DNA of 64,000 nucleotides from Armatimonadota bacterium (GTDB lineage: Bacteria; Armatimonadota; Fimbriimonadia; Fimbriimonadales; Fimbriimonadaceae). This document shows, in pieces, positions 1 through 64,000 of the stretch. Location: positions 58,287 through 122,286 of the forward strand of contig JANYCU010000024.1 in NCBI GenBank assembly GCA_025360125.1. Direction: 5' to 3'. Numbering within the stretch: position 1 is the first letter of the stretch; the number at the start of each line of letters is the position of its first letter. The notes beneath the pieces were generated by a model, which worked only from the letters and a program-made list of their open reading frames with translations, was not told the DNA's origin and did no database searches. Made by a program: the position numbers and the translations under genes.

Positions 1-189
1 TGCATATATTTGACAACCGATAATGACCTGCTTCACGCCGCTCATACAAGAGCTTCGCTTAGCATCGTCCTTACCGCTATATCCTAATGGCCAAATGAAT
101 GTGCTCAAGCAGCAAAGCGGAAACAAAACCCCAATCCCAAGAAAGGACTTCGCTAGGCATCCAAGCTTCTTCTTCTCAACTGGTTGCAT
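1..189 (-). CDS. H-X9-DG pilin-like protein, partial (sixth tandem paralogue)
   Basis: This reading frame begins with ATG 3 nt after the stop of the upstream paralogue and runs off the window edge, so only the first 63 residues are visible. It has a basic start, a hydrophobic segment at about residues 15-35, then CMSGVKQVIIGCQIYA. That matches the CLSNVKQ...IYE block of the five complete neighbours. The prepilin peptidase signature (G-F-T-L-x-E) is absent. It is the most diverged copy seen. Function is unknown; a cell-envelope, membrane-anchored role is inferred from the family. Confidence 0.7.
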   Translation of the reverse strand, partial: MQPVEKKKLGCLAKSFLGIGVLFPLCCLSTFIWPLGYSGKDDAKRSSCMSGVKQVIIGCQIYA

Positions 190-191
190 GT

Positions 192-785
192 TCACAGGTC
201 CCGATTAACCTCAAGTTTTACTGATTTGACGTGAGAGTCTATGAACCCCTCGGCAAAGGAAGGCCCGTGCGACGACAAAAACCGTTGAGTCTCTTTGGCA
301 TCGTAGCCCCGAATTACATCCCGTAAGTAAGGAGTCTTGGATGGGTCAAGGACTTCTGCTTCTTTAAAAACCCGCTTCCCCGCCGAAAACTCAGGGATCT
401 CTCCCATCAACGAAAGACAATGAGCGTAATCCATCTTCCCCGGCAGACCTTCATTCGATGGTGCTGATGGCCTTTGCGCTTGGATATTTTCCTTTTCTAG
501 TGGGCAATTGTACATTTCATCATTCTTAATGTATGGATGGTTGGCAGCCATAAACGCCTTTGTCTTGTCTGTACCATCGAACGAAAAATAAGGCGGAAGG
601 CAATCATCAGAATCGGCTTCATAAATCGATATCGACGTCATGACCTGCTTTAGATTCGATAAACAGATTGTCCCTGGTGAGCCAGTGTAACGTGCCTGCA
701 AGAAAGGCCAAAGAACAAGCACGAGGACCCCGAGAACGATCAGCCCCAAAAGCCATAACCACGCTACTGGCTTGATTGGCTTCAT
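192..785 (-). CDS. H-X9-DG pilin-like membrane-anchored protein
   Basis: Member of the tandem family related to the Armatimonadota/Planctomycetes prepilin-type H-X9-DG proteins. The chosen start, MKPIKPVAW, puts a single transmembrane helix at about residues 7-26 and has AAGGAG 12 nt upstream. The longer frame up to 914 would overlap the previous gene. After the helix comes CLSNLKQVMTSISIYEADSDDCLPPYFSFDG, the family core, then YLRDVIRGY. At the C terminus the H-X9-DG motif is altered to H-X9-DS. It ends in DL, as its neighbours end in EL or DL. No FTLxE processing site is visible, so it is probably not assembled by the normal prepilin route. Function unknown. Confidence 0.75.
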   Translation of the reverse strand: MKPIKPVAWLWLLGLIVLGVLVLVLWPFLQARYTGSPGTICLSNLKQVMTSISIYEADSDDCLPPYFSFDGTDKTKAFMAANHPYIKNDEMYNCPLEKENIQAQRPSAPSNEGLPGKMDYAHCLSLMGEIPEFSAGKRVFKEAEVLDPSKTPYLRDVIRGYDAKETQRFLSSHGPSFAEGFIDSHVKSVKLEVNRDL

Positions 786-849
786 CGGCCTGGCATACTC
801 CTTGGGAAATTCGCTCACTTTGAACTCATTGTGTGTTCCTTGAAGTGGC

Positions 850-1485
850 TCATAGCTCCGAAAACTCATTAATCGGCGCACTAAACTTCGCGTGGCCATC
901 AAGGTATCCCACATTGAATCCGTTCGGATGGGGCGACAGAAAGCCTTGTTGCTTCATTTTTTGCGTTCCAACCGTGATCGTTCCGTAGCCACGGATCGGG
1001 TCGCGAAGGTATGTCACCTTTGCCGGATCCTCAACCCCCTTCGTTTCCAGCAAGCGGCTGCCGTTCGCGAAATCAGGAATGACTCCGCGCAGCGACAAGC
1101 AGTGAACGTAGTCCATGACCCCTGGAAGTCCCTCTTGACCCGGCGTCGAGCCATCCTTTTTGACATTGGACTGCTCCTGATGACAAAGCAACTCCTGCTT
1201 GTTCATGATGTAATTCGACATCACTTCGATGAACTTCCCTTGGCTTTCCGCTCCGTCAAACGAATAATAGTGCGGGAGGGCTCCGTTGTTATCGGATTCA
1301 TAAATTGCTGTAGCCGTAGAAAGCTGCTTGACGTTCGACAGACACGCAGAACGCAATGATCCTCGATTGCCAGTCGTCACCGGCAACAAAATCGCCGCAA
1401 GTACCCCGAGAATGAGCAGTGCGAAGATTGACTCCGTTATTCGGACTCGAATCGGAACATCCCCTCGCGGATAAAACAGTCTCAT
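850..1485 (-). CDS. H-X9-DG pilin-like membrane-anchored protein
   Basis: Second complete member of the array. A transmembrane segment at about residues 15-35 (ITESIFALLILGVLAAILLPV) still resembles the prepilin helix, including a Glu near its start, but lacks the Gly-Phe cleavage context. The core CLSNVKQLSTATAIYESDNN and the intact C-terminal H-X9-DG (HPNGFNVGYLDG) identify the family. The start ATG lies 24 nt after the neighbour's stop. An exact TATAAT on the minus strand (1503-1498) lies 12 nt upstream of it, so this copy may have its own promoter. Substrate or partner unknown. Confidence 0.8.
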   Translation of the reverse strand: MRLFYPRGDVPIRVRITESIFALLILGVLAAILLPVTTGNRGSLRSACLSNVKQLSTATAIYESDNNGALPHYYSFDGAESQGKFIEVMSNYIMNKQELLCHQEQSNVKKDGSTPGQEGLPGVMDYVHCLSLRGVIPDFANGSRLLETKGVEDPAKVTYLRDPIRGYGTITVGTQKMKQQGFLSPHPNGFNVGYLDGHAKFSAPINEFSEL

Positions 1486-1509
1486 AGCTATAAGCTCATT
1501 ATAGGGGAA

Positions 1510-2148
1510 TTACAAATCCGCCGCGTACTTCTCTTTCTTTTGCCCAGCGTGGCCATCCAGAAAGCCGAACGTGAAATCAGACGATGTGCCGTGTGCTGAG
1601 TGCGGAACACCATTTTCAGTTGAGCGAATGGGATCCCGAAGGTAGGCAGTTGTCTCCGGGTTCGCCACCGCTGTGACATTAAGAATTCGCTTACCGATGT
1701 CATAGTCAGGAATGATCCGTTTCAGCGAATTGCAATGAACGTACGACATCTTCCCCGGAATCGCCAGTTCGCCCGCAACCGGGTTGCCTTCTCGGAAACT
1801 ATGCCGATCGTAAGGACAAACAAACAAGTAATCCGATCCGCTTTGCCCATTTTTGTGAAGGCTAGGCCCTGTTGAAGCGACAAACCAACTAGCCTCGGAT
1901 TGTCCGTCAAATGTGAAATGAGGCGGCAAGCAGTCATCATTGTCGTTGGCATACAAAATAGCTGCTGTCGTTATTTGTTTGACATTCGAGAGACATTCGG
2001 ACTTTCTCATCGCACGATTTTCATTGATACCTGGAACGATGACGATAAGAAAGAAGCCACCGAGAACTCCCAGAATGAGGATGAGCAAGATGATTTCAAA
2101 AACCATCTGAAACCGATTCTTCTTCGCCTGATCGCTAAAAATTCTCAT
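1510..2148 (-). CDS. H-X9-DG pilin-like membrane-anchored protein
   Basis: Third complete member. The start MRIFSDQAKK is preceded by AAGGAG about 10 nt upstream, inside the end of the preceding gene, so the two are translationally coupled. The longer frame up to 2301 is discarded because it would cover the neighbour. A strong helix at about residues 17-38 is followed by CLSNVKQITTAAILYANDNDDCLPPHFTFDG. The C-terminal motif has expanded spacing (H-X11-DG) with GFLDGHAG. Membrane anchoring with the bulk outside the cytoplasm is inferred. Confidence 0.78.
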   Translation of the reverse strand: MRIFSDQAKKNRFQMVFEIILLILILGVLGGFFLIVIVPGINENRAMRKSECLSNVKQITTAAILYANDNDDCLPPHFTFDGQSEASWFVASTGPSLHKNGQSGSDYLFVCPYDRHSFREGNPVAGELAIPGKMSYVHCNSLKRIIPDYDIGKRILNVTAVANPETTAYLRDPIRSTENGVPHSAHGTSSDFTFGFLDGHAGQKKEKYAADL

Positions 2149-2152
2149 TTGT

Positions 2153-2743
2153 TCACAACTCCTTGTTGAAGTCAAGATGTTTGATAACCTTGGCGTGGGT
2201 GTCCAAGTACTCGACTCTAAACCCATCCTCATGCGGCGAGTGGAGCCCGTCGTCTCGCCGCTCAACCGACGTCCTGATCGGGTCTCGCAGGAACGGAACA
2301 ACTCCCAAATCTACAACGTCTTTCTCAGAATTGAGAAGCCGCTTGCCGTCGCTAAAATTAGGAATCACACCCTTCAATGACAAACAGTGAACGTACGACA
2401 TCTTTACCCCAACACCTTCTTGGTCGGACGGCAAATGAGATTGATCCTGAGGACATTTGAACATTTGTTCATTCTTGCTGTATAGATTCAACGCATCAAA
2501 GAATTTCCCAGTACTCTCCGGTCCATCAAACGTGTAATAGGGTGGCAAAACGTCGTCAAAATCTGATTGATAGATAGCCAGGGCTGTTCCCAGTTGCTTA
2601 ACGTTAGAAAGGCATTGGTAAGGATGGGAATATGGCTTCTCGGGAGCAAAGACCGGAAAAAGTATTGCAGCTACCACGAAAATAAAGACCATCCAAAGGA
2701 TGAGTTTCAACCATTGGCTCATTTTTGGTTCGGCTCGGTTCAT
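2153..2743 (-). CDS. H-X9-DG pilin-like membrane-anchored protein
   Basis: Fourth complete member. The start MNRAEPKMSQW has GGAG about 12 nt upstream; a second ATG seven codons later is possible. The helix LKLILWMVFIFVVAAILFPVF ends like the ILFPVF of typical H-X9-DG prepilins, but the FTLIE entry motif is gone. Core CLSNVKQLGTALAIYQSDFDDVLPPYYTFDG; C terminus H-X9-DT (HEDGFRVEYLDT). It starts 6 nt after the stop of the previous gene, consistent with one operon. Confidence 0.78.
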   Translation of the reverse strand: MNRAEPKMSQWLKLILWMVFIFVVAAILFPVFAPEKPYSHPYQCLSNVKQLGTALAIYQSDFDDVLPPYYTFDGPESTGKFFDALNLYSKNEQMFKCPQDQSHLPSDQEGVGVKMSYVHCLSLKGVIPNFSDGKRLLNSEKDVVDLGVVPFLRDPIRTSVERRDDGLHSPHEDGFRVEYLDTHAKVIKHLDFNKEL

Positions 2744-2748
2744 GGTTG

Positions 2749-3357
2749 CTAAAGCTCCGTGTTGATATCGATTTGAAATCGAGCCCGAACATGACAATCA
2801 AGATAGGCAACGTTAACGCCTGCATGTGGACCAATAAAGCCGACTGTGTTCGTTTCCCTATTAGGTCCGTAACCCCGAATCGGATCCCGCATGTACGGGA
2901 TTTTCGAATTGGCTGGATCGTCGTCCCTAACCTTCAAGACTCGTTCACCTTTACTGAAATTGGGAATGAGGCCCTTCAGAGCAAGGCAATGAACATAGGA
3001 CATCTTCTTATCTAGCCCTTCTGACCAATCCTGAGTCGAACCTTGGTCTTTCGAGCACCGATAGATTGTTGGGTCTTTCGCGTAATTGGCCGTCACAGCC
3101 ATAAACTGCGTCGCCTTTTCATGGCCATCAAACGTGAAATACGGAGGAACCTTCTCTTCATTGTCCGCTTCATAAATCGCCACCGAAGTCGAAAGCTGCT
3201 TCAAGTGACTAAGGCAAGAATTATGGTTGCCAGTGTGGCCCCCAGCCAAGATTGGAAACAAAATTGCCGCTACAACGGCGACAACCAGCAAACCCGCCAT
3301 CAGCTCTGCAGCCAAGCGTTTTGGATTTCCCCTTGCCTTCTCGCTAAACAACCTCAT
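2749..3357 (-). CDS. H-X9-DG pilin-like protein, first gene of the array
   Basis: Promoter-proximal member of the six-gene minus-strand array. The N terminus MRLFSEKARGNPKRLAAE is followed by a helix ending ILFPILAG, then CLSHLKQLSTSVAIYEADNEEKVPPYFTFDG. The C-terminal motif is degenerate (H-X8-DC). A TATAAT box lies 11 nt upstream and no good Shine-Dalgarno is visible, so the mRNA leader would be only a few bases. It is transcribed divergently from the epimerase gene at 3398 across 40 bp. The exact role of the family is not known. Confidence 0.8.
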   Translation of the reverse strand: MRLFSEKARGNPKRLAAELMAGLLVVAVVAAILFPILAGGHTGNHNSCLSHLKQLSTSVAIYEADNEEKVPPYFTFDGHEKATQFMAVTANYAKDPTIYRCSKDQGSTQDWSEGLDKKMSYVHCLALKGLIPNFSKGERVLKVRDDDPANSKIPYMRDPIRGYGPNRETNTVGFIGPHAGVNVAYLDCHVRARFQIDINTEL

Positions 3358-3368
3358 GCGCTAATCCC

Positions 3369-3374
3369 ATTATA
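3369..3374 (-). promoter_or_regulatory. -10 box of the pilin-like array
   Basis: Exact TATAAT on the minus strand, 11 nt upstream of the ATG at 3357. No clear TTGACA is found at the usual distance. It shares the 40-bp gap with the divergent CATAAT box at 3386-3391. Confidence 0.5.
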
Positions 3375-3385
3375 CGAAACCCTTC

Positions 3386-3391
3386 CATAAT
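3386..3391 (+). promoter_or_regulatory. -10-like box of the epimerase gene (leaderless type)
   Basis: CATAAT ends exactly 6 nt before the ATG at 3398, which would place the transcription start at or next to the start codon. The same 6-nt arrangement recurs at several genes in this window. Confidence 0.4.
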
Positions 3392-3397
3392 GAACAT

Positions 3398-4372
3398 ATG
3401 AATGTTTTAGTTCTCGGTGGAACCCAATTTATCGGACGCGCGATCGTGCAAGAGCTCCTGAACCGCAAGCACACCGTTACCATTTTCCACCGCGGCAAAA
3501 CCAACGCCGACCTCTTCCCCGAGTGCGCCCATATCCTAGGCGACCGAAACACCGACCTTGCCCTCGCCGACACCCAGGAATGGGATGAAATCGTCGACGT
3601 CTCCTGCTACTATCCCGACCAAGCTCGTGCCGCCGCAAAGCTCCGCACCCGGCACTTCACCTTCATTTCCACCATCAGCGTCTATGACATCAAAGACGCC
3701 GAGGTCCCGCTCACTGAGCAAACCAAGATTTCCGACGGCGAAGAGGGAACCGAAATGACCGCCGCATCTTACGGACCCCTCAAAGTCCGATGTGAAGAAA
3801 TTCTCCGGGAAGCCTTTCCCGATGCCCTTGGCATCGTAAGGCCCGGCATCGTATTCGGACCCCACGACCACACGGGCAGATTCCCCTACTGGGTCTCCCG
3901 CCTCGATCAGTTCGACGAAATTCTCGTCCCCGATGTCCTCAACCAGCCCATGCAATGGGTCCACGTTGCCGATCTCGCCGAGTTCACCGTCCACGTTGGC
4001 GAGCGCCGACTCGTTGGCACCTGGAACACGATCCGACCCACTATCAGCTTCGGAGCACTCCTCGACGAAATCCGGGCCCAAGTCGGCCGCAAACACGAGC
4101 TCGTCCTCGCCTCCCTCGAAGAGTTGGCTACCCAAGAAGTTAAGCCTTGGTCCGATCTCCCCCTCGTCTTCCCCGACGGCGAACGGCATCCAATGTTCAA
4201 ATTCGATCCGAAACACGCAGAATCTGCCGGCCTCCAGCACCGTAGCGTCGCCAAAACCGTCGAATCCACCCTCAAATGGTGCCGAACTGAAGATTTCGCC
4301 GCGAACTTCAAGGGCGGAATGCCCCGAGAAACCGAGACCGCCGTCCTGACCAAACTAAAAGCAAAAGCATGA
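3398..4372 (+). CDS. NAD-dependent epimerase/dehydratase (extended SDR family)
   Basis: 324 residues with a Rossmann N terminus MNVLVLGGTQFIGRAIV (the G-x-x-x-x-x-G pattern of atypical SDRs), STISVYD around the catalytic Ser/Thr, and YGPLK as the Tyr-x-x-x-Lys pair. GIVRPGIVFGPHD follows, the usual substrate-pocket segment of sugar epimerase-like members. The substrate cannot be named from sequence. It overlaps ubiX by 4 nt (ATGA), so the two are co-transcribed, although no shared pathway is obvious. No Shine-Dalgarno is seen; a -10-like box ends 6 nt before the start. Confidence 0.85.
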   Translation: MNVLVLGGTQFIGRAIVQELLNRKHTVTIFHRGKTNADLFPECAHILGDRNTDLALADTQEWDEIVDVSCYYPDQARAAAKLRTRHFTFISTISVYDIKDAEVPLTEQTKISDGEEGTEMTAASYGPLKVRCEEILREAFPDALGIVRPGIVFGPHDHTGRFPYWVSRLDQFDEILVPDVLNQPMQWVHVADLAEFTVHVGERRLVGTWNTIRPTISFGALLDEIRAQVGRKHELVLASLEELATQEVKPWSDLPLVFPDGERHPMFKFDPKHAESAGLQHRSVAKTVESTLKWCRTEDFAANFKGGMPRETETAVLTKLKAKA

Positions 4373-4968
4373 GCACCCGAAAGTTAGTCGTCGCCATAAC
4401 CGGAGCCAGCGGAGCAATCTACGCTCAACGCCTCCTTGTGCACGCCGCAAACCACTTCGACGACATCTATCTTTGCCTTAGCACTCAGGCCCTCCAAGTC
4501 GCCACAACCGAGCTGAATATCACCCTCGACCGCGAAAACTTCGACACCAAAACCTGGCTCGGCAAAGACTATCCCCAAATCAAATTGCTCAACGAAAAGG
4601 ACTACTTCACGCCCCCCGCCAGCGGCTCGTTCCGCCACGACGGAATGGTCATCGTCCCCTGCTCGATGGGCACCGCCGGACGAATCGCCAACGGCATCAG
4701 CAATGATCTCGTGACTCGCGCCGCCGATGTCTGCCTCAAAGAGGGCCGGAAGCTAATCCTCGTCCCCCGCGAGATGCCCTGGAACCTCATCCACCTGCGC
4801 AACATGGTTCAGCTGACCGAGGCCGGTGCAACGATCTTGCCCGCCTGCCCCTCGTGGTACACCAACCCAACCACCCTCGAAGAACTTGCCGACACCGTTG
4901 TCGCAAGAATCCTCCAGAATCTCGGCGTGGAACAAACCATTCAATCCCAGTGGATGCTCGACGAATAA
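4369..4968 (+). CDS. ubiX: Flavin prenyltransferase UbiX
   Basis: 199 residues, the normal family length. UbiX transfers a dimethylallyl group to FMN to make prenylated FMN, the cofactor of UbiD-type decarboxylases. The N-terminal ITGASGAIYAQRLL binds the flavin phosphate. VPCSMGTAGRIANGISNDLVTRAADVCLKEGRKLILVPRE is the strongly conserved central block, and the C-terminal region has the ILPACPSWYTNPTTLEEL signature. A partner ubiD is not in this window. The start overlaps the stop of the upstream epimerase (ATGA). Confidence 0.95.
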   Translation: MSTRKLVVAITGASGAIYAQRLLVHAANHFDDIYLCLSTQALQVATTELNITLDRENFDTKTWLGKDYPQIKLLNEKDYFTPPASGSFRHDGMVIVPCSMGTAGRIANGISNDLVTRAADVCLKEGRKLILVPREMPWNLIHLRNMVQLTEAGATILPACPSWYTNPTTLEELADTVVARILQNLGVEQTIQSQWMLDE

Positions 4969-5042
4969 TTCGGCTTCAAATCGAGTGAAATTAACCCTAA
5001 TCTGGCCATTTTAATGAGCCGACAATAGTGGTAGGCCATCCT

Positions 5043-6665
5043 ATGCTGCCGCACGACCATGCCGAGGAAGTAATTGCTGGAAACGAAGCTGAACGCTTGT
5101 TTCATGCAAATCCCAAGGAAGCTCCCGAGCTTCTTGAGTCGGTTATTGCCCAATACATCACCGACGGCAAGCTAGCGTGCGCGTTTGAAGCCCGACGTTG
5201 GCAGTGCTTTGCCCTCATCGCGAATCTAGAATACGAAAAGGCCGCTGACAAAATCGCCCAATTCATTGCTGAAGCTACCGCTGCGAAAATGCCCATTTAT
5301 GTCGGATACGCCGACATGTCAAACGGCCTCATGTACGCCGCAATAGGAGATTTCGACGGAGCTATCGAATCGCTCGAACGAGCCATCGAAGTTGCATCCG
5401 AAGAGCAAAATCTTGACTTAATCTTGCGAGTTCAGGTTAATATCGCCTACGTCCAAGTTCGACAAGAACGATACGAAGACGCGATTCAAACCCTCAAACA
5501 AACCTTGCGGCAATTTGAAAATGAGCCCGGCTACTCCCTCAATGCGACCATCTTCTACGGTATCGCAGCAGCCCGACTCCAGGTTGCATTCCGAAATCAA
5601 ATCGAAGGAAACACTACCGAAGAATGTCTCGAATTGGCCCAAGCGGCCCTGATAACTGCCGATCAAAACTGCCTCGAAAATAGTCATCTAACGCTCATGA
5701 CTGAGCTAATGGCTTGCCTATTCATTGGTCTTTCAGGCAACCCAGAAAAAGGCCTGCAAGACCTCTTAGAATTAGAAGAAACTGTCCAGAAAAGTGCCGG
5801 ATCTCATCTCAATATATTTTGGGTCACAAAGTGCCAACTGCTCGAGCTCGCTCAGCAGTGGGAAGTCCTCTGCGATGAATCCATTCGATTTCTGAATCAT
5901 ATTGAAAGGTCTCAAGCTTGGGCATTCTATGTACCTGCCCTCAAACAGTCGGCCCGTGCCCTTGCCCAAATTGGGAACTATCAACAGGCATTCGAAAACC
6001 TTTCCCGGTGCTTTAATCGTCCCGATGCAGACTCCCGTCCAAACATCGCTCGGCGAGCAAAAATCGCCTCGATGCAACTAGATTTGGAGAGACAACGGTT
6101 CGATCAAGACATCTTGCGGATGCGCAACAAGTCGCTGATCGAGCGCAACAAGATTCTCGAGCAAGAAGCTCGATTCGATCCGCTCTCAGCCTTGCTCAAT
6201 CGTCGAGGAACCGAAGAAGTCCTTCAACAATATTGCGAACGAAAATTTGCCGATCGTTTCACTATCGCCCTGCTCGACATCGACCACTTCAAGCGAATCA
6301 ACGACAAGTTCGGCCACGCCATCGGTGATCAAGTCATCAATGAGTTTTCCGCCTGTCTCAGCGAGTCATCGACGAACCCGGCCAAGGTTGGTCGTTGGGG
6401 CGGCGAAGAGTTCCTGATCATCTTCGAAAACACTGATTTCGAACGAATGAACGAAATCGGCAAGGCCTTGGTAAACGATATCCGGTCGCTGAACTGGGAT
6501 CACATCCACGCTGGGATGAAAGTCACGGCTTCGGTTGGCCTATCCATGTGGAAAAAAGGCGACTCACTGGATAATGCCGTTCGCATCGCCGACGATATGC
6601 TCTACGAAGTTAAACACCATGGCCGCGACAATTGGCGAGTCTGGTCTCACGACGAAGCTGCCTAA
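5043..6665 (+). CDS. TPR-repeat diguanylate cyclase (GGDEF)
   Basis: About 540 residues. The first two thirds are helical TPR-like repeats (for example the AIGDFDGAIESLERAIEVA and RYEDAIQTLKQTL units), followed by a coiled linker and a C-terminal GGDEF domain. The active site RWGGEEFLI is intact, with FDPLSALLNRRG at the domain entrance and DIDHFKRINDKFGHAIGD for metal binding. It should make cyclic di-GMP from GTP. No membrane segment is seen, so a cytoplasmic enzyme controlled by protein binding to the TPRs is inferred. The ATG at 5043 with GGTAGG upstream is preferred; a GTG at 5028 is the alternative. Confidence 0.88.
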   Translation: MLPHDHAEEVIAGNEAERLFHANPKEAPELLESVIAQYITDGKLACAFEARRWQCFALIANLEYEKAADKIAQFIAEATAAKMPIYVGYADMSNGLMYAAIGDFDGAIESLERAIEVASEEQNLDLILRVQVNIAYVQVRQERYEDAIQTLKQTLRQFENEPGYSLNATIFYGIAAARLQVAFRNQIEGNTTEECLELAQAALITADQNCLENSHLTLMTELMACLFIGLSGNPEKGLQDLLELEETVQKSAGSHLNIFWVTKCQLLELAQQWEVLCDESIRFLNHIERSQAWAFYVPALKQSARALAQIGNYQQAFENLSRCFNRPDADSRPNIARRAKIASMQLDLERQRFDQDILRMRNKSLIERNKILEQEARFDPLSALLNRRGTEEVLQQYCERKFADRFTIALLDIDHFKRINDKFGHAIGDQVINEFSACLSESSTNPAKVGRWGGEEFLIIFENTDFERMNEIGKALVNDIRSLNWDHIHAGMKVTASVGLSMWKKGDSLDNAVRIADDMLYEVKHHGRDNWRVWSHDEAA

Positions 6666-6845
6666 GGTCGCCGTAATAAAATCGCTCCCTCAACTGCTCG
6701 AGAGTCCAGCACACCGAAGCGTTCAATTGCGTTCTTCTGCCCGAGACTTAGCCGTTGAGGGTAAGAAATTTTGATAAGTCAAGCAGAGGCTCTGACCCGT
6801 ATCAGCCAGCAACATATTCCCACTAACTGCGTAAAGATCAAGTAG

Positions 6846-7712
6846 ATGACAAAACGAGTCGTAATTTGTGGCGGGTCTGGCCTCATCGGTTCAGCCTTTG
6901 CCGAGAACCTAACCAGGGCCGGTTACGAGGTCGTCATCGTTTCTCGCCACCCGGAAGACGGCGAAATCGCCTGGAATCAACTCCCCCAAGCCCTCGAAGG
7001 AGCCGTAGCTGTGGTTAACCTGTCCGGCCGAAACATCGCCTGCAAATTCACGTCAGCCAACAAACAAGCAATTCTCTCCTCAAGAATCGACTCAGCGAGA
7101 AAAATCGCCGATGCTATCGAACAATGCACGGTCAAACCGGGCAAATGGATCAACTCGTCAGCAACTGGCTTCTATGGAAATCGAGGTGACGAGTTGCTAA
7201 ACGAATCAAGTCCAGCGGGCCCAGGCTTCCAATCCGAGGTCTGCATCCAATGGGAAGATGCATGCCTCAAAAACCCAGTTCAGATTCCGAAAGTCGTAGT
7301 TCGAACGGGTATCGTCCTTACGGCGCGAGGTGGAGTTCTCAGATCCCTCCTTCCTCTCGTCAAGGGTTTCAATGGTGGTTCCGCCGGAAATGGCAAGCAA
7401 TGGCTTCCGTGGATTCATATCGACGATATCGTCGGAATCTACCGCTGGGCAATCGAAAACGAAACACCAGAGATCATTGGCGGAAGTACCCTCGAACCAG
7501 TCCGCAACCGAGACTTCATGGCGTGGCTTCGCAAAACCTACCATCGACCATGGTCGATTCCCGTCCCCCGCTTCATCATCTCCCTTGTCGGCAAACTCAT
7601 CGGTCCCGACTCCTCCCTTGTCCTCAATTCCAGCCGAGTCATCCCATCAACCCTCACCGACTTCAAATTCAAATTCCCAACGTTAGAATCAATCACGGAA
7701 TCTGATTTGTAG
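6846..7712 (+). CDS. TIGR01777-family NAD(P)-binding epimerase-like protein
   Basis: 288 residues with the nucleotide-binding CGGSGLIGSAFAENL, a VAVVNLSGRNI segment, NSSATGFYGNRGDE (the diagnostic SSATGFYG block of the YfcH/TIGR01777 family) and GNGKQWLPWIHIDDIVG. The C-terminal part is the DUF1731-like cap. Family members are SDR proteins of unsettled substrate. It stands alone, with 180 bp of apparently empty sequence before it. Confidence 0.88.
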   Translation: MTKRVVICGGSGLIGSAFAENLTRAGYEVVIVSRHPEDGEIAWNQLPQALEGAVAVVNLSGRNIACKFTSANKQAILSSRIDSARKIADAIEQCTVKPGKWINSSATGFYGNRGDELLNESSPAGPGFQSEVCIQWEDACLKNPVQIPKVVVRTGIVLTARGGVLRSLLPLVKGFNGGSAGNGKQWLPWIHIDDIVGIYRWAIENETPEIIGGSTLEPVRNRDFMAWLRKTYHRPWSIPVPRFIISLVGKLIGPDSSLVLNSSRVIPSTLTDFKFKFPTLESITESDL

Positions 7713-8237
7713 GGCTAATAGTCAAAGAATCCAAATTCAAATCGAGCCCTATCTCAGGCCCGAAACCTTTTAGGTCGACAGAAGAGTTCGGTGAATCCGG
7801 AAACAGCCATGAAAGGGAGAGTCCTTATGGCTGACTGCCAAAATGACAGTCATTTCTGAGGAAAACGTCTGCCTAGCCGGGGCCATTCCAACCTCGTAGA
7901 TTATCGCATGACTTCAGTAATTCCGGAAACAACCCTGAAGGGGCGACTCTGTGTCAGCCTAGTCTAAGCAGCTTTTGTCGTCTCGGCGACAAAAACTGCG
8001 CAGGGCTGGGTTAAGCAAGAGTCAAAGTCTTTTCGATGGCCGTTCGTTGGCACATCCGAAGATACATAGTTATGGGTAAGCGGCCCCGCCGCCCCGTCGG
8101 CCAAACCGTTCAACTTCTTTCCATCTTCTCCGTCTTGTTTCGCTTCCCTCGCTTGTTTCGCTTCCGGCGCTTCTTCCGCTCTATCTAAATAAGGTAATAT
8201 TTCGAATCCATTTACCGCTGAGAGCGCATTTTTTGTC
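7713..8237. other. Intergenic region with two degenerate REP-like copies
   Basis: 525 bp without a convincing gene. Two imperfect copies of a short block occur at 7796-7824 and 7922-7950 (CCGGAAACA, then a GAA-GGG-GAGTC-like tract). They resemble the left half of the REP-like elements near 19770 and 58213. The last 60 bp presumably carry the tig promoter; no clear hexamers can be assigned. Confidence 0.4.
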
Positions 8238-8239
8238 AT
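7964..8239 (-). CDS. Doubtful small ORF divergent to tig
   Basis: A 91-codon frame starting at an ATG that overlaps the tig start codon on the other strand. Its product is polar and charged, with two adjacent KQ-rich repeats (EAKQAREAKQDGEDG), no signal peptide and no known domain. The overlap with tig and the lack of a visible ribosome site argue against it. It is listed only because nothing else explains this stretch. Confidence 0.2.
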   Translation of the reverse strand: MTKNALSAVNGFEILPYLDRAEEAPEAKQAREAKQDGEDGKKLNGLADGAAGPLTHNYVSSDVPTNGHRKDFDSCLTQPCAVFVAETTKAA

Positions 8240-9623
8240 GCAAGTAACTCGAGAAGATTTAAATCCCTGTACCGTTCTTTTGAACGTAGTTTGTTCGGCC
8301 GAACAGGTCACCGACGCATTTGATCGCGCCCTTAAAGCCATCGCAAAGGAGATAAGAGTGCCGGGTTTCCGACCTGGACACGCGCCAAAGCAAATGGTCG
8401 AGAAGATGGTCGAAGAGCGGGAGATCTATAACCAAGCCGCCAACATCCTCATCGATCGAACCTTCTTGAAGGCTATCGAAATGGAAAAACTCCAACCAGA
8501 TACCGGAGTGAAGCCAACCGTCGAATTAAACAATATCGATCGAGCAGAGAAAACTGCGTCGTACTCGGCGAAGGTTCCTCTGCCTCCGCAAATTGAGCTG
8601 TCCGAATACAAGGGCTTGGCCGCTAGCCATCCCGCAACCGAAGTCACCGACGAAGAAGTTGAATTTCAAATCAACGAACTCCGCAAAAAGCAAGGTAGCC
8701 GAGAAGCAATCACCGACCGATCGGCCCAAGATGGCGACTACGGCGTTGTCAATATCCGACTGGATGGCGAAGAAGGCGAAGGCAAGAATTTCATGGTTGT
8801 CCTCGGACAAACGTTCCCGAGCCTCGACAAAGCCCTAATGGGAATGTCGGCCGAAGAAATGAAGCACCTCGAGCTCGATTTCCCTGCTACATTCAGCGAA
8901 AAGGCATGGGCGGGCAAAAAGATGAAGGCTCAGGTAACTCTGAATTCCATCAGTGCAATCACCCTTCCTGCCCTCGATGACTCGTTTGCAAAATCAGTCA
9001 AAACTGAGTCCGTCGATGAACTCAAAGTTCGAATGCGCGACAGCATCGTTGCTGCCAAGTCTCAAATGGTCCACGACATGCTCCAAGATCAACTACTTGA
9101 ACAGCTTCGACAGAGCTCCAAGGTGGAAGTCAGCGACAACATGTGGGAAGCCCTCGCCAATCAGCGAATGGGTGAAATCGAACAGCAGCAAGTTGCTGCT
9201 GGCAAGACCCTCGACCAATATGCCGCAGAAAACGGCATGACCGTCGAAGAGTTCTTCAAAGCTTGGCAAGATCAAGCCAAGGTCCACGTCGAGCGAGCAA
9301 TGGTTGTCCGCGAAATTTTCGCTAAAGAAAAGCTTCAGATCACCAACGAAGAGTTGAACAATGAGCTGTTCTTCATGGCTCAAGAATTCCAGGTCGACGC
9401 TATGGAACTTTTGGAATACATGCGAAAGAACCAGACGATGCAGGAACTCCACTTCCGAGCCATCTCGCGAAAGGTATCTAACTTCCTCATTGAGCACGCT
9501 GTCATCACCGCAGGCGACGCCCCAGCCGCAAAGCCAACTAAAGCCGCCAAAGCGAAAGCTGCTAAAGAAGAAACTCCTGCCGCCGAGAAGCCAAAGAAAG
9601 CTGCCGCACCAAAGAAAAAGTAA
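8238..9623 (+). CDS. tig: Trigger factor, ribosome-associated chaperone
   Basis: 461 residues. The N-terminal ribosome-binding domain contains the GFRPGHAPKQMVEK version of the GFRxGKxP signature. A central FKBP-like domain covers about residues 150-240 (DGDYGVVNIRLDG ... FPATFSEKAWAGKKMKAQVTLNSI). The C-terminal helical substrate-binding arms follow. Trigger factor holds nascent chains at the exit tunnel. The last 35 residues form an Ala/Lys-rich, disordered tail not needed for the fold. The clpP/clpX genes that often follow tig are absent here. Confidence 0.95.
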   Translation: MQVTREDLNPCTVLLNVVCSAEQVTDAFDRALKAIAKEIRVPGFRPGHAPKQMVEKMVEEREIYNQAANILIDRTFLKAIEMEKLQPDTGVKPTVELNNIDRAEKTASYSAKVPLPPQIELSEYKGLAASHPATEVTDEEVEFQINELRKKQGSREAITDRSAQDGDYGVVNIRLDGEEGEGKNFMVVLGQTFPSLDKALMGMSAEEMKHLELDFPATFSEKAWAGKKMKAQVTLNSISAITLPALDDSFAKSVKTESVDELKVRMRDSIVAAKSQMVHDMLQDQLLEQLRQSSKVEVSDNMWEALANQRMGEIEQQQVAAGKTLDQYAAENGMTVEEFFKAWQDQAKVHVERAMVVREIFAKEKLQITNEELNNELFFMAQEFQVDAMELLEYMRKNQTMQELHFRAISRKVSNFLIEHAVITAGDAPAAKPTKAAKAKAAKEETPAAEKPKKAAAPKKK

Positions 9624-9631
9624 GTCAATTA

Positions 9632-9684
9632 TTTGGGAGTGCTCAAGCCTGCTTGAGCTTTGGCCTGCGAAGCCTGCTTCGCTG
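9632..9684. repeat. Twin CCTG-loop hairpin repeat, copy 1
   Basis: Two adjacent perfect hairpins, both with CCTG loops: GCTCAAG-CCTG-CTTGAGC and GCGAAG-CCTG-CTTCGC, joined by TTTGG and preceded by TTTGGGAGT. Related copies lie at 38908-38990 and 43773-43826. Confidence 0.75.
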
Positions 9685-9688
9685 TAAA

Positions 9689-9724
9689 AAGGGGAAGATC
9701 AATCGATCTTCCCCTTTTTTTTAG
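9689..9724 (+). terminator. Rho-independent terminator of tig
   Basis: A perfect 10-bp stem (GGGGAAGATC paired with GATCTTCCCC, loop AATC), extendable by two A-T pairs and followed by eight T residues. Confidence 0.92.
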
Positions 9725-9829
9725 TATTTGAGATTCTAATTCCAATCTGGCACTCAAATCTCACCCTTTGGCCCATTTGCCCGCTCAGCAGTTTTAGGGC
9801 AATCTTTCGAGATAACATAGGAGCAAGAA

Positions 9830-10462
9830 ATGAAAAAGCAAACGGCGTTCGTCTTGTTGTTGCTAAGTTCCTTAGGACTTGCGCAAGACCAAAAGCCACC
9901 CCTCCAAGTCCCCACGTGAACTGGCTGACCCGGTGAAGGGGGCTTCCTCAGTTCGGGGGAGTTAAATTATAAGTGGACCCTTAGTGGTCGTTTTGTCGAT
10001 GTCGATGTGCCAAGGGCGAAGTGGCGGACGACGGTTACTCACCGTTTTACGCCTCGTTTGCAGGCAGGATTCGAATGGAACCCGAACGCCCAAGAAGTTG
10101 GATTTATTGGCAACTGGATTGCGACTCCAGAGTCTGAAAAAACGCCGATGGTCAATTTCGGTACCAGCAGTGATCGCATCGGTACACCCGCTGGACCGCA
10201 CGCCTATTACGTCACTTTCGCCAAAAGTATTCCCAGCGTAAAACTGGGCCCCTATGTCTCGCTCAATTACTCCGAGTTCGACCATGGATTTAACTTTCCG
10301 TTCGGGGCAAACTATCAGATTTCGCCGGGTCTGACCACAATGTTCATGAACGATGGACGAAAATCCCACCTTCTCTTGACGTATTCTAAGGATAATTGGA
10401 GTATCACACCCATGCTGATTTGGATGAAGCATCCAGGGATCAGCATCAGCTATGGATTCTAA
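9830..10462 (+). CDS. Candidate selenoprotein: exported beta-barrel-like protein with UxxU (two in-frame TGA)
   Basis: From an ATG with AGGAG 6 nt upstream, the frame reads a clear signal peptide (MKKQTAFVLLLLSSLGLA-QD). It then meets TGA at 9917 and 9926 (codons 30 and 33), and stays open without another stop to TAA at 10460. If TGA is selenocysteine, the product is 210 residues with U-T-G-U near the mature N terminus. The rest alternates polar and aromatic residues like outer-membrane beta-strands and ends in Phe (SISYGF). It aligns with the product at 11854: shared TYS-x-(D/E)-x-W and K-x-P near the C terminus, and TGA at an equivalent place. The stop is 3 nt before the next gene. Alternatives are a pseudogene, or separate use of the 10007 start. 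Confidence 0.6.
9932..9949 (+). promoter_or_regulatory. Possible SECIS-like hairpin of the first barrel gene
   Basis: GGTGAAG pairs with CTTCCTC (six of seven positions, one of them G-T) around a GGGG loop. The loop begins 19 nt after the first TGA and 10 nt after the second. Bacterial SECIS loops usually lie 16-37 nt past the TGA with a G in the first two loop positions, so this is compatible with the first TGA only. It is weaker than the hairpin at 11961. Confidence 0.3.
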
Positions 10463-10465
10463 ACA

Positions 10466-11116
10466 ATGAATATCGCTCTCGCACTTTTCGTCATTACTGC
10501 CTTTTCGCCTATCCAGGATAAGCCAATCGCGATTTCTAAAAAAGATCTGCCCAAAGAGGCTGAATGTTCAGTCTGTATCGCCAATGGCTCGCCGATGGGA
10601 ATGGAAAAACCTGCCGCCGGGGCAATGTACAAAGGCAAACCTTACTATTTCTGCAACCCAAAAGAGGTCGGGGAATTCATGAAGAATCCGGAAATGTACA
10701 TTCCTCTGGAATTGCCAATGGCCCTGCCGGAATTCAACTTGAAGGATACAAACGGAAAAGTTTGGAATGCCGATGCCTTCAAAGGCAAGCTAGTGATGCT
10801 GGACTACTGGGCAACGTGGTGTAAACCATGTCTTGTACTAAAACCCAAAATTGACAAAATCCTTGAAGCTCATAAAGCTGAGGGGTTTGAAGTTCTGTCC
10901 GTAAGCATCGATGAGAAGCAAGCCACTCTCGACAAGTTCTTGGCGAAGGCAAAGTGGGATAACCCAGTGGCTCTCGACACAAACAAGACATGGGCAAATC
11001 TGCACATCGTTTCGATTCCCGCCTTGTTTTTGGTGAAGGATGGAAGAATTGTAGCCATATTCCGAGGAAACGCAGACCCTAAAGCAATCGAGGCAGCGGT
11101 TAAGGCAAATAAGTAA
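10466..11116 (+). CDS. Exported YHS-domain/TlpA-like thioredoxin fusion protein
   Basis: 216 residues with a short signal peptide. At about residues 32-75 is a YHS-type metal-binding domain (AECSVC ... YKGKPYYFCNPKEVGEFMKNPEMY). At about 85-215 is a TlpA/AhpC-TSA thioredoxin fold with the catalytic pair WATWCKPC and the cis-Pro segment SIPALFLVKDG. It should act outside the cytoplasm as a thiol-disulfide reductase linked to metal binding. It begins 3 nt after the UxxU barrel gene, so the two are translationally coupled. An electron-donor role toward the UxxU/CxxU proteins is an inference from that position. Confidence 0.85.
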   Translation: MNIALALFVITAFSPIQDKPIAISKKDLPKEAECSVCIANGSPMGMEKPAAGAMYKGKPYYFCNPKEVGEFMKNPEMYIPLELPMALPEFNLKDTNGKVWNADAFKGKLVMLDYWATWCKPCLVLKPKIDKILEAHKAEGFEVLSVSIDEKQATLDKFLAKAKWDNPVALDTNKTWANLHIVSIPALFLVKDGRIVAIFRGNADPKAIEAAVKANK

Positions 11117-11141
11117 GGAACTCCTTTTCCCAAAAGTACTG

Positions 11142-11147
11142 TATAAC
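11142..11147 (+). promoter_or_regulatory. -10-like box, leaderless type, of the cysteine-rich gene
   Basis: TATAAC ends exactly 6 nt before the ATG at 11154, and no Shine-Dalgarno is present. This suggests a second promoter inside the thiol/metal locus. Confidence 0.4.
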
Positions 11148-11153
11148 GTAGTT

Positions 11154-11597
11154 ATGAAGGAACGAACATTCAGGTTTCCGCAAGTAATGCGGCTACTGAC
11201 GGTGGTCGTTTTCATGGTTTGGTCAGTATTACCTGCGGTATGCGCCACGATGTGTGTATCGCGAGTTTGTTGCAAAAGTGCGTCTGATCTTGTCGGTTCT
11301 CCAAAGTCATCGTGCTCCATGTGCGAGCATTGCAAGCCCGGCCTCAACCGAGAACTGACAAGTTCGAAGCAAGGCAATGTTTTTTGTTGTAAATGGATTG
11401 CTAGTAGAGTTGTCCCTCTGGCGCAAGGTGACCATGCTGCGTTTTGCTTTGATTCATTGGCCGTTCTACCTTCCGAGTTTCCGAGATTTACAGCTGAAGC
11501 TGTCTTCAGCGCTGGTTCTATTCCAGGTTATTCGGGGCTGGCACCACCACGGCCGCCTGCCTTTCTTCCCGCTGACCGCGGACCTCCAATAGCTTGA
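11154..11597 (+). CDS. Cysteine-rich exported protein
   Basis: 147 residues; an internal ATG at codon 12 is also possible. A hydrophobic segment at about residues 12-30 looks like a signal peptide or anchor. It is followed by clustered cysteines (CATMCVSRVCCKSAS ... SSCSMCEHCKPG ... VFCCKW). The C-terminal third is Pro-rich. No known domain was recognised. Given the YHS-thioredoxin gene upstream and the CCG-repeat protein downstream, metal (for example copper or mercury) binding outside the membrane is a reasonable but unproven guess. Confidence 0.6.
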   Translation: MKERTFRFPQVMRLLTVVVFMVWSVLPAVCATMCVSRVCCKSASDLVGSPKSSCSMCEHCKPGLNRELTSSKQGNVFCCKWIASRVVPLAQGDHAAFCFDSLAVLPSEFPRFTAEAVFSAGSIPGYSGLAPPRPPAFLPADRGPPIA

Positions 11598-11646
11598 TTC
11601 GACCCATTTCGTCGTATCACTTTAAACCTAAATCTATTGGAAAACA

Positions 11647-11850
11647 ATGATCAATAAACTAATCATCACGGCGCTAGCCGTATTCGCCATCAGCGCGGTC
11701 TCGACCCCTGTTGTCAGTAAGGTCTCCGCCAAACCTACCAGTTGCTCTTGTTGCAACACAACTCATTGCTGCACTTCTGCCTGCTGTGGATCCGCTTGCT
11801 GCGGAACTGCATGCTGCGGATCTGGTTGCTGTGGAAAAGGGCTAAACTAA
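11647..11850 (+). CDS. Small exported CCG-repeat cysteine-rich protein
   Basis: 67 residues: a signal peptide (MINKLIITALAVFAISAVS), then a mature part built of near-repeats with paired cysteines (CSCC, HCC, ACCGS, ACCGT, GCCGK), at least fourteen Cys in about 35 residues. Such a chain can only be a metal ligand or a cross-linked structural peptide; a periplasmic metal-sequestering role is inferred. The next gene starts 3 nt after its stop, so it is in the same operon as the CxxU protein. Confidence 0.75.
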   Translation: MINKLIITALAVFAISAVSTPVVSKVSAKPTSCSCCNTTHCCTSACCGSACCGTACCGSGCCGKGLN

Positions 11851-11853
11851 GCC

Positions 11854-12471
11854 ATGACATGCCGCAAGTTGGTTCTTGCGGCTAGCATCACGATCGGGAT
11901 ATTCCCGGTCGTGACGTTAGCCCAAGAAGCTCGCTGTCCGTTGTGAGCCGCTGGAGGTTACGCATCCGGTTCGGATGCGAATAGCACATGGCAGATCAAT
12001 ACGGTCTACGCGCCGAGATCACTCACGAACACCGAAACGTTCGTCTGGTACCGTGCGCATCCACGGCTACGCCTTGGCGTCGCCGAACTCAGCAAACAAG
12101 GTGCTTTTCGGTTTCTTGCCAGCGGAACGTTGGCGGTTGAGACCGAACATTCACCCTCGGTTAATGTGAGCGTCGGAGTTCAGGGAATCGGAACCGGAAA
12201 TCCCGGCTACTCTTCCACGCTTGAAAAGAATTTCAAGTTGGGTGAAAACACCCTGAACGTCTATGTCGGGCTCGGCTTCCGAAGCAACGAGAATCATGGG
12301 CACGGAGTTGGTGGAATTCGATATTCCCTCAAGAGCGGAATTGGACTTGGAATCCAAGAAGATGGACATCAGCACAGCCCATTTGTGACGTATAGCCACG
12401 AAAAGTGGGTGGTCGGATTGTACTATGTCGGATTCAAAAATCCGGCGTACCTCTTCGGTTACCGATTCTAG
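11854..12471 (+). CDS. Candidate selenoprotein: exported beta-barrel-like protein with CxxU (one in-frame TGA)
   Basis: The frame opens with a signal peptide (MTCRKLVLAASITIGIFPVVTLA-QEA). It reads R-C-P-L, then a single TGA at 11944 (codon 31), and remains open to TAG at 12469, giving 205 residues and a C-P-L-U motif. Downstream are glycine-rich amphipathic strands ending in Tyr-Arg-Phe, as in outer-membrane barrels. It shares TYS-x-(D/E)-x-W, K-x-P and a terminal aromatic with the 9830 product, and G-G-aromatic-x-S follows the motif in both. Without readthrough only a 30-residue stub and an ORF from 12130 lacking an export signal would be made. The gene is coupled to the CCG-repeat gene. 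Confidence 0.65.
11961..11979 (+). promoter_or_regulatory. SECIS-like hairpin after the in-frame TGA
   Basis: CGCATCCG pairs perfectly with CGGATGCG (8 bp) around the loop GTT. The loop starts 22 nt after the TGA at 11944-11946 and its first base is G. Both agree with the published bacterial SECIS description (loop 16-37 nt from TGA, G in the first two loop bases, loop of 3-14 nt). It lies inside the coding sequence, as bacterial SECIS elements do. Confidence 0.5.
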
Positions 12472-12482
12472 GACAAAGGAAT

Positions 12483-12533
12483 GGGGAAGGTCAATCGATC
12501 TTCCCCTTATGGAGGTAGGGCATCTTGCCCTAC
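12483..12533 (+). terminator. Tandem hairpins after the thiol/metal locus
   Basis: GGGGAAG..CTTCCCC at 12483-12506 resembles the tig terminator stem but lacks a long T run. It is followed by a perfect 8-bp hairpin GTAGGGCA-TCT-TGCCCTAC at 12515-12533. Together they probably end the operon. Confidence 0.5.
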
Positions 12534-12559
12534 AATTCACACAGGTGAAGTTATCGTGG

Positions 12560-12600
12560 CATGCTTAGCCGACCTCTACGAAGTTGAGAGTCTAAGCATG
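12560..12600. repeat. Long imperfect hairpin
   Basis: CATGCTTAG at 12560-12568 pairs perfectly with CTAAGCATG at 12592-12600. An inner CTCT/GAGAG stem lies between them. Role unknown; it lies in the gap before the peptidase gene. Confidence 0.5.
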
Positions 12601-12650
12601 TGAAGGAAGCACCGCCCGACAAGTAAAATCGCGGTATTCTCCTACCGCAA

Positions 12651-13349
12651 ATGCTCTCTGCCGCCTTCACCGTATCCCTTGCGATAAAGGTCCAAACTCC
12701 CCCAACTGCGGTCGAATGGCAACGCTTCGTGTACGGAAAATCCGTCGAAGGTCGCGACCTAGAAGCGTGGGAAACCGGGCAGGGAACTCAAACAATTCTC
12801 GTTCTCGGCGGCATCCATGGCGACGAAAAGAACCCCGTCCCCTTCATGAAAAAGTGGCGAGCTATCGCCCCGTGCCGACCCGATCAACACCTCATCTTCA
12901 TCGAATGTGCCAACCCAGACGGCCAAAATAATCAGACCCGCGGAAACGCTCACAAAGTCGACCTCAATCGCAACTTCGACGCCGATTGGTCGCCCGAAGC
13001 AAGGGCCCCACGCTACTTTCCTGGCTCGAAACCGCTCAGCGAGCCCGAAAGCGTTGCCCTGTACGAACTGATCAAACGAACAAAGCCAATGCGGATGATG
13101 AGCATCCACGGACCGCTCAACTGCGTCAACTTCGACGGCCCCGACTGCGTCGAACTGGCTACCGAAATGAGCCTTGCCTGCGGAGTGCCGGTCAAAAGCG
13201 ACATCGGCTACCCAACCCCCGGCTCCCTCGGACGCTGGTGCGATGCCTCAAAAATCCCCCTCATCACCCTAGAACTCACGTCCGAAGACTTTTCCACATG
13301 CTGGCGCCGCTACCAACCCGCCCTCAACGTCTTCCTGAACTTTAAGTAG
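12651..13349 (+). CDS. M14-family zinc carboxypeptidase (MpaA-like)
   Basis: 232 residues. The M14 zinc site is visible: GGIHGDE (His and Glu ligands) and MSIHGP (third ligand His), with substrate-binding NPDG and HKVDLNRNFD. A late Glu in ITLELTSE is the candidate general base. MpaA-type enzymes cleave the gamma-D-Glu-diaminopimelate bond of murein tripeptide. The short, mildly hydrophobic N terminus could be a weak signal peptide, so location is uncertain. A GCGGTA/TACCGC hairpin ends 2 nt before the ATG. Confidence 0.85.
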   Translation: MLSAAFTVSLAIKVQTPPTAVEWQRFVYGKSVEGRDLEAWETGQGTQTILVLGGIHGDEKNPVPFMKKWRAIAPCRPDQHLIFIECANPDGQNNQTRGNAHKVDLNRNFDADWSPEARAPRYFPGSKPLSEPESVALYELIKRTKPMRMMSIHGPLNCVNFDGPDCVELATEMSLACGVPVKSDIGYPTPGSLGRWCDASKIPLITLELTSEDFSTCWRRYQPALNVFLNFK

Positions 13350-13477
13350 AAAATTATTTGATCGCAAAATGGTCAGGGTGAGCAAAGTAAGAACTCTAAT
13401 TAAGGGGTGGCCTGTTTAAGCGACAAAGTGCGAAGCTCCGAGCTTAAGCAGGGACAATCTAGCAATCGCCAAGGATC

Positions 13478-13954
13478 ATGCAGATCAGGTCAAAGCCGAG
13501 AATGAGTCTTCCAGGAAAGGTCAAGCGGAGGTTCCGCAATACTCCTGGACATTCGCACTACTACACAACAGCAACTGACCACTGCAAGCCGTTCCTCAAA
13601 GATGATCGCGTTTGTCAGGCCCTAGCTGATCGAATCAATAAATCCGCCCAAAAAGCTCAAAATCTTAGTGAGGCAATAGACAACGCTACGCCCACGGGGG
13701 AGTCGGTGAGGTACGAACCGGAGGGGTGCATCCTAGAAATTGTTAATGATTATGGTGGCCTGAAAGTTAAGGGACCAAACGAAGCCCCCTCGTGGAATCG
13801 CCCGTCGACTACTGCTGGTCCTCGGCAAGCCACGGACGTGAGCGGGGTTATCTTGTGTGGCACTTGCTCCGACCCCTGCGTCGAATGGAGTGACGTCGCG
13901 AGGAACGAGTGTAGACGGAAACGAAATGACGCTGGGAGAAGCCAGTGTAAATGA
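13478..13954 (+). CDS. Doubtful ORF, possible transposase fragment
   Basis: 158 codons. The first 50 residues (RRFRNTPGHSHYYTTATDHCKPFLKDDRVCQALADRI) loosely recall the start of Y1/REP-associated transposases (a Y-x-T-T, F/L-x-D-D-R-V pattern). The catalytic HUH motif is absent. The C-terminal third runs into the direct repeat described at 13835, so the frame is probably a chimera of decayed pieces rather than an intact gene. Confidence 0.3.
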   Translation: MQIRSKPRMSLPGKVKRRFRNTPGHSHYYTTATDHCKPFLKDDRVCQALADRINKSAQKAQNLSEAIDNATPTGESVRYEPEGCILEIVNDYGGLKVKGPNEAPSWNRPSTTAGPRQATDVSGVILCGTCSDPCVEWSDVARNECRRKRNDAGRSQCK

Positions 13955-14041
13955 GGATCAGTCCGTCGACTGAGATTTTCACGAAATGCTCAAAAAGTAG
14001 AACAATGTCTACTATTGTGACGTCTAAATAAGTATGCCTCG
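13835..14041. repeat. Direct repeat left of the RHS locus
   Basis: About 207 bp that recur at 17550-17758 in the same orientation with roughly 85-90% identity by eye. Both copies run from GACGTG-GCGGGGTTATCTT, through GACGTCGCGAGGAACGAGT and GACGCTGGGAGAAGCCAGTG, to AATAAGTATGCCTCG. Confidence 0.85.
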
Positions 14042-14350
14042 ACTAGTGACGGTGTGAGATGGGTAGATTTGAAAAACGAAACCGGGTGGCACCGGTAGCG
14101 ACGTCTGCGACCTGTCGGCCGAAGCCGCAGGCGAAGGAGGAAGCTGGGAGTTACCTGTGTTCGGTGAATTGAAGGTAAAACCAGGCAATCGTCAGTCAAG
14201 CCAAGAAACTCAAGACCCATTAGTTCATCAATGAGTCTTGAGTTTCATATCTGACACTTTGTACCTACCACCGAGGGCCTTATACCTAGAACGATCAAAT
14301 TTGCTAATTGAGTGTTACTGCTTGCTTGATTTGGAGTTAGAATAACCAAA
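14042..14350. other. Gene-poor stretch before the RHS gene
   Basis: About 310 bp without a credible gene. It contains the motif CGGGTGGCACCGGTAGCGAC and an inverted TTGAGTCTTG pair. It may be decayed sequence left by recombination at the RHS locus. Confidence 0.4.
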
Positions 14351-16276
14351 GTGGTAGGCACAGTCGCAGGATTTTCACGGTTAACTCTCAGCTTCGCAGG
14401 GGTCGCTAACCGTGCCACCCGGATTGAGCTTTCATCAAGCAAAACTACCCCACCCACTCAGTGGCTCGCCGTCACATTTGACGCAATTGGTCGGCGAACC
14501 GCCTCAACTTCGCCGATGGGCTTCATTAGCACGACGGTTTATGATTCCGCGAACCAAGTAACCGCGCAGGTCGACCCATTAGGGAACCGCACGAGTTTCA
14601 CCTACAATTCAAATGGTTCACGTGTAACGACTCAGGATGCCCTCAACCATTTATCCACCACCTCCTATCAAACGGCATCAAACCGGGTTTTGGCTCAGAC
14701 CGATGCCAAAGGCTTCACCACCAGTTTCAACTACGATGTCGCTGGTCAAGCAATTTCAACTCAGGATGCTCTTGGTTTTCTGACAACAACGGTCTACGAC
14801 AATGCTGGCCGAATAAATGCGTCAGTAAATTCATTGAATTATCGAACGACAATGTCCTACGATGCTGATAGCCGAAGGACAGCCGTGATGAGTGCAACGG
14901 GTCAGGTTTCAACGACTATCTATGATGCTGCTGGCCGGCAGATTGCAACGCAGTCGCCTTTGGGTTTCATGCGCACCAATATATACGATAACGCCGGGCA
15001 GGTAATTGTTTCGCAAGATGCACTTGGTCAACGTACGACGCTCACGTACGACATACGTGGTAGCCAAGTCGAGGTGCGAGATGCCAATGGCAACCGAACA
15101 ACCACCGTATACGATGCGCTTGGTCGAACCCAAGGCTCGATCGATGCATTGAACTTCCGAACGACGAACACTTATGATTCAATCGGTCGCCAAACTGTTC
15201 GCCAGGATGCCTTGGGCAACCTCATCACGATGACTTACGATGCCAACAGTCGACAGATTGCAATCTCGAATGAAATCGGTAAAATTACGACAACGACTTA
15301 TGATAGTGCTGGCAGAGTCACCCAAAAGCAGCAGCCGAGCGGTCTGGTAACGACCTATTCCTACGATGCAATCAATGAGCGAACTGGAGTCCTCTATAAG
15401 GATGGAACACGAATTACAGTTGCTTACGACGCCGTCGGGTTGCAAATTTCGGCCGCGAATAAGACCGGAACCACTACATACGCCTACGACGGAAATGGTC
15501 AAATGCTTGGTAAGACCGATCCTGGTAGCCTAGTTCAAGCCTACACTTACGACGGATTGGGGCAAAGGTTGACTCTGAAAGATCCTGACGGCGGAATTCG
15601 GACGTTCACATATGATGCGCTTGGTCGCACGACCTTGTTTAGGGACCCAAAAAACAACTTCACCACATTCCAATACGATGCGGATTCTCGTGAGACGACT
15701 ACTTCGTTCAATTCAGGAATGACGAGAGTTCAAACTTACGATGCAGTTGGCCGAACAACCATGCTTCAAGATTTGACTCCTACCAGCACGAACTTGCAAC
15801 TTCTGACTTACACGTATGACAATGTTGGCAATCCAACCCAAATCTTGGACAGCAGCGGGGATCTCAACAAGTTCGGCTACGACAACAAGTACCGTCTTAC
15901 ATCAGCAAACTTTACGCCAGTTTCGAACAAGTTCTATACGTACACCTATGATGCTGTGGACAACCGAACGCTTGCTGACGAAGATGGTCCGACTACATTC
16001 ACGTTCAACGCGGCAGGACAAATCTTGGTTGGAAACAATCTTGGGGTTCTCTCGACTTACACCTTTGACGCCGATGGCAACAATTCTGTTGTTCAAACCG
16101 GAGCAACATTTGTTACCATGACGTATGACCAAGCGAACCGGATGACAGTTCACAACTCTGGCGGAGCTTTCAATACGTTCTCGTATCAGCCTGACAACAT
16201 GAAGCGAACCGAAAAACTTGGAGCAATGACAACAACTTTGATCTGGGACGGAAGTGATTACTTAGGAGCTGTGTAA
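14351..16276 (+). CDS. RHS/YD-repeat protein, 5' part (frameshifted from the downstream part)
   Basis: 641 codons, of which residues from about 40 onward are back-to-back YD repeats (consensus TYDALGRxT-x-x-x-DxxG-x-x-T). No signal peptide, VgrG or other N-terminal targeting domain precedes the repeats, and the start is a GTG without ribosome site. This is therefore an RHS core without a normal head. The homologous reading ends at ...IWDGSDYLGAV-TAA, and the expected continuation (RYYTVDGQMIGYE) is found one base away in another frame. Either a frameshift has broken the gene or two products are made. The repeat region starts right at the 21-bp inverted repeat (14454). Confidence 0.8.
   Translation: MVGTVAGFSRLTLSFAGVANRATRIELSSSKTTPPTQWLAVTFDAIGRRTASTSPMGFISTTVYDSANQVTAQVDPLGNRTSFTYNSNGSRVTTQDALNHLSTTSYQTASNRVLAQTDAKGFTTSFNYDVAGQAISTQDALGFLTTTVYDNAGRINASVNSLNYRTTMSYDADSRRTAVMSATGQVSTTIYDAAGRQIATQSPLGFMRTNIYDNAGQVIVSQDALGQRTTLTYDIRGSQVEVRDANGNRTTTVYDALGRTQGSIDALNFRTTNTYDSIGRQTVRQDALGNLITMTYDANSRQIAISNEIGKITTTTYDSAGRVTQKQQPSGLVTTYSYDAINERTGVLYKDGTRITVAYDAVGLQISAANKTGTTTYAYDGNGQMLGKTDPGSLVQAYTYDGLGQRLTLKDPDGGIRTFTYDALGRTTLFRDPKNNFTTFQYDADSRETTTSFNSGMTRVQTYDAVGRTTMLQDLTPTSTNLQLLTYTYDNVGNPTQILDSSGDLNKFGYDNKYRLTSANFTPVSNKFYTYTYDAVDNRTLADEDGPTTFTFNAAGQILVGNNLGVLSTYTFDADGNNSVVQTGATFVTMTYDQANRMTVHNSGGAFNTFSYQPDNMKRTEKLGAMTTTLIWDGSDYLGAV
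14454..14474. repeat. 21-bp inverted repeat, left arm
   Basis: CACTCAGTGGCTCGCCGTCA, plus one preceding C, is found as its exact reverse complement at 17455-17475. A shorter copy (15 bp) lies at 17495-17509. The left arm coincides with the first YD repeat of the RHS gene. Confidence 0.8.
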
Positions 16277-16277
16277 C

Positions 16278-17204
16278 ATGGCAATGAAAGAACGATACTA
16301 TACAGTTGACGGCCAAATGATTGGCTACGAAACCGGGACAGCACGCAAAGACTTCCTGACTGACGCCTTAGGGTCGGTAACCGCCGAAGTTGACCAAACT
16401 GGAAATACTAAGACGTTCGATGGTCGCTACAAACCATATGGCGGCGACTTTTCTTCGATCGGAATAAGGGGGAGTTTCGGTTGGGTCGGTGCGTGGGGAT
16501 ATAAGGATACAGGATTAACTTATGTATCTCACTATATTCGAAGTCGCCACTATTCAAAATCTAGCGGGTCCTGGAGTAGTGCCGATCTATTGTGGCCAAT
16601 GGAAAAGGCATATGTATATGTTAATGGTAGAGCAGTTGCGATGATGGATTATTTTGGAGCCTTTCCGGAGAAATTGAACAAGCCAAAACCAAAATCAGTT
16701 GCCCCAGCCTGTGTTTGTGGTGTAAAGCCTCCTGTCGTACGCAATGTGCCATGTCCAACTTGCACGATTGGCCCGCCTCCTAAAGCTGGCGTTGGAAACT
16801 GGCCCGACTTGGGTACAAGGCAATCTTGCTATCAGGAGGCATGCGAGGTGACGTGCCTAATTCGTGATTACTTCGATGACACAATCGCTAGTTGCGTGAA
16901 GGATCCAAGTATATTGAAATATTATCCAATTTGTAGGCCTAGCAGTCCAAACTTTAACGAGTGCAACCAATACTGTGGGCGGCGTCCAGGCCTTACTAAT
17001 ATCGGAACAGGTTGTGGAGAAAGTGACCCCATGCACCCTGGACACCCCCTTTTCAATGGATTGTTTGGTTTATTCAATTGTGCTGAGGAATGTCAAAAGC
17101 GAATTTGTTGTAAAATGGGAGACGGAGATAAAAAAGCGACGGATCTATGGAACCAACAAATTAAAGAATGCAATAGGCTTTACAACTGGAAAAGAAGTAA
17201 GTAG
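16278..17204 (+). CDS. RHS C-terminal core with cysteine-rich tip (candidate toxin)
   Basis: 308 codons. Residues 1-120 are the end of an RHS core (TDALGSVTAEVDQTGN ... RYKPYGG ... GLTYVSHYIRSRHYSKSSGSWSSADLL, a variant of the YxRxRYYxxxxGRFxxxDP boundary motif). From about residue 135 the sequence becomes a unique tip with 17 cysteines (ACVCG, CPTC, CYQEACEVTC, CNQYC, CAEECQKRICC). RHS tips beyond this boundary are usually polymorphic toxins. This one matches no toxin family I recognise, and its many Cys suggest a disulfide-rich or metal-bound fold active outside the cytoplasm. It is joined out of frame to the upstream RHS part. Confidence 0.75.
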   Translation: MAMKERYYTVDGQMIGYETGTARKDFLTDALGSVTAEVDQTGNTKTFDGRYKPYGGDFSSIGIRGSFGWVGAWGYKDTGLTYVSHYIRSRHYSKSSGSWSSADLLWPMEKAYVYVNGRAVAMMDYFGAFPEKLNKPKPKSVAPACVCGVKPPVVRNVPCPTCTIGPPPKAGVGNWPDLGTRQSCYQEACEVTCLIRDYFDDTIASCVKDPSILKYYPICRPSSPNFNECNQYCGRRPGLTNIGTGCGESDPMHPGHPLFNGLFGLFNCAEECQKRICCKMGDGDKKATDLWNQQIKECNRLYNWKRSK

Positions 17205-17236
17205 CAAGATCCTCGCACTAAGTGCTTTTGACGAAA

Positions 17237-17416
17237 ATGTTAAGTAATCGGCAGATCGGGAGATTTTATATTGGCCTTGGTATATTGCTTGCGATTGGGG
17301 CATATATTTCTGCGCCTGGCAGCGCAGTACTTGGCGGTCCGTTAGCAATCATACTTTGTTACGGTGGATGTTTGCTGATCTGTATAGCGGGGGTTTTGAA
17401 AGTAAGGCGTAAATAA
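17237..17416 (+). CDS. Small two-helix membrane protein, candidate RHS immunity protein
   Basis: 59 residues from the ATG at 17237 (a GTG at 17222 is possible). Two hydrophobic helices (FYIGLGILLAIGAYI and GGPLAIILCYGGCLLICIAGVL) are followed by a basic C terminus, VRRK. It directly follows the RHS tip on the same strand, 32 nt after its stop, which is where immunity genes of RHS toxins sit. No sequence family was recognised, so the immunity role rests on position only. Confidence 0.55.
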   Translation: MLSNRQIGRFYIGLGILLAIGAYISAPGSAVLGGPLAIILCYGGCLLICIAGVLKVRRK

Positions 17417-17454
17417 GTCTTAGCCTTAGAGACCATCAGGCGAGCTACTATGGC

Positions 17455-17475
17455 TGACGGCGAGCCACTGAGTGG
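17455..17475. repeat. 21-bp inverted repeat, right arm
   Basis: Exact reverse complement of 14454-14474. A related 15-bp copy, GACGGCGAGCCACTG, follows at 17495-17509. Confidence 0.8.
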
Positions 17476-17549
17476 AAAGACGAAACAGGTTCGAGACGGC
17501 GAGCCACTGTGTGGGCTCAGTAGAACTATTAAGTAAGGGGCGGGCCATT

Positions 17550-17758
17550 GACGTGGGCGGGGTTATCTTGGTGTGGCACTGCGTTCCGACCTCTGCGTCG
17601 AATGGAGTGACGTCGCGAGGAACGAGTATGGATGGAAACGGAATGACGCTGGGAGAAGCCAGTGTAAATAGGGAGGAGTCCATCGACGGAGATTTTGACG
17701 AAATCCTCAATAAGTAGAACAATGTCTACTGTTATGACGTCTAAATAAGTATGCCTCG
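17550..17758. repeat. Direct repeat right of the RHS locus
   Basis: Second copy of the block at 13835-14041, same orientation. A small open frame (17472-17717) covers most of it but is not preserved in the left copy, so I do not call it as a gene. Confidence 0.85.
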
Positions 17759-18145
17759 GCAAAAAGCCCAAAACCAATCTTTGGCTCGACTTGGTCAGCC
17801 CGGTGGTTTTAGGAAGGAATTTTTTCACGGCCGTTCAATTTTCTGCACTTCCCAAAAAATCTTAGGGTACTTTTTTTCATCACCCCCGCTTTTCAACTTG
17901 CCCTCGCCCTCGCATATCCCACTTCCAAACTTTTTAGCTCCTTTCAAGCATCCCAAACCGTCATTTATAGAGTCTTTCTACCACCTTCGGTTGAACCAGG
18001 GAAAAACACCCTGTGGAAAACACCAGGGTAGACCGACACTAGTATTTCGTGTCAGAATAGATGCGTTTCGTCAATTTTTTGTTTGTTTGAGGAAGATCAA
18101 ATAAGCACCCGAATGCGTAGCCAAGCTAATAGGAGGTGACCCCGA
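17759..18145. other. Leader region of the 3D-domain gene
   Basis: 387 bp without a credible gene. It holds a CACCCTG/CAGGGT hairpin and a GACAC/GTGTC hairpin at about 18009-18053, then a near-perfect ribosome site. A structured leader is possible, but I found no match to a known riboswitch core. Confidence 0.35.
18131..18139 (+). promoter_or_regulatory. Strong ribosome-binding site
   Basis: AGGAGGTGA, fully complementary to the usual 16S 3' end, 6 nt before the ATG at 18146. It is the strongest such site noticed in the window. Confidence 0.85.
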
Positions 18146-18790
18146 ATGCGCAACTACTCCCAAAAGGTGAGTATTACAATCTTGGGCCTGTCGCTCGCGA
18201 TGTTCGTGAATGCAGGTACCAAAAAGAATGAAGTAACCGAATCGGTTACGACTACGTCTGTCATCAAGTCAGATGTGGTGTACGAGTTCAGCCGTACGGT
18301 TGGAGTCGGTCGTATCGTCAAAGCCAAAGATGGCAAAAATGGATCCATCACTAAGGTCTTTAAAGTGACCAAGAAGGATGGCACTATCGTGAGCAAAGAC
18401 CTGGTTCGCCAGGAAATGGTTCCCGCAGTGAACACCACGTACCTCATTGGTAAAGGTGGATATCAAACCAGTCGTGGAGCAAGCGGATTTAACAAGGTCA
18501 AAACCTTGAAAATGAGTGCTTCTGCATACGAGCCAGGAGCCGCTTCAAACGGCAGATGGGCCGGAACCACAACTCTTGGTATAGCCCCCCGATTCGGCAT
18601 CGTAGCCGTTGACCCCCGAGTAATCAAGCTCGGATCGCTCTTGTATGTTGAAGGCTACGGCTTTGCATATGCCGCCGACACAGGCAGCGCGATCAAAGGC
18701 AATCGTATTGATCTTTGTTTCTCGACAAATGCCCAATGCAATCGATTTGGGCGACAGGCCGTTACAGTTCACGTCCTTTCTTCACGGTGA
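18146..18790 (+). CDS. Exported G5-3D domain protein (RpfB/YabE-like)
   Basis: 214 residues: a signal peptide (about 1-24), a G5-like domain (about 35-105, with G-x-G-x-x-x-x-KDGKNGSITKVFKVTKKDG and TTYLIGKGG), and a C-terminal 3D domain (about 115-214). The latter shows ASAYEPG, GIVAVDPRVIKLGSLLYVEGYG and AADTGSAIKGNRIDLCF, containing the three Asp that give the domain its name. Such proteins are cell-wall lytic transglycosylase-like or stationary-phase survival factors. Its stop overlaps the GTG start of ksgA, a pairing seen in several bacteria. Confidence 0.85.
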   Translation: MRNYSQKVSITILGLSLAMFVNAGTKKNEVTESVTTTSVIKSDVVYEFSRTVGVGRIVKAKDGKNGSITKVFKVTKKDGTIVSKDLVRQEMVPAVNTTYLIGKGGYQTSRGASGFNKVKTLKMSASAYEPGAASNGRWAGTTTLGIAPRFGIVAVDPRVIKLGSLLYVEGYGFAYAADTGSAIKGNRIDLCFSTNAQCNRFGRQAVTVHVLSSR

Positions 18791-19614
18791 ACTTAGCGGA
18801 CGCAGGAGAGCTGAAAGGTTTTCTTCGCAAGCATGGCCTAAAGGCCGATAAAAGTCTGGGGCAGCATTTCTTATGCGCCCCAGAAATTGTCAAAGCAATC
18901 GTAAACGCCGCAGGGGATTACTCTGGGTGTCTCGAGGTCGGGCCCGGCCCCGGAATCCTCACTTCATTTTTAGCCAAAAAGGCAAAGTCCATGTCCGCCG
19001 TCGAATTCGACTCGCGCATGGTCAAGCTACTCGCCGACTCGGCCCCAACCTGCAAAGTCATCGTTGGCGACGCCCTCCGGGTCGACCTTTCCGAAATCCT
19101 CAGTGAGTTGCCCGAGCCAAGAGCCCTGGTTAGCAACATGCCGTATTACATCACAGGACCGCTTCTCGCACGCTTTTCTGATGTTCGCAGCCAACTAACC
19201 ACCCTCGTGCTCATGATGCAAAAGGAAGTCGGTGACAAAATCGTCGCCGAACCCAAGAACCGCGAACGTGGCTCTCTCAGTGTGAACATCCAATCCATGT
19301 TCAAGGTGGAGTTTGTTATCAAAGCCCCGGGTGAAGCTTTCATGCCCCCTCCAAAGGTTGACAGCGTCGTCCTGAAACTCACTCCCCGCAATGAAACCTT
19401 TACCGACGCCTTCTACAAAGTCGTCAAGGCGGGCCACATGCAACCCCGAAAAACGTTGCTCAACAATATTGGATCGACCTTCCGCAAAGAGCGAGCCGAA
19501 GTCTTCGATGTACTCAAAAGCGTCGGGATTCTCGAAACTGCCCGCGGCTTCGAACTCGACGAAGCAAAGTGGGTTGAACTTTCCGAGAGTATCATGAAAC
19601 TCGGATGGGTTTAG
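18787..19614 (+). CDS. ksgA: 16S rRNA A1518/A1519 dimethyltransferase
   Basis: 275 residues from the GTG at 18787, which overlaps the upstream stop as GTGA. The longer frame from 18715 lies inside the 3D gene. It carries SLGQHFL at the start, the SAM-binding LEVGPGPGILT, and catalytic NMPYYITGPL (the N-x-P-Y motif). FMPPPKVDSVVL and MQPRKTLLNNI are the C-terminal family marks. It dimethylates two adjacent adenines in helix 45 late in 30S assembly. Confidence 0.94.
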   Translation: MNLADAGELKGFLRKHGLKADKSLGQHFLCAPEIVKAIVNAAGDYSGCLEVGPGPGILTSFLAKKAKSMSAVEFDSRMVKLLADSAPTCKVIVGDALRVDLSEILSELPEPRALVSNMPYYITGPLLARFSDVRSQLTTLVLMMQKEVGDKIVAEPKNRERGSLSVNIQSMFKVEFVIKAPGEAFMPPPKVDSVVLKLTPRNETFTDAFYKVVKAGHMQPRKTLLNNIGSTFRKERAEVFDVLKSVGILETARGFELDEAKWVELSESIMKLGWV

Positions 19615-19765
19615 TCGACACCATACTATGCAAATAAATAAGGGTTGATTCATGATTGATTTCCCTCAAATAAAGCATGCCTTTACCAACAGATTCTCCT
19701 TGAATTTGAGCTTCAATGGGCTCTGTGGCTTTGCATTGAGTGTCAATGGCTCTTGGATTGCCCTC

Positions 19766-19937
19766 CCCGGAGGGGACACAGAAAGTAGCCAGGCGGTCGC
19801 CGATTTATTGAGCCCAAGCGAAAATAGATCGGAGACCCCTGGTAGTACCCAACCTGTCTTAAGTCCGAGGTCGCCATCTAACTTGACTGCTCAATACTCG
19901 CTAGGCAGGCGACCCCGGTTGTTACAACCGAGTCTGC
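19766..19937. repeat. REP-like element, copy A, ending in a palindrome
   Basis: CCCCGGAGGGG ... AGTAGCCAGGCGGTCGCC ... CCCCTGGTAGT, then about 80 bp, then GCGACCCCGGTTGTTACAACCG. The last 15 bases are a perfect 7-bp palindrome with a central T. The same layout and the same 15-mer recur at 58210-58391. The whole 19615-20001 gap otherwise holds no gene. Confidence 0.6.
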
Positions 19938-20001
19938 TCAATGTATCTGGTTGCCACAATGGCTTGGAAATGACAGGTCGAACAATGGGGGAAAGTTGAA
20001 C

Positions 20002-20943
20002 ATGCTTCAAAGGAAGTCCGACTTTCGCGAAGTTAAACGGCTTGCCCTCGAACTTGGCTTCGAGACCATCGGAGTTACGCCCGCGATACCTATCCCAGAG
20101 GCAATAAAAGCATACAAAGAATGGCTCGGCATCGGCTACCACGCCGAGATGCATTACCTCGCCGATCACGAATTGCTGAAACTTGATCCCAAAACCCTAC
20201 TTCCAAGTGCAAAGTCCGCGATTGTAATGAGTCTCAACTATTACCAAGAACCCCAAACGCCCCTAAAAATCGCCCGATACGCACTTGGCCGCGACTACCA
20301 CAAAGTCTTACGAAACAAGCTAAAAACACTTTCAAAACAGCTCACTGCTCAATATCCAGACGCTGAATTTCGCGCGTGCGTCGACAGCGCACCCATCCTT
20401 GAACGCTCTTACGCTCACCTAGCTGGTCTCGGCTGGTTTGGCAAGAACACCATGCTCATCGATTCAAAGCGGGGAAGTTGGTTCTTCATCGGCATCTTAC
20501 TGACTTCAATCGAGTTTGAACCAGATCAACCGAGCGAAGGCGGATGCGGCACTTGCAGAAAATGCATCGAAGCCTGCCCGACCGGAGCGATCGTCAACAT
20601 CAATGACCGTTGGCAAATCGACTCTCGCCAGTGCATCAGCTACCAAACCATCGAAAAGAAGGGCGAGCTGGGCGTCGATACTCACGGCTGGGTATTCGGT
20701 TGCGACATCTGCCAAGAAGTATGCCCATTCAACCAAACGCGCGAATCGCAACCCTTCAGATCAGTAACAACTGATGTCGAAGATTTTCAACTGCAGCGGC
20801 AATTCCCAACCCTGCTCGAGCTAGCAAATATCTCCCACGCAGATTGGGATGCCCTGACTCAAGGATCTGCGATCCGCCGAACTGGATATGAAGGGTTAAA
20901 GCGTAACGCAAAAGCTGCCATAGAAAGGGAATCGAGCCAGTAA
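20002..20943 (+). CDS. queG: Epoxyqueuosine reductase
   Basis: 313 residues from MLQRKSDFREVKRLA; the frame could extend to 19951 but that part lies in the repeat region. QueG is a cobalamin and iron-sulfur enzyme that reduces epoxyqueuosine to queuosine in tRNA. Visible are DSAPILERSYAHLAGLGWFGKNTMLI and two ferredoxin-type cluster motifs, CGTCRKCIEACP and CDICQEVCP. The C-terminal HEAT-like tail of longer homologues is short here. Confidence 0.94.
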   Translation: MLQRKSDFREVKRLALELGFETIGVTPAIPIPEAIKAYKEWLGIGYHAEMHYLADHELLKLDPKTLLPSAKSAIVMSLNYYQEPQTPLKIARYALGRDYHKVLRNKLKTLSKQLTAQYPDAEFRACVDSAPILERSYAHLAGLGWFGKNTMLIDSKRGSWFFIGILLTSIEFEPDQPSEGGCGTCRKCIEACPTGAIVNINDRWQIDSRQCISYQTIEKKGELGVDTHGWVFGCDICQEVCPFNQTRESQPFRSVTTDVEDFQLQRQFPTLLELANISHADWDALTQGSAIRRTGYEGLKRNAKAAIERESSQ

Positions 20944-21044
20944 AAGCCATTCATTTGCGAACTGGCAAATTTACCAAGATTTACTTATTCACAATTAAAT
21001 ATGTTCATGATAAAATGACGTGAAATAGTCTATTGAGCCAAACC

Positions 21045-23816
21045 ATGAGCGAAACAAAATTTGATGTTGCTGTCGAACAACGTATAGGCCTCGTCATGTA
21101 TGGGGGCATTTCCCTCGCAATTTACATGAACGGTGTCGCTCAAGAATTTCTCAATTTGGTCCTTTCGACGGCTCACGATGAAAATGGCGAAAGCCTACTG
21201 AGCGAGAACGTCAATCTCGACGGTCAATCACAAGATGCGAGGAGCCCGATTACAGGAGTGCAAAGGGTCTATCGCGAAATGGCGCGAATCATGGTTGGCG
21301 CTGGCCCCGATGACCTAATTTCCACCAAATTTGTTGTGGACATAATGTCTGGGACCAGCGCGGGAGGACTTAACGCGATGTTCCTTGGCAAATCCATTGC
21401 TGATAAGGTCAGCCTAAAACCCCTTCAAAACCTGTGGGTAGAGGAAGGCGATATTGCGGTTCTGCTGGACGATAAGGAGTCGTATAAAGGTTTGCTTGGC
21501 TTACCAAGAAAACCAGCACGTTCCCTACTCAGTAGTCGTCGCATGTACGCAAAACTTATTGCTGCATTTGATCAGATGGAGCAACTTCCGCTCTTCACCG
21601 GTTTCAAAGCCAGCCGAACTGATATTGACCTATGTACCGAGCTCGATGTCTATATGACTGCGACCGACCTACAAGGGCGGCCAACTCCGATTTACCTAGG
21701 CGCGCTCGACTTTGTTCCCCACATTGGCGACACCAAGCCCGGTGATAACTTCGAAAAAATTCAACTTGAACCAGAACATAAAGCCGCGTTTCACTTCCGA
21801 TATGAAAGCAAGAAATATTTTGGTGACAAACACGAATTCGTACCTAGCAACGACTTTGCCAAGGAATTTATTCCGTTTCTTGCTTTCGTTGGCCGGTGTA
21901 CTAGTTCGATTGTTCCTGCGTTCGAGCCAATGCGCCTGAAAGACGCGGAGCAAGTCCTCAATTCCACCGGACACCGAGGAATGTACACTCCGGAAACATG
22001 GAAAGGCCTTTTCCGCCAATATTGGGGAGATGCTTCGCTATACGATTCGGGAACTACCGCACTAAGTCGGAGGAGAGATTTCGAATATCGATGCTTCGGG
22101 GACGGTGGTTACCTCGATAACAAACCCTTTGGTTATGCCTTTAAGCAACTATCTGCTCGGAAGGCCGATGTCGCAGTCAAGCGAAACGTCTTCTATGTAG
22201 AGCCACATCCAGATGACAACAGCAAGATACTCCTTGAAACCATGGGTAGCTCTCGGACTGTTCCAAACGTTTTTGAACACGCCAGCCTTGCAAAAAACTT
22301 ACCCTCTGTCCAAAATATCAGCGAACGTGTCATCGCTATCCGCCAGCAAGGTGAATATGCCAGCCGAGTCATGCAGGCGGTACAGCTAGCGGTCCGAAAT
22401 GCTAAAACGGTGCCGAAAAGTCCGACACCCGGTGCTGGGCCGTACGAAAATGCGAGTCCAATTTCCCTGCGCATGAATTATGAGAGCATGCTGGACAATT
22501 TGGCGGTTGCGCTAGTCATGTTGCTTGGTTTTGATGCCGACACGGCGATGAGGCCCGCCCTTCGTCTCCTATTAGATGCTGCCTTCGAATGTCAATACAA
22601 AGATTTGCACGATAATGCCGAGACAATGAAGAAGGTCTTGAACGAATTTGATGTTGCTCGAAGGCGAAGGTTAATTGAGTGGCTTCGCCGCAGATACGAA
22701 AAGGAAATTGTCAAATTGACGCTGGCTCTACCAACCCAATTTGTCGCTGCGGCGGATTCCATCACTGACAATGTAAGTGGTGCAAACGAGCAGACTCGAA
22801 CCCAAGAAGTTGTTTCGGATATCAAAGGGCTCTCGCAAACACTCGGTGAATTCTTCGCCCCAACGAATATTGCAATTTGCTTTAGAAAGGCGAGTCAAGG
22901 AATGGACCTTTTGCGAGACATTCTTGAGTCGCGTCCAGCTGACAAACGGATGACCGAAGAGCAATTGATCAAGCAACTGATTGACGATATAAAAGGGGTG
23001 AAACTGGATGGACCCGAGGCTGAACTTGCCAAGAACCTTATCCTCCTTCAAATTAGTATTAGTGAGTTGGTATACATCATGGGTGCCAAACGAGATGCGG
23101 AGAACCAGGGCCAAGGCATCGACGGGCAACGAAGAACCAGAGCAAAACAAGTTATTGGTACCATCAAATTTCCTCCCAAAATTCAAAAGCAAATTGATGA
23201 ACTCTTTGACAATGACTTTCGAGTCCGGGAAAAAAGGAGTTCTCGCTGTATCGAAATTTTAGAGGCCACCAAGAAGATTCTTAACCTCGAAATTTTCGAT
23301 ACAGTTATTGGAAAGTGGGCCTCCGATCACAATCTCGGGAATTTTGTCAACGAGTTTTACGCACATGATGACCTCGAATTTCCGCTGATGTATCCAGCGG
23401 GACTTGGAGATAGCTATGCCCTCGACATTGTCCGCATCAGTCCCAAAGACGCCGGATCCCTTGAACCCGATCGAAGCAGTACCGATAACCGAGTCAACAA
23501 ATTGAGTGGAATCGAGTTGGGCCACTTTGGCGGTTTCTTCACTCGTTCCGGACGAATCTTGGATATCGTCTGGGGAAGACTTGATACAACCGAGGTCATC
23601 CTCAACACCTATCTCCAACCAGACCAAGTTGCCCAACTGTTACCGAAAGCCCAACTCGCCATTCTTGGAGAATCGCTCGCAGAATTCGCCGATGAAATAG
23701 GAATTGACGAGCGCGAAAACACAGAGAAATCTCGACCAACTCTACGAACCCGCCTTGAAAATCTTGTCGGCGTAGTCATGACAAAGCATCAACTGATGTG
23801 CCCGCCGGAGAAATAG
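21045..23816 (+). CDS. Large patatin-like phospholipase
   Basis: 923 residues. The N-terminal patatin domain has RIGLVMYGGISLAIYMNGV (oxyanion-hole segment), SGTSAGGLNA (G-x-S-x-G nucleophile) and DGGYLDNKPF (catalytic Asp in D-G-G). The long C-terminal part is mostly helical and charged, with no domain I recognise. This layout fits the large bacterial patatin-related family (TIGR03607/DUF3376). It is predicted to hydrolyse acyl lipids from the cytoplasmic side, as no signal peptide is seen. A TTG 12 nt upstream is an alternative start. It is followed after 7 nt by a membrane protein gene, implying a two-gene unit. Confidence 0.85.
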   Translation: MSETKFDVAVEQRIGLVMYGGISLAIYMNGVAQEFLNLVLSTAHDENGESLLSENVNLDGQSQDARSPITGVQRVYREMARIMVGAGPDDLISTKFVVDIMSGTSAGGLNAMFLGKSIADKVSLKPLQNLWVEEGDIAVLLDDKESYKGLLGLPRKPARSLLSSRRMYAKLIAAFDQMEQLPLFTGFKASRTDIDLCTELDVYMTATDLQGRPTPIYLGALDFVPHIGDTKPGDNFEKIQLEPEHKAAFHFRYESKKYFGDKHEFVPSNDFAKEFIPFLAFVGRCTSSIVPAFEPMRLKDAEQVLNSTGHRGMYTPETWKGLFRQYWGDASLYDSGTTALSRRRDFEYRCFGDGGYLDNKPFGYAFKQLSARKADVAVKRNVFYVEPHPDDNSKILLETMGSSRTVPNVFEHASLAKNLPSVQNISERVIAIRQQGEYASRVMQAVQLAVRNAKTVPKSPTPGAGPYENASPISLRMNYESMLDNLAVALVMLLGFDADTAMRPALRLLLDAAFECQYKDLHDNAETMKKVLNEFDVARRRRLIEWLRRRYEKEIVKLTLALPTQFVAAADSITDNVSGANEQTRTQEVVSDIKGLSQTLGEFFAPTNIAICFRKASQGMDLLRDILESRPADKRMTEEQLIKQLIDDIKGVKLDGPEAELAKNLILLQISISELVYIMGAKRDAENQGQGIDGQRRTRAKQVIGTIKFPPKIQKQIDELFDNDFRVREKRSSRCIEILEATKKILNLEIFDTVIGKWASDHNLGNFVNEFYAHDDLEFPLMYPAGLGDSYALDIVRISPKDAGSLEPDRSSTDNRVNKLSGIELGHFGGFFTRSGRILDIVWGRLDTTEVILNTYLQPDQVAQLLPKAQLAILGESLAEFADEIGIDERENTEKSRPTLRTRLENLVGVVMTKHQLMCPPEK

Positions 23817-23823
23817 GAGAGCC

Positions 23824-24852
23824 ATGAATAACAACCTGATTGAACTCCGAAAGGCATATTTTATTACCCGCGAACAAGCTGACCTCTTGGACAAATACGC
23901 CGCCGCATTCGAGGGTGGACCCAGGATGGATGGCGAAAAACCTGACATGGCCGAGCTTTGGGCAATTGCTCCCCAAGCTTCCCAAGTCATTGCCCAAGTC
24001 CTGGACGAGGCAACCGCGACCACGCCGTTTAAACAAATGCCCAAAATGATCCTTCTGTGGGTTACTCGGGTTCTTTGGCTCCTGGTCGAAGCAACCGTTC
24101 CACAAAAGAAGCTCTACTACGCCATAACGTACTGGTACCAAATCCTCTTTACCATTACCACCATTATGCTGGTCATCACCCAATTTGGAATTTGGCATGA
24201 GTCAGCACCAACAGTCGCAAAGTTATTCCTGTTCTTAGTAGTTTTATGGGTTGTAATAAGCACAATTCGTCGGTTGCTCTATAACAGGTACATAAAAATC
24301 TGGATCAATACCATGCGGTGGGTCACAGTGCTTGTCGCTGCTCTCAATTTAGCCGTGGCGAGCGTGACATTAAATGAAAAACTGATTCCACCTGATACAC
24401 CACATGCAAAAGGAGTGATCCTCTTGTCTATTCTCTTGATCCTCGGAGTTGTCTCGTCGTGGACTTATGGCTTGGTTCGGAATATTCGAGACAAGATTCG
24501 TGGTCCAAAAATTAAACGAGCTGGCGAAAAGTCCGAAAACTCAACCAACATTTTGGTAAAAGCACGGATTGGAGCCAGCAAGCTCTGCTACGGCCTAGCC
24601 ATTTTTCTCTACGTCGTCGTGGTCGCAATTCTTACCATTTGGGTGGTCCGAAATGAACCGGCAATACCACGTAGCCCGTACAAGCCAGTTCAAATCTACG
24701 AATTAAAAGACGGTTCAATCAGTAAAACGATCCCGGTCAAACCGGAGGCAAATTTGGACAGATTTAATGACAGTCTGGGGGGCATCATTAATGGTTCGTG
24801 GCAAAGACTAGTGGACACCCGCTCCTACTGGGAAAAGAAGATTGGCATTTAG
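23824..24852 (+). CDS. Multi-pass membrane protein paired with the patatin
   Basis: 342 residues with a good ribosome site (AGGAGAGCC before the ATG). The N-terminal 75 residues are soluble and helical. Then come five to six hydrophobic segments (at about 100-117, 122-140, 160-180, 190-210 and 260-285), and a short polar C-terminal domain. No family was recognised. Tight coupling to the patatin gene suggests it localises or regulates that enzyme. It ends convergently with glgA, with a 4-bp overlap. Confidence 0.7.
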   Translation: MNNNLIELRKAYFITREQADLLDKYAAAFEGGPRMDGEKPDMAELWAIAPQASQVIAQVLDEATATTPFKQMPKMILLWVTRVLWLLVEATVPQKKLYYAITYWYQILFTITTIMLVITQFGIWHESAPTVAKLFLFLVVLWVVISTIRRLLYNRYIKIWINTMRWVTVLVAALNLAVASVTLNEKLIPPDTPHAKGVILLSILLILGVVSSWTYGLVRNIRDKIRGPKIKRAGEKSENSTNILVKARIGASKLCYGLAIFLYVVVVAILTIWVVRNEPAIPRSPYKPVQIYELKDGSISKTIPVKPEANLDRFNDSLGGIINGSWQRLVDTRSYWEKKIGI

Positions 24853-26315
24853 GCACAATGTTCGCTAATATGCGACTGCATGGCGTGCCCGGCCCGACGC
24901 TTCAGCGCCTTTTCATAGAGCAATACATATTGCTTCGCGCTGGCCGACCACCCAAAATCTGATGTCATCGCGCGCTGGACCATTGTGTCCCACTTGGCCG
25001 TACCAAACGTCCTGTGAGCGCGAGTAACCGCGTCAATGAAGTCCTGCCGAGATCGATGTTCAAAAGCAAAACCATTCTCCCCTTCGACAACCGTGTCTCG
25101 AAGCCCACCCGTCGCCCGGACAATTGGTAGGGTGCCATACCGCATAGCAATCAATTGTCCAAGGCCACACGGCTCAAAAGCCGAAGGCATCAAAAACGCA
25201 TCGCAGCCTGCGTAAATCTGCTGGGCGAGATCCTCGTCAAACGCATTCAAAAATCTAAACTGGTTCGGATACGATTTCTCAAGGTGGCGAAGTCCCTCAA
25301 TTATTTGAGGATCACCAATTCCTTGGACAACCATCTGAATCGGCAGTTCGAATAATTCGTGGGCAGCCGTAACCAACAAATCGAATCCCTTTTGTGCCGA
25401 AATTCGGCTGATCATACCAACTAACGGCGCCCCGACAATTGGCGAAAAGCCAACCTGTGAAAATAGTTCTTCTCGGCATGCTTTTTTCCCGTCCAGATGT
25501 GAAGATGAGAAATTGGCTGGAATTCGGTCATCGGTCTTAGGGTCCCAAACAGAGTAGTCAAGGCCATTGAGAACGCCAAATAACCGATCATTTTCAGCCA
25601 AATACTGATTCAATCCCTCAAGACCGCACCCAAATTCTTCGGTTTGAATCTCACGGGAATAGGTTGGGCTAACCGTGTTGGCCACATCGGCAAACGACAT
25701 TCCCGATTTCATGAAGTTGACTTGACCCCATGCCTCCACTTGCTCGAAGTTGTAAAGGTCATGCGAAAGGTCAAGCCATTCGAGAGCTTCATGGCCGAAT
25801 TCGCCCTGATACGCCATGTTATGAACGGAAAATACGCTTCCTGCGCGATCCCAAACCGAGCTCGCCTTCTCCTTCAATAGCACGGGCAAAAACCCGGTGT
25901 GCCAGTCATTCGCATGAACGATGTCCGGAATCCAATCTAGCAACTCCATCGCCCGAAGAATTGCTGCACTGAAGAATGCATGGACCTCACCACCCGGCTG
26001 GTATAACGATGCACTGTCCTTTGACTCTATAAACCACTCGTCCGTGCCGACGAAGTAATAGGTCATTCCTTCAAAATCCAACTGGTGAAGGGAAGCATTT
26101 TTTGACCATGTTGGATTGAGCTGCACTTCAAAGTCCTTTAGTAAGACTGACGTTTTCCAGCGAGGATTATCCGAAATAAGCTGATAGTGGGGCAAGATGA
26201 CGCGACAATCGTGGCCGAGAGCCTTGATCGCTTTCGGTAGTCCTGCGGCAACATCGGCAAGGCCACCAACCTTCGCAAATGGCGCAACTTCGGCGGAAAC
26301 GTATAGAACCCTCAT
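24849..26315 (-). CDS. glgA: Glycogen synthase (ADP-glucose type, GT5)
   Basis: 488 residues from MRVLYVSAEVAPFAKVGGLADV, the standard GlgA opening that holds the K-x-G-G-L nucleotide-sugar site; extra codons up to 26369 are unlikely. It transfers glucose from ADP-glucose to the growing alpha-1,4-glucan. IVHANDWHTGFLPVLL and EPCGLGQLIAMRYGTLPIVRATGGLRDTV, with its E-x(7)-E-like acceptor/donor loop, confirm the family. No other glycogen gene is adjacent. Confidence 0.94.
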   Translation of the reverse strand: MRVLYVSAEVAPFAKVGGLADVAAGLPKAIKALGHDCRVILPHYQLISDNPRWKTSVLLKDFEVQLNPTWSKNASLHQLDFEGMTYYFVGTDEWFIESKDSASLYQPGGEVHAFFSAAILRAMELLDWIPDIVHANDWHTGFLPVLLKEKASSVWDRAGSVFSVHNMAYQGEFGHEALEWLDLSHDLYNFEQVEAWGQVNFMKSGMSFADVANTVSPTYSREIQTEEFGCGLEGLNQYLAENDRLFGVLNGLDYSVWDPKTDDRIPANFSSSHLDGKKACREELFSQVGFSPIVGAPLVGMISRISAQKGFDLLVTAAHELFELPIQMVVQGIGDPQIIEGLRHLEKSYPNQFRFLNAFDEDLAQQIYAGCDAFLMPSAFEPCGLGQLIAMRYGTLPIVRATGGLRDTVVEGENGFAFEHRSRQDFIDAVTRAHRTFGTAKWDTMVQRAMTSDFGWSASAKQYVLLYEKALKRRAGHAMQSHISEHCA

Positions 26316-26464
26316 TTTGTCTAGCCCTGACATTGGATAATGCCATTCAATTTGGTGTTCCATCGCCACATAAAATTACTGCCCATTGTATTACCAGGTC
26401 TTCCCAAGTGGGACCTTTGGAAAGGCACGAAACCAAAGGACGGATCATCTCCGTATTTCGTTTC

Positions 26465-27202
26465 ATGAAACGAATTTTGATTCTTGGCATTCCGCTTTTC
26501 GGAACTGGTTGCGATCAAATCCACATCGACCTAGGACACAATAGCAGCGGACCAAGAATCCAAGGCAACGGCGAGCCAAAGGAGGAATCCCGAACAGTCG
26601 CCGAATATGACAAAGTTATCGTTGGCTCATCTTTCGAAGTCGTCGCATCAGAAGGATTACTCACACCATTGAAGATTTCTGCTGATAGCAACATTCTTCC
26701 TCAAATCAAGAGTGAAGTCAAAAACCGAGTGCTCAGAGTCTGGATCGATGGGAATATCACCACAAGTTCACCGCTAAAGATTTCTTTGTCAACTCCAAAA
26801 ATCAACGACTTGGAGGCATCTGGTGCAGCCAAAGTTAACCTAAGTCTTCTCGCCGCGCATGACCTCAAATTGGGTGGCTCTGGTGCATGTAATATTGATG
26901 TCAAGGGAGAACTAAGTAATTTGACTTGTGTACTTTCGGGAGCGAGTCAGGCCATTTTGGCCACTCACACTTTATCTGCCCTCAACACAACTCTCAGTGG
27001 TGCCTCGACCCTGAGTTTTAAGGGCTCGGTTGATGCGCTGGATGCAGAACTTTCAGGCGCTTCGAGCATCAAAGGTGGCATGCATGGGAACAGGGCCAAG
27101 GTCCGACTGTCGGGTGCCTCTAGTGGCCATCTCGGAAAATTCACCAATATCGACAAAGAAGCCACGAGTGGAAGCAACGTTTCCTTTGGTGGAGAGGAAT
27201 AA
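26465..27202 (+). CDS. DUF2807-type exported lipoprotein
   Basis: 245 residues from MKRILILGIPLFGTGCDQ, where Cys16 may be a lipidated residue (the lipobox is imperfect). The rest is a putative auto-transporter adhesin head GIN domain (DUF2807): repeated short strands of the type LSGASxxxxxG, forming a right-handed beta-solenoid. Starts upstream of 26465 would overlap glgA. Role unknown; a surface or outer-membrane location is inferred. Confidence 0.8.
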   Translation: MKRILILGIPLFGTGCDQIHIDLGHNSSGPRIQGNGEPKEESRTVAEYDKVIVGSSFEVVASEGLLTPLKISADSNILPQIKSEVKNRVLRVWIDGNITTSSPLKISLSTPKINDLEASGAAKVNLSLLAAHDLKLGGSGACNIDVKGELSNLTCVLSGASQAILATHTLSALNTTLSGASTLSFKGSVDALDAELSGASSIKGGMHGNRAKVRLSGASSGHLGKFTNIDKEATSGSNVSFGGEE

Positions 27203-27205
27203 CCC

Positions 27206-29686
27206 CTAGGCGGCTTTTTGATCTCGATTGAGGCTGGCGATCAAACCGCTTACATCAACTGGCTTGGTTACGCAGGCAAAAGCTCCGAGATTCATAATCT
27301 CTTGAATCACTTCCGGTGCTGGTTCGTCGGCCATGACCACTATGGTGATACAGCCCGTCGGAGCATTGCCGCCGAGAGACTTCAACACATCACGACAGTC
27401 AAGATCAGGGATTTCCAAGTCTAACAATATAAGATCTGGAATATACGTTCGAGCCAGTTCGATCCCAATACTGCCCTCCTTTGCACTCATCAAAGCAACG
27501 TTCGACATCTTGTCGACAACCTTCGAAATGTACCGAAGGTTAATGATATTGTCCTCAATTAACAGAATTCGGAAGTTTTCTGGATTCTCAAATTGACCAT
27601 GCTGATCTTGCTCATTTGTTTCCAAAGTTAGTCTCGCATTCTGCTCGTTCGAAATCAAAACGGACTCCGCAAAGGTGATAGAGAAGGTTGAACCTTTACC
27701 CACCTCAGATGTGACTTCCAACGTTCCTGACATGGCTTCGACGAACGTCTTGGAAAGTGCGAGTCCTAACCCTGTTCCTTCCACACCGCTACTATCCGAG
27801 CCAAGTCGGTCAAACGCCGTAAACACTCGGTCCAAATATTCCGTCTTGATTCCAATTCCCGTATCTCGTACCAAAATTTTTAGCCCGGGGCCAGTTTGAT
27901 CAAGCGATACTTCAACGGAACCACCCCGCGTGTTATATTTAATGCCATTAGAAAGGAGATTCAAGACGACCTGCTTCAATTTCTGCCGATCTGACCGGAG
28001 GTCAGAGCAAGATGTCGCATTGAAATTAATTTGGACCTGGGACTTTGCCGAAAGCGGAGCCATAAGAGCGATACATTCCTGAATGACGTCATGGACTCGG
28101 ATGTGGTCCTTCTTGAGAAAGATTTTCTGGTTCTCAATTTGAGCCAAATCCAAAATATCGTTGACCAAATCCAGCAAGTGGCGACCGGCGATCAGGATTT
28201 GGTCAACATTGTCTGCCTGTTGTTCAGTTATTGAGTCCATTTCGAGGAGTTGACCAAATCCCAAAATAGCGTTGAGGGGGGTCCGGAGTTCGTGGCTCAT
28301 TCTTGACAAAAATCCACTCTTCGCCTCATTTGCCATTTCAGCGGCACGCTTTGAAGCAAGAATCAAAGTCGTCGCATGCATTCGATGCTCAATATCGTGT
28401 GCAGTCAAAACGATTCCGTTGATTTCCGGCACGTGAATCATGTTAGTGGCGGTCACCTCGTACCACCGATACTGATGGTTCTCATTCTCAAATCGAATTT
28501 CAATTAAGTCATCCTTTGTCGCCGCTTCTTTGGCATTTGCAATTGCTTCCTCCAATCGAAATCGGTCATCAGGGTGGACAAACAATCCAATGTTTACATC
28601 AATATAGTCCAATTGCTTCCAACCCAATCGGTCCGTAACATTCCCCAAAACGGTGTCGATCTTTCCATCCACGTTTGTGATCCAAATGATCTTCTGGGTT
28701 AAGTTACCAATTAGCTTTCGCTGGCGGTTTCTAACTCTGTTGCTCGATTGAATCCAAATGTAAGTGAAACTTAAAATGAGAATAAGTACTGCCCCGTTGA
28801 AATCAAGAAGCCGTTTGAATTCGGGCTTAGACCACATTTCCGAATTTGTATGGTCCGATCGCAACCGCCAAGCGGGAGCTGACTTTGAAATTGGAATCCG
28901 GCGGGCTGAAGAAAATAATTCAAATCGGGGGTCGTGCTCTTGAATCGATTGATTAAGGCTCACTTCAGAAGGATTGATACCATCCTTCGTGATGATTGAG
29001 CTGCCCATTGAATCAAGGAGGAAAGTATTTTCAGGTAGCAAAGCTTGGAATTTTGATGCCCTGATCCTTGAACATACCAAACCCTTAACTAATCCATTTT
29101 GGCCAAGAATTGGGACAATGAAGGACACCGCGCCAGAAGCTTCCGAAATTGCAATATTGCCTTGATTTAAAATCGAACTTGGGTCGATTTTTACTGGCTT
29201 GCCAGTACGCAAGGCATTCCATTCGTTTCGAAGCAGAGCTTGGTTTGTATGGTCAGTTCCAGCTACTATATGGGCGCTACTTTCAAGGAGAATTGGGCGC
29301 TGGTGAAAGGCTTCCAATTGGGTGTTGGATTGGTTTGGAACCCAAATCTCTTCCGTTCGGCCACTCACATTCTGAAAGTCGGACGGATCAATGTGCCCAG
29401 AGCGATCAATATGGTTAGAAAGGTTTGATGAAACCATCGTGATCCGATCAAACTCGCTCCGAATGATGGTATTGACCTGCGATTCAACCCGCATAAGGTC
29501 GTTATAGAAACCCTGCTTTGCTTGGTCGCGCAATAGCACAATCCCGTCGCGGGACCAAGCTATGACAAAAATCGCAAACATCAGTGCTGTCGAACAAGGC
29601 AAAAGATAGGCAATAACGTTCGAGCGTAAATAACGCGCGAGAATTCTCCTCCAAAATGCCTGCAGTTTTTGACTAAATGCGCCCAT
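27206..29686 (-). CDS. Hybrid sensor histidine kinase with receiver domain
   Basis: 826 residues: a transmembrane helix near residues 24-45, an extracytoplasmic sensor of about 240 residues, a second helix near 295-312, a PAS domain, and HisKA with the phospho-acceptor His in MSHELRTPLNAILGFGQLL. HATPase follows (N box LLSNGIKYN, G boxes DTGIGI and GTGLGLALS). The C-terminal receiver has LLIEDN and the phospho-Asp in ILLDLEIPD. No separate response regulator or output gene is adjacent, so the signal must pass to a distant partner. It ends 3 bp from the convergent DUF2807 gene. Confidence 0.92.
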   Translation of the reverse strand: MGAFSQKLQAFWRRILARYLRSNVIAYLLPCSTALMFAIFVIAWSRDGIVLLRDQAKQGFYNDLMRVESQVNTIIRSEFDRITMVSSNLSNHIDRSGHIDPSDFQNVSGRTEEIWVPNQSNTQLEAFHQRPILLESSAHIVAGTDHTNQALLRNEWNALRTGKPVKIDPSSILNQGNIAISEASGAVSFIVPILGQNGLVKGLVCSRIRASKFQALLPENTFLLDSMGSSIITKDGINPSEVSLNQSIQEHDPRFELFSSARRIPISKSAPAWRLRSDHTNSEMWSKPEFKRLLDFNGAVLILILSFTYIWIQSSNRVRNRQRKLIGNLTQKIIWITNVDGKIDTVLGNVTDRLGWKQLDYIDVNIGLFVHPDDRFRLEEAIANAKEAATKDDLIEIRFENENHQYRWYEVTATNMIHVPEINGIVLTAHDIEHRMHATTLILASKRAAEMANEAKSGFLSRMSHELRTPLNAILGFGQLLEMDSITEQQADNVDQILIAGRHLLDLVNDILDLAQIENQKIFLKKDHIRVHDVIQECIALMAPLSAKSQVQINFNATSCSDLRSDRQKLKQVVLNLLSNGIKYNTRGGSVEVSLDQTGPGLKILVRDTGIGIKTEYLDRVFTAFDRLGSDSSGVEGTGLGLALSKTFVEAMSGTLEVTSEVGKGSTFSITFAESVLISNEQNARLTLETNEQDQHGQFENPENFRILLIEDNIINLRYISKVVDKMSNVALMSAKEGSIGIELARTYIPDLILLDLEIPDLDCRDVLKSLGGNAPTGCITIVVMADEPAPEVIQEIMNLGAFACVTKPVDVSGLIASLNRDQKAA

Positions 29687-29758
29687 CCATGTACTCCACC
29701 GACCTTCCCGTTATAAATATCGGGATTTTGCAATGGAGTCTGCATAAAAAGTCGTGGA

Positions 29759-30946
29759 TTACTCAGGAGTAACTTCAATTAAGACCGCAGTTGCCTCGCC
29801 GCCGCCAATACATGGGGTTGCGATTGCGTACCGTCCGCCTCGTCTTCGCAGTTCAAAAAGAGCCGTCATCACCAATCGCGCGCCAGTCATTCCTATCGGA
29901 TGGCCAATCGCTACGGCACCACCATTCACGTTCAATTTTTCGTGTGGAATTCCGAGCTTGTCGGCACATCCCAAGGCAACCACCGCAAACGCTTCATTGA
30001 TCTCAAACAGGTCAATATCTGCAACCGTTAGTCCGGCGGAATCAAGGAGTTTCTGAATGGCAACTGCTGGGGCAGTCGTAAACTTAGTGGGTTCTTGAGC
30101 ATGAGTCGCATAACCCTTGATCGAACCAAGCGGCTTAATTTCCCGTTTGGTTGCTTCGTCCCGAGACATCATCACGATTGCGCCGCCACCGTCGTTGATC
30201 GAACTGGCATTGCCCGCAGTAGTGACTCCATCTTTGTTAAACGCAGGTCGCAAAGTAGCTAGCTTGGCAGGATCTCCGCCTCGCGATGGCTGCTCGTCCG
30301 TATTAAAAACGACCGGATCACCCTTTCGCTGAGGAATTTCGACCGGAACGATTTCGTCAGAGAACTTTCCAGCCGCTTGACCAGATTTTGCTCGGGCAAA
30401 TGACTCGGCCGAGAATGCATCGAGCTGCTCTCGCGTGTATCCAAGGTCTGCCGCCGTAGAGTCACCGCACTGGCCCATATGGCAATTGTTGTAAGGGTCC
30501 CAGAGTCCGTCATGAACCATCGTGTCGATAATTGTGCCGTTCCCCATTCGGTACCCAGCACGAGCTTTATCCAAAACGTAAGGAGCATTCGTCATCGACT
30601 CCATTCCGCCCGCAACAACAATCTTTGAATCGCCCAATGCAATCGCTTGCGCCGCAAGCATCACCGCTTTCATTCCCGATCCGCACACCTTATTGATGGT
30701 CAAACACGGCACATGGTTTGGCAGTCCTGCATAGATAGTTGCTTGTCGAGCCGGAGCCTGCCCCATTCCACCCGTCAAAACGCAGCCCATGATCACTTCA
30801 TCGACATCATCTGGCTGAATTCCGGCTCGCTCCACGGCAGCTTTGATGGCAATTGCTCCCAGTTTTGGGGCGGTAAAATCGGAAAAAGCTCCCTGAAAAC
30901 TCCCGATTGGAGTTCGAGCGGCAGAAACAATCACAACTTCGTGCAT
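29759..30946 (-). CDS. Acetyl-CoA acetyltransferase (thiolase)
   Basis: 395 residues from MHEVVIVSAARTPIGSF, the canonical thiolase start; codons upstream to 31018 are rejected. The acylated Cys is in NKVCGSGMKAVMLA, the His in NGGAVAIGHPIG, and the second Cys in CIGGGEATA. It condenses or cleaves acetoacetyl-CoA. Whether it serves butyrate/PHB-type synthesis or beta-oxidation cannot be told, since no pathway partner is near. The 258 bp upstream contain no gene. Confidence 0.93.
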   Translation of the reverse strand: MHEVVIVSAARTPIGSFQGAFSDFTAPKLGAIAIKAAVERAGIQPDDVDEVIMGCVLTGGMGQAPARQATIYAGLPNHVPCLTINKVCGSGMKAVMLAAQAIALGDSKIVVAGGMESMTNAPYVLDKARAGYRMGNGTIIDTMVHDGLWDPYNNCHMGQCGDSTAADLGYTREQLDAFSAESFARAKSGQAAGKFSDEIVPVEIPQRKGDPVVFNTDEQPSRGGDPAKLATLRPAFNKDGVTTAGNASSINDGGGAIVMMSRDEATKREIKPLGSIKGYATHAQEPTKFTTAPAVAIQKLLDSAGLTVADIDLFEINEAFAVVALGCADKLGIPHEKLNVNGGAVAIGHPIGMTGARLVMTALFELRRRGGRYAIATPCIGGGEATAVLIEVTPE

Positions 30947-31204
30947 ATAAGTAAAGGGTACCCCTGCCGGATAGCTGGGAAGCCGGGAAGCACTTCGCCT
31001 TCGCACTAAGCGCCTCATTTCATGCCAAAAGGTGTTGACGAGGCAGTCAGAGAGTAGGCCGCCTGCCCGCCGAAGCCCTCCTGTCCTTGACGAAGGCTGG
31101 ATTGGCGAAGGCTGGGTCTCGCCTGTTTCTTTATTTCGCCCTTCCGACTCTATTGCATGCTTAAAAGCAACTAGGGTATTCTAGACCTTCGCGCTTTTTG
31201 TCTT

Positions 31205-31711
31205 ATGCTTCCATCTCCTGACATCCTCAACGAATATCCTTTAGGGAAATTTGTATTATCCAATCTGGCCGCAAAACGAGCAAAGCAACTCCGAGAAGGA
31301 GCTCTTCCTCTCGTGCAAGTTGAGTCGCGACATCCGCTAACAATTGCCTTGGCTGAAATTGCTGCTGGAAAAATTGAACCACGAATGTTTAACACTGGTG
31401 CTGAATCTTTGGGAGATTCCTTTGAAAGCGCAGTATTGGGCGACGATGTCATTGCTGGCGAATTTGGAATGCTTTTGCCTGCTTTGGACGAAAACGAGTC
31501 AGTATTGATCGAAACAATCGGACTTGAGTTTGCCGACCCAGAAGTTGATGTCGAAGCAAACGGCGATGGAGAATTGAGCCTTGCCGACCTTGCTGATGGC
31601 GAAGAAGAGGAAATCGTGCCAGTGGATTCAGATGAAGACACTCTTTCTTTGAGCGATATCGCTGAAGAAGAAGAAGCACTGAGCGACGACGCATCTTCCG
31701 ACGAGGTTTAA
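31205..31711 (+). CDS. rpoZ: RNA polymerase omega subunit with acidic tail
   Basis: The N-terminal 60 residues fit omega: PLGKFVLSNLAAKRAKQL, then SRHPLTIALAEIAAGKI, the helix that clamps the beta-prime C terminus. Omega is normally 70-110 residues. This one has 168, because residues from about 95 on form a very acidic extension rich in Asp, Glu, Ser and Leu (LSLADLADGEEEE, LSLSDIAEEEE). Two similar LSLxDxA units are visible in the tail. It is first in an operon with dnaJ, 6 nt upstream of it. A TATTCT at about 31176 may be the -10. Confidence 0.85.
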   Translation: MLPSPDILNEYPLGKFVLSNLAAKRAKQLREGALPLVQVESRHPLTIALAEIAAGKIEPRMFNTGAESLGDSFESAVLGDDVIAGEFGMLLPALDENESVLIETIGLEFADPEVDVEANGDGELSLADLADGEEEEIVPVDSDEDTLSLSDIAEEEEALSDDASSDEV

Positions 31712-31717
31712 GCTTTC

Positions 31718-32839
31718 ATGGCCCAGCGAGACCCATACGAAGTATTGGGGGTTTCACGAAGTGCTAGTGCCGACGAAATAAAGTCGGCATATCGAAAGCT
31801 CGCCCGAAAGTTCCATCCCGATGTAAACCGGGATGATCCCGCTGCAGAAGATAAGTTTAAAGAAGCATCAAACGCTTATGAAATCTTGTCTGATGACGAG
31901 AAACGCGCCAGGTTTGACCAATACGGCACGACCGATGGAGTACCACAGGACCCATTTTTTAACGGCGGCAATGCAGGCGGCTTTGGCGACCTATTCGACA
32001 TGTTCTTCGGCGCAGCCGGTGCCCAGCAGGGTGGACGCCGACGATCTGCCTCTCAAGACGGCGACGATCTTCGCGCCGATGTCCAAGTCAGCTTCAAAGA
32101 AGTCCTAACTGGTGTAACAAAAGAAATCGAAGTCGAGCGAACGACCAATTGCGACTCTTGTAATGGCAACGGCGTCGAAGGCGGCGGTCAAGCTCCCCAA
32201 TGCGGAAATTGCCAAGGGTCAGGAGTGGTGACTGCGATCAAGAGCACATTCCTCGGTCAAGTTCGAACTCAAACGGTCTGTTCTCGATGTTCTGGATCCG
32301 GATTCCTCATTACGAACCCGTGTAAAAAATGCGCCGGAAAAGGCGTTCGAGCAATCACCGAAACCGTCACCGTCAATATTCCTGCCGGAGTGGAAACAGG
32401 CAACCGAATTCAAATGGCTGGTCACGGTGCCGCTGGAATTCGTGGTGGCCGACCGGGAGATTTATACGTTTTCCTTCATGTTCCCGAAGACGGACCGTTT
32501 GTGCGCCACGGCCAGCACCTACTGACGGGTTACGATGTCACCGTCGCCCAAGCAATTCTAGGAGACGAAGTCACGATCGACGGCATTGAGGGCGAACTGG
32601 GATTTGATATTCCTGCTGGTTCCCAACCCGGCCAGCAAGTCATCCTGAAAGGCCAGGGCCTTCCCCCGATTCATGGCGGCAAACGAGGAGACCTCGTCGT
32701 CGAACTCACCGTCGTCATTCCGAAAAAGGTCACCGAGACCGAAGCCAGTCTCATGCGCGATTTTGCCGAACTCCGCGGCGAGAAAATCCCCAAAGGCAAA
32801 GATGGATTCTTAGGCGGAATTTTCGGAAAGAAGAAATGA
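31718..32839 (+). CDS. dnaJ: Chaperone protein DnaJ (class I)
   Basis: 373 residues. The J domain opens with [33 protein letters not shown], including the HPD that triggers DnaK ATPase. A Gly/Phe-rich linker follows ([19 protein letters not shown]). Four zinc-binding CxxCxGxG repeats are present ([32 protein letters not shown]), and the C-terminal substrate domains end in GIFGKKK. grpE and dnaK are not adjacent. The stop overlaps the prmA start (ATGA). Confidence 0.96.
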
Positions 32840-33669
32840 ACTGGATCGTCGTCAAGGCCGTGAAGAATGACCCACCCGGCGATTGGTCCCCCATCATCGA
32901 ACTATTCCGCGACTACGGCATCGATAACACCCTCGAAGATCGGACCTCTCTCACCGGATGCTATGTCGATGTCGATGGTGTCGAAAACCAGATTGAGGGC
33001 CTAAAAAGAGCCCTTGCCCCTTTTGAATTGGACGAATTCTCCGCCGAACCGCTCGTCGAAGTGGACTGGGAGAACGATTGGAAAAAGCACTTTAAACCCC
33101 GAAGAATCGGGAAGCAATTTGTCGTAAAACCAACCTGGGAAGAGTTTGAAAGCCAACCCGGCGACCACATCATTACCCTCGACCCCGGACAAGCCTTCGG
33201 CACCGGAGACCATCCAACCACCCGAATGTGTTTGACCTTCATCGAGGAGTTTACGACCTCCGAATCATGCGTGTTAGATTTGGGCTGTGGAAGCGGAATC
33301 CTTGCGATTGGTGCCAAGCTCATTGGCGCCGAAGATGTCTATGCCATCGACATTGACCCGATCGCGGTTGAAGTCGCAAAAGAGAATTTTTGCATCAATT
33401 CCGTCGAAATTCGAACGGGAGTCGGCGACGTCACCGAACTCAATTTGGAGTCCGGATGGAACATCGTCGTTTCGAACATTATCAGTGCAACGCTGATTAA
33501 CTTAGCCCCTGACGCCCATTTCGCCCTGAAGGATGGTGGAATCTGGATCGTGAGCGGAATCATTGATCAAAATTGGGCCGATGTCCAAATGGCTGCGACA
33601 AAGCAAGGCTTTAAACTCGTCAAATTCGACCAAGAAGACGGTTGGACTGCAGGTGTATTCAGCAAATGA
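32836..33669 (+). CDS. prmA: Ribosomal protein L11 methyltransferase
   Basis: 277 residues. The N-terminal L11-recognition domain is followed by the linker [18 protein letters not shown], the signature of PrmA. The SAM site [20 protein letters not shown] comes next, and [13 protein letters not shown] carries the substrate-side Asn. It trimethylates several amines on L11. It overlaps dnaJ upstream and rsmE downstream, so all are translated from one message. Confidence 0.94.
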
Positions 33670-34358
33670 ACTCTATCCGCGCACTGCCTCGAATCTTCAT
33701 TCCTGGGGTAGAAATGCACTGCCCGTTCGAGATTCCAAGGGCCGAGCACGACAAACTTCACAACGTCCTTCGCCTCCGCAGCGGAGCCGAAATCGGTGTC
33801 ATGCCCAACGATGGCACGTTTTGGGTTTGCCGAATGGACGGAAAAATCGGCATCCCGCTCACCCAGTACCGACCGCAAACCGAACCGGATATCTATATCA
33901 CCGTTGCCCAGGCATTGCCCAAAGGCGACAAACTCGACGACATCATCAAGTCATGTACCGAAATCGGAGCCTCTCGATTCATCCTGTTTACGGGAGCGCG
34001 CTCTGTTGTCAAATGGGACGAAAAGAAAGTCGGTGATAAGATGAGGCGCATCCAAGCTTTAGCGAGAGAATCAGCTGAACTTGCGTTTCGGATGCGAATC
34101 CCGACAATTGAATTTAGGTCGAACCTCAACGACATCCTCACGAAGGAGTCCGGAGTGATTGCCCTCAGCGAGCAAGAAAGCGTTACGGCAACCATAAAAG
34201 CCGACGGCAAGAATATCTGTCTGGTCATCGGACCAGAAGGGGGATGGGCCCCCCGTGAAGTCGAAGCGATGAAAGAATGTGCCGTAACTCTCGGCCCAAG
34301 AGTCCTCCGTACGGAACACGCTGGTTTCGCGGCTATCGCAAAGCTCCTCGTCCCCTAA
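33666..34358 (+). CDS. rsmE: 16S rRNA (uracil1498-N3)-methyltransferase
   Basis: 230 residues from an ATG overlapping the prmA stop (ATGA). An N-terminal PUA-like domain is followed by a SPOUT (alpha/beta-knot) methyltransferase domain. The knot motifs are LVIGPEGGWAPREVEAM and LGPRVLRTEHAGFAAIA, diagnostic for RsmE. prmA-rsmE is a common pairing. It ends convergently with the 34355 gene, overlapping by 4 bp. Confidence 0.94.
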   Translation: MNSIRALPRIFIPGVEMHCPFEIPRAEHDKLHNVLRLRSGAEIGVMPNDGTFWVCRMDGKIGIPLTQYRPQTEPDIYITVAQALPKGDKLDDIIKSCTEIGASRFILFTGARSVVKWDEKKVGDKMRRIQALARESAELAFRMRIPTIEFRSNLNDILTKESGVIALSEQESVTATIKADGKNICLVIGPEGGWAPREVEAMKECAVTLGPRVLRTEHAGFAAIAKLLVP

Positions 34359-35116
34359 GCTTCAGCCGGGACTTCAAACAGAGCTTCTTTCTTCTTGTCG
34401 TACGCAATCTGCGCCAACGTCTCAAGGTTAACCACGTCTTCTCGGTTATAGGCAATCAGCGTCGCCAAAGCCTTTTCATCCCCATTACGCTCGTACCGCC
34501 GCCACAAATAAATCGCGTCTCGACCGTTCAAGCCGTCAGTGTCTTCACCACGCGCAATCCCAAGCTCCTTTTCGATCTTCTTCAGGCCGCCTTTCAACCC
34601 AACGTCCCGCAAAGCTGGGCAAAGATCGAGATGAATCTGATCCATCTGAATCTGCGAAAACCGCTTGCGAATCATCGGAATGTCGAAGCCCAACCCAAAG
34701 AACGTCACCATCATTCCAAAGTCAGAAATCCGATCTCGAAAATTCTCGAGGTTCTGACCCTTCACAAAGACTTCAAACTCTTTTCCATCAAATATTCCAA
34801 TCGTCGTAATCGAATTACCCGATTGTCCGCCATCCGTCTCAATGTCTAGGTAAACGCACTCGGGCCGAAACGAGGGCCAAGCCCGCCAGGCATGAGCCGT
34901 ACCGAGGGCCTTAGTAAAGAACTGATGCTCCCGGGTCTCAAGGGCTTCTTGAGATTTGTTCAAAACCATGCGAACAATATCGCGCGACGCAGCCCCAAAT
35001 GGAAGGTCGTTGAGCCCGTTAAGTGCATCAGTCCAAGTAAGACATCCGCGGTCCCACAAAGCCTTCTCCATTTGGGAGCCAATGCCGGGAATGTGGACAA
35101 AAGTATTTTCGAGCAA
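34355..35116 (-). CDS. YprB-type ribonuclease H-like exonuclease domain protein
   Basis: 253 residues. An N-terminal helix-hairpin-helix-like segment (HIPGIGSQMEKALWDRG) is followed by an RNase H fold of the pfam13482/YprB kind. Exonuclease acidic residues are visible in VYLDIETDGG (D-x-E), FFGLGFDIPMIRKRF and YNREDVVNLETLAQIA. DNA or RNA 3'-5' exonuclease activity is expected from the family; the substrate is unknown. It lies 5 bp from the 35122 gene on the same strand. Confidence 0.82.
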   Translation of the reverse strand: MLENTFVHIPGIGSQMEKALWDRGCLTWTDALNGLNDLPFGAASRDIVRMVLNKSQEALETREHQFFTKALGTAHAWRAWPSFRPECVYLDIETDGGQSGNSITTIGIFDGKEFEVFVKGQNLENFRDRISDFGMMVTFFGLGFDIPMIRKRFSQIQMDQIHLDLCPALRDVGLKGGLKKIEKELGIARGEDTDGLNGRDAIYLWRRYERNGDEKALATLIAYNREDVVNLETLAQIAYDKKKEALFEVPAEA

Positions 35117-35121
35117 CGGAA

Positions 35122-35661
35122 CTAGCCGCCGCCGCTGCCTTTGGGTCGGACCCTCGGAACAACTGTTGCGTCAACTCGCGGTGGAAGGGTGAAGTACGTT
35201 CCGCCAGTACCCCAAGGCTTTTCTCTTTCGCCTTTTACCGTAAATGAACCCGTGTCGCCCGTCTCGTCAAATTCGCCATAGAGTCGGCAAATTCCCGATC
35301 CTAGCCAGTTGCAGACCAAACTTCCACCAAAAAACTCAATCGATCGAAACTTTCCGTCGAGAGTGAGAGTTCCTTCGCCGTGGTACTCCATCCGCTCTCG
35401 CTTGTCATTGTTATATTCCAGTCTCAATCCTGCGCCCGTAACAACTGGGGCAACTCCCTTGTATCCGACGACGAGCAAGGTTCCTCGTTTGAAGGAAATT
35501 GTGATCTTGCCAAACGCCTTGTCATCGCCCTTACTATTGATCTTAAAGCCGCATTTTTTTGATTTCATCGCGACTTCGCCCGTAGTAGCTGGGGCCTGAG
35601 CAATACATGAGACTGCGCTAAGCAGGCCAATGCATCCAAAACTGATTACTCTTGAGTTCAT
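35122..35661 (-). CDS. Hypothetical exported protein
   Basis: 179 residues with a signal peptide (MNSRVISFGCIGLLSAVSCIA-QA). The mature part is beta-rich with many glycines and no family I recognise. It contains a low-complexity C terminus (RVRPKGSGGG). It precedes the exonuclease gene on the same strand, but their unlike locations argue against a shared task. Confidence 0.65.
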   Translation of the reverse strand: MNSRVISFGCIGLLSAVSCIAQAPATTGEVAMKSKKCGFKINSKGDDKAFGKITISFKRGTLLVVGYKGVAPVVTGAGLRLEYNNDKRERMEYHGEGTLTLDGKFRSIEFFGGSLVCNWLGSGICRLYGEFDETGDTGSFTVKGEREKPWGTGGTYFTLPPRVDATVVPRVRPKGSGGG

Positions 35662-35771
35662 AACAATGTTTTTAAGTATGACGGATTTTTCTGTTGTACC
35701 GGAATCTTCGTACAGTTAAAACCGTAGAAACCATAGGTTCCCGACGAATTCGGGTACCTTAGGCTTCAACG

Positions 35772-36143
35772 ATGAAAGTATCGTCCGTCGTTCCCATAGT
35801 GTTCTGTTTTCTTGCAATCGGCATCTCGGTCGCAGTTTTTTCGTCGAGTGCCACTCCCTACATCACGCTTAAAGAAGCCCGAAAAATGTCGGGTGATCGA
35901 CTCAATCTTGGAGTCGAAATCATCAAAGGGTCTAGATCTCAGCGACCCGGTAGCAAGGTATTAGAATTTGACGGCAAAGATCGAAACGGCGAAACTATTC
36001 ACATCAAACATGTAGGCGAGTTGGTCGACATTTCCAAAGCCGAGCGGGTCACATGCATCGGAAAGCTAGAAGGCGATGTGTTCGTTTCTCAGCAAATGCT
36101 GGTCAAATGCCCCAGCAAGTACGAAGAAGAAAAGAAAAAGTAA
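35772..36143 (+). CDS. ccmE: CcmE-like heme chaperone, CxxxY type
   Basis: 123 residues: a membrane anchor at about 7-27, then an OB-fold beta-domain ending in VLVKCPSKYEEE. In classical CcmE a His in HxxxY binds heme covalently. Here the motif is C-P-S-K-Y, the CxxxY variant known from archaea and some Deltaproteobacteria. It delivers heme for cytochrome c maturation and directly abuts ccmF, which supports the call despite the short, diverged sequence. Confidence 0.75.
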   Translation: MKVSSVVPIVFCFLAIGISVAVFSSSATPYITLKEARKMSGDRLNLGVEIIKGSRSQRPGSKVLEFDGKDRNGETIHIKHVGELVDISKAERVTCIGKLEGDVFVSQQMLVKCPSKYEEEKKK

Positions 36144-38534
36144 ATGGAGAAACATCCCGTTCTCGATTTACCTCAAGCCCCTCAGTGGGGAATTTTTCTT
36201 GGCCAATTTGGCAAATTCGGGGTCTATGCAACTTTGGTGGCTTGCGCCATCGCATTCCTTCTTTCCATCTTTGCTCCAGGCAAATTCCAGATCCTTCGTC
36301 GCAGTGCCTTTTATGTCGCCTGTCTCGGTTTTGTCCTCGTTTTCATTGTCCTGGCGATTTTGTTCTTGACCAACCAGTTTGAATTCGAATACATCTTCAA
36401 TCACTCTTCGCGGGACAACCCTATTTCATACAAAATTGCCAGCGTTTGGACGGCCCAACAAGGCTCGTTCCTGCTTTGGGCAGTCTTCAGTGGCATTTTC
36501 GGTTGGCTAACCCTCTCCCGAACCGGAGTGTATGAACGGTGGTACACCGTCGCCTACACCCTTTTTCTCGGCACTTTGGCCGGAATCCTCGCCTACGAAA
36601 CCCCGTTTAATACCATCGAAGCCTTAATGCAAAATGGCAAGTTGCTCATTCCACCTGATGGCAGCGGAATGGTGCCAGGGCTTCAAAACTACTGGGTTGT
36701 CATTCACCCACCTATTATTTTCCTTGGCTTTGGCAGCCTAACCGTTCCTTTCGCCTACGGCATCGCCGCAATGTTGACCGGAAACGTCGTCGATTGGGTC
36801 AAACAAGTTCGCGCCCCCGTTCTCTTTGGCGTCAGCATCCTTGGTCTCGGCATTTCGCTTGGCGGACTCTGGGCCTACGAAACCCAAGGCTGGGGCGGAT
36901 TCTGGGGTTGGGACCCCGTCGAAAACGTCTCCCTTGTTCCTTGGCTCTTTCTCGTTGCCCTCGCCCATGGCATCATCGTTCAAAACGTGCGCAAGACCTG
37001 GGTGACATCAAACCTCTTTCTTGCTGGCCTGCCGTTCGTCAGCTTCGTTTACGGAACGTTTTTAACCAGAAGCGGCCTTCTCGATGGAATCTCGGTTCAC
37101 TCGTTTGCATCGATGGACCGCCATGCGTTAATCGTTCTTCGCTGGTTCCTCTATATTCTCGCCGCCACGTTCTTTGCCCTGTTCGTTGGCCGCGGAGTCA
37201 AGCTTGGGCGAGACATAACCAAAGAAGAACCTTCAGAGCCGGGCTTTAACCGAGCAAGTTTTTACCAACTCGGCATGCTGAGCCTTTGCCTCATGGGGTT
37301 TGTCATTGCCCTCGGTATGTCATGGCCAGTATTGTCGGTTTACTTCCGAGGTGGCAAAGGTGCTGCCGTCGAAGCCGACATCTACCATAAGACAGTTTTC
37401 TGGTTTTATGGCCTCATCATGGTCGCCATGGCCATCGGCCCGTTTGTGTCGTGGCGACGCGATAATCTGAAAAATATCTTCGGTCGATTTGTGACCATGC
37501 TGAGCATCGCTATTGGTGGCGTCGGCATCTTTCTACTCTTGCCCAAATTCACTTCGTGGGGAATCAAGATTGAGCATGGCGCTACCGTTAATGGGTTTTG
37601 GAAAGGAAGCACTATCCCCCTTTCATGGTGCGTCGGGTTCCTCCTCATTCTCTGCCTCTTCACCGCGATCACCAACTTCTGGCGAGCCGTCGAGCTTTCC
37701 AAGCGATCAAAGCTTGGAATTGGACCGTTTATCGCCCACCTCGGTATTGCCGTGCTGCTGAGTGGACTCATCATCTCGAAGAGTCTTGAGCAAACGGAAT
37801 TAGTCTATGTTCGCGAAGGCACCCCCGCCGAAGCGATCGGCTACAAAATTGCCTACAAGAACTTTGATCCTGATCGCTACTATGACCGAAGCAACGTTGT
37901 ACAGTTCGACGTTTTGGACCCAAATGGTCGACAGCACGTCATCGAACCCAACCTGTACTATGTTCCCAACGGTGGAGTCAACGAAATGGCACAATCATGG
38001 CCATATATTGAGCGATCGCTCAGCCATGACATGTATTACTTCTTAAAAACACCCGAAGTCGAAATCTTCAAGACGCCGATGCACATCAAGCCGGGCGAAA
38101 CCCTTGTCGATAACAAATTCACCGTTAAGTACAGTGAATTGACTCACGAAGGTCAACTTGGGACAGGCGGAACCAAGTTCGTGGCCAATCTTGAGGTGAC
38201 ATACGCCTGGGACGAAAATATTGGACCCGAGACGTTCAAGTGCAAGCCGTCGCTGACCGGGTCCATGCCAGAACTGGTACAAGCCGGAAAAAACATCAAA
38301 GCCGCCATCGTTAAACTATACGCAATGGACAAATCAGTCGATATCCAGCTTTTCATCGTCCCACCAATTTATCCAATTCAAGTTTTCTACAAACCTTTAA
38401 CCTGTCTCGTGTGGATCGGAACGGGCATCTTTACTATTGGCGGATTCATTTCGGCCTTCTATCGAAGAATGAAGAAGAAGTCGCCCGAAGGTGACTTTGT
38501 GGCAATTTCTGCCAAAATAGATAGTAAGAACTAA
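36144..38534 (+). CDS. ccmF: Cytochrome c heme lyase subunit CcmF
   Basis: 796 residues, about 14 membrane segments. The tryptophan-rich heme-handling motif WGGFWGWDPVENVSLVPWL is intact. Conserved loops such as NYWVVIHPPIIFLGFG and the large periplasmic region near the C terminus (about 555-740) fit CcmF. It attaches heme to apocytochromes using heme from CcmE. The ATG directly follows the ccmE stop. ccmABCD, G and H are not in the window. Confidence 0.94.
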   Translation: MEKHPVLDLPQAPQWGIFLGQFGKFGVYATLVACAIAFLLSIFAPGKFQILRRSAFYVACLGFVLVFIVLAILFLTNQFEFEYIFNHSSRDNPISYKIASVWTAQQGSFLLWAVFSGIFGWLTLSRTGVYERWYTVAYTLFLGTLAGILAYETPFNTIEALMQNGKLLIPPDGSGMVPGLQNYWVVIHPPIIFLGFGSLTVPFAYGIAAMLTGNVVDWVKQVRAPVLFGVSILGLGISLGGLWAYETQGWGGFWGWDPVENVSLVPWLFLVALAHGIIVQNVRKTWVTSNLFLAGLPFVSFVYGTFLTRSGLLDGISVHSFASMDRHALIVLRWFLYILAATFFALFVGRGVKLGRDITKEEPSEPGFNRASFYQLGMLSLCLMGFVIALGMSWPVLSVYFRGGKGAAVEADIYHKTVFWFYGLIMVAMAIGPFVSWRRDNLKNIFGRFVTMLSIAIGGVGIFLLLPKFTSWGIKIEHGATVNGFWKGSTIPLSWCVGFLLILCLFTAITNFWRAVELSKRSKLGIGPFIAHLGIAVLLSGLIISKSLEQTELVYVREGTPAEAIGYKIAYKNFDPDRYYDRSNVVQFDVLDPNGRQHVIEPNLYYVPNGGVNEMAQSWPYIERSLSHDMYYFLKTPEVEIFKTPMHIKPGETLVDNKFTVKYSELTHEGQLGTGGTKFVANLEVTYAWDENIGPETFKCKPSLTGSMPELVQAGKNIKAAIVKLYAMDKSVDIQLFIVPPIYPIQVFYKPLTCLVWIGTGIFTIGGFISAFYRRMKKKSPEGDFVAISAKIDSKN

Positions 38535-38535
38535 T

Positions 38536-38898
38536 ATGCGACTGTCGCAACTGCTCAAAGCAAAACTCCATCACGCTCGGATTACCTACTGTAATCCTGA
38601 CTATGTCGGCTCAATCGAGATTGGGCGCGACCTCATGGAGGCAGTCGGCATCCAGGACGGAGAACTCGTCCACATCTGGGAAGTCGACGGAATGTCCCGC
38701 ATCGAAACCTACGCCTTCTCTGGCCCGCGCGGAACGATTGGAATCAACGGCGGCGCAGCCCACTTCTTCAAGACAGGCGAAAAGGTCATCATTGCCGCAT
38801 TCGACCTCACTGACGAAGCCATCATTCCAAAAATCGTGCTGCTAGGTGATTCAAACGAAATCATACGAGACATGACGCCGTTTAGTGTTTTGGGCTAG
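38536..38898 (+). CDS. panD: Aspartate 1-decarboxylase (pyruvoyl enzyme)
   Basis: 120 residues, normal length. It makes beta-alanine for pantothenate. The self-cleavage site is at Gly-Ser in DYVGSIEIG, where Ser becomes the pyruvoyl cofactor. NGGAAHFFKTGEKVIIAAF and the N-terminal LLKAKLHHARIT are family blocks. It starts 1 nt after ccmF ends, probably co-transcribed although unrelated in pathway. Confidence 0.95.
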   Translation: MRLSQLLKAKLHHARITYCNPDYVGSIEIGRDLMEAVGIQDGELVHIWEVDGMSRIETYAFSGPRGTIGINGGAAHFFKTGEKVIIAAFDLTDEAIIPKIVLLGDSNEIIRDMTPFSVLG

Positions 38899-38907
38899 GA
38901 ATGCACC

Positions 38908-38990
38908 TTTGGGAGTGCTCGAACCTGTTCGAGCTTTGGCCTGGAGGAAGAGTTGCGAAGCAACCAGGTTCCCAGGACCTGTCTCGCTGT
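38908..38990. repeat. Twin CCTG-loop hairpin repeat, copy 2 (diverged right half)
   Basis: Starts TTTGGGAGT, then GCTCGAA-CCTG-TTCGAGC, then TTTGGCCTG. The second hairpin is expanded and rearranged (CCTGG ... GTTGCGAAGCAAC ... CCAGG). Lies directly after panD. Confidence 0.65.
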
Positions 38991-39021
38991 TCATCTTCTT
39001 CCCGGCTTCCCAGCTTCCTAG

Positions 39022-39750
39022 CTATCCGTTCGCCATCAAGAACTTCAGCATCTCAACCCAGCTCTTGTTGTCCGCATTCGCGTCGTACTTGGCGCCATCA
39101 ACCTTAAAGCCCATGTCCTTTACCGTGAACGCATGAACCGCGCCAGGATATTCAACAAACCTAAACGACTTCGCGACCTTCATCTCGCTCTTGCATGCCA
39201 TAACATCTTTCTTCGCGACGAAAGGATCAATCGCTCCGTGAAGAACAACCACTTTAGCGTCAATCTTCTTGGCGGCAGCTTTGCTTAAACTCGCAAGCCC
39301 ACCGTGGAATGAAACCACACCAGTAGCGCCAAGGTTGCGCCGAGCAAACTCCAACACCCCAGTTCCGCCAAAGCAATAGCCGATCAAGAACTTCCTTCCT
39401 TTGGTCGGGAATGCCGCAATCCCATCCTGAATTCGCTTCATGAAAAGCTCAGGATTTGCGTAATACTTGCCCGACTCGCCCGAACAACCTTTCACATCGC
39501 GAGGCCGAACGCCCTTGCCATAAATATCGATCGCAAACGCCGTAAAACCAGCGTGAGCCAGTTTCTCAACCACGTCTTCTTCGTGAGCATCAACTCCATT
39601 CCAATCCTGGATGACATAGACAACTGGTTTGCTAGAATTAAACTTCGCCGCCTTTGCGGCATAACCAACAAATTGCTCGCCACCAACCGAATATTCGAAT
39701 TTCTTTCCGAGGGTATCCATCATGAGGAGAGTTGCAATTGCAGTGATCAT
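39022..39750 (-). CDS. Dienelactone hydrolase-family alpha/beta hydrolase
   Basis: 242 residues. The triad is Cys in GYCFGG, Asp in GAIDPF and His in GAVHAF, as in dienelactone hydrolases, which use Cys instead of Ser. A short hydrophobic N terminus is not a convincing signal peptide. Substrate unknown. A TATCTT hexamer ends 6 nt before the ATG, and the 8-bp repeat array begins only 24 nt upstream, so any upstream promoter element lies in or beyond the array. Confidence 0.85.
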   Translation of the reverse strand: MITAIATLLMMDTLGKKFEYSVGGEQFVGYAAKAAKFNSSKPVVYVIQDWNGVDAHEEDVVEKLAHAGFTAFAIDIYGKGVRPRDVKGCSGESGKYYANPELFMKRIQDGIAAFPTKGRKFLIGYCFGGTGVLEFARRNLGATGVVSFHGGLASLSKAAAKKIDAKVVVLHGAIDPFVAKKDVMACKSEMKVAKSFRFVEYPGAVHAFTVKDMGFKVDGAKYDANADNKSWVEMLKFLMANG

Positions 39751-39773
39751 GAGCTAAAGATACCTGTTAGAAA

Positions 39774-39928
39774 AGCTGGGAAGCTGGGAAGCTGGGAAGC
39801 TGGGAAGCTGGGAAGCTGGGAAGCTGGGAAGCTGGGAAGCTGGGAAGCTGGGAAGCAAGGAAGCTGGGAAGCAAGGAAGCTGGGAAGCTGGGAAGCAAGG
39901 AAGCAGGGATGCAAGGAAGCAGGGAAGT
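39774..39928. repeat. Octanucleotide tandem array (AGCTGGGA)n
   Basis: About 155 bp of 8-bp units. The first ten or so are identical and the later ones vary to AGCAAGGA or AGCAGGGA. Smaller stretches of the same unit occur at 30975-30995 and (reversed) 38997-39020. Not spaced by unique sequence, so not CRISPR. Confidence 0.95.
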
Positions 39929-39995
39929 CAGACTGCATCCGGAAATTCCCGATTTTCAATGTCACAAGTAGGCTTCAGTGTCTGGGAGACTGGAT

Positions 39996-40034
39996 CCCCT
40001 CCAAAGATTGGGCAATAATATACTTGACACAGCA
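39996..40034. repeat. Transposon left inverted repeat
   Basis: CCCCTCCAA at the outer edge and a 24-bp inner part from GGCAATAATATACTTGACAC onward, matching the reverse complement of 42419-42456. It contains TATACT, a possible inward promoter element. Confidence 0.9.
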
Positions 40035-40045
40035 CATAAGGTAAC

Positions 40046-40900
40046 ATGAACCAACAGAATCAAAACGGCGTTAATTTGCCGTGGCGAAGCTGTAAGTTGT
40101 GGAGCGTGTGGGACATGTTTGAGGCCAATGGTCGGAACTGGGTAAAAATCGAGGACTTAAACGAGAGTTTCCTTCGAGATAAGAAACTTCATGAAAATAT
40201 TGGCGATATTAATTCACGGATTGAATATAGATCCAGTGAAGCGATATACCTCCGAAAGCGTCTTGCTAGCCTAAAAAGGCTTTATAAGGCGTTTGGGTCA
40301 ATCACCTGTCAAGGGCAAATTGACATGGTTCAAAAGAATGTTTTAACTGGTGTGACATGGCTTGAAGCAACGCGATCTGTTGAAAATGCCTATGAACTAT
40401 TCAAGCGCGAGTTCAAAGAAAGAAATATGCTTGTGATGGAAAGTCTTGAGTCAGAACTGTATTCAAAAAAGTATCCATTCGGGCAATCGTTTCATGATAA
40501 GTTTCCAAGTGCAAGAAAAGACGTACTTGAGGCATCGAAGTCCTTGGCTCTCGAAAGACATAATGCTTGCGTGTTCCACTCATTGCGGACAATGGAGCGG
40601 ATACTCAAGGCGACTTGTACAATGGTTGGAGCTACATATTCTGTTGATCAAAGTTCATGGGGCCCGATAATTGGCAAAATAGAATCAAGAATTCCAGCAT
40701 CAAGACTCACTCCGAAGGACTATTTTGCAAAGGAGATTGTTGGATTTGTTCACTCGATAAAGGATGTGCGAGACAGTAGAGCAATGCACATCCAAAAGGA
40801 ATTGCCAAGCGTCACTGATACAAAAGGAATATTTGACAGAGTATCTGCGGCGGCAAAGCGCGCCGCAGAACACTTGGACGAATCTGGAACTTTCACATAG
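40046..40900 (+). CDS. Transposon passenger gene, HEPN-like hypothetical protein
   Basis: 284 residues, 12 nt inside the left inverted repeat. The N-terminal half is charged and coiled. The C-terminal half is helical, with ERHNACVFHSLRTMERILKA and a later VRDSRAMHIQ. The last fits the R-x(4-6)-H motif of HEPN-fold RNases, and the helical pattern agrees, but similarity is too weak to be certain. It could be a toxin or defence cargo. Base composition is more A+T-rich than in neighbouring chromosomal genes. Confidence 0.6.
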   Translation: MNQQNQNGVNLPWRSCKLWSVWDMFEANGRNWVKIEDLNESFLRDKKLHENIGDINSRIEYRSSEAIYLRKRLASLKRLYKAFGSITCQGQIDMVQKNVLTGVTWLEATRSVENAYELFKREFKERNMLVMESLESELYSKKYPFGQSFHDKFPSARKDVLEASKSLALERHNACVFHSLRTMERILKATCTMVGATYSVDQSSWGPIIGKIESRIPASRLTPKDYFAKEIVGFVHSIKDVRDSRAMHIQKELPSVTDTKGIFDRVSAAAKRAAEHLDESGTFT

Positions 40901-40918
40901 AGAACAGTTGACCCCATC

Positions 40919-41122
40919 ATGAATATGTTCAGTAAAGTACGCGAATTAGAAAGTAGGATTTGTAAAAATCCTAGAGATGCCCAATTGAGAGAAGATCATC
41001 TTACAGAGGTTGAGACTCTGCTAACTCGTCTTCAGTTAATGACTCCACAGATACGGCCCATTCATTGTCAGGCTCAAGATCGAACTGTTTTGCCTGTTCA
41101 TCCATTTGAGAAGCTTGCTTGA
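40919..41122 (+). CDS. Small hypothetical ORF in the transposon
   Basis: 67 codons starting 19 nt after the previous gene. The first 40 residues (MNMFSKVRELESRICKNPRD ... EVETLLTRLQL) look like a helical protein, but the end overlaps the opposite ORF at 41001 and appears random. It may be a truncated passenger. Confidence 0.3.
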   Translation: MNMFSKVRELESRICKNPRDAQLREDHLTEVETLLTRLQLMTPQIRPIHCQAQDRTVLPVHPFEKLA

Positions 41123-41270
41123 GAAGATCCGCAATTGCCTTTGCGGATCGTTGCGGATTAGTCAGGCTCGGATTGTTTGACGTATGTTCAGCGGTTGATC
41201 GAACATCTGCAACCATGCGACGCCAAACCTTGGCCATAGTTTGACCTGATACAATAACCATTTTGTCCAT
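41001..41270 (-). CDS. Hypothetical transposon protein
   Basis: 89 residues on the transposase strand: MDKMVIVSGQTMAKVWRRMVADVRST, then a helical, Ala- and Gln-containing part and an acidic C terminus. No family recognised. It lies downstream of the 50-codon gene, separated by 33 bp, so all three minus-strand genes could share a transcript. Confidence 0.5.
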   Translation of the reverse strand: MDKMVIVSGQTMAKVWRRMVADVRSTAEHTSNNPSLTNPQRSAKAIADLLKQASQMDEQAKQFDLEPDNEWAVSVESLTEDELAESQPL

Positions 41271-41303
41271 GCTAGCGATGCTACCTCTAGTCCTTAAACA
41301 AGT

Positions 41304-41456
41304 CTAGTTGCCCTTTGTCTTTTTGAGTTCTGCCTCTCTCCGGTCTAACTCTTTCTTTGGGACGCTGAGAATCTTGTCCACCAGGTTTTGGAACCGTTGG
41401 GATTCTTCGCTTTGGGCCTCGCTTCGGTCTTGGTAGGAATTGTCTTTCTTCTTCAT
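41304..41456 (-). CDS. 50-residue protein overlapping the transposase stop
   Basis: The ATG overlaps the transposase TGA (ATGA) and the frame encodes 50 residues, MKKKDNSYQDRSEAQ ... RFQNLVDKILSVPKKELDRREAEL ... KTKGN. A compact F-x-x-L-V-D-K-I-L-x-V-P-K-x-E-L core with charged ends looks like a genuine small helical protein. Coupling to the transposase suggests an accessory or regulatory role; function unknown. Confidence 0.6.
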   Translation of the reverse strand: MKKKDNSYQDRSEAQSEESQRFQNLVDKILSVPKKELDRREAELKKTKGN

Positions 41457-42397
41457 TGTGCGGCTAACACCTTGCCCGTCAATTGGGCATACGTCAATCT
41501 GGCACCCGTTACCTGGGTGATTGCCTGATTGAATCGTCCTGAATCGTTGTCTTTTCGAGTGTTGAATCTAAAAACCTGTTCTGCAACATAGCTACTCAGG
41601 TGGAATGGCTCAACGCTAACATATGTTCCTTTCAAGCCTCTCTTGAGGAGTGACCAGAAGTTTTCCATGCTGTTTGTGTGGACGTTCCCGCGAACGTATT
41701 CGATAGCATGGTTTACGACTTGATGCTCCCAGTAGAACTTTGCATATTCGTAACCACGAGCTTGGTCGGTGAACAACTTAGCGTTACCATGAACATTGTC
41801 AATCAGGAACGTTAAGAGTGCAACCCGTGACGGCTTCTCTACGACTTTAGCGACTACGTTGCCGTCTCGCTCAACGATGCCAGCTACAACCGTCTTACCG
41901 TGACCACCTTTACCCATTCGGCCCTCAGCGCGTCGTGCTTCTCGGACCTTTTGGTGCATAAACTCAGAACGACCACCGATGTATGTTTCATCGGCCTCAA
42001 CTTGGCCCGTTAGCATTTCAATGGTTCCGTTCTGTAAAGCAAGTCGGATTCGGTGAAGCATGAACCAAGCCGTCTTTTGAGTAACACCGATTGAACGGTG
42101 AAGCTCGTATGAACTGATACCGTTTTTAGCGTTAGCAATGAGCCACATAGCAATGAGCCACTTTGATAGCTTGATTGGGGAATCTTCGAAGATCGTTCCC
42201 GTCTTTGCGCTGAACTGCTTTCGACATCCGTTGCACTGCCAAATAAACCGACTCGAAACGAATCGAACCTTGTCTGAGTTGCAATGTGGGCATGAAACGC
42301 CGTTCTTCCATCGGCTATCCCGAATCTTTTCAAACGCTTTTACTTCGTCTGAAAAGAACGTAATAGCTTCAATTAACGTTCGAGGTTCTCTGTTCAT
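41453..42397 (-). CDS. IS1595-family transposase (ISXO2-like DDE)
   Basis: 314 residues. The N-terminal zinc ribbon CPHCNSDKVRFVSSRFIWQCNGCRKQF is followed by a helix-turn-helix-like part and the ISXO2 catalytic core: VEADETYIGG (first Asp), LFTDQARGYEYAKF (second Asp) and HTNSMENFWSLLKRGLKGTY (Asn/Glu region typical of this family). It appears intact. A TATACT hexamer (42409-42404) ends 6 nt before the start codon. Confidence 0.93.
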   Translation of the reverse strand: MNREPRTLIEAITFFSDEVKAFEKIRDSRWKNGVSCPHCNSDKVRFVSSRFIWQCNGCRKQFSAKTGTIFEDSPIKLSKWLIAMWLIANAKNGISSYELHRSIGVTQKTAWFMLHRIRLALQNGTIEMLTGQVEADETYIGGRSEFMHQKVREARRAEGRMGKGGHGKTVVAGIVERDGNVVAKVVEKPSRVALLTFLIDNVHGNAKLFTDQARGYEYAKFYWEHQVVNHAIEYVRGNVHTNSMENFWSLLKRGLKGTYVSVEPFHLSSYVAEQVFRFNTRKDNDSGRFNQAITQVTGARLTYAQLTGKVLAAQ

Positions 42398-42418
42398 GCA
42401 ACCAGTATACCACGTTTT

Positions 42419-42456
42419 TGCTGTGTCAAGTATATTATTGCCAAAGATTGGAGGGG
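42419..42456. repeat. Transposon right inverted repeat
   Basis: 38 bp, the inverted partner of 39996-40034. Just outside it is a separate CATTTCA/TGAAATG hairpin at about 42460-42484. Confidence 0.9.
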
Positions 42457-42566
42457 TGGCATTTCAGGGGCCGTAGCTGAAATGACGGGGTGGATGATTA
42501 CCCAACTCATATAAACTAATACTCACGAAATGAATAGAACACTTCATTTGCCCACCAAACATCCAA

Positions 42567-43742
42567 CTAATTCTTCTTCCCCAATGCCGCAATCCCCGGC
42601 AATTCTTTTCCTTCCAAAAACTCCAACGACGCCCCGCCACCAGTCGAAACGTGGCTCATACTCTCCGCATACCCAAACTTCTCGACCGCCGCTGCGCTGT
42701 CTCCGCCGCCGACAATCGTAAGTCCCGTCGACTCAGCCATGGCGTAGGCAACCGACTTAGTGCCATTGGCAAAGGCATCCATTTCAAAGACTCCCATCGG
42801 TCCGTTCCAGATCACGGTCCCCGCCGCGAGAATGACTTCAGTAAACGCCGTCGAAGAATGGGGACCGATATCAAGTCCGATCTGGTCGGCTGGCATCTTA
42901 TCAACGCTCACGATTGTCGGAGGGGAATCTGGCTTAAACTCGGCCGCAACTACGACGTCAGTTGGCAAAACGATCTTCTCAGGATTATTTTTCAAAAGGG
43001 TCGCGGCATATTCCACGCTCTCCGCATCTAGCAACGACTTTCCAATCTCAAAGCCCTGCGCTTTCAAGAAGGTAAAAACCATCCCTCCGCCAATCAAGAG
43101 CCGGTCCACCTTAGGCAGCATGTTGTCAATGAGCGCGATCTTATCGTGAACCTTCGAGCCGCCCATCACCGCAACCAATGGCCGCTGTGGATCGTTAACC
43201 GCTCTCCCTAAGAACTCAATCTCTTTGTCGATCAAGAACCCGGCCGCACTCGGCAAATAGTCCGCAACACCCGCCGTAGACGCGTGGGCTCGATGCGCAG
43301 TACCGAAAGCGTCGTTAACGTAGAAATCCGCCAAGGAGGCTAACTGTTTGGCAAATTCAGGATCATTCTTCTCCTCTTCCGGGTGCAAACGGACATTCTC
43401 CAGCAACACCACATCACCCGCTTTCAACTGAGCACAGGCCTCCGTAACCGCGGGACCGACACAATCGGGTAACAGAACAACATTCTTGTACAAAAGCGAA
43501 GAGAGCTGATTCGCCACTGGCCGCAGCGAGAATTCCGGCGAAGGACCACCCTTCGGACGGCCCAAATGACTGCACAAAATTACCGCCGCCCCGTGCTTTA
43601 ACAAGTAGTCAATAGTTGGCACCGCTTCGCTAATCCGGCGGTCATCGGTGATCTTCCCATCCTCAAGGGGGACGTTAAAGTCACATCGAACGAGAACCTT
43701 TTTACCAGTGAAATCAAAGTCGCGAATGCTGGGCGTCGCCAT
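42567..43742 (-). CDS. pgk: Phosphoglycerate kinase
   Basis: 391 residues, standard length. It transfers phosphate between 1,3-bisphosphoglycerate and ADP in glycolysis. Visible are [22 protein letters not shown] (substrate-binding basic patch), [17 protein letters not shown] (the usual GGAKVxDKI), WNGPMGVFE and [13 protein letters not shown] (nucleotide site). It stands alone, next to the transposon on one side and the CCTG hairpin repeat on the other. Confidence 0.96.
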
Positions 43743-43772
43743 AGGTTGAGTCTACCGGGGATGTTGAGCTAA

Positions 43773-43826
43773 TTTGGGAGTGCGCGAACCTGTTCGCGCT
43801 TTGGCCTGCGAAGCCTGCTTCGCTGA
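43773..43826. repeat. Twin CCTG-loop hairpin repeat, copy 3
   Basis: TTTGGGAGT, then GCGCGAA-CCTG-TTCGCGC, TTTGG, and GCGAAG-CCTG-CTTCGC. The first stem differs from copy 1 at three pairs and from copy 2 at one, with pairing kept. Confidence 0.75.
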
Positions 43827-43916
43827 TTTGGATTCAAGCAATTCCTTAGCAGTGGGATTCGCTAAAAAATCCGATGAATAAAGTCTTCCTGGAGGAGACT
43901 GTAAAATCAAAAATTC

Positions 43917-43948
43917 AAAAAAAAAGCCCATCCGAATCTCGGATGGGC
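43917..43948 (-). terminator. Terminator of rplJ-rplL
   Basis: A perfect 10-bp stem (GCCCATCCGA/TCGGATGGGC, three-base loop), followed on the minus strand by nine T residues. Confidence 0.93.
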
Positions 43949-43969
43949 TTCTTCATAAGATTAAGAATC

Positions 43970-44353
43970 TTACTTGATTTCGACAGTGCCGCCAGCTTCA
44001 GCAACCTGTGCTTTGATGGAGTCTGCTTCGTCCTTGGTGACGCCTTGCTTGAGTGGCTGTGGAGCGCCATCAACGAGGTCCTTTGCTTCCTTAAGACCAA
44101 GGCCTGTAAGTTCTCGAACGACCTTGATAACTTGGAGCTTGGTTTCGCCTGATCCGGTGAGGACGACGTCAAAGCTAGTCTTCTCTTCTACTTCAGCGGC
44201 TGCTGCCGTAGGAGCTGCCATCATCATTCCCATTGCAGGAGCGGCGGCGGTGACGCCGAACTTGTCCTCAAGGGCTGTTTTGAGCTCACTGAGCTCGATT
44301 GCCGTGAGAGCGCCGATTGAGTCGACGATCTTATCAATTGTACTTGCTGCCAT
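43970..44353 (-). CDS. rplL: 50S ribosomal protein L7/L12
   Basis: 127 residues. The N-terminal dimerisation part ([34 protein letters not shown]), an Ala/Met-rich hinge and the factor-binding C-terminal domain ([49 protein letters not shown]) are all typical. It recruits translation factors to the ribosome. It follows rplJ as in most bacteria. Confidence 0.97.
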
Positions 44354-44415
44354 TTCTTTTCTCTTGTTTTATAAAATTTGTCAGGGAATCCTTTCGAGAT
44401 TCGGGGGGACTGCTC

Positions 44416-44946
44416 TTAAGCGGCTTTTTCTCCGTTTGCTTTGTCAGCAACCGCACCAATCGTACGGATAGGCTCCGCGTAGATTGCTTCGATTGTCGAA
44501 ATAAGGGTGGAGAGAGGAGCAGCAATAGTTCCGATAACCTGGGACAAAAGTACATCGCGTGGAGGTAGTTTCGAAAGGGTATCGACTTGTGCTGCAGTCA
44601 TTGCCTTGCCGCCAAAGTAGCCGCCTTTTACGACGAGCTTCTTACTGGTTTTGGCGAAATCAAGCAGTGCCTTGGCGCAACCTGCTTCGTCTTCAAAGAC
44701 GTAAGCATAGGCGGTTGTGCCGTTGTGGAACTCTGCTGGTAGGGAGTTAACATCCTCACCTGCCGACAATCTGAAGAGCGTGTTTTTGAGAACATGGATC
44801 TCAGCACCTTTCGTACGAAGTGTGCTTCGAAGTCCCTGCATCTCCTTAACGCTCAGACCGCGGTAGTCTGCGAAGATAACGCCTGCCGACTTGGAGTACC
44901 ACTCCTTAGCCTGCTCGATTACTTGTGCCTTTTCTGCTGTGGGCAT
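44416..44946 (-). CDS. rplJ: 50S ribosomal protein L10
   Basis: 176 residues. ADYRGLSVKEMQGLRSTLRTKGAEIHVLKNTLFRLS is the conserved rRNA-binding N terminus. The C-terminal helix that carries L7/L12 dimers is present (PIRTIGAVADKANGEKAA). rplK-rplA are not upstream; instead an unrelated divergent gene lies there, so the L11-L1 part of the cluster has been separated. Confidence 0.96.
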   Translation of the reverse strand: MPTAEKAQVIEQAKEWYSKSAGVIFADYRGLSVKEMQGLRSTLRTKGAEIHVLKNTLFRLSAGEDVNSLPAEFHNGTTAYAYVFEDEAGCAKALLDFAKTSKKLVVKGGYFGGKAMTAAQVDTLSKLPPRDVLLSQVIGTIAAPLSTLISTIEAIYAEPIRTIGAVADKANGEKAA

Positions 44947-45110
44947 AAATTACTTGCACCTATCTCAGTCGGAACAGAGTTGGGAACATGCAGAAAGGTT
45001 GTGACATTAAAGTCACGGCAAACTCAAAGAATTCGCTTTTCTACCCCTCGGCTGGCGTCTTGATCAGAGTCAAGACATTATGTTTCCACCTGCTGTCTTC
45101 AGAGAACGAG
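44947..45110 (-). promoter_or_regulatory. Probable leader of the L10 operon
   Basis: A gene-free stretch of about 160 nt upstream of rplJ. L10 binds its own leader in many bacteria; the length fits, and inverted segments are present (GTGACTTTAATGTCAC, GTCTTGACTCTGATCAAGAC), but I cannot match the L10-leader consensus with certainty. Confidence 0.35.
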
Positions 45111-45144
45111 TTTTATTGTACCTAATCCGAAGTAACATTTGTAA

Positions 45145-46230
45145 ATGAGGCGGTTTGCGCTCTGTATTCTTCTGGTTCTTGGCGCATCTTTGGAGGCAAA
45201 CGCCCAATGGACACCGACCGTTTTAGATTCCCAAGGCTTTTACTACGTCCATGGATATGGAATTTCATCATCCGGAGCCGTCGGCTACGGCATGGTCGAC
45301 GATCAAACCGCCCATGCGCTCTACTGGTCGGCGGGAAATTCAAATTTCGTCGACTTAAACCCAACCGGAAGCCCTGGTTCAAGCGCAGTCGCTAGTTTCG
45401 GGGGAAATCAGTATGGCCAAGCAGCCATCAAGGTTGGAAGCCAGTATGAGGGCCATGCAATCATATGGCATGGTTCCGCCGACAACTTCACCGACCTTAA
45501 TCCCGGCGGGGATTGGGTAAATACCGCTATCTTTGGTGCGTCGGCTAACTGTCAAATTGGAACGGGATTTGGACTAGGACCGAGCGATGGCCAAGTCGTT
45601 CTTTGGCACGGAACCGCTGCAAGTATGGTGGATTTAACACCGGATGGTGCCATTAGAGCCCACGGGGCCGCCACGACCGACACATCTCAGGTGGGCCAAG
45701 TCGACTTCGGCAATTCTCCCCATGCCGTGCTTTGGCACGGCACCAAGGAAAGCCTGGTCGACCTCAACCCTAGTTGGGCAGAATTCTCCGACGCGAGCGG
45801 TGTTTACGGAAACCAACAAGTCGGAACCGCTGTCTATTTCGACCAAAACGATAATGCATTTCAACATGCGGCGTTGTGGAGCGGTACCGCGGCCAGCGTT
45901 ATCGATCTCAATCCCGCGGGCTATGGTCGCTCCTTTGCCAATGGAATAAACGGCACCATGCAAGTTGGAAGCGCAGACGGACACGCCTTGGTCTGGTTCG
46001 GATCCGCAGAAAACTATATCGATCTTCAATCCACCTTGACCGGACTGCCTACAACTTTTGATTCTTCCATTGCCGTTGGGATTGCTGAAAATGGAGACAT
46101 CATGGGCTACGGAACCGATGAATTTGGGTATCACGCCATTCGCTGGACTCATGTCGTTCCCGAGCCAACTTCGTTGATAACGCTTGGCGTTGGCACCTTG
46201 CTCATTCTGCGAAGACGCAAAAAGTCCTAA
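45145..46230 (+). CDS. PEP-CTERM exported repeat protein
   Basis: 361 residues. Signal peptide (MRRFALCILLVLGASLEANA-QW). Six to seven repeats of about 45 residues with the core HA-x-LWHGTAxSxVDLNPxG (HALYWSAGNSNFVDLNP, HAIIWHGSADNFTDLNP, VVLWHGTAASMVDLTP, HAVLWHGTKESLVDLNP, HAALWSGTAASVIDLNP), probably a beta-propeller. C-terminal sorting signal VPEPTSLITLGVGTLLILRRRKKS. Surface exposure through the PEP-CTERM/exosortase route is expected. TAACAT ends 6 nt before the ATG. Confidence 0.88.
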   Translation: MRRFALCILLVLGASLEANAQWTPTVLDSQGFYYVHGYGISSSGAVGYGMVDDQTAHALYWSAGNSNFVDLNPTGSPGSSAVASFGGNQYGQAAIKVGSQYEGHAIIWHGSADNFTDLNPGGDWVNTAIFGASANCQIGTGFGLGPSDGQVVLWHGTAASMVDLTPDGAIRAHGAATTDTSQVGQVDFGNSPHAVLWHGTKESLVDLNPSWAEFSDASGVYGNQQVGTAVYFDQNDNAFQHAALWSGTAASVIDLNPAGYGRSFANGINGTMQVGSADGHALVWFGSAENYIDLQSTLTGLPTTFDSSIAVGIAENGDIMGYGTDEFGYHAIRWTHVVPEPTSLITLGVGTLLILRRRKKS

Positions 46231-46279
46231 CCATAGTTCAAATCAGTCCACTGATTCTTTTTTCGGAGTAGGAACGGGT

Positions 46280-46552
46280 ATGACCAAAACCGAATACCAT
46301 ACAATCCTTATCCACAAACTTGAGCAGTCAAATAGCGACATTCAGATATGGCCGCCCGGAATCTCGCCTGGCACATTGCGCACGGGAGCCTTCATGGATG
46401 ACCTGAGTCAATCGTCATTAACGAGCGGTCAGCGTCAACCGTTGATCGAAGAATTGGAATCGCTCTCCCATGTGCCTGAATCAGAAGATATGAAAGAGCG
46501 CCACGATTGCTTTATGAAAATCCTCGATACCTTTGAGCACGACGCTCAATAA
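46280..46552 (+). CDS. Small hypothetical protein
   Basis: 90 residues from the ATG at 46280, which has GGAGTAGG about 8 nt upstream. Starts further up would overlap the PEP-CTERM gene. The product is soluble, acidic and helical at the C terminus, with no recognised family. Position suggests co-transcription with the PEP-CTERM gene. Confidence 0.55.
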   Translation: MTKTEYHTILIHKLEQSNSDIQIWPPGISPGTLRTGAFMDDLSQSSLTSGQRQPLIEELESLSHVPESEDMKERHDCFMKILDTFEHDAQ

Positions 46553-46698
46553 TTCTTCCGCGGCAACCGGAAATCTAGGCAACTTCGAAGACATTGCATA
46601 CCGCGACCAATGGCAATGCTTCTTTGGACAGAGAAGCCGTTGACTGAGGCACGAAGGAAACGGATGAGTCGATTGAGCGAAGCGAATAAAAGTATTTA

Positions 46699-47751
46699 CT
46701 ACTCGCCGCGCCATTTAACCAGCGAATCGCCGACCCCGCCAAACCGAGCCCAAGGGTCGGTAGCGCTGTCCTTTTCGTCGGGGCGCAAGCCCCAAGCAAT
46801 AACGTGGCTGAACGCCGATGCCTTCAACAAGTCGAACGCAATGAAATGATAAGGCGTCATATCGGTTCCTACCGAAACTCCAACATCGCCCGGCGTCACG
46901 TAAAACTCAGAAACCATGACTTTTTGACCCTCGGGCCAAGATTGCTTTGACTGAGCCGCAAAAACATGCGCCAAACTCGCCTGCATTCCACGCCGAACCA
47001 TGCCCAAATCCCCCTTTGCTCCCCCCGCCGATAAGCGTAGGTGAACGTCGCGATAGCCGCACTCAGACAGCCAATCAAACTCCGGCGGAGGCATCATCGA
47101 ATCAAACTCGGCATTTTCAACTTCTTTTGACTCCCCAAACGACGAAACCGCTGGACCAATAATTTGCGCCCTGGCAACGCCATTGGCCCGAAGGTCCGTC
47201 ACAAGGTTAAACAAAAGCTCATGGTACTGACTTGCCCACTCACCCTTCCTGCCTTGCAACGACCCGCCAGGTTTGCCCGTCTGCGGCTCGTTCCAAAGCT
47301 GAAAGAGCGGTTCGAGGGTTGAATACTTCTTGCTTTCACTCTTAATGTGTTGCGCAATCGCAGTGCTTAATCGCACAACACCGGGCCAGATTTCTCGCTT
47401 AGGTAAGAACCAGTCTGACCATCCTGACGGATACCAGCCACTTGATGGATGCGGACTTGCTTGCAAAAGCCACACGGTCAAAATTCCTTTCGATGCAGTC
47501 TTCTGAATAGCAACATCAATTCCACGAAAATCATATCCCCCACTTGGATCCCACTGCACCGCCCAAGCAACGGTTTGCATCCGGGCAACATCTCCCGCCT
47601 TCAAATATGACAGTGCTAAGTCAAACTGAGCCGAATCCTCGCGAAAATGATCCGAACGTATCGGGGGCATATTCCCTCCAAAGACTGGCCCGCTAGCCAA
47701 CCCGATCGCGGTTGCCAGAAGGACGATAAAGGAAATGCAAAGCCGACGCAC
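46699..47751 (-). CDS. Exported clan GH-A glycoside hydrolase
   Basis: 350 residues from a GTG start. Signal peptide (MRRLCISFIVLLATAIGLAS). TIM-barrel hydrolase features: FQLWNEPQ holds the catalytic acid/base Glu after Asn, and KVMVSEFYVT the nucleophile Glu near the end of a later strand. This is the clan GH-A layout (GH5, GH39 and relatives). Substrate cannot be assigned. No other carbohydrate gene is adjacent except the MFS transporter next to it. Confidence 0.75.
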   Translation of the reverse strand: MRRLCISFIVLLATAIGLASGPVFGGNMPPIRSDHFREDSAQFDLALSYLKAGDVARMQTVAWAVQWDPSGGYDFRGIDVAIQKTASKGILTVWLLQASPHPSSGWYPSGWSDWFLPKREIWPGVVRLSTAIAQHIKSESKKYSTLEPLFQLWNEPQTGKPGGSLQGRKGEWASQYHELLFNLVTDLRANGVARAQIIGPAVSSFGESKEVENAEFDSMMPPPEFDWLSECGYRDVHLRLSAGGAKGDLGMVRRGMQASLAHVFAAQSKQSWPEGQKVMVSEFYVTPGDVGVSVGTDMTPYHFIAFDLLKASAFSHVIAWGLRPDEKDSATDPWARFGGVGDSLVKWRGE

Positions 47752-47813
47752 ATGGTTTCTGACGTCTCAGTCAGACAATAAACGTCGCCTTAAAAGAATT
47801 CTAACGAGAACTC

Positions 47814-49100
47814 CTACGAGTTGTGATAGATCTCCGCTCCGACTTCCGAATGATGCCCATCCGTATGAGCGACAAGTGACTTGGGTAGAAAAGGAATGGC
47901 CAAAAGGACCAAAGCGGACGTCCCTGAATTGATCCAGACCATCGGAGTAAAGCTGTTTCCCAACTTCTCAAACCAAGAAGACCCCCAAACGTCGGACATT
48001 TGCAACGAGATATTTCCAAAGCTGAAAATGAGCGCATATCCCAAAGCTTCGCATCCTTTCGGAGTCGACCGAGCCAGCAAGTCGAGGATAGCCAAGAATG
48101 CCATGCCCGTACCGAGACCAGCCGCTGATTCCACGAGAATCGCTCCCAATTGGGAGTTGTATCCTAGGTAACAGAAGGCCGAAAGCACGCTAAGGGTGAC
48201 CCCAAAATAGAGCAGGGTTCGCAGAGGATACTTTCGACACAGGTAGATATAGGCCACGCTTCCAACGAGCGCGGTACCAGCATTGATAAACGTAAGAATC
48301 CCGATGAATTCCTGCGAAAGCTTCAAATGGTCGGTTTGGTGAAAGTATAGAGGAGTTTGAAATCCTGGAGTGAATCGGACCAACATCCAAAATACGGTGG
48401 CGATCCACATTGTCCTCGATGTGAACAGCTTTTTGAATTGAAGCAAAGTAGCTTTTGCTGCGCCAGTATTGGGAATCGTTACTCGCGGCTCATGATGGTA
48501 TTTCACAAAGAAAGCGATTAACACAAACAACAGCACACCCGCAATGGCCATGCTTGGTCGAATGAAATGAGACGCGATCCAGCCGCTCACGAGGGCGGAC
48601 AACAGTGCTCCCAGATTTTCCCCCGCGTTCCGAATCGAGCTCATTCGTCCGGTTGCCTTGTACTCTTGTCCGTATTGAACCAGCATCCCGCCCAACGTGG
48701 TCTGACCAATGACTAAGCCAATGTTGATAATCACGAGTAACGTCAGCATCGAGCCGTACGAAGCAGGAAGTACGGACAAAACAATCCAAAGGATGCCAGC
48801 CAGAAGCGATGACGCCACCAAGTAGCCCTTTCGGCGAGTTCCTAGAAAAGGGAAGTTGTCGGTCAATAGGCCAGCTAATGGTTTGAAGTACCAGGCCATT
48901 GACGCGATCGCCAAAAACGACGCCATCTTGGTCGGGTCAAGGTGAAGCTGATTCTTGAGGATTCCCTTGATCGCCAGCCTTACAATGCCGTCTCGATGGT
49001 CGCTAAAAATGAAGAACAGATAACCAATGCCAACGAGCCACATCACTCGGCTCATCTGACCACCGCGGACCTCAATGACTGGTGCACTTGTATCAGGCAA
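47814..49100 (-). CDS. MFS transporter, folate-biopterin transporter (BT1/FBT)-like
   Basis: About 428 residues and 12 membrane segments. FKPLAGLLTDNFPFLGTRRKGYL is close to the KPLxGxxSDxxPxxGxRRxPY signature of BT1/FBT transporters. The substrate may be a pterin or an unrelated solute. The start is uncertain: a TTG at 49100 follows GGAGGG, a TTG at 49112 is possible, and an ATG at 49055 lacks a ribosome site. Confidence 0.78.
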   Translation of the reverse strand: MPDTSAPVIEVRGGQMSRVMWLVGIGYLFFIFSDHRDGIVRLAIKGILKNQLHLDPTKMASFLAIASMAWYFKPLAGLLTDNFPFLGTRRKGYLVASSLLAGILWIVLSVLPASYGSMLTLLVIINIGLVIGQTTLGGMLVQYGQEYKATGRMSSIRNAGENLGALLSALVSGWIASHFIRPSMAIAGVLLFVLIAFFVKYHHEPRVTIPNTGAAKATLLQFKKLFTSRTMWIATVFWMLVRFTPGFQTPLYFHQTDHLKLSQEFIGILTFINAGTALVGSVAYIYLCRKYPLRTLLYFGVTLSVLSAFCYLGYNSQLGAILVESAAGLGTGMAFLAILDLLARSTPKGCEALGYALIFSFGNISLQMSDVWGSSWFEKLGNSFTPMVWINSGTSALVLLAIPFLPKSLVAHTDGHHSEVGAEIYHNS

Positions 49101-49175
49101 TTGACCCTCCAATGTCGCGAAGCAAGGTTATGGCAGGCATGACCCACATTCTACAGGTTTCCTCCAGAAAGTCAA

Positions 49176-49727
49176 CTACTCGGCGAGCGGGACGCCAATT
49201 GGGTGCCATTCGCCATTCTGAATCTCAAACGTTGTCTCGCCCAAAATCGTCCCCACCGGATAACCTGCCTGGTCAAGGTGAGCCGCCGGATAGTATTCCG
49301 GAAACTTTGAATCCAAAAAGACCGCCTGTTGCAAAATAAAAATCTGGTCGGCGCCATCGATGGGTGAAGAAAGCTCATCCTGATCGACAAAGTAAACGTA
49401 TTCGGTCCCTTCCCAACCTTGATCCGTATAAATCTCGACCCAAGTAGCAATGTTGCTCCCTTGAACCGATGATCGAACGATTCGGTAATACGGGGTCAAG
49501 AGCCAACAAATAACCGAGCTAACCGCGTCGACTGTCTCAAATGTTGCACGCCAATCGGCAGCCTGAATTCGAAAACCATCATCGTCAAACGAAACGAGAA
49601 TCGGAAATGTGTATTGTGCCGAAGGGACAACGCGAAGTTCGAAGGCCGACGGATACTCCAGCGAAATTCGACCAGTTTCAACTCTCGATTTGAGCTTCTC
49701 GGTCAAGGCAACAATCTCAGGAATCAT
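49176..49727 (-). CDS. Hypothetical protein
   Basis: 183 residues, soluble, with mixed alpha/beta character and many aromatic residues (YYRIVRSSVQGSN, YTDQGWEGTEYVYFVDQDE). No motif or family recognised. It could be an immunity- or SUKH-like small protein judging by composition, but that is speculation. Stands between the esterase and transporter genes on the same strand. Confidence 0.6.
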   Translation of the reverse strand: MIPEIVALTEKLKSRVETGRISLEYPSAFELRVVPSAQYTFPILVSFDDDGFRIQAADWRATFETVDAVSSVICWLLTPYYRIVRSSVQGSNIATWVEIYTDQGWEGTEYVYFVDQDELSSPIDGADQIFILQQAVFLDSKFPEYYPAAHLDQAGYPVGTILGETTFEIQNGEWHPIGVPLAE

Positions 49728-49763
49728 GGGAAAAACGCGGATGGAACTCAGCGAAGGTTCATT

Positions 49764-51404
49764 TTACCGATGTTCTAAATAGCCCCGCGCAAGCAATTCT
49801 CCCAATTGAACAATGCCTGCCGTTGTAATAACCAACTGCTCGGGCTGAGGAGGAAGATTGAAAGCCTTCAAGTGAACAAACAATGGATCCGCCACCGCAA
49901 TCGCATCTAAATTGGCGGTGACATCGATCCGATTCAACCCCTTCTCATCGGTTGGCTGCTGTTGACTAACAAACCACTTGAGCCCAGGGAGTCCAAGGTC
50001 GACCCTACTCGCCACAACCGTTGACTGCAACCATTTAGCTGCATTTTGTCGATATTGCCCGAACGACATGTCGTTCTCTCCGACATGGTAAAAGATTCCC
50101 GCCAATTCAACCTGGTGACCCTTAGCTTGCAGTTCCTTGATGGACTGTTGAATGAACGCAATGAACTTTGTATACAGATTCCGGTCCTTGGTAAGGGTCC
50201 CGAGTGGAGTCCAGTCGTTCATCTGCGACCCACTGTCCGTAAACTTGGCAATCGCAACGTTCCCGACTCCCGCGCTCACTAAAGCCCGACCAAAACTAAG
50301 CTCGGGGCCGAAAGTGTCGTAGAATCCCGCCGGACCCAATGGCTCCCAACCTTTCGAGGTCTTAAACCCGCCTCCGATGTTGTACTTGAACGCAATCTTA
50401 GGATTGTCGTTCGCCAACCCGCCCGCCCCCGGCAACGACACAATTTCTTGAGTAAATGCCCGTTCGCCCTCCATGTTCCGGTGCCCAGCGAGAATGAACA
50501 GCTTAACCGGGCTCGACCTGGCATAAGGCCATTTCTTCAACGGACGAATAACGGTCGCTTTCTTACCAACCGTACGCAAATAAGCATCGGCATAATTCTC
50601 GCCATGCTCCAATTGCCCCAACGTTCCGTAATGATAATGCAGTCCAGCCCCACCGCCTATCTCGACCGCATCGTGCGACGTCGGAATGTATTCAGCCAAG
50701 GGATCCGTGTCGGTAACCGACTTTTGACCAGCCCGAATCGCATACATGTTGTCGCGGTTATCCATGCCCCAAACCGTCTTGGTGCAAAGTTCGCCAATAT
50801 AGAATTTCAGCTTCGGAGTCTTAAGGTCGCGTCGCCAACTCGCCAAGAAGTTTTTCAAATTTTTGCCATAGTTAGGCTTAAACGTCTTGTCGAACATGTC
50901 GTTCTCGCCCTGATGCCACATAAATCCCTCAATCCGGTAAGGCACCTTCTTGCGGTCTAACTCGGCTAAGGAACTCTGAATGAGCTGTAGCGCCAACGGG
51001 TAAAGCTTAAAGCCGCTCGGCTCGTCCGGGTTCCAGTCCCCGCCCAAAGTCGTCCCTCCAGCCGCGCACTTGATGATCGCAATAGGAGCTTTGGTCTCCT
51101 GCGACACCCGCCGAGCAAAGCTCAACTCTGGACCAACGACGTTGTCGACTGGCTGCAAAGCCACCCAACCATTCGACGTAAATTTGTCCTCACGTCCGAT
51201 GTTGTACGAATACAGAACCTTGTCCTGCGGCCTATCCAAACCAACAAAAGGAGGAAACCGCTTGATGTCCTTGACGTGCGAATCGGACCCAACCATGTTC
51301 GATTGACCTGCAAAGATAAAGACCCGAACGGTCTTGGTGTCTTCCGCCGCAAAGGCAAACAGACAAGCCAACAAAGCAAAAACTGAAGAAAGTAACTTGA
51401 TCAT
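49764..51404 (-). CDS. Exported tandem-domain SASA (sialate O-acetylesterase-like) SGNH protein
   Basis: 546 residues from MIKLLSSVFALLACLFAFA (signal peptide), with AGGAGG just before the ATG; the frame upstream of 51404 enters the tRNA. Two SASA domains follow. The first (about 25-270) has the active-site blocks FIFAGQSNMVGS (nucleophile Ser) and MWHQGENDM. The second (about 290-540) begins LFILAGHRNMEGE, so the Ser is replaced, yet it keeps YHVGENDMSFG. The first should be an active carbohydrate esterase; the second probably binds without catalysis. Confidence 0.85.
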   Translation of the reverse strand: MIKLLSSVFALLACLFAFAAEDTKTVRVFIFAGQSNMVGSDSHVKDIKRFPPFVGLDRPQDKVLYSYNIGREDKFTSNGWVALQPVDNVVGPELSFARRVSQETKAPIAIIKCAAGGTTLGGDWNPDEPSGFKLYPLALQLIQSSLAELDRKKVPYRIEGFMWHQGENDMFDKTFKPNYGKNLKNFLASWRRDLKTPKLKFYIGELCTKTVWGMDNRDNMYAIRAGQKSVTDTDPLAEYIPTSHDAVEIGGGAGLHYHYGTLGQLEHGENYADAYLRTVGKKATVIRPLKKWPYARSSPVKLFILAGHRNMEGERAFTQEIVSLPGAGGLANDNPKIAFKYNIGGGFKTSKGWEPLGPAGFYDTFGPELSFGRALVSAGVGNVAIAKFTDSGSQMNDWTPLGTLTKDRNLYTKFIAFIQQSIKELQAKGHQVELAGIFYHVGENDMSFGQYRQNAAKWLQSTVVASRVDLGLPGLKWFVSQQQPTDEKGLNRIDVTANLDAIAVADPLFVHLKAFNLPPQPEQLVITTAGIVQLGELLARGYLEHR

Positions 51405-51460
51405 CGTCCTCCTAACAGGACGAGAATACACGCCGATGTGCCTCAAAAGGAGACGAAATT

Positions 51461-51548
51461 TGGCGGTCAGTAAGGGATTCGAACCCTTGAAATCTTGCAA
51501 TTTACATGATTAGCAATCATGCGCATTCAACCACTCTGCCAACTGACC
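51461..51548 (-). tRNA. tRNA-Ser (anticodon GCT)
   Basis: Acceptor stem GGTCAGT/ACTGACC, discriminator G and encoded CCA. The anticodon arm ATGATT-GCT-AATCAT gives anticodon GCT. A long class II variable arm and TTCGAAT T-loop are present. 88 nt including CCA. Confidence 0.93.
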
Positions 51549-51607
51549 GGACAGGTGCTAACTCCGACTGAACGGAAGATGCTGAATGGCGATGATAATC
51601 ATTGCAC

Positions 51608-51643
51608 TTCAAAAACTGGCAGAGCGAGTGAGATTCGAACCCT
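51608..51643. repeat. Attachment-site repeat, distal copy (tRNA-Ser 3' fragment)
   Basis: TTCAAAAACTGGCAGAGCGA, then GTGAGATTCGAACCC; the other copy has GTGGGATTCGAACCC. It holds the T-arm and acceptor 3' half of tRNA-Ser (GGA) only, so it is not a functional tRNA. Confidence 0.8.
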
Positions 51644-51761
51644 GTAACACAGGTTCAATCCGGGACCATCCGACCTGGCTCCAGCTTCAACTAGACTTGT
51701 GGTCGCTCGTCTGGCAGGGATCATTTTGGCGGTTTCTGATTGAAAAGGGCATAATCAAAGA

Positions 51762-51974
51762 ATGCAACAGTATAACCGCGTAATTAAGCTTTCAAGCGAT
51801 CGAACTTTTGGATCATGTGACATATGCAAAGAATCCTTCTCCGATGAACTCGATGAGGTAGCAAACCATTACGTTCAGCAACATGGCTTTGCCTTCGTCC
51901 ACGTTGGGCAAGAGACCACTAACGATCAGAGCGGCAAGCCTTGGCAAATGACCGTCATAATCGTTGGCAAATGA
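51762..51974 (+). CDS. Small zinc-finger-like protein
   Basis: 70 residues. CDICKESFSDELDEVANHYVQQH fits a C2H2 finger (C-x2-C-x15-H-x5-H by eye), though spacing is not exactly canonical. Probably a nucleic-acid-binding cargo gene of the integrated remnant. Its stop overlaps the next start (ATGA). Confidence 0.55.
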   Translation: MQQYNRVIKLSSDRTFGSCDICKESFSDELDEVANHYVQQHGFAFVHVGQETTNDQSGKPWQMTVIIVGK

Positions 51975-52504
51975 AACCCAACGAGGTGGCAGCGATCGCC
52001 TTTGGTGTGGCAGCCTTTTTATTCTCGGCGTGTTCAATCGTCATATCGATCCTTTCGTATAGGCAGTCTCGATTTACATTCAACCAAACTCAGCAAGACC
52101 GAAAGGCATCGATCAAAATCGGTCTAACTCAAATGATCATGTTGCCCGACGATATTGATCTGCTTGCAGTATCGATCGCAAATTCTGGACGAAGCCCGAT
52201 TGAAATATCTCATGTGTTTGTTGGGACTGAGGCGGGTCAAATGGCCTTCCCAATGGAAGAAGCTTACGTTGGCGAATGCAAATTTCCGCAGGATTTAGCT
52301 CCCGGAAAACGAATCATATTTCAGATTAAACTCGCCTCACTTATCCAAAGTCTTTCGGAAAAAGAACCGATCGAATCGATGACGATTTATATACAAGTCT
52401 TCACTTCATTAGGCGAGAAATTTGAAAGTGATCGAATGAATTTCGCTGAATACTTGAAGAAGCTCGAAGCCAAGAATTCCGGTCGACCCAATGAGGGCCA
52501 ATAG
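51971..52504 (+). CDS. Hypothetical membrane-anchored protein
   Basis: 177 residues from MKPNEVAAIAFGVAAFLFSACSIVISILSYRQS: one N-terminal transmembrane helix, then a soluble beta-rich domain (SIANSGRSPIEISHVFVGTE, a pattern seen in cargo proteins of unknown function). Coupled by ATGA overlap to the zinc-finger-like gene. Part of the integrated remnant. Confidence 0.6.
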   Translation: MKPNEVAAIAFGVAAFLFSACSIVISILSYRQSRFTFNQTQQDRKASIKIGLTQMIMLPDDIDLLAVSIANSGRSPIEISHVFVGTEAGQMAFPMEEAYVGECKFPQDLAPGKRIIFQIKLASLIQSLSEKEPIESMTIYIQVFTSLGEKFESDRMNFAEYLKKLEAKNSGRPNEGQ

Positions 52505-52517
52505 ACATTGAATATAC

Positions 52518-52834
52518 ATGTTCGCGTTACAATCTCCCCATGCCAAGTGCATTTTTTGTGATAAGATCGGAGAGCTGGTCAATCCAAACAGCGTTCGGAC
52601 CCGTATGTCGAGGCGGCTAAAGGCGGCAGGTATCGACTTCAAGAGAAAAGAGCTAAGGAATCTTGGAACGTCAAATATTATTAGCTTGGCGTAAATGCGT
52701 ATACGCTCTGCGACATTGGCGGCTGGACAATGGCCGAAATGGTGAGGATTCACGCGGGACTTGACGACGAAGCGCAGGCCGATGCCTTTAGTAGAATGAA
52801 AGTGGCCAATGGTCCCGAGGCCGAAAATAAATGA
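52518..52834 (+). pseudogene. Decayed tyrosine recombinase (integrase) C-terminal part
   Basis: One frame gives NPNSVRTRMSRRLKAAGIDFKRKELRNLGTSNIISLA, then a stop. The shifted frame continues GVNAYTLCDIGGWTMAEMVRIHAGLDDEAQADAFSRM. Together they match the end of a phage-type integrase, where RHTFAT...LISLG and the catalytic Tyr (MVxRYAHL) are expected. Here the His of RHT and the Tyr are lost and a frameshift splits them, so it is inactive. Confidence 0.75.
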
Positions 52835-52864
52835 TTCCCGACTTTAAGAACCAGGTTCAAAAAC

Positions 52865-52952
52865 TGGCAGAGCGAGTGGGATTCGAACCCACGAGACGTT
52901 TCCGCCTACACGGTTTCCAACCGTGCTCCTTCGACCACTCGGACATCGCTCT
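52865..52952 (-). tRNA. tRNA-Ser (anticodon GGA)
   Basis: Acceptor AGAGCGA/TCGCTCT with discriminator G and encoded CCA. Anticodon arm CGGTT-GGA-AACCG. Long variable arm; T-arm GTGGG-TTCGAAT-CCCAC. 88 nt. Its 3' end serves as the attachment site of the adjacent remnant. Confidence 0.95.
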
Positions 52953-52994
52953 ACGTGATCGTTAATAATTATGGCTGATTTTGACTGCTGGATT

Positions 52995-53013
52995 CCTCTC
53001 CTTCTAGGAGAGG
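52995..53013. repeat. Hairpin between the tRNA and the aminotransferase
   Basis: CCTCTCCT-TCT-AGGAGAGG, a perfect 8-bp stem. It is followed by CCTTCCC ... GGGAAGAGG, a second inverted pair. Possibly a terminator or another member of the intergenic hairpin repeats. Confidence 0.5.
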
Positions 53014-53091
53014 ACCTTCCCGCGCCGCGAAGCAAGCTTGGGAAGAGGTGAGGTAAGTCAGGAATTTACAACCCGAAACTCGAGCCCTTCC

Positions 53092-54348
53092 CTAAGCCAA
53101 TACCGCCAGCAACTCCGCCGTCTCCTGCATCGCTTCCTCAAAAACGGAGAGCGCAAAGTCAACTTGCTCAGCAGTGATCATCAGTGGTGGCTCAAACCGC
53201 AAAACTCGAGGATTATTCAACGCATAGGCAACGCAAACCCCAAGCTTCATCAGCAAGCCAACCATGACCTCGCCGACTTCGTCCATCGTAAACTCGACGC
53301 CAATCATCAGACCGCGTCCACGAACTTCTTTCAACAAATCCGGATATAGAGCCTGGATCGCCTGAAATCCTTCGAGCATGCGCAAACCTAACACTCGCGA
53401 GTTCTCAATCAATTCTCCCTCTTCCAAAATCTCAAGAGCCGCCAATCCCGCTCGACATGCCAACGGATTCCCGCCAAATGTGCTTGTATGCGCCATCGGA
53501 TTATCGCCGAAAACCGCATCATAAATCGCCATCGTCATCACCGTCGCGCCCAGCGGCATGATGCCGCCACCAAGCGACTTCGCCAACGTCATAATGTCCG
53601 GCGCAACACCCTCGTACTCACACGCGAACATGTATCCTGCGCGCCCTAGCCCACTCTGGACCTCATCAAAAATCAACAATGCTCCTTGCTTATCGCACGC
53701 TTCCCGCGCTGCCTTCAAGTATCCATCTGGAGCAACGATAATGCCGCCTTCGCCCTGAATCGGCTCAACAATAAAGCACGCCGTTTGGTCATCAATCGCC
53801 GCAATCAAAGCATCAACGTCGCCATAGTCCACGAACGAAACGCCGGGCATCAACGGTTCAAACTTCTTACGGTACTTTTCGCGACCAGTCGTCGACAGCG
53901 CTCCAATCGTCTTGCCGTGATAGCTGCCATTGGTCGAAACAATCTTCACTCGCTTTGTCGCCGCCTTGGCAAACTTCAAAGCCGCTTCGACCGCCTCGGT
54001 TCCGCTATTGCTAAAGAAGGAAACCTGCAAGTCGCCCGGGGTCAACTGCGCCAATTTCTCCGCCAGATCCGCCGCATTTTTGGTGAAAAACGCCTTCGCA
54101 CTCAATCCCAAATGATCAAGCTGGTCCTTCACCGCCGCAATCACTCGCGGGTTTCGGTGCCCCAAAGCAAAGGTGCCGTAGCCACCCAAACAGTCGAGGT
54201 ACTTCCGCCCCTCATGGTCAAAAATGTAACATCCTTCGCCGTAAGTCTCGACGCCGAAACCAGCGAATCCCATGAGTCGGGCTAGATTGGGGTTAATGTA
54301 TTTCGAGTACTTATCGAAGACATCTTGATACAACGCATCCGCGTCCAT
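53092..54348 (-). CDS. Class III aminotransferase (acetylornithine/ornithine/putrescine type)
   Basis: 418 residues. The PLP fold-type I site is intact: SNSGTEAVEAALKFAK, LIFDEVQSGLGRAGYMFACEY (Asp contacting the pyridine N), TLAKSLGGGIMPLGA (Schiff-base Lys) and HTSTFGGNPLACRA. The overall length and GxG-rich end resemble putrescine or ornithine aminotransferases more than GABA ones. Exact substrate uncertain; no arginine genes are adjacent. Confidence 0.88.
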   Translation of the reverse strand: MDADALYQDVFDKYSKYINPNLARLMGFAGFGVETYGEGCYIFDHEGRKYLDCLGGYGTFALGHRNPRVIAAVKDQLDHLGLSAKAFFTKNAADLAEKLAQLTPGDLQVSFFSNSGTEAVEAALKFAKAATKRVKIVSTNGSYHGKTIGALSTTGREKYRKKFEPLMPGVSFVDYGDVDALIAAIDDQTACFIVEPIQGEGGIIVAPDGYLKAAREACDKQGALLIFDEVQSGLGRAGYMFACEYEGVAPDIMTLAKSLGGGIMPLGATVMTMAIYDAVFGDNPMAHTSTFGGNPLACRAGLAALEILEEGELIENSRVLGLRMLEGFQAIQALYPDLLKEVRGRGLMIGVEFTMDEVGEVMVGLLMKLGVCVAYALNNPRVLRFEPPLMITAEQVDFALSVFEEAMQETAELLAVLA

Positions 54349-54386
54349 ACCGTGATTATACGGGGAAACCCTGCATCAAGTTTCGG

Positions 54387-54641
54387 TCAGTAATGGAGTC
54401 GACACTGAGCGATCTCGATCGTATCGCCGACAATCCGATAGAGAAGCCGATGTTCAGGGCTAATCCGGCGTGACCACCACCCAGACCATCGGTGTTTCAA
54501 TGCCTCGGGATTACCGGTTCCTTCGAATGGAGTTCGGGAGATTTCCTTGATGAGCGAATTAACTTTGGTCACCACCTTCTTGTCGACGGTCTGCCAGTAC
54601 TGATAGTCCTCCCACGCCTCTGGTGCAAACGACACATTCAT
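54387..54641 (-). CDS. yoeB: Toxin YoeB (ribosome-dependent mRNA interferase)
   Basis: 84 residues, the standard length. FAPEAWEDYQYWQTVDKKVVTKVNSLIKEISRTPFEGTGNPEALKHRWSGWWSRRISPEHRLLYRI holds the family's catalytic Glu, Arg and His, and the C terminus is -RLHY as in typical YoeB. It cleaves mRNA in the ribosomal A site when free of YefM. Overlaps yefM by 4 nt. Confidence 0.94.
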   Translation of the reverse strand: MNVSFAPEAWEDYQYWQTVDKKVVTKVNSLIKEISRTPFEGTGNPEALKHRWSGWWSRRISPEHRLLYRIVGDTIEIAQCRLHY

Positions 54642-54883
54642 ATCTTGACTTGAATGCCTTTTCCTTCGTCCAAAGACTTAATGGCACTATCAATTCGAGC
54701 AGCATTCTTTGGATTTCTCATCAAATATAAGGTCTCTTCTATGGCGTTGTAGTCCGCCAGAGAAATCAAGACTACTGGCTCGGCTTTCTGTCTGGTGATA
54801 TACAACGGCTCGTGGTTCTCACAAACCATATCCATGGATTCGGCGAGGTTCGCCCTCAACTCAGAGTATGTAGTTAGTTTCAT
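54638..54883 (-). CDS. yefM: Antitoxin YefM
   Basis: 81 residues of the Phd/YefM family: YSELRANLAESMDMVCENHEPLYITRQKAEPVVLISLADYNAIEETLYLM is the DNA-binding N-terminal domain. The C-terminal helix (SIKSLDEGKGIQVKI) wraps YoeB. Expressed from a promoter covered by the TGTACA boxes just upstream. Confidence 0.94.
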   Translation of the reverse strand: MKLTTYSELRANLAESMDMVCENHEPLYITRQKAEPVVLISLADYNAIEETLYLMRNPKNAARIDSAIKSLDEGKGIQVKI

Positions 54884-54891
54884 AAATTAAT

Positions 54892-54921
54892 TGTACCATA
54901 ATATGTACAATTTGTTGTACA
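54892..54921 (-). promoter_or_regulatory. yefM operator: YefM-YoeB operator with three TGTAC boxes
   Basis: TGTACC at 54892, TGTACA at 54904 and TGTACA at 54916, exactly 12 bp apart. In Escherichia coli the YefM-YoeB complex represses from TGTACA palindromes spaced by about 12 bp, so this is the expected autoregulatory site. Confidence 0.75.
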
Positions 54922-54930
54922 GAAATGTTC

Positions 54931-55542
54931 CTAATCGCTGCCCACGGGCTGAATCACCCGCTCGACCTTCAAGAACGCATCCACGACTTCCGGATTCCAC
55001 TCGACCCCCGCGCTTCCCTCAATCTCCTCCAACGCGATGTCTCGCGTCGTCGGACTCTTCCACGCCGCTCCGTTCATCATCACGTCAAAAGCCTCGCACA
55101 TTCCAATGATCTGTGCCGCGGTCGGAATCTCCTCTCCCTTCAAGCCGTCCGGATACCCCGCACCGTTCCACCGCTCGTGGTGGGACCGGATGCCCGGAAT
55201 CGTCGGTACCAAGAAATCGTACGACTCAACCAACTTAACCGAGTACTCTGCGTGCCGTCGCAACACATCAAGCTCAACCTCGGTCAGTTGTCCAACCTTG
55301 CTCAATAAACTCCCATCCAGGCGAGTCTTGCCCACATCGTGCAACAAAGCCGAATAGCGCAGGCGAAGCAATTCTTCCTCGCCCAGCCCCAGCTCCGCGC
55401 CGGTTGCGACCGCGTAAACTGCCACCCGCTCAGCATGCATGCGCTCTCCCGGGGCGTTCAAATCCAAAGCTTCCAGCAACGCACGCAACGTCTCATTGCG
55501 CGATTTTCGGGTCTCGTTATCTATTTCCATTTCTCCCAACAT
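54931..55542 (-). CDS. HD-GYP domain protein (probable c-di-GMP phosphodiesterase)
   Basis: 203 residues with the whole HD-GYP core: ALLHDVGK (metal-binding HD), RRHAEYSVKLVE, IRSHHERWNGAGYPDGLKGEEIP (HHE and GYP) and the C-terminal VEWNPEVVDAF. It lacks a sensor domain. Hydrolysis of cyclic di-GMP is expected, which would oppose the GGDEF enzyme at 5043. The ATG lies inside the selA 3' end (22-bp overlap) with AGGAG just upstream, so it is co-transcribed with selA. Confidence 0.85.
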   Translation of the reverse strand: MLGEMEIDNETRKSRNETLRALLEALDLNAPGERMHAERVAVYAVATGAELGLGEEELLRLRYSALLHDVGKTRLDGSLLSKVGQLTEVELDVLRRHAEYSVKLVESYDFLVPTIPGIRSHHERWNGAGYPDGLKGEEIPTAAQIIGMCEAFDVMMNGAAWKSPTTRDIALEEIEGSAGVEWNPEVVDAFLKVERVIQPVGSD

Positions 55543-56855
55543 TCTCCTAATTGAGTCTTAAAATATTTTGACGTAGTATCGACTCCGCCTGGTCGCCAGG
55601 AGTGATAAATGGTCTCCTCGCATCGAGGATCCAGCCATACCGCGTCATTTTGGATTCTTCCAATAATTTTGTGATTTCTCAACTCTTTTAGAAGCCGATC
55701 TGGTCTTGTGGACCTCAAGACAACCGCATACGACGCAATTCCTTTGCCGGAACCAGAGCCGGATCCCAATTCACAAATGGAAGGTTCAACCGATGCTCCA
55801 TCGGGTGCAATCGCTTCGCACCAAGTTCGAATCGTTTCAGGAAGTATCGACAAGATGCGGTGCAGGGTAATACCAGAAAGCTGCCGAGAGGCGTAACACC
55901 GCAAGACGCTTTCAAGGGTCAGGATGCCGACCTTGTCAATTCGTACTACTCGGGCAATGGGGTGTTTTGTAAGTTTCCGAATCAAATCTTTGCGACCAAC
56001 AATAATTCCGCACTGTGGACCGCCCAACAACTTGTCCCCACTCGCGATCGAAATGTCGGCACCGGCTGCGACACTCGCGGGTAGGGTTTCGATGCCGTGA
56101 ATTCCGTACTGGGCAAAGTCGATCATTGCACCATTTCCTTGGTCGTTGATGAGTAAGATCCCGTTGTCTCGAGCGACACCTTTTAGGTCGTTCAGGCTGG
56201 GAAAATCCGTAAACCCCGTTATCTCATAGTTTGAAGGATGGCATCGAAGCAACGCCGCTGTACGGGTAGTAATCGATTCAGAGAAATCATTCACATAAGT
56301 CCTGTTTGTCGCTCCGACATCCACCAGTCGGCATCCGCTCGATTTGATGATTTCCGGCATCCGAAATGAGCCGCCGATTTCGACACTTTCTCCACGGCTT
56401 AGCAGTACTTCCTTGCCTTTGCAAAGGGCACTTAATGTTAGGAATACTCCGGCAGCCGCGTTGTTCACCACCAAAGCATCTTCGGCTCCGGTTAGCTGGC
56501 ACAGTAATTCGCGGACATGATCTTGCCTGTCTCCTCGTTTGCCAGTTTCAAGATCAAACTCTAAGTTGGTGTATGCCTCGCCAATAATTGGCGGCTCTAT
56601 TGGAGCACGACCAAGGCCAGTATGAAGAATTACTCCTGAAAAATTAAATACTTTTTGAAGGGAAAGCCTGGATAATTGTTCTGCAAATGCCACTGCAAGT
56701 TCTTGGGCGTTGGTGACCTTACCCTTTTCCAAATTTGTTCGAGCAGTAGAAATTGCCTTTTGCGACGCCACGGTCCGGATCCTTTCCGGATATCCCGATA
56801 GTTCCGACACCGACGCCAGTTCGGTCACGCTCGGCAACGATCGGTAATCTGGCAT
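55521..56855 (-). CDS. selA: L-seryl-tRNA(Sec) selenium transferase
   Basis: 444 residues, family length. SelA converts Ser-tRNA(Sec) to Sec-tRNA(Sec) with PLP and selenophosphate. Recognised from NFSGVILHTGLGRAPI, LCQLTGAEDALVVNNAAAGVFL, RGESVEIGGSFRMPEII, CHPSNYEITGF and SIASGDKLLGGPQCGIIVG, which holds the PLP Lys. The gene looks intact, so the organism should insert selenocysteine. selB, selC and selD are not in this window. TAAAAT (56867-56862) ends 6 nt before the ATG. Confidence 0.95.
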   Translation of the reverse strand: MPDYRSLPSVTELASVSELSGYPERIRTVASQKAISTARTNLEKGKVTNAQELAVAFAEQLSRLSLQKVFNFSGVILHTGLGRAPIEPPIIGEAYTNLEFDLETGKRGDRQDHVRELLCQLTGAEDALVVNNAAAGVFLTLSALCKGKEVLLSRGESVEIGGSFRMPEIIKSSGCRLVDVGATNRTYVNDFSESITTRTAALLRCHPSNYEITGFTDFPSLNDLKGVARDNGILLINDQGNGAMIDFAQYGIHGIETLPASVAAGADISIASGDKLLGGPQCGIIVGRKDLIRKLTKHPIARVVRIDKVGILTLESVLRCYASRQLSGITLHRILSILPETIRTWCEAIAPDGASVEPSICELGSGSGSGKGIASYAVVLRSTRPDRLLKELRNHKIIGRIQNDAVWLDPRCEETIYHSWRPGGVDTTSKYFKTQLGECWEKWK

Positions 56856-56932
56856 GGGTTCATTTTAGCGGATAGGACTTCGTTCCCACTTCTAAAACCT
56901 AATCAAATCCGTCATAGTATTAAAAGAACATC

Positions 56933-57658
56933 ATGCAAACTCCTCCTCCATTCCACGGCTACGAAGGCCAACCAGCCCCTCAAAAGAAAAAGATGGGCAC
57001 GGGTCCAATCGTCGCTATTGTGCTCGGAGTGTTCCTGGTCTGTTGCGGACTTCCAGTAGGCGCACTCGTTTTCGGAGGCTTCAAACTTTTCAATGTAGCT
57101 ATGTCAATGGGCGGTTGCATGGTCAATGTCGAAATGATGAAGAAGGCTCTGCACCAATACTCCCAAGAGCATAATGGAAAGCTACCAAACGCTGATACCT
57201 GGCAAACTGACATCGCCAAATATCTCAAAAGCACCAAGGGTACTGAAGGCGCCCCAATGAAGTTTTGGAAGCCCGAAGGTGAATGGACCTGTCAAGACGG
57301 CGACAAGAAAACTGGTTTTGCATTCAATGAAGATATGTCGGGCAAGGTCGCCGCCGATATCTACGCAAAAAACCGCGACGCGATCGCGATTTTCGAAACG
57401 AACAAAACTGGCTTCAACCAAGTCGCTAAATTTAAAGAATTACCGTTTAAAGAGAGTCCAAGATTTATGGGTGGCATCATCAATCAGCCTCGAGGCTGGT
57501 TTGTAATCGATGTGCGATCAACGGATATTTTTACTCGGGACAAAAATGGTCACCTTACTCGGTTCGACATGAATTTTGATGAGAACGGTAAGCATGGAAG
57601 CATTTCCATTGACTCTAACTCCGATTCAAACGACTCAAAGGACGATAATTCGAACTAA
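56933..57658 (+). CDS. Hypothetical membrane-anchored protein with pilin-like core
   Basis: 241 residues. A proline-rich cytoplasmic start (MQTPPPFHGYEGQPAPQKKK) is followed by a helix at about 24-50 and then VEMMKKALHQYSQEHNGKLPNADTWQTDIAKYL, like the post-helix core of pseudopilins. The C terminus is very rich in Asp, Asn and Ser (DSNSDSNDSKDDNSN) and probably disordered. Function unknown. It precedes the tat genes but has its own promoter spacing. Confidence 0.6.
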   Translation: MQTPPPFHGYEGQPAPQKKKMGTGPIVAIVLGVFLVCCGLPVGALVFGGFKLFNVAMSMGGCMVNVEMMKKALHQYSQEHNGKLPNADTWQTDIAKYLKSTKGTEGAPMKFWKPEGEWTCQDGDKKTGFAFNEDMSGKVAADIYAKNRDAIAIFETNKTGFNQVAKFKELPFKESPRFMGGIINQPRGWFVIDVRSTDIFTRDKNGHLTRFDMNFDENGKHGSISIDSNSDSNDSKDDNSN

Positions 57659-57683
57659 CGGCAGTATAATGACGTTAAGCCTC

Positions 57684-57917
57684 ATGACAATGTTAACTAT
57701 GCCACTCGCTGCCTTTGGGATGCCAATGGGATCAGAATTCGTTTTGATCGCCGTTCTTGCGCTAGTCCTTTTTGGCGGTAAAAAAATTCCTGAATTCTTT
57801 CGGGGTCTTGGTCAAGGAGTCGGAGAACTGAAAAAGGGCCTCGAAGAAGGCAAACAAGGCATCTCTGAGTTGCATACTCCCGAAGTTAAAGCAGAAGAGA
57901 AAACCGAGGCAAAATAA
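57684..57917 (+). CDS. tatA: Twin-arginine translocase TatA-family protein
   Basis: 77 residues: helix GSEFVLIAVLALVLFGGKKIPEFFRGLGQGVGELKKGLEEGK, that is one membrane span, the FGGKKIPEF hinge and an amphipathic helix. TatA forms the pore for folded proteins. An exact TATAAT at 57665-57670 lies 13 nt upstream. Its stop overlaps the next start (TAATG). Confidence 0.92.
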   Translation: MTMLTMPLAAFGMPMGSEFVLIAVLALVLFGGKKIPEFFRGLGQGVGELKKGLEEGKQGISELHTPEVKAEEKTEAK

Positions 57918-58108
57918 TGCCTGGATTGCCTGCAGGTGGCGAATGGCTCGTCATAGGTTTTGTCGTGCTCATGCTGTTTGGCGGAAAGCAACTTCCTGAA
58001 CTAATGCGCGGTATCGGCAAGAGCGTGGGACAGCTTCAACAAGGACTTGAAGACGGAAAACGCAAGCTCCACGACGCCATGCACGATGACGACGACCACC
58101 ACAATTAG
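57917..58108 (+). CDS. Second TatA-family protein
   Basis: 63 residues: GGEWLVIGFVVLMLFGGKQLPELMRGIGKSVGQLQQGLEDGKRKL. Shorter than TatB and with the same FGGKQLPEL hinge, so TatA-like. Tail of Asp and His (HDDDDHHN) may bind metal. A TatC gene is not in the window. Confidence 0.9.
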   Translation: MPGLPAGGEWLVIGFVVLMLFGGKQLPELMRGIGKSVGQLQQGLEDGKRKLHDAMHDDDDHHN

Positions 58109-58424
58109 CACACCGCAGATCCCAGCGGACTAACTATAGAATTCAGCGATCTCCTGGTGCTGCCTATGTCCATTTTGGTCCCTGAGTGAAATTCACAAAC
58201 TTGCATTTCCAGGAACTCCGGAGGCCCGAAGGGTCGATAATAGTTCAGCCCAGGTCGCCGGAGCTTCTTGCTCGTGGAGCGAGAAAATGCTCCAAGGCCT
58301 GGGTAGGTGTCGAATCTTGTCCCTTCCAAGTTCGCTCAAATCAAATCTGGAGCCTATCCCGATTTAGAGAGCGAACCCGGTTGTTACAACCGCCTTCCCG
58401 TCGGAGAATGTAAACTGTCCAACA
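58109..58424. repeat. REP-like element, copy B, within a 316-bp gap
   Basis: From 58210: CTCCGGAGGCCCGAAGGGTC, AATAGTTCAGCCCAGGTCGCCG, a hairpin of GCTTCTTGCTCGTGGAGCGAG type, GGCCTGGGTAGGTGTCG, then AGCGAACCCGGTTGTTACAACCG ending at 58391. Same order of parts and same 15-bp palindrome as copy A (19766-19937). Confidence 0.6.
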
Positions 58425-59408
58425 GTGAATGCGCTAACCGTCTGGACCAATCAAGACCTCTCGTCCGAAAAACTGGCCTGGCTCCAAGAACAAATTCTTC
58501 CGCACAAACTAGTGCTAACCACCGCTTCGGCCGTCAATAACCTCACCGTCGGCAGCGAAGACGTGGCTTGCCGAGCGGCCGACGTAGTTTTCGGACAACC
58601 CAACGTCGACGACCTGTTAGCCCCAAATTCAAATCAGTGGATCCACATCACCAGTGCCGGATTCACCCGCTATGACCGCCAGGACCTTGGCGATACCCTT
58701 CGAACCCGTCAAACCCCATTCACCAATAGCTCATCCGTTTACGACGACCCGTGCGCCCAACACGTTTTTGCGATGATGCTGATACATAATCGTCAGCTCC
58801 TACCGAGCCAATCAAGCCACGCGAAACACGAGTGGAGTTATTCTAGACTCCGGCCAGCAGAGCGAGTCCTAACCGGAGAAAACGTCCTGATTGTCGGCTT
58901 TGGCGCGATCGCCGTCCGCCTCACCGAACTGCTGACGCCATTTGGGTGCAACATCAGGGGTATCCGCCGAACAGTAACGGGCGATGAACCCGTCCCCGTT
59001 TTCCCAATCGCCGAGCTCAATAACTACCTTGGTTGGTCCGACCATGTCGTCAACGTCTTACCAGCAGGTCCAAGCACCGACAAGCTATTCTCAATCGACC
59101 AATTCGCCGCCATGAAGCCCGGCTCAGCGTTTTATAATGTCGGTCGGGGTGATACCGTGGATCAAGAAGCCTTGATTTCCGCGCTGAACTCCAACCACCT
59201 CGGAGCTGCATACCTCGATGTCACGAACCCCGAACCGCTCCCGTCGAACCATCCACTCTGGCAAGCCAAAAACTGCCTGATCACGCCTCACGTCGCTGGC
59301 GGAATGCAAAACGAAATGGATGTCCTCGTCGACCACTTCCTCACCAACTTCCGCAGCTTCATCGCCAATATGCCGCTCAAGGACATCGTCCGAACCTTGG
59401 GCAAGTAA
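58425..59408 (+). CDS. D-isomer-specific 2-hydroxyacid dehydrogenase family protein
   Basis: 327 residues from a GTG. NAD-binding domain: VLIVGFGAIAVRLTELL (G-x-G-x-x-x variant), HVVNVLPAGPST, FYNVGRGDTVDQEALISAL (Arg), YLDVTNPEPLPSNHPLW (Glu) and ITPHVAGG (catalytic His). It reduces or oxidises a 2-keto/2-hydroxy acid of unknown identity. TAAACT at 58411 ends 8 nt before the start. Isolated gene after a repeat. Confidence 0.88.
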   Translation: MNALTVWTNQDLSSEKLAWLQEQILPHKLVLTTASAVNNLTVGSEDVACRAADVVFGQPNVDDLLAPNSNQWIHITSAGFTRYDRQDLGDTLRTRQTPFTNSSSVYDDPCAQHVFAMMLIHNRQLLPSQSSHAKHEWSYSRLRPAERVLTGENVLIVGFGAIAVRLTELLTPFGCNIRGIRRTVTGDEPVPVFPIAELNNYLGWSDHVVNVLPAGPSTDKLFSIDQFAAMKPGSAFYNVGRGDTVDQEALISALNSNHLGAAYLDVTNPEPLPSNHPLWQAKNCLITPHVAGGMQNEMDVLVDHFLTNFRSFIANMPLKDIVRTLGK

Positions 59409-59586
59409 ATCTAAACATTGTTCAAATCCCCAAAGTCGCGGAATTGATACCTCGACCCTTAGGGAGACGACGACAACTCGAGTCGAACCAGAGGCATTTA
59501 ATTCGGCGACCGTAGTGTCGAGGTTAAAAAACTCTTAACAAACCAAACGTCCCTCCCGCACCAATTATTTTCTGCAAACTCCTGCG

Positions 59587-61107
59587 CTACTTCCGTAGCG
59601 CCATGATCTGCGAAAGGGAAGTCTCCTTCCATCGGTGCGGAGCACGCATCAATTGACGCTGATATTCCTCAAGCATCGTCAACTTCGTATTGACGTCACG
59701 ATAAGTCGGTGATCCGAATTCCCGGATCGCAGACTGGGCATCGGCCCCAGCCCCAAGAATCATATTCGGATCGAGATTCTTCGCCTCTGGACGAGTCAAA
59801 TTCACCCGGGCGATCCAATAATCGGGCCGGGCCAAATTCAGCCCCATGGTGATCATCACCATGCTCGCAAAAACGAATCGTCCAATCCGGTCCAGATTCC
59901 ACCGTAGCCCGTGACGAAGGTAAGCCGAGAAAAGCAAAAAGAGCCAAACCATTCCTGCCGCAACATAAACCCGCAGAGGAGACAAACCGTAAGCACCAAC
60001 GTAAAGCTTGAGCCGAAACACCGCCGAAGCAAGCAACAAGAACAACAGGCTAACCACGATCACCACCACAACGTTGACCGACTTACGAACCTTCTCATCA
60101 AACCCCTTCAGCGCATACTGGCTCAGAACCAGCAAGGGAAGACATATTGAAGCAACACTCACGATTTCCATAAACCCGCGCCGAGCGTAGTCCGAATAGG
60201 TCAGGTGCGCCGTGGTAAGCACCACATTGTCACCGCCAAACAAGTACCGAGCCTGCACCAAAACGAAGACCAAGAACATAGCGGCCAACAGTCCAAAGAA
60301 CGTCACGAACGTGGCGACGTACTCAGACTCTTTCTCCGGCTTAACCGGAGCAAAAGTGGCCTTGCCGACCGCCGCCGGATTTGCCGCTGGGTTTAACGCA
60401 ACGGGTGGAACTGAAGGATCAGGCTTCAGGCCCGCAACCACGTTGACCCGCCCAAGCATCGCGGTTGAAAAGTAAATCAAGAATCCCGCAACCATGATTC
60501 CCGAGCAACCAAAAATCAACATCCGTGGAATCACTATGTCGGGATCTAGGTTGATGTTGAGGTGCAAAAGCTTCTCAAACATCGGGTCGGCTTGCGAGAG
60601 CAACGTGCCAAATATCGCCAAGAATGGAATCGCAGCCAACAGTCCTATGAGCACTCCTCGGCCAACGATCATGTTCTTGAACTTCGGAGTCTTGCCCCAA
60701 TCGGCCAGAAAGGGAAGGCAAAGCCCAACCCACGGAACCGCGAACAGTAATCCTGGAACCTTTGCTAAACTCTCAGGCAAAGTCAGAGCCTTGCCGCTAG
60801 CACAACGCAAAGCGCAATAGCCCATCGATAGTAACAGGACGAAAATGTTAAGTTCATCGAGGCCACGAGAGTCGGGAACGGCGAAACCGTAAACCGCAAC
60901 TCCAACCGGAGCGATCAGGTGGACAAGTGGAAAACTTGGATCAATAACCTTCTTAGCCCGAAGAAACAAAACTGAGAGCAAAAACAAGATGGACAAAATC
61001 GCCAGATTGAATCCGATCCCGTCCGCCATCAAAACCTCTTGGGCAACTATCCCAAACAGCAAACAAGCTAGGAGGGAAAGAACTACGACGCGAGGTTCAA
61101 CTTTCAT
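59587..61107 (-). CDS. DUF4173 multi-pass membrane protein
   Basis: 506 residues, about 12 membrane segments. FGTLLSQADPMFEKLL and the late YGLSPLRVYVAAGMVWLF are DUF4173 marks. Function of the family is unknown; in some genomes it lies near two-component genes, not here. The C terminus is a soluble segment of about 65 residues. Confidence 0.8.
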   Translation of the reverse strand: MKVEPRVVVLSLLACLLFGIVAQEVLMADGIGFNLAILSILFLLSVLFLRAKKVIDPSFPLVHLIAPVGVAVYGFAVPDSRGLDELNIFVLLLSMGYCALRCASGKALTLPESLAKVPGLLFAVPWVGLCLPFLADWGKTPKFKNMIVGRGVLIGLLAAIPFLAIFGTLLSQADPMFEKLLHLNINLDPDIVIPRMLIFGCSGIMVAGFLIYFSTAMLGRVNVVAGLKPDPSVPPVALNPAANPAAVGKATFAPVKPEKESEYVATFVTFFGLLAAMFLVFVLVQARYLFGGDNVVLTTAHLTYSDYARRGFMEIVSVASICLPLLVLSQYALKGFDEKVRKSVNVVVVIVVSLLFLLLASAVFRLKLYVGAYGLSPLRVYVAAGMVWLFLLFSAYLRHGLRWNLDRIGRFVFASMVMITMGLNLARPDYWIARVNLTRPEAKNLDPNMILGAGADAQSAIREFGSPTYRDVNTKLTMLEEYQRQLMRAPHRWKETSLSQIMALRK

Positions 61108-61151
61108 GTCTTACGACATTTAACACCAATTACAAAATTTACGTTCCTTGC

Positions 61152-61931
61152 CTATCGATCCATGATGCCTGGCCACGAGTAGCCGACGACCTTTCGGAAG
61201 AACACGTTAAGTGGAACTGTTGGGATGACCGTTCGTTTCCCTGGAGGCTCACTCGTTATCTGAAATAGCCGCTCAATCTCGGGGTGCAACACCTGGTTTC
61301 GCGGCATCGGAGCCAATTCAACTCCACTCCGCTTGATCTCGAGCATGTGCTCAATTTCATCGCGCACGTCACCCGATGGATAGTATTCGTCAAGCAAATC
61401 GCCGAATCGGCAAGGAGCTGGCTTTTGGTGGTCAAAGATAAATCGGGCACATAGTAACGACCGCATGACATAGAAATACTTCTTGAAAGGGAGTGTTGGT
61501 GTGTCTCGAAAATCGGCATAGTTGCCCGTCGCCATCGAGCGAAAATGGTGAAAACAAGCTTGTGGATCAAAGAAGTCCAAACACAATTGTTTGAATTCCG
61601 GAAACAGCTCCGCGTCTTCATAGTACGACTCATGAGTCGCCAACCAATCATGCAAAGAAGGATTCGACTTTTTCGCTAGCAGGAGAGCCTTCCTCAAATC
61701 CCAGCCTGCAAAGTCGAGGTCATCATCCCCGATTTCCTCGATAACATCTCGCCTTGTCTCAATGCTGAGATACCATTCCACGGGCATCCAATAAACAAAT
61801 CGAACATCATAGTCGCTGTTGGCCGACTCAAACCCCCATGCCCGACTTCCCGATTCAACCGCGAATAGACACTTGGCATCATGCCTTGCCAACAGTCCTT
61901 TCAGTCGGTCACAAATCTGCTCGTTCGTCAC
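61152..61931 (-). CDS. Predicted nucleotidyltransferase (COG3541/YcgL-like)
   Basis: 259 residues. Polymerase-beta type site ESGSRAWGFESANSDYDVRFVY: the G-S-R-A-W-G and D-Y-D-V-R carry the metal-binding acidic pair. The rest is helical with LPFKKYFYVMRSLLCARFI, as in COG3541. Substrate (a nucleotide added to RNA, protein or small molecule) unknown. Ends near fumarase on the same strand. Confidence 0.82.
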   Translation of the reverse strand: MTNEQICDRLKGLLARHDAKCLFAVESGSRAWGFESANSDYDVRFVYWMPVEWYLSIETRRDVIEEIGDDDLDFAGWDLRKALLLAKKSNPSLHDWLATHESYYEDAELFPEFKQLCLDFFDPQACFHHFRSMATGNYADFRDTPTLPFKKYFYVMRSLLCARFIFDHQKPAPCRFGDLLDEYYPSGDVRDEIEHMLEIKRSGVELAPMPRNQVLHPEIERLFQITSEPPGKRTVIPTVPLNVFFRKVVGYSWPGIMDR

Positions 61932-61977
61932 TTTCTAGCTCCTGGCCCAAATGCATAGCATGCCCTTTGCCCTTATC

Positions 61978-63579
61978 TTAAACCTGCTCAAAGAAATCGT
62001 TCCCCTTGTCGTCAACCACAATGAATGCAGGGAAGTTCTCAACCTCAATCAACCGAATCGCTTCCATGCCCAGGTCCTCAAAGTCGATGACCTTCACGCT
62101 CTTAATGTTGTTTTGCGCCAAAACCGCCGCCGGACCACCAATCGATCCCAAATAGAACCCGCCGTTCCGCTTACAAGCTGCCGTGACTCCCGGAGTCCGG
62201 TTGCCCTTCGCCAACATCACCATCGAGCCACCTGCCTTTTGGAACAGGTCCACAAAGGCGTCCATTCGTCCCGCCGTCGTAGGGCCAAATGAGCCAGTGA
62301 CCATCCCCTCAGGCGTCTTCGCCGGGCCAGCGTAATAAACCGGATAATCCTTGAAGTACTGAGGCATCGGCTGCCCGTCTTCCATCATCTTTCGAATCCG
62401 AGCGTGAGCGCTGTCCCGTGCCACAATCATCGGCCCTGTCAAGCTAACCCGAGTCTTCACCGGGAATGCCGAAAGCAATTCACGAATTTTCTCCATTCCC
62501 ATCGTCAAATCAATCCGAACCGCAGGTGCCATTTCTGGTGGCTCGACGGGCAAGAATTGGGCTGGATTGTGCTCGAGCTGCTCGATGAACACCCCTTGCT
62601 TGGTGATCTTCGCCTTAATTTGTCGGTCGGCCGAACAACTCACGCCAATCCCAATTGGTAGCGATGCAGCATGGCGGGGAAGTCGAACCACCTTGACGTC
62701 GTGGGCAAAATACTTGCCTCCAAACTGGGCACCAATGTGGCAATCCTGAGCGAGCTTCAGCACTTTGGCTTCCCACTCCGAATCTCGGAAAGCTCGTCCA
62801 CCCGCACTGCCCGAAGTTGGCAGATGATCCAAATATCCCGTCGTCAAAAGCTTCAAAGTCTTCGTCGTATTCTCAATGCTCGTTCCGCCGACGACCACAC
62901 AAAGGTGATACGGTGGGCATGCGCTCGTGCCAATTTCCTTCAACTTCGAAGCAATGAACTCCGAAAGGTCTTTGTCGTTCAAAATTGCTGGTGTGGATTG
63001 GTAGAAGAACATCTTGTTCGCGCTTCCACCGCCCTTGGCGATGAACATCAAGTTGTATTCGTCGCCCTTCACCGCCATGATGTCGCACTGCGCTGGTAGG
63101 TTCGAGCGAGTATTCGTCTCGTTAAACATCTGGAGCGGAGCCAATTGGCTATAGCGCAGATAATTTGTTTGATACGCTTCATAAATACCCTCAGCCAAGG
63201 CCTCTTCCTCATCAAAGTCAGTGAGGACGTATTGTCCCTTCTTGCCATAAGTGATCGCGGTTCCGGTGTCCTGACAGGTCGGCAACAGTCCGTGCGCTGC
63301 CACGACGGCATTCTGCAAATGTGTGTAGATGACAAACTTGTCATTGTCGCTCGCCTCTGGGTCGTCTAACTCCGCTCGCAACTGCTTCAGGTGCGCATTC
63401 CGGAAGAAATAGTTAATCTCGTAGAGGCCTTCTTTCGCCAGGCGAGTCAGAACCTCTCGGTCAACCTTCAGGTACGCCTTTCCCCCAACCTCGACTGTCG
63501 ATACCCCTTCCATCCCCAACGCTCGGTATTCGGTCGTGTCTGGTCCAAGTTGAAGAGTTGGCTCGAATTCAAAAGGCAT
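61978..63579 (-). CDS. Class I fumarate hydratase
   Basis: 533 residues from MPFEFEPT; the frame to 63681 enters repeats and is rejected. An oxygen-sensitive [4Fe-4S] enzyme interconverting fumarate and malate. Candidate cluster Cys are in GLLPTCQDTGTAITYGKKG, GTSACPPYHLCVVVGG and IGVSCSADRQIKAKITKQG. The C-terminal beta domain has GTTAGRMD-type GPTTAGRMDAFVDLF. CATAAT ends 6 nt before the ATG and no ribosome site is seen. Confidence 0.94.
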   Translation of the reverse strand: MPFEFEPTLQLGPDTTEYRALGMEGVSTVEVGGKAYLKVDREVLTRLAKEGLYEINYFFRNAHLKQLRAELDDPEASDNDKFVIYTHLQNAVVAAHGLLPTCQDTGTAITYGKKGQYVLTDFDEEEALAEGIYEAYQTNYLRYSQLAPLQMFNETNTRSNLPAQCDIMAVKGDEYNLMFIAKGGGSANKMFFYQSTPAILNDKDLSEFIASKLKEIGTSACPPYHLCVVVGGTSIENTTKTLKLLTTGYLDHLPTSGSAGGRAFRDSEWEAKVLKLAQDCHIGAQFGGKYFAHDVKVVRLPRHAASLPIGIGVSCSADRQIKAKITKQGVFIEQLEHNPAQFLPVEPPEMAPAVRIDLTMGMEKIRELLSAFPVKTRVSLTGPMIVARDSAHARIRKMMEDGQPMPQYFKDYPVYYAGPAKTPEGMVTGSFGPTTAGRMDAFVDLFQKAGGSMVMLAKGNRTPGVTAACKRNGGFYLGSIGGPAAVLAQNNIKSVKVIDFEDLGMEAIRLIEVENFPAFIVVDDKGNDFFEQV

Positions 63580-63660
63580 ACCGTTATTATGAGCGAGGCC
63601 TACATGGAGCGCAGGCATCCTGCGTGCATTTCGAGGACATGGAATCAACGATCCGAGGTC

Positions 63661-63696
63661 AAAAAAAAAGTGGGAGGGCATCGTGCAACCCTCCCT
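63661..63696 (-). terminator. Terminator of the truncated transposase transcript
   Basis: On the minus strand: GGGAGGG, a ten-base loop, CCCTCCC, then A-C and nine T residues. Confidence 0.75.
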
Positions 63697-63701
63697 TTCA
63701 C

Positions 63702-63855
63702 AGCTTTCAGCTTTCAGCTTTCAGCTTTCAGCTTTCAGCTTTCAGCTTTCAGCTTTCAGCTTTCAGCTTTCAGCTTTCAGCTTTCAGCCAACGGCCAACG
63801 GCCAACGGCCAACGGCCAACGGCCAACGGCCAACGGCCAACGGCCAACGGCCAAC
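63702..63855. repeat. Two adjoining heptanucleotide tandem arrays
   Basis: About 12 units of AGCTTTC (63702-63788) run directly into about 10 units of CAACGGC (63788-63855). The units are unrelated to each other but have the same 7-bp length. No spacers, so not CRISPR. Confidence 0.95.
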
Positions 63856-63867
63856 AGCTCTGTACAG

Positions 63868-64000
63868 TCAAGCTTCTTGTATGTCAGTTTCAAGATACAT
63901 TAAAACCGTTTGGTAGGGTGTCCTTCCAAGGTTTCTGTATCCTAGGTGGGCTCTTTTCGTATTGTAGTGTACGAGCCATTCTTGGAGGTCTACTTCGAGC
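63868..64000 (-). CDS. Transposase C-terminal fragment (IS481/IS3-type integrase core), cut by the window edge
   Basis: 44 codons visible, open to the window edge: LEVDLQEWLVHYNTKRAHLGYRNLGRTPYQTVLMYLETDIQEA. The W-L-x-x-Y-N-x-x-R-x-H-x-G-Y-R-N-x-G-x-T-P pattern is the end of an rve-type transposase. Most of the gene lies beyond the window. Confidence 0.8.
   Translation of the reverse strand, partial: LEVDLQEWLVHYNTKRAHLGYRNLGRTPYQTVLMYLETDIQEA

What the first reader, a model, noticed from the sequence alone, without database searches (positions are those of the whole stretch)
9830..12471. Paired candidate selenoproteins: exported barrel-like proteins with UxxU and CxxU from in-frame TGA
Seen: two paralogous frames (9830-10462 and 11854-12471) are each open from signal peptide to a terminal Phe except for TGA codons: TGA-act-ggc-TGA in one, tgt-ccg-ttg-TGA in the other. 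The TGAs sit shortly after the signal peptide at matching places, giving U-T-G-U and C-P-L-U, redox-type spacing. Downstream the proteins share TYS-x-(D/E)-x-W, K-x-P and an aromatic C terminus. No other stop type or frameshift interrupts either frame. Known: bacteria with SelA decode TGA as Sec before a SECIS hairpin. The window has intact selA. Inference: a new selenoprotein family, probably metal- or thiol-related. Two independent pseudogenes with stops at the same motif position would be an odd coincidence.
Basis: partly seen in the sequence, partly recalled or inferred. Interest (0 to 1): 0.95.

Follow-up and report, generated by a model that had tools for sequence, protein, structure and literature searches.

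The report
Undescribed paired-selenocysteine outer-membrane barrel proteins
Two neighbouring genes here belong to an apparently undescribed bacterial protein family in which in-frame TGA stop codons very likely encode the rare amino acid selenocysteine, in a close residue pair at the start of a predicted outer-membrane barrel where it would act as a redox or metal-binding switch.

Summary
Both frames are open except for TGA and are paralogues. The genome has selA, selB, selD and tRNA-Sec; selD also carries an in-frame TGA. Relatives occur in 43 and 51 of 113 genomes of the order and, weak hits included, 87 of 291 of the phylum. The two motif columns are invariant as Cys or TGA. TGA forms track tRNA-Sec: among 88 genomes at least 90% complete, 39 of 39 with a TGA form have it (Fisher p 1e-14). 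Sec genes carry a covarying SECIS-like hairpin, mostly at one distance; the 12 Cys genes examined do not. AlphaFold models are 12-stranded outer-membrane barrels. The UxGU type is followed by an exported TlpA-like thioredoxin in 17 of 36 loci; a third copy in this genome lies in a copper-type resistance island. No Pfam or NCBIfam model, nor a 119-family 2026 inventory, covers it. Redox/metal switching is inferred; selenium incorporation is untested.

The parts
9830..10462 (+). Selenoprotein gene A (UxGU type): signal peptide, UTGU motif, predicted 12-stranded outer-membrane barrel, C-terminal Phe
9917..9919 (+). first Sec TGA codon of gene A
   Evidence: column is Cys/Sec in 40 of 40 rows of A1
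9926..9928 (+). second Sec TGA codon of gene A
   Evidence: column is Cys/Sec in 40 of 40 rows of A1
9941..9963 (+). SECIS-like hairpin of gene A, 9 bp, apical loop AGUUC, loop 21 nt after the second TGA
   Evidence: 48-nt fold -16.3 kcal/mol; alone not significant against synonymous shuffles, p 0.06; family covariation
10466..11116 (+). Exported TlpA/ResA-like thioredoxin with N-terminal CxxC and weak YHS-like segment, 3 nt after gene A, probably the redox partner
   Evidence: Pfam, NCBIfam; adjacency in 17 of 36 A-type loci
11154..11597 (+). Exported Cys-rich 147-aa protein of unknown family; a homologue precedes the third selenoprotein copy
11647..11850 (+). 67-aa exported peptide with many CC pairs (metallothionein-like by eye), no family
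11854..12471 (+). Selenoprotein gene B (CPxU type): signal peptide, CPLU motif, predicted 12-stranded outer-membrane barrel, C-terminal Phe
11944..11946 (+). Sec TGA codon of gene B
   Evidence: column is Cys/Sec in 35 of 35 rows of A2
11961..11979 (+). SECIS-like hairpin of gene B, loop GGUUC (outer pair may close), 21 nt after the TGA
   Evidence: 48-nt fold -16.7 kcal/mol; p 0.02 against synonymous shuffles; family covariation
55521..56855 (-). selA, selenocysteine synthase (distant part of the Sec machinery)
   Evidence: TIGR00474, 412 bits

Best explanation
Both genes very likely make selenoproteins: each in-frame TGA would be read as selenocysteine by the SelB/tRNA-Sec machinery whose genes this genome carries, with the conserved hairpin after the TGA as the predicted SECIS signal. 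The products are predicted to be exported and to fold into 12-stranded outer-membrane barrels; the U/C-x-x-U pair lies in the short segment between signal peptide and strand 1, which would be on the periplasmic or lumenal side. In 73 of 79 relatives no other Cys follows the motif, so the pair is likely the only thiol/selenol centre of the mature protein. Inferred mechanism: the pair cycles between diselenide or selenenylsulfide and the reduced form, with the exported TlpA-like thioredoxin encoded 3 nt downstream of gene A as its likely reductant, and in the reduced form binds or reduces a thiophilic metal such as Cu(I); this would gate, or load, the barrel in the envelope's defence against copper or oxidants. 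Tiers: TGA decoded as Sec about 0.97; outer-membrane barrel about 0.9; thioredoxin-coupled redox pair about 0.6; copper link about 0.4; the confidence given is for the whole.
Against: Selenium has not been shown in any of these proteins. Four genomes with TGA forms show no clear tRNA-Sec (G005, G039, G050, G059); all four are 70-88% complete. Four all-Cys genes of the 79 sit in tRNA-Sec genomes, and further stop-free matches in tRNA-Sec genomes (G062, G088, G090, G091, G092) were not put among the 79. Individually only 16 of 67 hairpins beat synonymous shuffles at p < 0.05, gene A's own at p 0.06. The Cys-form hairpin control is small (12), mixes subfamilies and was not realigned. The motif segment has low model confidence (block means 65-67 in A, 53-65 in B), so its place in the lumen is a guess. 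TlpA is adjacent in only 4 of 43 B-type loci (one of them a weak hit) and absent from 19 of 36 A-type loci. The metal context was read from chosen loci without a background rate; most neighbours scanned carry no metal domain, and the window locus itself is flanked by trigger factor and a peptidase.
Confidence: 0.6

Rival explanations
1. Envelope thiol oxidoreductase without any transport or metal role: the barrel is only an anchor and the Sec pair reduces peroxides or disulfides, fed by the TlpA-like partner.
For: TlpA-like neighbour in 17 of 36 A-type loci; UxxU/CxxU redox spacing; the 2026 review holds that most uncharacterised selenoproteins likely serve redox functions (PMC13188914, section 7).
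Against: A 12-strand barrel close in fold to channels (FapF, KdgM, NanC) is a costly anchor; metal genes around several copies are unexplained.
Confidence: 0.25
2. Pure metal-binding site: the reduced U/C-x-x-U pair, like the CxxC of HMA domains, captures Cu(I), Hg(II) or similar metals for export, without redox cycling.
For: Third own copy in an island with HMA, DUF326, DUF305, DUF2933, P-type ATPase and multicopper oxidase; MerR-thioredoxin fusions upstream in L106 and L086; Cys-rich neighbours.
Against: The recurrent partner is a thioredoxin, not a metal chaperone; further metal ligands in the barrel were not tested for; most neighbours scanned show no metal domain.
Confidence: 0.12
3. The TGAs are true stops; the genes are pseudogenes or start downstream of the TGA.
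For: The 120 homologues listed of 516 in the protein database are 125-173 aa, shorter than the 205-210 aa read-through frames; I did not check where each starts.
Against: TGA position, motif and flanks conserved across a phylum with Cys exchange, SECIS-like hairpin and a tRNA-Sec link; a start after the TGA would remove the signal peptide.
Confidence: 0.02
4. TGA is reassigned genome-wide to another amino acid.
For: In-frame TGA in several genes.
Against: 29 of 79 family genes, as delimited by script, end at TGA; selA, selB, selD and tRNA-Sec are present; TGA interchanges with Cys at the motif.
Confidence: 0.01

Closest known systems
TonB-dependent receptor, FCYXU-type selenoprotein (NF049945) and GSU2204 MtrB/PioB-family selenoprotein (NF041027)
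   Same: Outer-membrane beta-barrel proteins predicted to carry Sec (listed in PMC13188914 Table 1, read)
   Different: Those are other families: the window proteins hit no NCBIfam model at E <= 1, are predicted 12-stranded ~205 aa barrels and carry the Sec pair before strand 1. That the known ones have 22 and 26 strands is recalled.
FapF (5o65), KdgM (4fqe), NanC (2wjr) and COG4313 channel (4rl8)
   Different: 6-16% identity in these alignments, no sequence match in PDB; that none of them has a Sec/Cys pair is recalled
UxxU double selenoproteins: NF041115 metal-binding protein, Prx-like UxxU forms, FmdB-family UxxU
   Same: Same UxxU spacing with two Sec (PMC13188914 Table 1)
   Different: Different domains by name; no Pfam or NCBIfam match of the window proteins
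TlpA/ResA-type exported thioredoxins, incl. the selenoprotein form NF041054 WAxxUGC
   Same: The neighbour 10466-11116 matches ResA-like models
   Different: The neighbour has WCKPC with no Sec, and scores below the NCBIfam curated cut-offs

Membership tests
Bacterial selenoproteins (SelB-dependent) | in-frame TGA at a conserved place, interchanging with Cys | tested here: met
   67 Sec-containing and 12 all-Cys forms of 79 genes, both columns Cys/Sec throughout A1 and A2
Bacterial selenoproteins (SelB-dependent) | selA, selB, selC, selD in the genome | tested here: met
Bacterial selenoproteins (SelB-dependent) | bSECIS: hairpin with G in the first two loop positions, 16-37 nt after TGA, stem 4-16 bp, MFE <= -7.5 (model from PMC13188914 section 5) | tested here: met
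   window hairpins: loops AGUUC and GGUUC, spacing 21 nt, -16.3 and -16.7 kcal/mol for the 48-nt stretches; checked by eye, bSECISearch was not run; family covariation
Bacterial selenoproteins (SelB-dependent) | selenium shown in the protein | not testable with these tools
   needs 75Se label or mass spectrometry
The 119 listed prokaryotic selenoprotein families | match to one of the listed family models | tested here: not met
   no Pfam or NCBIfam model at E <= 1 for either protein; Table 1 read; entries with only cd/PTHR ids were not scanned
12-stranded outer-membrane barrels | 12 strands closing a barrel | tested here: met
   prediction only: 12 strands in both models (plus one 3-residue strand in A), best matches outer-membrane barrels
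12-stranded outer-membrane barrels | signal peptide and C-terminal aromatic residue | tested here: met
   C-terminal F/W/Y in 70 of 79; signal peptide judged by eye and by the N-terminal helix in the models, no signal-peptide program was run
FapF amyloid secretion channel | sequence homology to FapF | tested here: inconclusive
   no PDB sequence match at E <= 1; only fold similarity

The most novel reading that the evidence does not exclude
A diselenide-gated outer-membrane channel: Armatimonadota use a pair of selenocysteines as the redox gate or metal latch of a small 12-stranded barrel, reset by a dedicated exported thioredoxin, to control passage of copper or another thiophilic metal across the outer membrane.
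Probability: 0.2. Interest if true: 0.92.

Novelty: new variant of a known kind. Interest (0 to 1): 0.8.

Why it matters
It adds a phylum-wide selenoprotein family whose database entries are cut short, and it puts a double-Sec motif on an outer-membrane barrel rather than on a thioredoxin fold. The natural series UxxU, CxxU, UxxC, CxxC, with CxxC forms in genomes without tRNA-Sec, is a ready-made system for asking what selenium buys a protein at the cell surface and how Sec is lost.

Tried and rejected
Chance or pseudogene: rejected on conservation, Cys exchange, hairpin and tRNA-Sec link. Genome-wide recoding of TGA: rejected because 29 of 79 family genes end at TGA. Known families: Pfam, NCBIfam and PDB sequence searches gave nothing for the two proteins. 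The search for related loci in genome contigs with P0002 confirmed no relative (that tool may leave out the window's own kin). Profile search of the protein database with A2 gave 98 proteins among the 7994 candidates scored (a capped set), none with a functional name; those that name an organism are mostly Fimbriimonadaceae or Armatimonadota, one is labelled Kamptonema/Geitlerinema and was not followed. No conserved neighbour other than the TlpA-like gene stood out in the 40 larger loci compared. Neighbours of Cys forms (acetyltransferase, 3-keto-disaccharide hydrolase, transglycosylase, subtilase, halogenase-like) gave no common theme.

Literature: no paper on this family came up in searches of the held open library. 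Of PMC13188914 I read the abstract, section 5, parts 1 and 2 of section 7 (all of Table 1) and passages; of PMC12013277, PMC9727886 and PMC4807772 only passages; the other listed papers were seen as listings only. Subscription journals and preprints were not searched.

Rows dropped: 102 hits were reduced to 80 by identical C-termini; L113 was dropped as a duplicate of L072. Matches that were not fetched, and loci fetched later, are not among the 79. The TGA-form list of 49 genomes was made by me from the rows; G058, with only a 39-position TGA fragment, is counted as having none. The tRNA-Sec line was drawn by me in the gap between 66.1 and 53.1 bits; Rfam's own cut-off of 47 would of 113 genomes positive, and I did not check each 47-53-bit hit.
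Full report
What was checked. The two frames are exactly as described: gene A at 9830-10462 with TGA at 9917 and 9926 (UTGU), gene B at 11854-12471 with TGA at 11944 (CPLU). They are paralogues, E 9e-14, motif on motif.

Does this organism decode TGA as Sec? Its genes say so. The assembly (4.13 Mb, 58 contigs, 98.6% complete) has selB (343.5 bits, cut-off 242), a tRNA-Sec (68 bits, gathering 47; ARAGORN calls SeC with anticodon tca), selD (358 bits) with an in-frame TGA and selA in the window (412 bits). After the CAGU TGA of selD a GACGGA-GGTTC-TCCGTC palindrome follows, with the same GGTTC as in the family studied here.

Family. Searches that read through stops found gene B relatives in 43 of 113 genomes of the order, gene A relatives in 51 of 113, and the profile A1 found matches in 87 of 291 genomes of the phylum, some of them weak, with clear two-TGA forms outside the order such as G120, G143, G150, G174. 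From fetched loci I extracted 80 rows and kept 79. Motif states: UTGU 28, USGU 1, UVGU 1, CAGU 1, UAGC 3, CAGC 2; CPLU 25, UPLU 4, UPIU 2, UPMU 1, UPVU 1; CPLC 2, CPIC 6, CPVC 2. Thus both positions exchange between Sec and Cys. In the alignments the two columns are Cys/Sec throughout (A1, 40 rows; A2, 35 rows). A maximum-likelihood tree needs three changes between Sec-containing and all-Cys forms.

Link to the Sec machinery. True tRNA-Sec genes stand apart by score: 58 of 113 genomes have a hit of at least 66 bits, the next best hit is 53 bits; a 34-bit hit in this genome is the tRNA-Ser at window 52868. 45 of 49 genomes with a TGA form have it; the other four are 70-88% complete. Among the 88 genomes at least 90% complete the table is 39/0/12/37 (TGA form with/without tRNA-Sec; no TGA form with/without), p 1.2e-14. 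At gene level, 8 of the 12 all-Cys genes are in genomes without tRNA-Sec; the other four are in tRNA-Sec genomes (G074, G085, G086, G087), and more stop-free matches in such genomes were not fetched or not counted (G062, G088, G090, G091, G092). The best natural contrast is one genus: G055 has tRNA-Sec, TGA and GCCAGTTCGGC; G053 and G054 have no hit at 66 bits, have TGT and lack the palindrome.

SECIS. In both subfamilies a hairpin follows the last TGA with the loop mostly at +22 to +26. Consensus stems of 7 (A, 31 genes) and 6 pairs (B, 33 genes) are kept in 87-100% and 82-97% of sequences, with compensatory changes (for example pair 18/30 in B: A-U, G-C, C-G, U-A, G-U); the 12 Cys forms, a small and mixed set, give no consensus structure. 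The loop core [A/C/G]-G-T at +22..+24 is in 62 of 67 Sec forms and 0 of 12 Cys forms; among the five exceptions L085-L088 appear, by eye, to have the hairpin at another distance. Against synonymous shuffles the Sec forms are more stable on average (mean z -1.31, n 67) than the Cys forms (-0.42, n 12), p 0.0013, but only 16 of 67 are individually below 0.05; the three own genes have p 0.06 (A), 0.02 (B) and 0.02 (third copy). The window hairpins meet the published bSECIS constraints (PMC13188914 section 5).

Neighbours. Gene A is followed after 3 nt by an exported ResA/TlpA-like thioredoxin with an N-terminal CxxC segment and a YHS-like match below the curated cut-off. Such a gene directly follows the selenoprotein (or its Cys form) in 17 of 36 A-type and 4 of 43 B-type loci, one of the four a weak hit. 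Between the thioredoxin and gene B lie two exported Cys-rich proteins without a family. The genome has a third copy (CPLU, contig C56, L089) again preceded by a homologue of the Cys-rich protein and followed by a TlpA-like gene, then DUF305, HMA and DUF2933 genes, a P-type ATPase with a CPD motif, a DUF326 Cys-rich protein, YtkA and a multicopper oxidase: a copper-type island. Other hints: MerR-thioredoxin fusions directly upstream in L086 and L106, a YtkA-like protein overlapping in L098, a YHS/TRASH protein upstream in L084, a divergent YHS-HMBD P-type ATPase in L114. Most other neighbours scanned show no metal domain, and no background rate was computed, so the copper link is a lead.

Novelty. 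Neither protein hits Pfam or NCBIfam (June 2026) at E <= 1 or any PDB sequence. The 119-family inventory of May 2026 does not list such a family. Eight searches of the held library brought up no report. The 120 homologues listed of 516 are 125-173 aa, as expected if gene callers cut them at the TGA; that may be why the family was missed.

Shown: TGA positions, conservation, Cys exchange, machinery genes, tRNA-Sec link, hairpin covariation, neighbours. Predicted: barrel fold, export, Sec incorporation. Inferred: redox cycling with the TlpA-like partner, metal gating or binding.

Noticed in passing
L015, match 1501-2409 (G000 contig C56): selD of this genome carries an in-frame TGA in a CAGU-AAKLG context, so SelD is itself a probable selenoprotein; a GGTTC palindrome follows.
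   Followed up: partly
window 55521-56855; L001; L008; L015: selA, selB, tRNA-Sec and selD lie on four different contigs (C44, C10, C26, C56), so they do not form one compact operon.
   Followed up: no
L089:3881-4543 and L159: A third paralogue (CPLU) in this genome sits in a copper-type resistance island (P-type ATPase, multicopper oxidase, DUF326, HMA, DUF305, DUF2933).
   Followed up: partly
L106:4606-5262 (-), L086:4534-5187 (-): MerR regulator fused to a Thioredoxin_3 domain directly upstream of UPIU-type genes; a possible redox or metal sensor.
   Followed up: no
window 11647-11850: 67-aa exported peptide with many CC pairs, metallothionein-like by eye, no family.
   Followed up: no
window 10466-11116 against L046 and others: The N-terminal CSVCIANG of the TlpA-like protein resembles the CPICVANG motif of the all-Cys barrels; shared metal site or coincidence.
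   Followed up: no
order-level genomes: tRNA-Sec at 66 bits or more is in 58 of 113 genomes of the order and varies within single genera, pointing to repeated loss.
   Followed up: no
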